Below the pieces are notes generated by a model that saw nothing but the letters and a program-made list of their open reading frames with translations, had not been told where the DNA came from and made no database searches. Position numbers and translations under genes: made by a program. Below are positions 1 to 22,124 of a stretch of DNA of 22,124 nucleotides, piece after piece. The first letter of the stretch is position 1; each line of letters starts with the position of its first letter. Source of the stretch: a virus. The stretch lies in the IMG/VR virus record IMGVR_UViG_3300038714_000240, positions 1 to 22,124 of that record; one strand, given 5' to 3'.

Positions 1-58
1 CAACTGTTGTAGCAGCTTGTGTTATGGGCTGATTGTAAATATTTAGTGAGCTATACAC
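1..58 (-). CDS. 5' end of the gene after the large terminase (partial)
   Basis: Only the first 19 codons are in the window (MYSSLNIYNQPITQAATTV), running off the left edge. The start is GTG at 58-56. A stop codon lies just upstream in frame, and a GAGG Shine-Dalgarno core sits about 7 bases before the GTG, which decides the start. It follows the large terminase by about 26 bases on the same strand. In most tailed phages the portal gene occupies this position, so a portal is the first guess, but the visible residues do not identify it. Confidence 0.5.
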   Translation of the reverse strand, partial: MYSSLNIYNQPITQAATTV

Positions 59-84
59 AGTTTTGCCTCAATAGTACCATGTTC

Positions 85-1428
85 TTAATATATTCTAATC
101 CCTGTAGCTTTGCCTGACCTAGCAAATAATGGATTGAACTCTCTCCAAACTAAATATCCTAGTGCATCATTCATGTGGTCGTAACCAGCGTCTTTATCTG
201 GTTCGCCTTTATCTGTATAACTCTGTAACTCAAGACACTCAATCATACGTTTGCAACTGGCATTGATTTGTAAACGTACTTGTCCTTTTCCGTTGCATAA
301 CAAACCCTGTACGGCAGAGACTCTATCTCTGATTGCTGGATTACTTTTGGCTGAAAGATTAATGAAGCCATAGGATTCAAGAATCTGTATGTCTGTTTTT
401 GCTGCATTAGTACTACGATTGCCACCCGATGCATCAGGGTAGACGTAAATCTTATTAGAAGGATACCTACGCTGTATTTCCTGAGCAAGTGCGTCTGTAT
501 CATGTGCTGATACAATCTCATCAATTACTAACAATTTTTCCCCTAATTTTATTCCTATCACCGCGCTCATATTTCCAATATTGAAGTCTACACCTATTCT
601 CAATGGCTCCATCTGGATACTTGGAATAGTATCGACAATATTATCTTCTCTTACGAATCTGTCATATACCTGCCCAGTTGTAAGGTTAGTAAACTCTCCG
701 TTAAGGTAAGCCTGCAACATACTAGGGTCGTAGTTTGCTTGCATTCGTTCAATAAAATCTTCTGGTAAATGTGGATTATCTTGCGTTCTCATTCTTATTA
801 GTTTACGGTCTGTTCTTTCCTGTGCTGCTTCTGATCCAAAAGTATTCCACATCCATCTAAAACCCTCTGGTGTGCTTGCTGCGCAAAACTGCCTGACATT
901 ACCAGACCTTAACCTACCTAGAATCTTTGGAAATGCTCTATCACATACTGATGGTGCAACTGTATCTATTTCATCTGCCAACACGAAAGCCAAATTTAAA
1001 CCGATTATCCTAGACCAGTTCTCGAAGCTTCTACAAAGTATCTTTGTATCTCCGTCTGGTAGATGCAATATGTACTCAGGAAGTGGACTAGCCCTGTAAG
1101 AATAAGGTATTTCATAGTGTTCTAAAAACTGCTCGAAGTCATTTTGCCAGATGTCTCTAATTAATGAACCTGTTGGCTCCATTACTGCACCTGTAAATCC
1201 TACATTTAGTGCTGCTAATTTTACACATACTGCACAAAGCGCCCTAGTCTTCCCTGCCCCATAACCAGCTGATAGTCCTAATATTTCAGTATTACTGTTA
1301 TCAAAGAATTGTCTCTGTGGTTCGTGTAGATCATTTCTAATATTTGCTAATAATTGTTTTATATCAATCGAAACTCCGCTAGTGCCTGCAATATCTAATA
1401 CTGATCCTTCTCTGGTTAATATGCTCAT
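85..1428 (-). CDS. terL: Terminase large subunit (ATPase and nuclease)
   Basis: This is the packaging motor that drives DNA into the procapsid and cuts concatemers. In 447 residues it has the N-terminal ATPase, with Walker A AGYGAGKT (54-61), Walker B AFVLADE (147-153) and a coupling motif AASTPEG (183-189). The C-terminal RNase H-like nuclease follows, with probable acidic residues D281 (GVDFNIGN), D332 (YPDASGG) and D417/D421 (DHMNDALGY). Both domains and the length are normal for the family. Its ATG overlaps the small terminase stop as ATGA, so the two are translationally coupled. It is the distal visible gene of the leftward operon that also carries the modification genes, so the motor meets whatever modified DNA they make. 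Confidence 0.95.
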   Translation of the reverse strand: MSILTREGSVLDIAGTSGVSIDIKQLLANIRNDLHEPQRQFFDNSNTEILGLSAGYGAGKTRALCAVCVKLAALNVGFTGAVMEPTGSLIRDIWQNDFEQFLEHYEIPYSYRASPLPEYILHLPDGDTKILCRSFENWSRIIGLNLAFVLADEIDTVAPSVCDRAFPKILGRLRSGNVRQFCAASTPEGFRWMWNTFGSEAAQERTDRKLIRMRTQDNPHLPEDFIERMQANYDPSMLQAYLNGEFTNLTTGQVYDRFVREDNIVDTIPSIQMEPLRIGVDFNIGNMSAVIGIKLGEKLLVIDEIVSAHDTDALAQEIQRRYPSNKIYVYPDASGGNRSTNAAKTDIQILESYGFINLSAKSNPAIRDRVSAVQGLLCNGKGQVRLQINASCKRMIECLELQSYTDKGEPDKDAGYDHMNDALGYLVWREFNPLFARSGKATGIRIY

Positions 1429-1748
1429 GTTGTAATCTGTGCAATCTTAGCCATTGAGTTAATACAGCCTAAAGCTACGTTTAATTGATTGCTGTTTCTG
1501 GCCTCTTTTTGTAGGGTGGAAAGCTGGCTTAAAATGTCCGCGGTAAATTGCCTTCTGTCAATGTCAAAATCTTTCTTGAGAATGATACGGGCGTCTTGGA
1601 TGTACTGCTCTGTCTGTCTTAGCTTCAGTCCCCACTCAGCCGCGGTATATTTTATGATTTCTGAGCGCGTTACACCACGTGCAAGAAACGCTGCAATCTT
1701 GAAAGTTCTATATTCTTTTTCTGACTGTGTAGCCTTCTTTTTTTTCAC
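1425..1748 (-). CDS. terS: Probable terminase small subunit (HTH protein)
   Basis: This 107-residue basic, helical protein has an N-terminal helix-turn-helix (about 28-53, VTRSEIIKYTAAEWGLKLRQTEQYI) followed by a helical region (about 60-105) that would serve for oligomerisation. Position directly upstream of terL, with an ATGA overlap, supports assignment as the small terminase that recognises the packaging site. The start is GTG; its G is the last base of the TAG stop of the oxygenase gene, another sign of tight coupling. Small terminases diverge quickly, so the call relies on HTH plus position rather than on a signature. An unrelated DNA-binding protein is possible but less likely. Confidence 0.75.
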   Translation of the reverse strand: MKKKKATQSEKEYRTFKIAAFLARGVTRSEIIKYTAAEWGLKLRQTEQYIQDARIILKKDFDIDRRQFTADILSQLSTLQKEARNSNQLNVALGCINSMAKIAQITT

Positions 1749-2533
1749 TATTTTTCTAGATTGTGAAAGGAATCAAGAGCGTACCAAACGTGAGAGTTTC
1801 GATAGCCTCCCTGATGTGTAGGGATAATCGGTGTTACTCCGTGCCTATTACGCCAAGCTGGATATACCAATAATGAGTTATCGGTTTGGTCAAACGTGGC
1901 ATTGTAATCAGGTACGTGTAAGTTACCTCCCTTACTGTTACGTCTTTTAGTAATAATCATATTTATAGCACCTTTTACATTGGCGTGGTCTTGATGAACT
2001 GGTGCGGATATGTTGCAATTCGAGATAGTAGAACTGAAATTATTAGCGAAACGCCAGTTATCAGGTATTCTTTGCTTAATTTTGAGTAAGTGATTTTCAG
2101 CAACAGTTGGAATATATTTTTTTACTATTTCAAAAGATTTGATACCAGCTGCATACATTGCTTTTACGAAAATATTAGCAGACTTAACTGAATGAACAGA
2201 TGACCTAGAGGCGTATGGCCTTCTCATGTGTGGTTTAGGTGGACATGAACCCAAGATAGTTGAATACTGCAATACTTCAGCTTTTTTATTATGTAAGCCG
2301 CTAGACCTTTTCATTTCAGATTTAGGTACCCGCTTAGTGTGTATTTCTCTGTCAGCTATATTCACAAGGTTCTGTAAATCGTCTGGCAAAGTTTTTATAA
2401 ACAAACCCACAGGAATGCCATCTGGGTCTATCAGAATGCAATCTTCAAAAATATTAGGCTCAAAACCGCCTACACTATCTCCAATCTTCAAAGGAGAAGT
2501 TACTGGTTTTAATATTAGCTCAGGTAGTTTCAT
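1748..2533 (-). CDS. TET/JBP-type 2-oxoglutarate/Fe(II) oxygenase, candidate DNA-base hydroxylase
   Basis: This 261-residue protein has all ligands of a double-stranded beta-helix dioxygenase. The iron-binding H180-Q-D182 lies in PVHQDHANVKGA, the distal His H231 in RHGVTPI, and a probable 2-oxoglutarate Arg R245 in GGYRNSHVWYAL. The context (HxDxxNxKG, then GGNLHVPDY, then DNSLLVY, then HGVTPI, then YR) is the pattern I know from phage TET/JBP-family proteins, which hydroxylate the 5-methyl of thymine or 5-methylcytosine. About 70 N-terminal residues before the KRSSG segment are unassigned. It overlaps the FkbM gene by ATGA and abuts terS. No cytosine-5 methyltransferase is visible, so the substrate base is open. 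A 2OG enzyme acting on protein or a small molecule is a less likely alternative. Confidence 0.8.
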   Translation of the reverse strand: MKLPELILKPVTSPLKIGDSVGGFEPNIFEDCILIDPDGIPVGLFIKTLPDDLQNLVNIADREIHTKRVPKSEMKRSSGLHNKKAEVLQYSTILGSCPPKPHMRRPYASRSSVHSVKSANIFVKAMYAAGIKSFEIVKKYIPTVAENHLLKIKQRIPDNWRFANNFSSTISNCNISAPVHQDHANVKGAINMIITKRRNSKGGNLHVPDYNATFDQTDNSLLVYPAWRNRHGVTPIIPTHQGGYRNSHVWYALDSFHNLEK

Positions 2534-3231
2534 CTTTTAAAACAATAGACCATAATACATGGCGGGAACCAGCTTTCACCCCACATATTTATATCTCTCT
2601 CCTCATAGTGGATAGTTTTATATGGTGCTTCAACTTTATACTTTAGCTTTTGCTTTTCTATAACCTTCCATATCTTTGGTAGCATTGGGTCAATATCAAA
2701 ACTCCATTCATAAACCAGTTTATTAAAATCGCTTTTTGTATGGGTCAATATAGGAATCTCTGCGCCTTCTATATCCATCTTGCAGTTATCAGCTAATACA
2801 GCTTGTTCATCAAAGTTGAGACAAGGTACTCTTATAGCCTTGTTACTTTTCTTTTTCATTATGGTATTGCGCCATACATTACCATTTTGAGCTATTGATA
2901 GAGTTGTATCTTTCCTAAAATCATGCACTAAAGCAGCTTGTTTAACTGTTATTGCATTCTGAAAGCCATTTAATTTTGCATTTTTTTCGATTAAATCGCA
3001 GTTAAATGGGTCAGGCTCGTATGTAATCACGCTTGCACCTTTTGATGCTGCTAATAGTGAGAATGCACCCACGTTACCACCGCAATCGAGCCAAGTTTCA
3101 TTATTTAGAACTTTCATACCTTTTTTTAGGTACGATTGATTGGAAAGTACTTCTATAAAAGTCTTAATATCAGAGTAACCTTCTCTGTAGAAGAACTTAA
3201 CTCCGTTTAGCGAAGTTTTAGTTAACTTCAT
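2530..3231 (-). CDS. FkbM-family SAM-dependent methyltransferase
   Basis: This is a class I methyltransferase of 233 residues. SAM motif I is WLDCGGNVGAF (47-57), the acidic motif II is ITYEPDP (69-75), and the FkbM hallmark KMDIEGAE is at 151-158. FkbM enzymes usually O-methylate hydroxyls of sugars or polyketides. The C-terminus has an unusual WFPPCIMVYC segment (221-230). The ATG touches the ParB stop (TAATG), and its TGA overlaps the oxygenase ATG, so it is translated as a unit with both. Its neighbour makes hydroxyl groups, so a hydroxymethyl base is an attractive substrate, but this is inference. Modification of a virion or host glycan is the alternative. Confidence 0.85.
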   Translation of the reverse strand: MKLTKTSLNGVKFFYREGYSDIKTFIEVLSNQSYLKKGMKVLNNETWLDCGGNVGAFSLLAASKGASVITYEPDPFNCDLIEKNAKLNGFQNAITVKQAALVHDFRKDTTLSIAQNGNVWRNTIMKKKSNKAIRVPCLNFDEQAVLADNCKMDIEGAEIPILTHTKSDFNKLVYEWSFDIDPMLPKIWKVIEKQKLKYKVEAPYKTIHYEERDINMWGESWFPPCIMVYCFKR

Positions 3232-3848
3232 TAGCTCAACACTTTTAGCGCGTTTACTAGCTCTTGGCCTATGTATATTCCTTTTTTTCTTGCTTCTGCT
3301 ACTACTTCTTTTGCCTCTTCATAATCTTCTGGTCTAAACTCTATCTGTATTGCCTTCATTACATCATTAGCTAGTTCGCTGGTAGGGTCGTCAAAATCTT
3401 CTAGTGATCCGTAGTCTGGCTCATCTGCAAAGGTCGGTATATCATCGCCCCAGCCTAAAACAGATAAATCAAAACCATTTTCCATGAGTCCTTCTAGTTC
3501 ATGTTTTAATATGTCATCATCCCAACTAGAGTTTAAGGCCAGTTGATTATCTGCAATTATGTAAGCTTTACGCTGATCTGGTGTTAAATGTGAAAGCGTG
3601 ATAGTAGGAACTGTCTCTAGTCCAATCTTTTTTGCAGCTGCAATACGACCATGTCCACAAACAACATTACCCATATCATCAATTAGTACAGGATTAGTAA
3701 ACCCAAACTCTTGTAGTGAGATTGCTAATCTTTCTATTTGAACATCACTATGTACTCTAGGATTATTTTTATAAAGCGTTAAATCTATTATTCTTGATTG
3801 TTTTATATCCTCTGGTGAGAATATCGGTAAGTCTGGTGTTGTGGTCAT
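3231..3848 (-). CDS. ParB-like nuclease-domain protein (free-standing)
   Basis: This 205-residue protein has a ParB/Srx-type N-terminal domain: a LYKNNPRVHSD segment (25-35), GFTNPVLID (49-57), the signature GHGR (65-68) and TPDQRKAYIIADNQLALNSSWD (89-110). In phages and mobile elements this domain is commonly fused to an N4/N6 DNA methylase. Here no methylase follows, only an acidic linker and a helical tail. The ATG at 3848 is chosen because it overlaps the stop of the upstream 51-residue ORF (ATGA). A GTG at 3872 with an AAAGAG upstream is an alternative that would add 8 residues. Its place before the FkbM and oxygenase genes suggests a DNA-targeting role in the same system. Confidence 0.85.
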   Translation of the reverse strand: MTTTPDLPIFSPEDIKQSRIIDLTLYKNNPRVHSDVQIERLAISLQEFGFTNPVLIDDMGNVVCGHGRIAAAKKIGLETVPTITLSHLTPDQRKAYIIADNQLALNSSWDDDILKHELEGLMENGFDLSVLGWGDDIPTFADEPDYGSLEDFDDPTSELANDVMKAIQIEFRPEDYEEAKEVVAEARKKGIYIGQELVNALKVLS

Positions 3849-4000
3849 AGCGAGATTGGTAACTGTCCACACTTTAGCTCTTTTTTAGACAGGTACACTT
3901 CTTTAGGTCTTGGCTGTAACCATAGCCGCTTTCCGTTTAGGATTCTATAGTTGCATTTTTGCAAAGGGTCATAGACGAGGTAATCTTTAGGTTTTTTCAA
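3845..4000 (-). CDS. Small conserved-looking protein, 51 residues, unknown function
   Basis: The translation begins at a TTG (4000-3998) with KKPKDYLVYDPLQ and ends KKELKCGQLPISL. It is basic, has two cysteines, and shows no signal peptide or membrane segment. Its TGA overlaps the ATG of the ParB gene as ATGA, the same junction used elsewhere in this operon, which is the main reason to believe it. No ATG is in frame and no Shine-Dalgarno is seen. The frame stays open a little further upstream to a TAA, with an ATT codon near its beginning, so the real start could be upstream, or a frameshift could be present. I do not recognise a family. Confidence 0.5.
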   Translation of the reverse strand: MKKPKDYLVYDPLQKCNYRILNGKRLWLQPRPKEVYLSKKELKCGQLPISL

Positions 4001-4062
4001 GGGTAGAAACGTATAGGGACAAATTTACAAGGGTCTCTGAGTGCAATCTGAACAGAGTAAAA

Positions 4063-4536
4063 TCAACTATTTAACGATTTAATAGTAAAATCAGCTAATT
4101 GATCTTTAACTTGCTGCATTTCTGCGGGTAATTCTGGTTTTTTGCTTTTTAAGTTTTTTTGGATAAGTCGACTCATTAGTGTAGCAGTATCTTTCCAAGC
4201 TTTTTTTCTTATATTATGTAGCTCTCTAATTATATCTATATTTACATCAATACCAACGCTATTTGTTATATTACCATCACCATTTCTAAAACCATGTGCA
4301 ACTAATTGTGCCTCATCATTATATTTAGGGTAGACAGCTTCGCAATAACAAATAATGGCTAGATCACTGCCTGCTACTTTCTTTCCAGCTTCTGTTATGT
4401 CATAATCTGGTAGGTAATTGTTAATTAAACCATCTGAATTATTAACTATTCCAGTATCGTTGCAAGCGTAACAGTTGTGTACTGGTGGTCTGAAAGTAAT
4501 ATCGCGATCTATCGCTGATCTTTTATAATTTTTCAT
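4063..4536 (-). CDS. Putative zinc-binding protein of the replication region
   Basis: This 157-residue protein of unknown family has a CxxC pair (C22, C25 in NCYACNDTG) and a CxC pair (C63, C65 in IICYC), which together look like a zinc site. A helical, lysine-rich C-terminal half follows. The ATG at 4536 is chosen over one 51 bases upstream because GGAG lies about 9 bases before it. The extra upstream residues (a run of V, I and L) are only the other frame of the preceding gene. The start overlaps the end of the 63-residue gene by 14 bases. Its position after the initiator is where lambda-like phages keep a helicase-loading factor, but no such motif (for example Walker A) is present. Confidence 0.65.
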   Translation of the reverse strand: MKNYKRSAIDRDITFRPPVHNCYACNDTGIVNNSDGLINNYLPDYDITEAGKKVAGSDLAIICYCEAVYPKYNDEAQLVAHGFRNGDGNITNSVGIDVNIDIIRELHNIRKKAWKDTATLMSRLIQKNLKSKKPELPAEMQQVKDQLADFTIKSLNS

Positions 4537-4714
4537 AAGTTCCAGCTCCAGCAGCAATACGATTACTTTCATTAAGAATGTCACCAATTCTATCTAAATT
4601 TTCATTTGCAGCATTATTTGGATCATTTAGTTGAACTAAATTTATACAAATTTGTTCTAAATTCTTTGAAATTAATTCAAGAGAATGTAAAATTTTTGTT
4701 TCAAATTCTGTCAT
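4523..4714 (-). CDS. Small helical protein, unknown function
   Basis: The protein has 63 residues, beginning MTEFETKILHSLELISKN. It is rich in I, L, N and E with a heptad-like pattern over about residues 4-50, so a coiled coil or helical dimer is likely. It has no signal peptide and a single Cys. It lies 6 bases after the initiator gene stop and overlaps the next gene by 14 bases. No Shine-Dalgarno is visible before the ATG. Composition and packing support a real gene; the function is unknown. Confidence 0.6.
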   Translation of the reverse strand: MTEFETKILHSLELISKNLEQICINLVQLNDPNNAANENLDRIGDILNESNRIAAGAGTYEKL

Positions 4715-4720
4715 GGGGTT

Positions 4721-5488
4721 TTAAAAGGGTTGATTACTTGCTTTGTTTGCAAGCATAGGATTTAATCTTGACTTAGTTTGGCGCTTGCGCAACTCTAAAA
4801 ACTGTTCATATTGTCCTTTGCTAATCCATCTGTGACAATCAGGGAATTGTGGTACCCATTCTGCCTTTCTGATTTTCTTAATTCTTGCATCAATATCTGC
4901 CTGTAAACAATCTGGTAATTTCTCTTTAGTTTCTTTATCTAATTTTTGCCATTCAGTAAAAGCTGGTTTTTTAGATTGACTAATACTTTTTTCACAATTC
5001 ATTTCGGTGTACATTTTCCAAAAAAGTTCGAAATCTTTTGTATATTTATTCTTTTTAGTTTTTTGTTTTAGTTTAACTTGTTCTAGTTCGGGTTCATGAG
5101 ATACACCACCCCTAGTTGCTGAGATACACTGGGGTAGTTTATCTGGTGTACTAGTTGCTGAGATGGACTGCGGTTCACTACTGGATAATTCGGGTGTTGG
5201 GACTCTGCATTCATGCCAAACTGTAACCCGATATGCGTTAGTCTTTTGGCCGTGTTCATCGGTTCTAGAAACTTTCTGTAACCAGCCAAGAGAAACTAAT
5301 TGTTCAACAGTGTGAATTACTTTGGTTCTACACATACCCGCATCTTTAGAAATGGTGCTATAACTAGGCCATATATTCGGGTAGTAGCTTTGCAGCGTCC
5401 ACAATACCGCTAACTGGTGTGGGCTGATTCTTCCTTTCAAAGCAGTAGGCAAAGATACGAAGGGTGTATTTTCTGGAATAAAACTCAT
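4721..5488 (-). CDS. Replication initiator-like protein (HTH_36 / lambda O type)
   Basis: In 255 residues, the N-terminal half (about 20-92) is a winged-helix domain of the HTH_36 type: SPHQLAVLWTLQSYYPNIWPS, then STISKDAGMCRTKVIHTVEQL, then a wing GWLQKVSRTDEHGQKTNAYRV. A low-complexity linker (about 95-145) follows, and then a C-terminal domain rich in W, K and R (about 150-240) like those of phage O-type initiators. Such proteins bind origin repeats and recruit the host helicase. The DNA encoding the linker holds repeats next to an AT-rich tract, as in lambda O. The start lies only 5 bases from the divergent rusA start, with no Shine-Dalgarno, so its promoter must sit inside rusA. A transcriptional regulator with the same fold is the alternative. 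Confidence 0.75.
   Translation of the reverse strand: MSFIPENTPFVSLPTALKGRISPHQLAVLWTLQSYYPNIWPSYSTISKDAGMCRTKVIHTVEQLVSLGWLQKVSRTDEHGQKTNAYRVTVWHECRVPTPELSSSEPQSISATSTPDKLPQCISATRGGVSHEPELEQVKLKQKTKKNKYTKDFELFWKMYTEMNCEKSISQSKKPAFTEWQKLDKETKEKLPDCLQADIDARIKKIRKAEWVPQFPDCHRWISKGQYEQFLELRKRQTKSRLNPMLANKASNQPF
5029..5168. repeat. Candidate replication origin: iteron-like repeats plus AT-rich tract
   Basis: Inside the initiator gene, CTAGTTGCTGAGAT occurs at 5112-5125 and again exactly at 5151-5164. GAGATACAC occurs at 5098-5106 and 5121-5129, and TACACC (5102-5107) is mirrored by GGTGTA (5145-5150). Adjacent, about 5029-5082 is almost pure A+T with long T runs. Iterons beside an AT-rich unwinding tract, in the linker-coding part of an O-like gene, is the layout of lambda ori. 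There are only two full repeats and a partial one, so this is a candidate. Confidence 0.5.
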
Positions 5489-5493
5489 TTTTT

Positions 5494-5937
5494 ATGAAAT
5501 ATGTAATTACTGTTGAAGGTATTGAAGCTGCACCACAGGGCAGTAAAAAGCACGTTGGAAACGGAATAATGGTTGAGGTATGTAAAAGGGTAGGGACATG
5601 GAAAGAAGCAGTTGGGAGGGAAGCAAGAAAAGTTGTGAAGGAAATAATTATTGAACCAGTTCACGTTGAATTAGTTTTCTGGTTTCGTAGGCCAGTATCT
5701 CATTTAAACGCGAATGGAGAGCCTAAGCAATCAGCGCCTAAATATCCAAATAGGAGACAAGGGGATATAGACAAACTATGTCGTAGCACATTAGATGCTT
5801 TGACATTATCAGCGATTGCTGACGATTCGCAAGTGGTAAGTTTGCATGCTCGAAAATATTATTGCAATAAAAAAGAGACCCTAGAGCCTCATTCATTAAT
5901 AACGATACAAACAGTTATAGGGTCGGGGGATAAGTAA
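5494..5937 (+). CDS. rusA: RusA-family Holliday-junction resolvase
   Basis: This 147-residue endonuclease resolves four-way junctions during phage recombination or before packaging. The family signature is clear: GDIDKLCRSTLDAL (90-103) with acidic residues D91, D93 and D101, then IADDSQVV (108-115). The N-terminus (ITVEGIEAAPQGS) also fits the family's opening beta strand and glycine turn. Length is slightly above the roughly 120 residues of E. coli RusA. It is the only rightward gene between 1 and 8394 and sits head to head with the initiator, 5 bases apart. There is no good Shine-Dalgarno, so the transcript is either leaderless-like or starts inside the initiator gene. Confidence 0.9.
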   Translation: MKYVITVEGIEAAPQGSKKHVGNGIMVEVCKRVGTWKEAVGREARKVVKEIIIEPVHVELVFWFRRPVSHLNANGEPKQSAPKYPNRRQGDIDKLCRSTLDALTLSAIADDSQVVSLHARKYYCNKKETLEPHSLITIQTVIGSGDK

Positions 5938-5964
5938 GCCACCTCGCGTAGACCTCCCTGTCTT

Positions 5965-5989
5965 TTGTAGCCATGTTTACTACAATTTT
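5965..5989 (+). terminator. Weak hairpin with T-run after rusA
   Basis: TTGTAG (5965-5970) pairs with CTACAA (5980-5985) around a 9-base loop, followed by TTTT. It lies 28 bases after the rusA stop and faces the convergent leftward genes. The stem is only 6 bp with two G-C pairs, so efficiency would be low. Confidence 0.35.
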
Positions 5990-6036
5990 CCTAAACTTTC
6001 AGACCTAGCTTTGCAATAGGCCATCAGGCTCCCCGA

Positions 6037-6201
6037 CTAAAGTTTATTAAGTTCCACTTCCAAAGAGTAGCAGACCCGCGCAATCAATCCAGCATCTAAG
6101 TATTCTTTTTCTTTTACCATTCCTTTTACACTTGGGTTCTTTTTTAGAAAGTCCTTTAGAGCTGCGCCATCTTCCGCTCTGAGATACATGAAAATGTTCA
6201 T
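6037..6201 (-). CDS. Small protein, 54 residues, unknown function
   Basis: The protein starts MNIFMYLRAEDGAALKDF and ends SLEVELNKL. It is acidic and helical, with composition like the neighbouring phage genes. A longer overlapping frame on the same strand (6047-6253, GTG start) gives an R/W/C/S-rich sequence typical of an accidental frame, so I prefer this one. The ATG is directly preceded by an in-frame stop, and there is no Shine-Dalgarno; a second ATG four codons later is possible. It is the last gene of the leftward group, 99 bases from the convergent rusA stop. Confidence 0.5.
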   Translation of the reverse strand: MNIFMYLRAEDGAALKDFLKKNPSVKGMVKEKEYLDAGLIARVCYSLEVELNKL

Positions 6202-6254
6202 CTATACGTTTGGATAGCGAGAGAATGTAACTTCTTACAAGCCGATCATACACC

Positions 6255-6467
6255 CTAATTCAAAATATCATCATAAGGTGAGATATTTTCATTGTAAATT
6301 TTGTCCTCAAGATTTTTAATCTCAGTAACAAGAGAAGTGGTCGCAGCTATAGCTACTTCTACTTCCTCAATGCATCTTTTTTGACAAAGGTAATGTTTCC
6401 ACTTTTGAAGCTCTAGGTAGCAAAAATGCTGTTTAAACTTATAAGCTAGTGATTGTTCAGTCGACAT
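6255..6467 (-). CDS. Small protein, unknown function
   Basis: The protein has 70 residues: MSTEQSLAYKFKQHFCYLEL at the start, then a predicted helical stretch rich in E, K and I (about 31-60). Three cysteines (16, 28, 32) cluster in the first half. It overlaps the preceding gene by 11 bases, which supports co-translation. I do not recognise the family. Confidence 0.55.
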   Translation of the reverse strand: MSTEQSLAYKFKQHFCYLELQKWKHYLCQKRCIEEVEVAIAATTSLVTEIKNLEDKIYNENISPYDDILN

Positions 6468-6741
6468 TTAAACTATCTTGAAATTTGTGATTGGCGTCTT
6501 CATAGACCTCTTCAATATCGCGCCCTTCAATCCTTACATCAACATTTAAGCCAAATTTCTTAGCACATAATGTCAGATTATGAAAAACAACAATAAAGAA
6601 AGTAGGGACTGTATCTGTAAAGTCCCACTCATAGCCATCTTTCCTAGAACAGTTTTGAACCAGCCTAATTTGTTTATCAAGCTGTTTCATACGTGGTGGA
6701 AACATTCTTAGGAATCGTTGTTCTTTTTGATTAAGTGTCAT
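6457..6741 (-). CDS. Small protein, unknown function
   Basis: The protein has 94 residues. The N-terminus is basic (LNQKEQRFLRMFPPRMKQLDKQIR), followed by a hydrophobic strand-rich middle (TVPTFFIVVFHNLTLCAKKF, about 45-64) and an acidic tail. The hydrophobic patch is too short and too broken for a clear membrane helix. The ATG abuts the stop of the upstream gene (TAATG), and the end overlaps the next gene by 11 bases. The function is unknown. Confidence 0.6.
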   Translation of the reverse strand: MTLNQKEQRFLRMFPPRMKQLDKQIRLVQNCSRKDGYEWDFTDTVPTFFIVVFHNLTLCAKKFGLNVDVRIEGRDIEEVYEDANHKFQDSLNVD

Positions 6742-6920
6742 TAGAAAGGCTGCCCCCAGTTTTCATATTGGTGTAATGTGATTAGACCCTCTTTACATAG
6801 TGCATCTGTGTAATTGTTCCAATCTTCTCTTTTGGCTATGGCATCGCCACGTTTACCAAAAGTTTTAAATAATTGTCTGAAGTCTCGAAGTGCTTCAGCT
6901 TTAGTCATTTTTTTACGCAT
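6741..6920 (-). CDS. Small protein, unknown function
   Basis: The protein has 59 residues, MRKKMTKAEALRDFRQLF through a C-terminal EGLITLHQYENWGQPF. It is basic and helical. Two ATGs lie in tandem (6923 and 6920); GGAG is 3 bases before the first and 6 before the second, so I use the second. The EDWNNYTDALCKEGLIT..QYENW..PF ending looks like a conserved small phage family, but I cannot name it. It overlaps the preceding gene by a few bases. Confidence 0.6.
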   Translation of the reverse strand: MRKKMTKAEALRDFRQLFKTFGKRGDAIAKREDWNNYTDALCKEGLITLHQYENWGQPF

Positions 6921-7173
6921 CATTTTCTCCGTTTACTAAGTTGTTAATAAATCTGCCAGTAGTTTCACCTCTTTCAAAAATGGCATGGACATTGCCATGA
7001 TCGTTAATACCTAGTCTCACTTCTTCAGAATTTAGAAATGGCTCTAGGTAAACTGGCAAATAGTCATCTGTGAGCCACTTGCTATCTTGCTTAAGTTTTA
7101 AGGCCAATAGTTCAGCAGCTGTGAAATCTTTGTCTTTTGAGATAAATTTGCAATTAAGTTTGTAGTCGAACAT
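6913..7173 (-). CDS. Small protein, unknown function
   Basis: The protein has 86 residues (MFDYKLNCKFISKDKDFTAA...), with mixed alpha/beta composition and an acidic C-terminus. It has no signal peptide or membrane segment. It is the first gene after the hairpin at 7203-7227, so its expression probably depends on readthrough or on its own weak promoter. The function is unknown. Confidence 0.6.
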   Translation of the reverse strand: MFDYKLNCKFISKDKDFTAAELLALKLKQDSKWLTDDYLPVYLEPFLNSEEVRLGINDHGNVHAIFERGETTGRFINNLVNGENDA

Positions 7174-7202
7174 GATTTTTGTGAAATAAATTTAATAGAG
7201 AG

Positions 7203-7227
7203 AAAAAGGGAGTCTTTACCAGACTCC
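7203..7227 (-). terminator. Intrinsic terminator or attenuator between the 325-residue gene and the downstream genes
   Basis: On the minus strand GGAGTC (7227-7222) pairs perfectly with GACTCC (7214-7209) around the 7-base loop TGGTAAA, followed by C and TTTTT. The TAA stop of the 325-residue gene lies inside the loop. With only five T after a C, it is probably partial and would lower expression of the genes at 7173-6037. Confidence 0.55.
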
Positions 7228-8193
7228 GTATAGATCTTTAAGCTTTTGCCTAGTGTCAACACCTTCAGCAAATAACTTTCTAAGCTCAGAGTCATCATTT
7301 TGCCAAGCTCTGCAGTCATTTCTCATCTTGTTGTTTTTTTCGATCCTTTCAGCTCTCACTTTGACATACCATTCTTGGTCGAATGAAGCTTTGATAGCAT
7401 CGCACTCAGCTTTAGCTTGAGCAACACCCTCATCAGTAATACGTGCAGCCTGTGTGTGGATCTCTTTAGTCAACCACTTTTCTAGTTGAACTGGTAACTT
7501 AGCGAATCTTTCCCACTTAGCTGCTTGTTTAGCATCTGCTGCTGCTTTTTTCTCTGCAGCTTTCTTAGCTTTCTCTTCGTCAGTAGCTTTCTGAACTTTG
7601 CTCTTGCCAATCATTTCAGTACCATGTCTTTCTGATCTGAACTGTGTGTACTGTGTAAGGTGGCCATTAGCTGAGTTTTCACCATATCTGTAATTCCAGA
7701 TCATGCGAACATAAATCTCAAACTTAGTGGCATCTTTTTTTTCTTGGACAGTAGCATCAGCTGGCAATCCAGCGACATTACCATACTCATAAGTGCAACC
7801 ATAAACACGGCCTTCAATAAGCTGATTAGAATAGTTGATCTTCAAATCTGTTTTATAGATGTACTCTTGATCGGTCATGTGCTGACCAATTCTTTGCTCC
7901 AATAAATTAATAGTAGATAATGCTTGAGCGTGAGCCTCATCAACAATGTTTGCGTAATGTGGGTAGAAACGTGGCTCGTCCCAACCAAATACAGTAGACC
8001 TTTCTTCTAGTCTTTTTTCTGCACGAATAATGTAACGGCCTGTGCTTACATAAGGGAATCTAATGCCCTCTGCTTTGTGATGATCTACTTGGATATTTTT
8101 TTGTTTACAAGTAGCTTGAACTTCAGCAATCAATGCGCTAGTAACTGTCTCAACTAGGTGGTGGCTGATGTGGTTTGGAGTAGTAAAAGTCAT
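7216..8193 (-). CDS. Unknown early protein, 325 residues, with charged coiled-coil segment
   Basis: I do not recognise this gene. The N-terminal two thirds (1-195) has mixed alpha/beta composition with notable aromatic segments (FEIYVRMIWNYRYGEN at about 158-173). A K/A/E-rich helical stretch (about 200-228) is a likely coiled coil or flexible linker, and a helical, W-containing C-terminus follows. It has no signal peptide or membrane helix. It is the first gene of the leftward transcript from the divergent promoter region and is followed by a terminator-like hairpin, so it should be made early and in excess over the genes downstream. There is no convincing Shine-Dalgarno. An abundant DNA-binding or host-takeover protein would fit, but nothing proves it. 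Confidence 0.7.
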   Translation of the reverse strand: MTFTTPNHISHHLVETVTSALIAEVQATCKQKNIQVDHHKAEGIRFPYVSTGRYIIRAEKRLEERSTVFGWDEPRFYPHYANIVDEAHAQALSTINLLEQRIGQHMTDQEYIYKTDLKINYSNQLIEGRVYGCTYEYGNVAGLPADATVQEKKDATKFEIYVRMIWNYRYGENSANGHLTQYTQFRSERHGTEMIGKSKVQKATDEEKAKKAAEKKAAADAKQAAKWERFAKLPVQLEKWLTKEIHTQAARITDEGVAQAKAECDAIKASFDQEWYVKVRAERIEKNNKMRNDCRAWQNDDSELRKLFAEGVDTRQKLKDLYGVW

Positions 8194-8214
8194 TTGCGAG
8201 AAAATGTAAAGGGC

Positions 8215-8228
8215 AGCCTCTTCAGGCT
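8215..8228 (-). promoter_or_regulatory. Hairpin at the predicted 5' end of the leftward early transcript
   Basis: On the minus strand AGCCT-GAAG-AGGCT forms a 5 bp stem with a GNNG tetraloop. It begins 1-2 bases after the predicted transcription start (about 8229-8230) and lies 22 bases before the ATG at 8193. No T-run follows, so it is not a terminator; a 5'-stabilising hairpin is plausible. Confidence 0.45.
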
Positions 8229-8236
8229 ATGAATTA

Positions 8237-8265
8237 ATTATGACTCATTATTAGTAAAACCGCAA
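8237..8265 (-). promoter_or_regulatory. Sigma70-like promoter for the leftward early genes
   Basis: On the minus strand, -35 TTGCGG (8265-8260), a 17-base spacer and -10 CATAAT (8242-8237). The -10 is overlapped by ATGAGTCATAAT, which resembles the box of the divergent promoter. It lies 44 bases upstream of the ATG at 8193. Confidence 0.5.
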
Positions 8266-8324
8266 CACTAAACATCAGTAAACCTGTGAATTATTCAGAT
8301 ATTGTAACTTTCTAATTAAATGGG

Positions 8325-8353
8325 TTTACATAGTTGTATTGATGCGTCATAAT
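8325..8353 (+). promoter_or_regulatory. Sigma70-like promoter for the rightward early genes
   Basis: -35 TTTACA (8325-8330), exactly 17 bases, then -10 CATAAT (8348-8353): five of six consensus bases in each. It is the best promoter match I found in the window. The predicted start is near 8359-8361, and the first gene begins at 8395. Confidence 0.65.
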
Positions 8354-8358
8354 GAGTT

Positions 8359-8380
8359 AGCGGTAAGTACCCGCTTTTTT
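8359..8380 (+). promoter_or_regulatory. Hairpin plus T6 at the 5' end of the rightward early transcript
   Basis: AGCGGTA pairs with TACCCGCT (one bulged C), closing on a short AG loop region, followed by TTTTTT at 8375-8380. It looks like an intrinsic terminator but starts at the predicted +1 of the promoter at 8325-8353. It could therefore stop only transcripts coming from further upstream; for its own transcript it would be a 5' cap-like stem. It sits 14 bases before the ATG at 8395. Confidence 0.5.
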
Positions 8381-8394
8381 ATCTCGCCAGTTTT

Positions 8395-8613
8395 ATGGAA
8401 CAGACACTTACACTCAAGCTTAATGACGAACAGCTTGAAAACTTTGAAAACCTAGTCATGGAGGCAATTAACAACCTTCCTGATGATACAGAAGAGCTAC
8501 TAGCAGCTGATCCAGATAGTCCTGCTGGTACATATAGAGACATTATTAAAGCGATGGCTCAACAGACAAACAGAGGTTGTGCGATCTCTGAGTACATGGG
8601 CTGTGAGGTTTAG
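8395..8613 (+). CDS. Small acidic protein, unknown function
   Basis: The protein has 72 residues (MEQTLTLKLNDEQLENFENL...), strongly acidic and helical, with two cysteines near the C-terminus. It is the first gene of the rightward early operon, so it should be among the first proteins made; small acidic early proteins are often host inhibitors or DNA mimics, but that is only a guess. No Shine-Dalgarno precedes the ATG; instead a hairpin and T-run do. Its TAG is followed 2 bases later by the next ATG. Confidence 0.6.
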   Translation: MEQTLTLKLNDEQLENFENLVMEAINNLPDDTEELLAADPDSPAGTYRDIIKAMAQQTNRGCAISEYMGCEV

Positions 8614-8615
8614 TG

Positions 8616-8855
8616 ATGTCTAAGAATATTACTACTTACGTTTGTGAAGCTGGCACACTACTAAAGTCTTATGACACATTCGTTGCTTTTAAGGCTAAAG
8701 ACTATATGCATTTAGTTACTAAAAAACAGCATAGCAAAACAACTAGCAGACACATCAATGATTTTTTAGGTGGCTCTGAAGTTACTAAAGGTGCTGAAAA
8801 AGTTTCACAAGATTTGCTAGATGCAATGGGTAAATTTATTGAGGCACACCAATGA
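8616..8855 (+). CDS. Small early protein, unknown function
   Basis: The protein has 79 residues (MSKNITTYVCEAGTLLKSYD...), with alpha/beta composition; it is basic in the middle (TKKQHSKTTSRHIN) and helical at the C-terminus. I choose the ATG at 8616, because GAGG lies 7 bases upstream, over a GTG one codon earlier. The N-terminal half has a strand pattern that looks like a small conserved phage family, but I cannot name it. The TGA overlaps the next ATG (ATGA). Confidence 0.65.
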   Translation: MSKNITTYVCEAGTLLKSYDTFVAFKAKDYMHLVTKKQHSKTTSRHINDFLGGSEVTKGAEKVSQDLLDAMGKFIEAHQ

Positions 8856-8983
8856 GAAATTTATTTCTAATGATCGCAATGTCAGGGTTGTTCTATACGA
8901 CCCTATCTGGCACTTTATACGACATGACAGTAGCAGACTGTAACGCTGGTGTTGTCGCTGCTTGTGAGGAGATCGCCAGATGA
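8852..8983 (+). CDS. Very small membrane or exported protein, 43 residues
   Basis: The start MRNLFLMIAMSGLFYTTLSG is a hydrophobic N-terminal segment, followed by an acidic tail with two cysteines (C30, C38). It is linked by ATGA overlaps at both ends, and GAGG precedes the ATG by 7 bases, so translation is well supported despite the size. The hydrophobic stretch (about 4-22) could be a membrane anchor or an uncleaved signal. The function is unknown. Confidence 0.6.
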   Translation: MRNLFLMIAMSGLFYTTLSGTLYDMTVADCNAGVVAACEEIAR

Positions 8984-9201
8984 AATTCGAAGCTACCAAA
9001 GATAAGAAAGAAAATCTTTTTCAAGGTTTCTATATTTTATTTGCTGCAACAACAGCCAAACATCAAGAAGAAGTTGGCCAGATGCTATGCGTCATGCTAA
9101 TGGATTCAGATATTACAAGAGAAGACGCGTGTAATGCGTGTAATAGAGCTATCGAAGCTCACCTTACTGAAAAAAAATTGGAGGAAACTTTTAATGGCTG
9201 A
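8980..9201 (+). CDS. Small protein, unknown function
   Basis: The protein has 73 residues (MKFEATKDKKENLFQGFYIL...), helical, with three cysteines, two in a CNAC pair (about 50-53). A good Shine-Dalgarno (GAGGAG) precedes the ATG by 9 bases. It overlaps its upstream neighbour by ATGA and the next gene by 8 bases. The function is unknown. Confidence 0.6.
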   Translation: MKFEATKDKKENLFQGFYILFAATTAKHQEEVGQMLCVMLMDSDITREDACNACNRAIEAHLTEKKLEETFNG

Positions 9202-9667
9202 TTTTGATTATCAGAAAATGAATGACTATGTTACCGCTGATCCAGAGGTAGCTGAACTTCGTGAAAAAAGAATTTCTACACGAAAGAAAATAGAAGAGTT
9301 GAAAGACTCTGCACGTAGGCATATTGAAAAAATGCACGGCTTGTACTTAGCAAAAACTGCTGTAGTTGGAAAAATATCCTATGAGCCTTGTACAGATGAT
9401 GAAGATTTAGCTCTTGAAAGAACTACAGGCCAATGTGGTGAGTGCTGGGATGATGATTGGAGAACAGCAGCAGAAGTTGTTTTTGATGGACAACTTAGCT
9501 GTTCTATTGCCATCGGAAACTTAGCTAAACAAATTTATAAATTGTCTGAGGACATTAATATAATGTCTAGCTGTATTGAAAGATTAGAAGAAAATCTAAG
9601 AAAGCAGTATAGAGAACAATTTTATAAAGATCAAAAAAAACAAACTACTAAGGAGGTAGAACAATGA
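9194..9667 (+). CDS. Coiled-coil protein, unknown function
   Basis: The protein has 157 residues. The ATG at 9194 has GGAGG 9 bases upstream and overlaps the previous stop by a few codons; an in-frame ATG at 9134 would add 20 residues that belong to the other frame. Helices with heptad character occupy about 18-50 and 115-145. Between them lies a cysteine-containing, acidic and Trp-rich segment (TTGQCGECWDDDW, about 77-89) that might bind metal (CxxC). The function is unknown. Confidence 0.65.
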   Translation: MADFDYQKMNDYVTADPEVAELREKRISTRKKIEELKDSARRHIEKMHGLYLAKTAVVGKISYEPCTDDEDLALERTTGQCGECWDDDWRTAAEVVFDGQLSCSIAIGNLAKQIYKLSEDINIMSSCIERLEENLRKQYREQFYKDQKKQTTKEVEQ

Positions 9668-10065
9668 ACGGAATGCAACGCAATGGCCAGCACTTAGATT
9701 TCACAAATCCAGAGCTGCAGCAATGGCTAAAAGATTGTCCTTTTGAAATAACATCACTACAACAGTTGTTATTCGAGCCAAAGGATAAAAAACAAGTTGA
9801 GCTAGTAGTAGAAATTCCTGTAGACAAATGTGCAGTGAATTTTCAATACTATGGTTTGTCATTAGGTGCTAAGACTAAAGAGTTAGAAGAAAGGTACGAG
9901 AAAATAGATGCAGAATACAAGAAATTAATTGTAAAAGAAGTTAGAGAAAGAAATCCTGTTAAGCTATTAGCTCTAGAGGAAAGAACTTCAAAACTTTTTA
10001 AACAAATGCGTGACATAACTAAAGAGTTACGCGGATTAATAGAGGCTGAAAAAAATAATGTATAA
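9664..10065 (+). CDS. Early protein with coiled-coil C-terminus, unknown function
   Basis: The protein has 133 residues. The N-terminal half is mixed alpha/beta (NGQHLDFTNPELQQWLKDCPF...); the C-terminal half (about 75-130) is a charged helix with heptad pattern. It has the strongest Shine-Dalgarno in the window (AAGGAGG, 7 bases before the ATG), so it is probably made in quantity. Its start overlaps the previous stop (ATGA). The function is unknown. Confidence 0.65.
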   Translation: MNGMQRNGQHLDFTNPELQQWLKDCPFEITSLQQLLFEPKDKKQVELVVEIPVDKCAVNFQYYGLSLGAKTKELEERYEKIDAEYKKLIVKEVRERNPVKLLALEERTSKLFKQMRDITKELRGLIEAEKNNV

Positions 10066-10201
10066 CTCTATCTGTTTAACTTTATTAGTCGTAGCAGCGT
10101 ATACAAATTTGTTGCTGACCATAAAAAAAACTGGCAGAGGAGACCCCTTTAACTCCCATACCAGCTTTAACCCCAAGAACCGCCCCAAACGGCCTAATTA
10201 A
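10058..10201 (+). CDS. Very small single-span membrane protein, 47 residues
   Basis: The protein starts MYNSICLTLLVVAAYTNLLL, a clear hydrophobic helix (about 4-21), followed by KK and a polar basic tail ending NRPKRPN: an N-out or N-in anchor with a soluble 25-residue tail. It overlaps the end of the previous gene by 8 bases and fills the gap before the nuclease gene, with only 8 bases left. The Shine-Dalgarno is weak (GAGG about 12 bases away). The role is unknown. Confidence 0.55.
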   Translation: MYNSICLTLLVVAAYTNLLLTIKKTGRGDPFNSHTSFNPKNRPKRPN

Positions 10202-10209
10202 GTATAACA

Positions 10210-11022
10210 ATGATTATTTCAGAAATCCAGCCAGTTTCAGTAGATTTTGCAAGCTATCAGGCAGATTCTGCATTCAGCGCTAGTGACCTAAAAATTATCA
10301 CTAAGCAAAATGCTAGAGCGCTATGGCACTCAAAGTTTAATGAACTGGCACCGCCAAAAGTTCCTACACCCGCTATGAAATTTGGCACTATGTTCCATGC
10401 CATGATCTTAGAAAACGATTCTTTTTACAGCAAATTTAAAGTTGTAGAAGATAAACGTACTAAAAAAGGTAAAGAACAAGCTCTCGAATATGAGAAACAA
10501 GGTATAACAGTAATCACACCACAAGATGCTGCGTTAGCTGACAATATGCTGCAATCAATATGCAGTAATTCTGTGGCGTGGGAACTATTAGACAAAGGCC
10601 AATCAGAACAAAGTTTCTGGTGGTCACATAGTGCAACTGGTCTAGACCTTAAATGTCGCTGTGACAAGATTAATGGAGACACCATTGTAGATTTAAAAAC
10701 TACAGGAGAAGGTGGCGCGTCCCCAGAAAGTTTTACCAAAACAATTACTAACTTCAACTACCACCTTCAGGCAGCACATTATTTACAAGGCACAAATTGT
10801 AAAAAATTTGTCTTTGTAGTAATAGAAAAAGTATTCCCTTTCAATATAGGAGTTTACGAATTAGATGATGAATTCCTTGATTTAGGTTATGAAATTCAAG
10901 AACAAGCGCTTCTTAAAATATTTGAAGCTAATCAATCTGGAAAATGGCTTGGCTACACCGACACCGAACCAAATGGAATCCAGACCCTCGAAAAACCTTA
11001 CTGGCTCAGCAACAATGACTGA
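10210..11022 (+). CDS. Exonuclease VIII / RecE-like nuclease (PD-(D/E)XK)
   Basis: This 270-residue protein matches the nuclease domain of RecE/exonuclease VIII-like phage enzymes, which resect duplex ends 5' to 3' for single-strand annealing. Visible motifs in order: SASDLKII (23-30), FGTMFHAMILE (58-68, with H63), LKCRCDKI (147-154, D152), the catalytic IVDLKTT (159-165, D161 and K163) and the YHLQAAHYL glutamine motif (184-192, Q187). Length is that of a stand-alone nuclease, not of the long E. coli RecE. It leads a recombination cassette with an annealing protein two genes on. No Shine-Dalgarno is visible. Confidence 0.85.
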   Translation: MIISEIQPVSVDFASYQADSAFSASDLKIITKQNARALWHSKFNELAPPKVPTPAMKFGTMFHAMILENDSFYSKFKVVEDKRTKKGKEQALEYEKQGITVITPQDAALADNMLQSICSNSVAWELLDKGQSEQSFWWSHSATGLDLKCRCDKINGDTIVDLKTTGEGGASPESFTKTITNFNYHLQAAHYLQGTNCKKFVFVVIEKVFPFNIGVYELDDEFLDLGYEIQEQALLKIFEANQSGKWLGYTDTEPNGIQTLEKPYWLSNND

Positions 11023-11881
11023 AACTATTAACCCCACATTTAATATTGAGCAAATTACACCTGACTTTGCTGAATATGTTTTAGAAACAAAAAACTCTAA
11101 AAACAGATCTATGAGACCCGCCAATCTAAGAAGATTGGTTACTGCTATTGACAATGGCGAATGGATAATTACTAATCAAGGTTTGGCCTTTGATAAAGAT
11201 GGTAATTTATTAGATGGTCAACACAGACTTTTAGCGATAGTAAAAACTGGTAAAACATTGCCAATTATGGTTGCTAGAAATATGGATCCTAAAATATTCA
11301 ACTGTGTTGATACTGGTGCTGCTAGAAACGCTGCAGATGGTTTATACATTGAAGGTTGTACATCGTCATCAAAACACTTAGCAGCGGGTATAAAAGTGTA
11401 TTTATTGTATAAAAAATTTCCCAGAGGAAGTTGGACTTATGCCACAATCCCAACTCATTCAGAAATTTTACAAGAATACAAAGACAATCAAGAAACTTAT
11501 CAAGAAATTACACAAAAAATGAGGATTTACCATAATAGATTCCATTTCTTTAACTTGAGTGTTGGTATTCCTATGTACAAATTGATTCAAGAAAAAAATT
11601 ACTCTGAAGAAATTTTGTCAGAATTTTGGACACAGTTCTCTGAGGGGATAAATCTAAATATAGATAATCCTATATTGTCTTTTAGAAATCAAATGATGTC
11701 AAAAGGATTTAGACATAGAGGCTCTGTTTACCAAAGATACCAGTTAAACGCTTTCATTAGATTATTCAATCTCTGGATTAGTGACGTCAAAAAAACTAAG
11801 TTTATGGCACCACCTACTGATTTAAGAGATGTCTTAACAATCCAAGATCCAACACTAGACCAAATCGAGGGAGGCATTTAA
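11015..11881 (+). CDS. DGQHR / ParB-like domain protein
   Basis: This 288-residue protein has a ParB-superfamily-like segment: NLRRLVTAIDNGEW (37-50), NLLDGQHRLLAIVKTG (64-79) with the DGQHR motif at 67-71, and a following CVDTGAARNAAD (97-108). A helical C-terminus follows. I use the ATG at 11015, which overlaps the nuclease stop; an earlier in-frame ATG at 10889 lies deep in the nuclease gene and adds unlikely residues. DGQHR proteins include DndB, but most are uncharacterised. It sits between the nuclease and the annealing protein, so a role in DNA recombination or in recognising modified DNA is possible. Confidence 0.75.
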   Translation: MTETINPTFNIEQITPDFAEYVLETKNSKNRSMRPANLRRLVTAIDNGEWIITNQGLAFDKDGNLLDGQHRLLAIVKTGKTLPIMVARNMDPKIFNCVDTGAARNAADGLYIEGCTSSSKHLAAGIKVYLLYKKFPRGSWTYATIPTHSEILQEYKDNQETYQEITQKMRIYHNRFHFFNLSVGIPMYKLIQEKNYSEEILSEFWTQFSEGINLNIDNPILSFRNQMMSKGFRHRGSVYQRYQLNAFIRLFNLWISDVKKTKFMAPPTDLRDVLTIQDPTLDQIEGGI

Positions 11882-12504
11882 TGAAAAAACCAAATTTAAA
11901 AGGCACTATTCAACCACAGGATATTTACAAAAAAGGTAAATATAGTTATGTGTCATGGGCTAGAACATCTGAATATCTTAATGAACTAGCCGCGGGTTGG
12001 GAGTTTCATCTAGAAATGCCACCAACTTATGAAACAACTGGTGTAGTTTGGGCTGCACCCGATGGCACAGGTTATCTTATGGGCTACTTCACAGATCCAG
12101 AGGGCAAGAAAGGTGCTGTTTATCCGTATTCAATTATGGATAATAGAAATGTACCAGTGAAACTAGATAAAATTTCAGCTAGAGACATTACCGACTCTCA
12201 TAGACGCGGTTTTTGTTTTTGTGCTGCAAAAGAATTTAATCTAGGCAGTGAACTATGGACAGGTAATGAAATTGTTAAAGCTTTAGAGCCTGTTACACCA
12301 TCTAAAAGACAAGCTAATGTTCAGCCCAAACAGAACATAGCAGTTTTAGCACGTGACGCTATTGTGAAATCAACAACTGATGAACAGTTAGCCACACACA
12401 GAGAAACTTTGCGAGAAAGATTTTCAGAGGGGAAAATAACACAAGAACAATATAATAAACTTATAGACCTCATTCAAGCTAGGAGCAAAGCATTATCAGC
12501 ATGA
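11881..12504 (+). CDS. Putative Rad52-like single-strand annealing protein (Sak3/DUF1071-like)
   Basis: This 207-residue protein shows the layout I associate with Sak3-type annealing proteins: an N-terminal KGKYSYVSWARTSEYL (18-33) strand-helix, a central beta segment (WEFHLEMPPTYETTGVVW), and a conserved helix ARDITDSHRRGFCFCAAKEF (100-119) followed by NLGSELWTG. The C-terminal 70 residues are a charged helical tail. It would coat the ssDNA made by the nuclease two genes upstream and anneal homologies. GGGAGG lies 8 bases before the ATG, and its first base is the last base of the preceding stop (TAATG). The family assignment is moderate; the cassette context helps. Confidence 0.6.
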   Translation: MKKPNLKGTIQPQDIYKKGKYSYVSWARTSEYLNELAAGWEFHLEMPPTYETTGVVWAAPDGTGYLMGYFTDPEGKKGAVYPYSIMDNRNVPVKLDKISARDITDSHRRGFCFCAAKEFNLGSELWTGNEIVKALEPVTPSKRQANVQPKQNIAVLARDAIVKSTTDEQLATHRETLRERFSEGKITQEQYNKLIDLIQARSKALSA

Positions 12505-12725
12505 ACCAAATCGAACAGCAATTTTTAACATCTGACCAGTTAGCTAAAAGATATGGACTAAGTCCAGCAACTATTGCTGATTGGAGGAGAAAAAATCGTG
12601 GACCCGATTACTATACACTTCCCAAATATGCGGTATCATCGGGTTCCGCTAAGGTTCGCTATGACATAAGAGTGATCCTTGAATGGGAAAAACAAAACAA
12701 CATTACACCTAAGAACCCTTTTTAA
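12501..12725 (+). CDS. Small helix-turn-helix protein (AlpA/excisionase-like)
   Basis: The protein has 74 residues. FLTSDQLAKRYGLSPATIADW (8-28) is a MerR/AlpA-type helix-turn-helix, followed by a wing with KVRYDIRVILEWEK (51-64), the usual pattern of phage excisionase-like or AlpA regulators. In a phage without a visible integrase, a transcription or replication regulator is the better guess. It overlaps the annealing protein gene by ATGA. Confidence 0.7.
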   Translation: MNQIEQQFLTSDQLAKRYGLSPATIADWRRKNRGPDYYTLPKYAVSSGSAKVRYDIRVILEWEKQNNITPKNPF

Positions 12726-12727
12726 CT

Positions 12728-13057
12728 ATGGCTAAAGTACAACCAGCATTTACGGCTAAATTTAGAGTTGTTGACAACACCAACCCTGTTAATGATTATG
12801 CCCCTGAGAAAAATGTAATTTTTGATTTTACTGCTGAAAATGCACTAAAAGCTGCAGAGTTTTTTATGAAAATGCACGATAAAGCAGAAAAAGAAGGCAC
12901 AACAATTAGGGTCTACACAGACAAAAATCAGTTCCACGAGGAGGCTGGATTTACGCTTTGGGGCGGCATGTGGGGCAATAGTGGTAAACTAGCCCCATTA
13001 CCACCAAAAGACTCATCACAGAGCAAGTCAGAGTCAATAGATGACCTTCCCTTCTAG
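12728..13057 (+). CDS. Putative ssDNA-binding protein with SSB-like acidic tail
   Basis: The protein has 109 residues. The body (1-90) is predicted beta-rich with one helix (AENALKAAEFFMKMHDKAEKE, about 36-56); the end is a Ser-rich linker (PKDSSQSKSES) and a terminal IDDLPF. That tip matches the C-terminal signature of bacterial SSB (acidic residues then PF), which recruits host repair and replication proteins. The body does not show an obvious OB-fold motif. It lies directly after the annealing protein and HTH genes, where phages often encode SSB. It may be a divergent SSB or another protein borrowing the tail. Confidence 0.55.
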   Translation: MAKVQPAFTAKFRVVDNTNPVNDYAPEKNVIFDFTAENALKAAEFFMKMHDKAEKEGTTIRVYTDKNQFHEEAGFTLWGGMWGNSGKLAPLPPKDSSQSKSESIDDLPF

Positions 13058-13205
13058 ATTTCCTAGCGATCCTTACGAGGGTCAAATATACCATGACCCT
13101 GCAACAAACAAAACTTTTGAGTGTCAATGTAGAGACCCTTTGGATCGTATGATTAACCTACACAAAACACTTTTTGAGTGGGTTGATATTAGTAAAGAAG
13201 TTTAA
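13041..13205 (+). CDS. Small protein, 54 residues, unknown function
   Basis: The start is MTFPSRFPSDPYEGQIYHDP, continuing with a FECQC segment (26-30) and a helical end. The Pro/Asp/Gly-rich N-terminus resembles short segments seen in phage structural proteins, but no family is clear. It overlaps the SSB-like gene by 17 bases and ends the rightward early operon. Its TAA (13203-13205) shares TTAA with the stop of the convergent gene. Size and overlap make the call moderate. Confidence 0.5.
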   Translation: MTFPSRFPSDPYEGQIYHDPATNKTFECQCRDPLDRMINLHKTLFEWVDISKEV

Positions 13206-13498
13206 TTTTTACCAAACAAAATGTATTTTAGGCGCTTCACTAGAGGCGCTTTTTTTTTAAATTTTCTTTCATAAAATTGTATGCACTCTTGCTGCGTACA
13301 CATTATTTCTAAAGCGTTAGCAATAAAATGAGATTGCTTGTGATTAGCTCGTGCTAATTGGCTTGCTAATTCTCTTAGCTCGTTTATATCTTTTATTGTA
13401 TATAAATCTTTAATAGCGCTTTCTATTGCAAACTCAGCCTCAAGACTAGGTTTGTTAGTTAGAATATTTATAATGTTTTTTACTTGTCCTCTGGCCAT
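13202..13498 (-). CDS. Small helical protein, unknown function
   Basis: The protein has 98 residues (MARGQVKNIINILTNKPSL...), predicted almost wholly helical, with a very basic C-terminus (FKKKAPLVKRLKYILFGKN) that could touch nucleic acid or membrane. Composition is that of a true gene. Its stop shares TTAA with the rightward gene stop, and its last codons contain the rightward terminator at 13230-13258. It overlaps the upstream 54-residue gene by 19 bases. I half-recognise the ARANHKQSHFIANALEIM segment from cyanobacterial or cyanophage small proteins, without certainty. Confidence 0.65.
   Translation of the reverse strand: MARGQVKNIINILTNKPSLEAEFAIESAIKDLYTIKDINELRELASQLARANHKQSHFIANALEIMCTQQECIQFYERKFKKKAPLVKRLKYILFGKN
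13230..13258 (+). terminator. Strong intrinsic terminator of the rightward early operon
   Basis: AGGCGCTTC pairs with GAGGCGCTT (9 bp with two G-U pairs) around the loop ACTA, followed by an uninterrupted T-run to 13258. It begins 25 bases after the last rightward stop. It lies entirely inside the coding sequence of the opposing 98-residue gene, in the part encoding KKKAPLVKRL. There is no T-run on the other strand. Confidence 0.75.
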
Positions 13499-13644
13499 AA
13501 ATGCACTGATACATAATCAACAATCTGATCGTCTATTGTATTGTCTGTAGTCTTTGCTAATGCCTTTAAAAGATCAATAATTAATTTTTTTACTGCATTC
13601 GTTTTTACGAACGTCATAAGAATAGGTTTTAGGATTCTGAGCAT
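13480..13644 (-). CDS. Small protein, 54 residues, unknown function
   Basis: The protein starts MLRILKPILMTFVKTNAVKK and continues LIIDLLKALAKTTDNTIDDQIVDYV. It is amphipathic and helical with a hydrophobic first half, so it may be membrane-associated. It overlaps the next leftward gene by 19 bases. The frame reads far more like a protein than the opposing frame at 13541-13753. The gap to the divergent holin gene is only 65 bases; a poor promoter match (TTGTTT, 17 bases, TATGTT) lies there on the minus strand. The function is unknown. Confidence 0.55.
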   Translation of the reverse strand: MLRILKPILMTFVKTNAVKKLIIDLLKALAKTTDNTIDDQIVDYVSVHLWPEDK

Positions 13645-13709
13645 AAAAATCTTGTGTTACTTTCCAAACATAGCTAGATTGCTAGTATTAAACAAGAGTT
13701 TTAATTTTT

Positions 13710-13967
13710 ATGGCAGAAGAACAGGAAGAAAAAGAGGGTACGGATTGGGGTGAAATTTTTGGTCATGCTGTACGCTTTATGATTTTAGTTTGGTCTTTAG
13801 CAATGATGACTTTGGGATATATGGACAAAATTAGGAATGATGGCGCGTTTTTAGCTGGCTTGACCAGTGGAGTTTTAGGCTCTTATGGTATAAGCGTAAA
13901 CAAAAAGAAACCTAATAATACTGCTAAAATAGTAGATAATAAAGACACTAATGTAGGAATCAAATGA
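13710..13967 (+). CDS. Putative holin (two membrane spans)
   Basis: The protein has 85 residues. An acidic N-terminus (AEEQEEKEGTDWGE) is followed by a hydrophobic helix (about 20-37, AVRFMILVWSLAMMTLGY), a short polar loop (MDKIRNDG), a second helix (about 45-62, GAFLAGLTSGVLGSYGIS) and a basic tail. Size, charge distribution and two spans fit class II holins. It opens a short rightward operon of exported proteins, but no endolysin is recognisable nearby, so the call rests on topology. It overlaps the next gene by ATGA. Confidence 0.55.
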   Translation: MAEEQEEKEGTDWGEIFGHAVRFMILVWSLAMMTLGYMDKIRNDGAFLAGLTSGVLGSYGISVNKKKPNNTAKIVDNKDTNVGIK

Positions 13968-14482
13968 AAAAATTACTGCCTTTCTTACTTTTTATTTCAC
14001 CCTCTGGTGCATTCGCAGAAATTACCGCAAAGTATGTAACCTCTGCACAAATATCTATCGACTCTCCTTACGTTATTACTAACTCGGCTCCTAGCTCGTA
14101 CAGTATTAGTGGAAATAATGTTACAACATCTACAGGAACTGGCGATAGTGTAGTTACAAATGCTATTGGAGGATTAAATTTAGGAAGCTTGAGTAATGGT
14201 GTACCAGCGGCAGTGAATACAAATAAGACAGTTACTACTGCTGGATCTGCCTTCAGTTTTAGTGAGAGTTACCAAGCTGGTGACGTAACACAATCAGCAA
14301 TAACACCATCAAGTGGTATAGCAACTCTTCCTGTATTAGGCGGTCAGACAACTGTTATTAGTGGTGGAACTGCTGGTAATTTAGCGCTAACTTCTTTATC
14401 TTCAGGAATCCATACGTGTACTGCTGGTGGAAGTGGTACTAGCTGTATTGGATCTACAACTGTCAGCATAGAAATTGACTAG
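13964..14482 (+). CDS. Exported Ser/Thr/Gly-rich protein, unknown function
   Basis: The protein has 172 residues with a classical signal peptide: MKK, a hydrophobic core LLPFLLFISP, and an AFA cleavage site before residue 19. The mature part is almost entirely small polar residues with strand pattern, like a beta-solenoid or surface protein. Two cysteines near the C-terminus (HTCTAGGSGTSC) could form a disulfide. Shine-Dalgarno AGGA is 5-6 bases before the ATG. Export through the host membrane during infection is unusual for a virion protein; an envelope or lysis-related role is possible. Confidence 0.65.
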   Translation: MKKLLPFLLFISPSGAFAEITAKYVTSAQISIDSPYVITNSAPSSYSISGNNVTTSTGTGDSVVTNAIGGLNLGSLSNGVPAAVNTNKTVTTAGSAFSFSESYQAGDVTQSAITPSSGIATLPVLGGQTTVISGGTAGNLALTSLSSGIHTCTAGGSGTSCIGSTTVSIEID

Positions 14483-14912
14483 ACTTTTTTGGTTAGTTTT
14501 ATTAGCATTACCTATAAGAACTCTTGCTACTCCTGTGGTGCCACAATTTAGAAGTGGTAGTTCCACAATGAGTTCGACCTCGCAAAGTGTTATTAATGAA
14601 ACTATTACCAGTTACCAGTATAATTCTGGTTATTCGTACACAGCGTCTGGACACAATATTGAATCTGCAGACGTTGATGGCTATATCAATGCTTCAACAG
14701 TTGCTGGCGAAACTCAAACACTTGGTGGTGTTCAGTTTAGTTGGACAAGTCCATCGCTTGAGGCTGTGCCAAGATGGAAAATAAAAGAAGCTGGACAAAG
14801 TTTTTCTCTAGTCGAATCACTTCAAGGTGCTGGCTTAGCCAACGTGACCACAATAAATCGCACTATTACAACTACCACTACCACAGAAACAACCTCTGTA
14901 TTTGGACAATAA
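14475..14912 (+). CDS. Second exported Ser/Thr-rich protein, unknown function
   Basis: The protein has 145 residues. It starts at TTG (14475), overlapping the previous stop by 8 bases; no ATG exists in a sensible place. The signal peptide is MTRLFWLVLLALPIRTLA with cleavage after LA. The mature protein is strand-rich (SYQYNSGYSYTASG) with a long Thr run near the end (TTTTTTETTSV). It has no cysteine. It is similar in style to the preceding protein and probably part of the same exported set. The weak start implies coupling to the upstream gene. Confidence 0.6.
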   Translation: MTRLFWLVLLALPIRTLATPVVPQFRSGSSTMSSTSQSVINETITSYQYNSGYSYTASGHNIESADVDGYINASTVAGETQTLGGVQFSWTSPSLEAVPRWKIKEAGQSFSLVESLQGAGLANVTTINRTITTTTTTETTSVFGQ

Positions 14913-15490
14913 TTTTATTACTTAGTCCTATAAAAGTTCTAGCTAATACAACAGTGGCTAGTCCCAGCAGTAACGCTCAAGGTGTCGTCAACAATAATGC
15001 AACTATGATAACGCCATCTTCATTACCACAAAACAGATATTCTCAAGGAATCGTTTGCACCTCGCCCAGCTTGACTATCACCCCATATTTAACAGATGCA
15101 TGGTCATTCAATCGACCTATAGAGAAATTTGCGTATCAAGAAATCTATGACGAGGACACAGGTGCAGTAAAATATATTCAAAAAACACCGAGATTTGAGA
15201 AAGATAATTACAACTTAAATTATGGTATTTCAATGCAATTTAATATTCCACTAGGTAATGGCGGGGAATTATGTAAAAAAGCTGCAAAGGTAAATATAGA
15301 GGCACAAGAATTATTGATAGCTAAAACAAAGATGGAAATGGAATTATATCGTCTACAAATTTGTGGTGAACAAGCGCGTCGTGGTGTAGTTTTTACTGGC
15401 GAGTACCAAGTCAATTGTGATGGTATCCAACTTATCGCCCAACCTAACCAAGTTTTGCCACATTCGCACAAAATCGAGCTAAATGACTAA
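14900..15490 (+). CDS. Third exported protein, cyanophage-like, with unusual start
   Basis: The protein has about 196 residues. The signal-like segment IWTIILLLSPIKVLA (cleavage before NTTVASP) parallels the FWLVLLALPIRTLA of the previous gene, but no ATG, GTG or TTG stands before it. ATT at 14900 is the most likely start. An in-frame ATG at 14774 would add 42 residues that belong to the other frame. The mature part has GIVCTSPSLTITPYL, then NYNLNYGISMQFNIPLGNG, then CKKAAKVNIEAQELLIAKTK..YRLQICGEQ with conserved-looking cysteines. This order resembles hypothetical proteins I associate with marine cyanophages. The function is unknown. Confidence 0.6.
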   Translation: MWTIILLLSPIKVLANTTVASPSSNAQGVVNNNATMITPSSLPQNRYSQGIVCTSPSLTITPYLTDAWSFNRPIEKFAYQEIYDEDTGAVKYIQKTPRFEKDNYNLNYGISMQFNIPLGNGGELCKKAAKVNIEAQELLIAKTKMEMELYRLQICGEQARRGVVFTGEYQVNCDGIQLIAQPNQVLPHSHKIELND

Positions 15491-15507
15491 TTTACTCCTC
15501 CCAGATT

Positions 15508-15640
15508 GCCCTGTAAGGCGCTTGTAATTCTATCCGTATATGTTTGTATCCCTGAAATAAGGCGATAGACAAGCACGGGTTGGAACTTGCCTATCTAGAC
15601 GCCCTATCCATCGCCATGTCAGACAGGGTTTTATTATTTT
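15508..15640 (+). other. Structured intergenic segment ending in a T-rich tract
   Basis: This gap between convergent genes is richer in G+C than its surroundings and holds nested inverted repeats. GGCGAT (15561-15566) pairs with ATCGCC (15610-15615). GATAGACAAG (15564-15573) pairs with CTTGCCTATC (15586-15595, one mismatch). CAGGG (15624-15628) can pair either with CCCTG at 15550-15554 or, extended, with CCCTGT at 15509-15514. The last stem runs into TTTTATTATTTT. It probably terminates the rightward exported-protein operon, and alternative pairings are possible. Confidence 0.5.
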
Positions 15641-16284
15641 ACATTATCTTTCTTTTTAGTCAATTTTTTACCTATCTGTTTTATAGCACTTTTAGCAATG
15701 CCTTGAATTATAGGTACAAGAGCTGCAGACCCACCAGCGACCAAACCGATAACAGCAGTAGAAACAAGTACCTCAGGTGTACCAATAAAAGTTTCTCTGA
15801 ATGGCACGTCTTCATATAAAGTAATGCACTCTGTTTTATCAGATGATAACTTGTGGCCAATTACTTTTTCAATGCGTTTTGAGTTTCTGTAATCTCCAAT
15901 TTTCTGATCTTGCCTACTAGGACATTCAGGTATTTCTATATTTTCTTTTTTTGGTGCTGTTGTTTTTGGTGTTTCAGTTTCTGGTAGTGGTGGAGTATTA
16001 TCTGAGATTGGTAAACTTTCTGTAATTATTAATTGATCTGGTTTGTAATCTATAGGGTAAAAACTTGGGAAAACAGAATCACATTCAGTAAAAACTCCAT
16101 TAGGATCGTCTAACAAAAGTTGTGTATTGCCAGTATTTTTTATATCTCTGTGTTGATATGTACAACCAGCTACATTTATTTCTAGTTCTGTTATTACAGG
16201 CAGAATAGGACTAGGTTTATATATCTCTGGAATATATATTTCTGGAATATGAATTTCTCTTACGTTTATTTCATTAATTTCCAT
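15634..16284 (-). CDS. Membrane-anchored protein, cyanophage-like, unknown function
   Basis: The protein has 216 residues. The N-terminus has short repeats of I-x-IPEI (about 8-22); a domain with three cysteines (C41, C68, C121) and YQHRDIKNTGNTQLLLDDPNG (43-63) follows; then a Pro/Thr/Lys-rich linker (95-118), CPSRQDQKIGDYRN and a GHKLSSDKTEC segment. A single hydrophobic helix (about 172-192) and a basic tail (KKLTKKKDNVK) end it. This order resembles a hypothetical family I associate with marine picocyanobacterial phages. A tail anchor would leave the body on one side of the inner membrane. The start overlaps the previous gene by 19 bases. Confidence 0.6.
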   Translation of the reverse strand: MEINEINVREIHIPEIYIPEIYKPSPILPVITELEINVAGCTYQHRDIKNTGNTQLLLDDPNGVFTECDSVFPSFYPIDYKPDQLIITESLPISDNTPPLPETETPKTTAPKKENIEIPECPSRQDQKIGDYRNSKRIEKVIGHKLSSDKTECITLYEDVPFRETFIGTPEVLVSTAVIGLVAGGSAALVPIIQGIAKSAIKQIGKKLTKKKDNVK

Positions 16285-16511
16285 TCACTATTTGGTACAT
16301 ATTCTGGTATTGTATTTCCCGTCATATCAGGAATTGTATTATCTAACATTTTTGGCATTAATCCTTGTACATTATCCAGAACTTCATTCATAACTCTAGC
16401 CTTAAACTGTTCACTGGTAACGAATCTGAAAGCGTAATAGGAACCGCCCAACATTGACAAGGTAAGAGATAGAGACAACAATGAAGCTACCTGACAAATA
16501 CGAGCAAACAT
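16266..16511 (-). CDS. Small N-terminally anchored membrane protein
   Basis: The protein has 81 residues. The first 29 (MFARICQVASLLSLSLTLSM...YYAF) form a membrane helix, followed by an amphipathic helix (SEQFKARVMNEVLDNVQGLMPKM) and a TIPDMTGNTIPEYVP tail. It resembles small membrane proteins of marine cyanophages. It overlaps the next gene by 19 bases; the two membrane proteins may interact. Confidence 0.6.
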   Translation of the reverse strand: MFARICQVASLLSLSLTLSMLGGSYYAFRFVTSEQFKARVMNEVLDNVQGLMPKMLDNTIPDMTGNTIPEYVPNSEWKLMK

Positions 16512-16546
16512 GAATAAAAGCGTTATTAATAAAATGGTAGCACCAC

Positions 16547-16744
16547 TTACTGTATTGACGCTGTTTTTTCTTGTAGGGTTGATGCCTGTGTTTCTGTTGG
16601 CTGGGTATCTTCGGATTTTGACATCTCCAAAATCTGTTGATCCAACAACTTTATAGCACCAGTAATTTCATAAAGATTTGCAAATTGTTTTTCTTTTTCA
16701 AACAACAGTTGTTGTCTTGTTTCTTGTAATTTTTGTAAATTCAT
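16547..16744 (-). CDS. Small coiled-coil protein, unknown function
   Basis: The protein has 65 residues. A charged heptad helix (about 2-43, LQKLQETRQQLLFEKEKQF...IKLLDQQIL) is followed by a polar Thr/Glu tail. It starts 3 bases after the upstream gene. Similar short coiled coils are common near fibre genes of marine phages, perhaps as assembly helpers, but I cannot name the family. Confidence 0.6.
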   Translation of the reverse strand: MNLQKLQETRQQLLFEKEKQFANLYEITGAIKLLDQQILEMSKSEDTQPTETQASTLQEKTASIQ

Positions 16745-16747
16745 AAA

Positions 16748-17026
16748 TTAAGAGTAAAGTGTCTTTCCTTTTGTTATAGCAGCATCTATGTCTGTAAAAG
16801 ATTCGGATGTCCAGATAGAAGTTGTGCCATCAAGTTTTTTGTAAGCCTTGATAATTTCAAGATGATCTGTATTTCTTTTAATGTAGGCTTTCCATTCAGC
16901 TTCAGTAACAGTAAATCCTGTTCTTGTTGTATAAGATGAACAGCTTGCATCTGCATTAATAATAGCTACACTATCACCAGCAGCGGAGAAAATTGCTGCG
17001 ATTTCATCAGCGGTTTTTTCTATCAT
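16748..17026 (-). CDS. Small protein after the tail fibre, unknown function
   Basis: The protein has 92 residues (MIEKTADEIAAIFSAAGDS...): alternating helices and strands, a central EAEWKAYIKRNTDHLEIIK helix, two cysteine-free ends and one Cys near residue 29. It lies 25 bases after the fibre gene on the same strand. A tail-fibre assembly or accessory protein would suit the place, but no motif supports it. Confidence 0.55.
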   Translation of the reverse strand: MIEKTADEIAAIFSAAGDSVAIINADASCSSYTTRTGFTVTEAEWKAYIKRNTDHLEIIKAYKKLDGTTSIWTSESFTDIDAAITKGKTLYS

Positions 17027-17051
17027 GATAAAAAAATTAATTAATAATAGT

Positions 17052-18323
17052 TTACCCTGCTTCGAGGGCTGTGACTTTTGAGGATAATTCTTGTACAGCT
17101 TTTACTAATATTGGAACAAATTTTCCGTAAGATGCTTCTAATTTATCTGGATTAGTTTTATAAACAGCACCAATATAGTCATTTTTATCACCTAATACAG
17201 CGTCTATTTCTTGAGCTACAAAACCAAGTTCTGTTTTTCCATTGTTATCACTAGGTTCACGCATTGCCCAAGTAAATTTTCTTGGTCTAAGTGCATTTAT
17301 TATATCAAGACCATCTTCTGAATCAACAATATCTGTCTTATCTCTTTCATCAGAGAGTGCACTTATTGTCTGAACCTGACATCTGATAGCTGTAATACTT
17401 GAATTTCCTAAAGTGACTTCATTTGTAGCGGTGGCACTAGAAGGGTCTGCTTGATAACCTAGTGAAGTGCAGTTTGAGCCAGTTGTCATAACATCACCCG
17501 CTAATGAACCCAAGGCAGTGTTATTAAATCCAGTAGAATTATCTGTTAAGGCATTATAACCGATTCCTGTATTATTATCAGCTGTAGAATTAGCGTCTAA
17601 TGCGCCAACACCTACTGCGGTTCCATTCACACCAGTAGTGTTTATTGCTAATGAGTTATAACCAAAAGCAGTATTGTTATTGGCTGTTGTATTAGCCCCT
17701 AAACTTGCGTGGCCAACAGCTGTGTTAGATGAACCACTGTCATTTGCATCAAGAGCAAAATCACCCATAGCAACATTTAGTTCGCCAGTGGTGTTTAATC
17801 CTAAAGTGTCAACACCAATAGCAATGTTGTCATTTCCAGACACATTTTTATCTAAAGCCTGTGATCCTAAAGCTGTATTTCTAACTCCAATAGTATTTTT
17901 TTCAAGAGCCGATTTTCCAAGTGCTGTACAATTTGTCCCTGATGTTAAATCGGTTAGGGTACTATGCCCAATAGCAGTGTTATTTGTGCCAGTAACCGCA
18001 GCATCTAAAGCACTTACTCCAAGAACTGTATTACTAGAAACAGAGTTTGCACCTTTACCAATATTTACTGAATTTATTGTTCCATCTACAGGAAAAGCAG
18101 GAGCACCACTTGTTGTAAATAAATTTATAAAAGCACTATTACCTTCATTCCTCATCTTCATCAAACTATTATTTGTATCAAAAAATAACATTCCAGCCGC
18201 AGGCGAACTTGGGTCACTTGTACCTTGGTTGTTTGTTAATATCGCTTGTAAAATAATATTTAACTCAGCTCTCACGTTGGCTCCCGTGGAGTTAGCTACG
18301 TCGTAGTCTGGTGCTTGTGCCAT
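17052..18323 (-). CDS. Tail fibre with YadA-like roll and S74 self-cleaving chaperone
   Basis: The protein has 423 residues. The N-terminus (1-70, MAQAPDYDVANSTGANVRAEL...) is the virion-attachment type I know from marine phage fibres. Residues 98-301 hold twelve 17-residue repeats (consensus NTAxGxxALxxNxxGxN) like the left-handed roll of YadA-type trimeric adhesins. The C-terminal 100 residues form a peptidase S74 intramolecular chaperone: LSDERDKTD with probable nucleophile S324 and K329 five residues on, then LRPRKFTW, then ELGFVAQEI. The chaperone would drive trimerisation and cut itself off before S324. This is the likely receptor-binding fibre, directly after the tail-tip gene. Confidence 0.85.
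   Translation of the reverse strand: MAQAPDYDVANSTGANVRAELNIILQAILTNNQGTSDPSSPAAGMLFFDTNNSLMKMRNEGNSAFINLFTTSGAPAFPVDGTINSVNIGKGANSVSSNTVLGVSALDAAVTGTNNTAIGHSTLTDLTSGTNCTALGKSALEKNTIGVRNTALGSQALDKNVSGNDNIAIGVDTLGLNTTGELNVAMGDFALDANDSGSSNTAVGHASLGANTTANNNTAFGYNSLAINTTGVNGTAVGVGALDANSTADNNTGIGYNALTDNSTGFNNTALGSLAGDVMTTGSNCTSLGYQADPSSATATNEVTLGNSSITAIRCQVQTISALSDERDKTDIVDSEDGLDIINALRPRKFTWAMREPSDNNGKTELGFVAQEIDAVLGDKNDYIGAVYKTNPDKLEASYGKFVPILVKAVQELSSKVTALEAG
17421..18032 (-). repeat. Twelve tandem 51-bp units coding 17-residue repeats
   Basis: In the fibre, an N, C or G followed by T/I/V and ending in G five residues on recurs at residues 98, 115, 132, 149, 166, 183, 200, 217, 234, 251, 268 and 285: exactly 17 apart, with no insertion. 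DNA copies have diverged, so recent expansion is not obvious. Confidence 0.85.
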
Positions 18324-18364
18324 TTGTAACTTAAAATTTTATTTAATTATATACTACTTTAAAA

Positions 18365-21300
18365 TTAACTTCCACGCCCAAATCCAGTTACAGCATATTT
18401 AAAATTTCTATTAACATTGTTACCATTAGAATCTTTTACATCTATATCGAAGCCGCTGCCAGTTATATTTGATAACACAAAGAAATCTCCCTGCGATTGA
18501 TTTTCAATAGTAATTCCTATTGATGGCAAAACAGAATTTGCTGCAACGCTAGTGCCTGACTGACCTGTAAAGAAACTATTTGTAAAAGTCACTGATTTTG
18601 TGGAAGTACCTGATGCAAAGACTCCATTTGTAGCTCCTGCATTACCAAGACTTGTTTCTGTTCTGCTTTCTATTTGTGCTGTATAGCCTAACTCTTCAAT
18701 TTCAATAGATTGTGCAATATCTTTTGTTTCTAAATCACATCTAAATTTAAATCCTCTTGCAATATATTTACCATTTATAAAAGGGTTAAACTGGCTAAAT
18801 TCTGCACTGAAATTACAGTTACCACTAGTTGATAAAGATGTTGCAGAAGTTAATGTAAAAGTATTGGTAGTAATACTTTGTATTTGATAATCACCATCAA
18901 CACCTGTTCCAGATGTAAAATCAACGGTTACAAAACTACCGACACTGTAACCATGCCCTGATTTTGTGATAGTGATAATAGTCCCAGCAGCCCCTGATCC
19001 ATTATTTATCGTATAAGTACCAGCAGTTGAAGTATCAGGATCTGAGTCAGTCGTGGCCACTAGCACCTTGGCATTTACGTCAATGGCAACGGTTGTACCG
19101 TCGAAATCAGTCCATGTTTCAATAAATGCACTTCTATCATCAAATAATTCATTATTATAAAAACCTTTTGTGACTAAATGTCTTTGTAAGACAAGTGGTT
19201 GTTTACCTCCTAAATCTAAAGTATTTGCAAAACTATAAGTACCAACTGTAGCAACTGTATTATCTAATAAATCTAAATCCTCTATGGCATCAAAATCAGA
19301 AACACCATCAATTTTACCATTAAGACCATGAACAAGACCATCTAATGTACTATCAAAAAAACAACCAACTTTTGAACCAGCAAAAGGTGTGCTGTCTAAA
19401 TCTTCTCTATCTGTTAAAACTGTGAGTTTTGGCTGTACATCAGGTTGTGTTGAAATGTTTTTTATTGATGCAGCGTTAGCACTTATTCTTCCACCATCAT
19501 CTTTAAAAGCTAAAAAGTAAGTTCCATTTATAATATTATCAACAATAACACTATTTACATTGCCTGCAAATTCTCCTACATCAACAGAATCTGTAAAAGA
19601 TGCACCAGTTGTTAAATTTGATGAACGGATTATTAGAGTGCCACCATGCAAAACATCAACATCTGTTGATTTATCAAAACTAAGTCTTATAGATTGATCT
19701 GATATGGGTTCAATCTGTACATTTTGTACATCTGCTGGAACAGCTGTTTTACCTACAGCGTTAAAAACTAACTTAGATACAGAGCTGCTTAATTTTCCTA
19801 ACGCATTATAAGATTGAACAGTAAATTCATACTTACCAGCCCTTGATTCAACAATTTCAAAGCTTGGTCTTGAAATTCTAAAACTTTCTGGATTTTCAAT
19901 ACCCTCATCTCCATCGTCATCTACATCTCCATCACTATATCTAAAGAAAACTAAATATTCATTTACTCCTTGCACTGGTTCCCATGTAACAAAAATTTTT
20001 GATATTGCTCTATTATCTAATTGCACTATTTGTTCTGTTGCAGATAAGTTATTAGGAGAAGGTTTTTCATCTATCAAAGTTGTTATCGTTCTTGGGTTTA
20101 AGGCAACGTCAAGACTTTCTACTTCTGCATATTTATTTGTATCGTGTATAACTGCTGTAATTGTATATTCAGATTCATTTTTTTCTTCGATTGAAACTAC
20201 ACGAAAAATTTGTAATTCAATTGAAGAATTTTCTATTGCCCATATGCTGTTTGCTTGTGGAGTTGCAGTTACTTCATTTCCATCGTCATCTTTATAAGCA
20301 AAAGCAGAACTTACAGTAATAGTTGTGCCATTTATAGATGATATAGTTCTTGGAACACTAGCTTTGCCATTTGGTAAAATAACTGTCAAAGTTGCAGAAT
20401 TTTCTGTTGTTAAATCAGTATTATTAGCATCATCAACAACAATAGTTGTTGAAGTAGCAGATTTTATACGGCCACCTCTTCTTACGCCTGCTCTTAATGA
20501 ATCTGCAATGGCAATAATTGTTGCTGGTCTTACAATTACACCAGCTTCAAGAGTAGTTGTAAAAGATACAACTTCAGATTCTTTTAAATTTGAGTACAAA
20601 AACCACCGACCTAATCTATTTGCCTGACCTCTTGATGTGCAGGCAAAAGCTTTTAAAGTTTTTCTAGTGCTTCCATATTTATTTTTAGCGTCTAATGCGT
20701 TTGGATTATGTTCATCAGGCTCTGCAAATGCTTTTATATCTTCAGTTGTTACAAGTTCAAAATCTATTTCTTGTGTATCATTATCAAAATAAGCAACTTC
20801 AACTTCTGTATATTTTATTCTTTGTCCTACACCCTGATATGTAAAACCTTCCTCTGTTACATTTGAATTATTAAAAATATATTGAGGGTCAGACGTTTTT
20901 GTTGTTGTGTTGGTTGGTCTGTCTTGAGATAGTTGTAAACTACCATTACTGTAAAAAGGCATGGCGTTCATTACAGAACATAAATCATTAATTAAGGAAT
21001 AGGCATCATTTTTTTGATTTAAAACTACATTACAGCTAAATCTTGGCTCCTGAGTACCTGTAATAGGGTCTGTTATTAATTCGCTAGAATATTTACTTGC
21101 TGCAAAAAAACTATAAACATCTAAAGTATCAGGATCAATAATCCCGTTTTCCCCACCAAAACCTTTATCAGTAGTCAAGATGTCGTACAAGATCCAAGCT
21201 GGATCTGAACACCATTCTTTTTTTAGATTTCCATCAACTGTTCCAAATACTAAGTCATTAGCTTCAACTGTTTTAAAAGTACCATCAAAAATATAATTCT

Positions 21301-22124
21301 CTGGGTATACAACCCTTCCATTATCACTATCGATTGTTGTTCCATTAGGCACAAGAATTTTGGTACCCTTGACCCTATACATACGTTTAGGAAAGCTTTG
21401 AAACTGTTGAGCATTAAATCTTACTGCAACATAAGCGAAACCCTCATAAGCACGCTTATCTGTAGTTATTTCTGTAAAAGATAGCCAATTTACCCTTCTT
21501 TGATATTTGGGGTTTTCTTCAAAAAGTCTTTCAACAGTTATACTTATTGGAAAATCCATGTCTCTTGTAAATTTTATTTCATAATCTTTCAAATAAGGAC
21601 TAGTTACTCTACCTACAATCACATCTTTTGGAACAAAATCTACTTCATTTCCATTATTTTCCTTAATTTTTATAGATACTCCAATACTTGTTCCTGTAAT
21701 CTCATTTGAATCTGTGTCAACTTTTTGTAAAATTGGTATTTGTAAAGTTACTCTGACTTTATCTACATTTGTATTATCTATAGACCTTGTTATAGGAGTT
21801 CCATGAGGTACCTCAACACCAACAGTATTAACTTTTTGTATTTCATCAATTAGTTGTGATGGACTTTGATTACTAAAACCAGATTTGTATTCAATTTGTA
21901 CATCAGCAAAATTTTTTTCACCATTGTCATTTATTAATGGAGTGCCTTCTAAAAAAACATTATTTTGAAAATCTTTGTTTATTGTAGTTTGAAGAAGATT
22001 ACCTTCTCCTCTTAAATTACCGTCTGTTATAATATTTCGATCATCCAATGATGAATGAATTTCTCCATAGCCTAGTAAATCTATTACTGTTGCAAACTGT
22101 TTACTTTGCAGAGAGTTTTCATAC
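18365..22124 (-). CDS. Tail-tip / host-specificity protein, lambda J-like (partial at right edge)
   Basis: At least 1252 residues are visible, reading in frame to the window edge; the true N-terminus is outside. The first visible residues (SLQSKQFATVIDLLGYGEI) are the usual start of J-type proteins, so only a few dozen residues are missing; the TTG at 22048 is not the start. A tail-tip segment follows with CSDPAWILYDILTTDKGFGG, then SFFAASKYSS, then AFACTSRGQANRLGRWFLY. Two fibronectin-III-like stretches come next (VTWEPVQGVNEYLVFF; DVQNVQIEPISDQSIRLSF), then a beta-rich C-terminal region that ends GRGS. J proteins close the tail tube and contact the receptor. The fibre gene follows after 41 AT-rich bases. 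Confidence 0.9.
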   Translation of the reverse strand, partial: YENSLQSKQFATVIDLLGYGEIHSSLDDRNIITDGNLRGEGNLLQTTINKDFQNNVFLEGTPLINDNGEKNFADVQIEYKSGFSNQSPSQLIDEIQKVNTVGVEVPHGTPITRSIDNTNVDKVRVTLQIPILQKVDTDSNEITGTSIGVSIKIKENNGNEVDFVPKDVIVGRVTSPYLKDYEIKFTRDMDFPISITVERLFEENPKYQRRVNWLSFTEITTDKRAYEGFAYVAVRFNAQQFQSFPKRMYRVKGTKILVPNGTTIDSDNGRVVYPENYIFDGTFKTVEANDLVFGTVDGNLKKEWCSDPAWILYDILTTDKGFGGENGIIDPDTLDVYSFFAASKYSSELITDPITGTQEPRFSCNVVLNQKNDAYSLINDLCSVMNAMPFYSNGSLQLSQDRPTNTTTKTSDPQYIFNNSNVTEEGFTYQGVGQRIKYTEVEVAYFDNDTQEIDFELVTTEDIKAFAEPDEHNPNALDAKNKYGSTRKTLKAFACTSRGQANRLGRWFLYSNLKESEVVSFTTTLEAGVIVRPATIIAIADSLRAGVRRGGRIKSATSTTIVVDDANNTDLTTENSATLTVILPNGKASVPRTISSINGTTITVSSAFAYKDDDGNEVTATPQANSIWAIENSSIELQIFRVVSIEEKNESEYTITAVIHDTNKYAEVESLDVALNPRTITTLIDEKPSPNNLSATEQIVQLDNRAISKIFVTWEPVQGVNEYLVFFRYSDGDVDDDGDEGIENPESFRISRPSFEIVESRAGKYEFTVQSYNALGKLSSSVSKLVFNAVGKTAVPADVQNVQIEPISDQSIRLSFDKSTDVDVLHGGTLIIRSSNLTTGASFTDSVDVGEFAGNVNSVIVDNIINGTYFLAFKDDGGRISANAASIKNISTQPDVQPKLTVLTDREDLDSTPFAGSKVGCFFDSTLDGLVHGLNGKIDGVSDFDAIEDLDLLDNTVATVGTYSFANTLDLGGKQPLVLQRHLVTKGFYNNELFDDRSAFIETWTDFDGTTVAIDVNAKVLVATTDSDPDTSTAGTYTINNGSGAAGTIITITKSGHGYSVGSFVTVDFTSGTGVDGDYQIQSITTNTFTLTSATSLSTSGNCNFSAEFSQFNPFINGKYIARGFKFRCDLETKDIAQSIEIEELGYTAQIESRTETSLGNAGATNGVFASGTSTKSVTFTNSFFTGQSGTSVAANSVLPSIGITIENQSQGDFFVLSNITGSGFDIDVKDSNGNNVNRNFKYAVTGFGRGS

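Follow-up and report, generated by a model that had tools for sequence, protein, structure and literature searches.

In the genomes of Gordonia phage CaiB and Rhodococcus phage Tonitrus, genes for a ParB protein, a TET/JBP oxygenase, a pyrophosphorylase-like protein and a kinase precede the terminase (PMC9302106, PMC11955845). Here we examined a comparable block in a 22,124-nucleotide stretch of viral DNA (IMG/VR record IMGVR_UViG_3300038714_000240, hereafter the window), which is a 22-kb fragment of a marine siphophage (G000). As in the window, the clusters of CaiB, Tonitrus and Mycobacterium phage LilMcDreamy begin with ParB, carry TET/JBP as the second or third gene, and form a block with short overlaps upstream of the terminase (PMC9302106, PMC11955845). 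They differ in what accompanies the oxygenase: in the actinophages, TET is followed by an amino acid:DNA transferase (ADDT; all three phages) and a P-loop kinase (CaiB and Tonitrus), whereas the window has a single FkbM-family methyltransferase gene between ParB and TET, and its TET is ~26–29% identical to theirs. ADDT was not found in 21 FkbM records, in a search whose control gave no match either.

Two further kinds of system resemble the cassette in part. Phage TET/C5-methyltransferase systems of the Burke type (Burke et al. 2021, cited in PMC11404850) likewise hold a TET/JBP gene among clustered phage genes for complex base modification, but most of the records analysed here are without a C5-methyltransferase. 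In T-even phages, hydroxymethyl pyrimidines in DNA are the acceptors of transferases, as they would be in the cassette, and the TET-associated glycosyltransferase (TAGT, PF20691), which in T6 attaches a second glucose to glucosylated 5hmC, is an alternative to FkbM in the cassettes described below (PMC13216743). In T-even phages 5hmC is already made at the nucleotide level, ahead of replication, whereas the cassette would oxidise bases within DNA; a thymidylate-synthase-fold hydroxymethylase was found in 0 of 18 records, and pre-replicative hydroxymethylation was rejected on that ground.

A first-pass annotation of the window, made from the sequence alone, knew of no characterised system with exactly this trio of genes, a statement to which two refinements apply. 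The layout has been described in actinophages, and the trio occurs in cultured phages (MED4-117, MED4-184/P-HS2 and HTVC112P), where TET is mislabelled. In the papers searched, we found neither a pairing of TET with FkbM nor decorators exchanged one for one; the surveys of Iyer 2013, Burke 2021 and Lee 2022 may mention them. The plan of ParB, TET, decorator and terminase is thus already known from actinophages, and the FkbM branch and the swapping of slot genes look like a new variation on it.

Gene order and junctions in the window

The window is close to Cyanophage MED4-117 and to Prochlorococcus phages MED4-184 and P-HS2, with which it shares its gene order and an oxygenase of 98% identity. 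Its minus strand reads ParB, FkbM, TET, a 107-aa gene and the terminase large subunit (TerL), with neighbours overlapping by 1 or 4 nt. The first gene encodes a ParB_N-domain protein (3231–3848; 205 aa from the ATG at 3848, or 213 aa from a GTG at 3872), the second, which is the exchangeable slot gene, an FkbM-family methyltransferase (2530–3231; 233 aa), and the third a TET/JBP-family 2-oxoglutarate/Fe(II) oxygenase (1748–2533; 261 aa), all three lying where the first-pass annotation had put them. That annotation described the junctions as ATGA or TAATG, which holds for ParB/FkbM (TAATG, 1-nt overlap), FkbM/TET (ATGA, 4 nt) and the 107-aa gene/TerL (ATGA); the junction between TET and the 107-aa gene is instead TAGTG, with a GTG start. 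A gene is indeed present at 1425–1748, where terS had been named, but its 107-aa product had no Pfam match and only an unnamed PHROG (34910, unknown), so terminase small subunit is a name by position. In locus L042, a Terminase_2 protein occupies the equivalent place. TerL itself (85–1428) matched Pfam Terminase_6C (1.5e-8) and Terminase_6N (7.9e-7).

From the overlaps, we infer that the cassette genes would be co-translated. A promoter scan returned fewer sites than were found in shuffles. The order of the cassette cannot be put down to chance, because it was found again in isolated phages and in scores of contigs from metagenomes. The cassette stays whole next to unrelated terminases (L042, L054, L074 and L078). 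Just upstream of the cassette, a RusA-type Holliday-junction resolvase (5494–5937, plus strand) is divergent from an O-like replication initiator (4721–5488). Farther along the window, a tail-fibre-like protein (17052–18323) has, by eye, repeated N-T-A-x-G-x-x-A-L units and a C-terminus resembling an intramolecular chaperone.

Families of the cassette proteins

We assigned the oxygenase to TET/JBP by profile, invariant motif and predicted fold. Against Pfam Tet_JBP, the window protein scored 25.7 bits (E 7.6e-6), which is below the gathering score of 34.9, but all 26 aligned relatives matched the model (E ≤ 0.01, best 1.3e-12), no other model matched broadly, and one relative (L119, in G011) passed the cut-off. 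The HxD, H and R residues that had been read as TET/JBP-like are H180 and D182 (H180-Q-D182 iron-ligand motif, codons at 1988–1996), H231 (third iron ligand, 1841–1843) and R245 (expected 2-oxoglutarate contact, 1799–1801), all on the minus strand and all invariant in the alignment of 26 sequences. An AlphaFold2 model (mean pLDDT 86.9) has the TET-type double-stranded beta-helix. When this model was searched with Foldseek, the 26 best PDB matches were all TET/JBP structures (CcTet, CMD1, TET2 and NgTET1; E 5e-11 to 3e-8), with FTO, AlkB/AlkBH3 and prolyl hydroxylases, including PHD2, ranking under them. The first-pass annotation had named best matches outside TET/JBP, for example to prolyl hydroxylase-like families, as what would speak against its assignment, and the outcome favoured that assignment. 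On sequence and model, the protein is proposed as a candidate hydroxylase of 5-methylpyrimidine in DNA.

Several database records label such oxygenases queuine tRNA-ribosyltransferase (NC_020857, NC_020847, NC_051582, NC_022061 and NC_022331), an identity that profile and fold contradict; the label seems to be a misannotation spreading via PHROG 6059. We discounted hits of the TET profile to TAL effectors and LacI as weak, scattered or lying outside the catalytic part of the protein. Two distant TET relatives turned up in a scan of bacterial genomes, which was uninformative about hosts.

The slot gene of the window matched Pfam Methyltransf_21 above cut-off (4.1e-11; 43.7 bits against 22.7); 27 of 27 relatives also match this model, and the SAM motif (D49-x-G-G-N-x-G) and K151MDIEGAE are conserved. 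The AlphaFold model (pLDDT 87.8) has a class I methyltransferase fold, whose neighbours are mostly RNA-base methyltransferases (such as Trm5, TYW2 and RlmK); since many folds tie (Z 13–15), the fold does not tell O-, N- and C-methylation apart. Among 32 relatives, there was no invariant cysteine (every well-conserved one is replaced in some) and the PC motif was not conserved (P136 kept in 22, C137 in 29). A C5-methyltransferase identity was rejected for want of an invariant cysteine in these relatives. Allowing for contig ends, ParB preceded and TET followed FkbM in 80 of 80 FkbM-query loci. FkbM is part of the TET system, and a chance-carried cell-surface sugar methyltransferase was discarded as a candidate, the subfamily never having been seen apart from ParB and TET in these 80 loci.

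The first gene product fell just below the Pfam ParB_N cut-off (3.3e-5; 24.3 bits against 26.3), and its PHROG matches were to ParB-like and DNA-methyltransferase families. Of the 169 loci, 160 had a recognisable ParB upstream of TET; the other nine comprise five contig-end cuts, three actinophages (with annotated, divergent ParB) and L317. Unchanged where the slot varies, the ParB-domain protein probably binds DNA or a nucleotide and guides the enzymes or holds them in check.

The slot between ParB and the oxygenase

From IMG/VR we collected proteins related to the oxygenase or to FkbM, which gave 169 distinct oxygenase loci. The slot held FkbM in 93 of them and TAGT in 56, with Pfam matches above cut-off for the TAGT slot genes; across the 169 loci of this TET lineage, the two never occurred together. 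An amino acid:DNA transferase set was found in three slots, the several-gene slots being L283, L311 and L335. In L283, ADDT scored 42.1 bits (cut-off 26.2) and is accompanied by a P-loop kinase-like gene, a GNAT gene and an amidotransferase-like gene. Further transferase-like slot genes were TAGT by Pfam in L291 and L298 and without a Pfam match in L299 and L326, and some of the remaining loci (e.g. L025 and L047) had empty slots.

We then placed the slot contents on a tree of 100 TETs, built by a quick method that leaves fine branching uncertain. On its well-supported branches, the slot label must have changed at least 11 times for FkbM and at least 12 times for TAGT. Slot genes differ even between oxygenases that are 96.6% identical (L294 with FkbM versus L298 with TAGT) or 92.3% identical (L044 versus L076), and TETs of 93.9% identity accompany an ADDT set in L311 and TAGT in L329. 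In the DNA of such sister pairs, similarity ends at the ParB stop and returns at the TET start (± ~20 bases), with none between. Slot exchange is therefore recent and clean.

Because FkbM is swapped one-for-one with TAGT and with ADDT sets, we favour reading it as an interchangeable decorator of putative TET-made hydroxymethyl bases. The second step that had been suggested for FkbM is in this way backed by the neighbourhood survey. Counting against the decorator model, L025 and L047, which lack FkbM, retain TET without a slot decorator.

Eight loci (L013, L014, L015, L018, L020, L031, L058 and L095) carry 190–290 bp of AT-rich short repeats between the FkbM stop and the TET start (for example L014:2659–2859), with the repeat units TTTTACACC and GAGTAAAT. 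This stretch, which takes the place of the 4-bp FkbM/TET overlap, lies precisely on an edge of the slot; both motifs are confined to the FkbM-TET gap of these loci and are absent from the cassette of the window. The repeats are possibly a recombination or binding site.

A second TET lineage was found in Pelagibacter phage HTVC112P, where ParB (gp17), TET/JBP (gp18; Tet_JBP 1.1e-29) and FkbM (gp19) are consecutive. All three are adjacent, as in the window, but the order is ParB-TET-FkbM, the TET is very distant and the FkbM is ~30% identical. TET likewise had ParB and FkbM as neighbours in most of 36 further metagenomic loci of this lineage. The gp18 gene (MN698246.1, L349:3094–4002) is annotated 'DnaJ chaperone / putative SNF2 DNA repair protein'; it is a TET/JBP oxygenase. 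In L373 (1964–3360), FkbM lies beside TAGT after TET, the sole case found with both decorators, which suggests that the sugar is methylated or that the two caps are alternatives. TET clusters in L374 (1587–3120) and L379 (4897–6667) contain TAGT together with, respectively, a cytidylyltransferase/mannose-isomerase fusion and a HAD/APH-like phosphotransferase fusion; these fusion proteins may make the sugar donor.

Candidate chemistry and its alternatives

The proposal of a candidate DNA hypermodification system, with which the first-pass annotation began, is supported by the fold matches of TET and by the neighbourhood survey; the modification itself we infer. We regard it as reasonably probable that the cassette hypermodifies DNA at the polynucleotide level, with hydroxylation by TET followed by an O-methyl cap from FkbM. 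Judging from family and fold, TET/JBP would first hydroxylate the 5-methyl of a base already in the phage DNA, likeliest thymine, to give 5-hydroxymethyluracil. FkbM would then put the methyl of SAM on that hydroxyl, yielding 5-(methoxymethyl)-deoxyuridine; here slot exchange is what is seen and the chemistry is predicted. The methyl cap would stand where relatives, using the enzyme in their own slot, would attach a sugar or an amino acid. Coupling to the terminase could time the modification before or at packaging, and escape from host nucleases would be the likely benefit.

Alternatively, the target of FkbM could be something different from the hydroxyl made by TET, namely a nitrogen of the ring, another base position or an added sugar. 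Its closest folds, the RNA base methyltransferases, would fit such a target, and the adjacent FkbM and TAGT of L373 mean that a sugar could be the acceptor. We nonetheless consider this unlikely. TAGT or GT2 glycosyltransferases were found in 0 of 21 FkbM records, which leaves FkbM without a recognisable phage-made sugar as acceptor; one-for-one replacement by enzymes that load hydroxymethyl groups points to the same acceptor for FkbM; and FkbM-family enzymes with known activity are mainly O-methyltransferases. The simplest reading is that FkbM would methylate the oxygen of the hydroxymethyl group directly.

The same cassette might instead operate on cytosine, with a host or phage C5-methyltransferase making 5mC, TET converting it to 5hmC and FkbM producing 5-methoxymethylcytosine. 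Other phage TETs, those of the Burke type, reportedly oxidise 5mC from a co-encoded C5-methyltransferase, and such a gene was found in 5 of 35 TET records. In each of these, however, it is at least 4 kb from TET, and no C5-cytosine methyltransferase was found in the other 30, which include the isolates MED4-117 and MED4-184, or in the 22-kb window. ADDT with its helper enzymes belongs to thymidine hypermodification, and it fills the same slot in near relatives. Phage annotation also places ADDT-type genes in thymidine hypermodification (PMC11955845). ADDT-linked and FkbM-linked TETs are 82–86% identical and should for that reason share a substrate; the window TET is only 53% identical to an ADDT-linked TET, so that for the window thymine is extended by homology. 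Given this kinship, the mostly missing C5-methyltransferase and the pairing of TET with ADDT and a kinase in the actinophage relatives, thymine is favoured over 5mC as the probable substrate, and we think a cytosine route quite improbable.

It is very doubtful that the cassette is not for DNA at all, TET and FkbM acting on RNA or protein, or being accessory genes that came to lie by the terminase through chance. The DNA-modifying role in these phages is a predicted one, which leaves this explanation some room, but the slot partners TAGT and ADDT are DNA-modifying families and the block is kept intact by unrelated terminases. Least credible is an FkbM that works upstream of TET as an unrecognised C5-cytosine methyltransferase supplying 5mC: FkbM does precede TET in the operon and has the uracil-C5 methyltransferases RumA/TrmA among its fold neighbours, but it has neither an invariant cysteine nor a conserved P136-C137 pair in 32 relatives, and the persistence of TET where TAGT or ADDT replaces FkbM is hard to square with an obligate supplier.

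Returning to the O-methyl cap, we offer as a tentative proposal, plausible and short of probable, that the DNA of marine cyanophages and pelagiphages contains an unreported base, 5-(methoxymethyl)-2'-deoxyuridine or the equivalent cytosine derivative, which TET would form on the polymer by oxidation and FkbM by O-methylation, and that the decorators cleanly swapped between phages transfer methyl groups, sugars or amino acids, with the result that close relatives would differ in DNA chemistry. If this is true, FkbM would represent a novel type of DNA-modifying enzyme, possibly a DNA hydroxymethyl O-methyltransferase. Phages of abundant ocean bacteria would then alter their DNA chemistry by swapping one gene at a fixed place, and near-identical phage pairs could show which host defences each modification beats.
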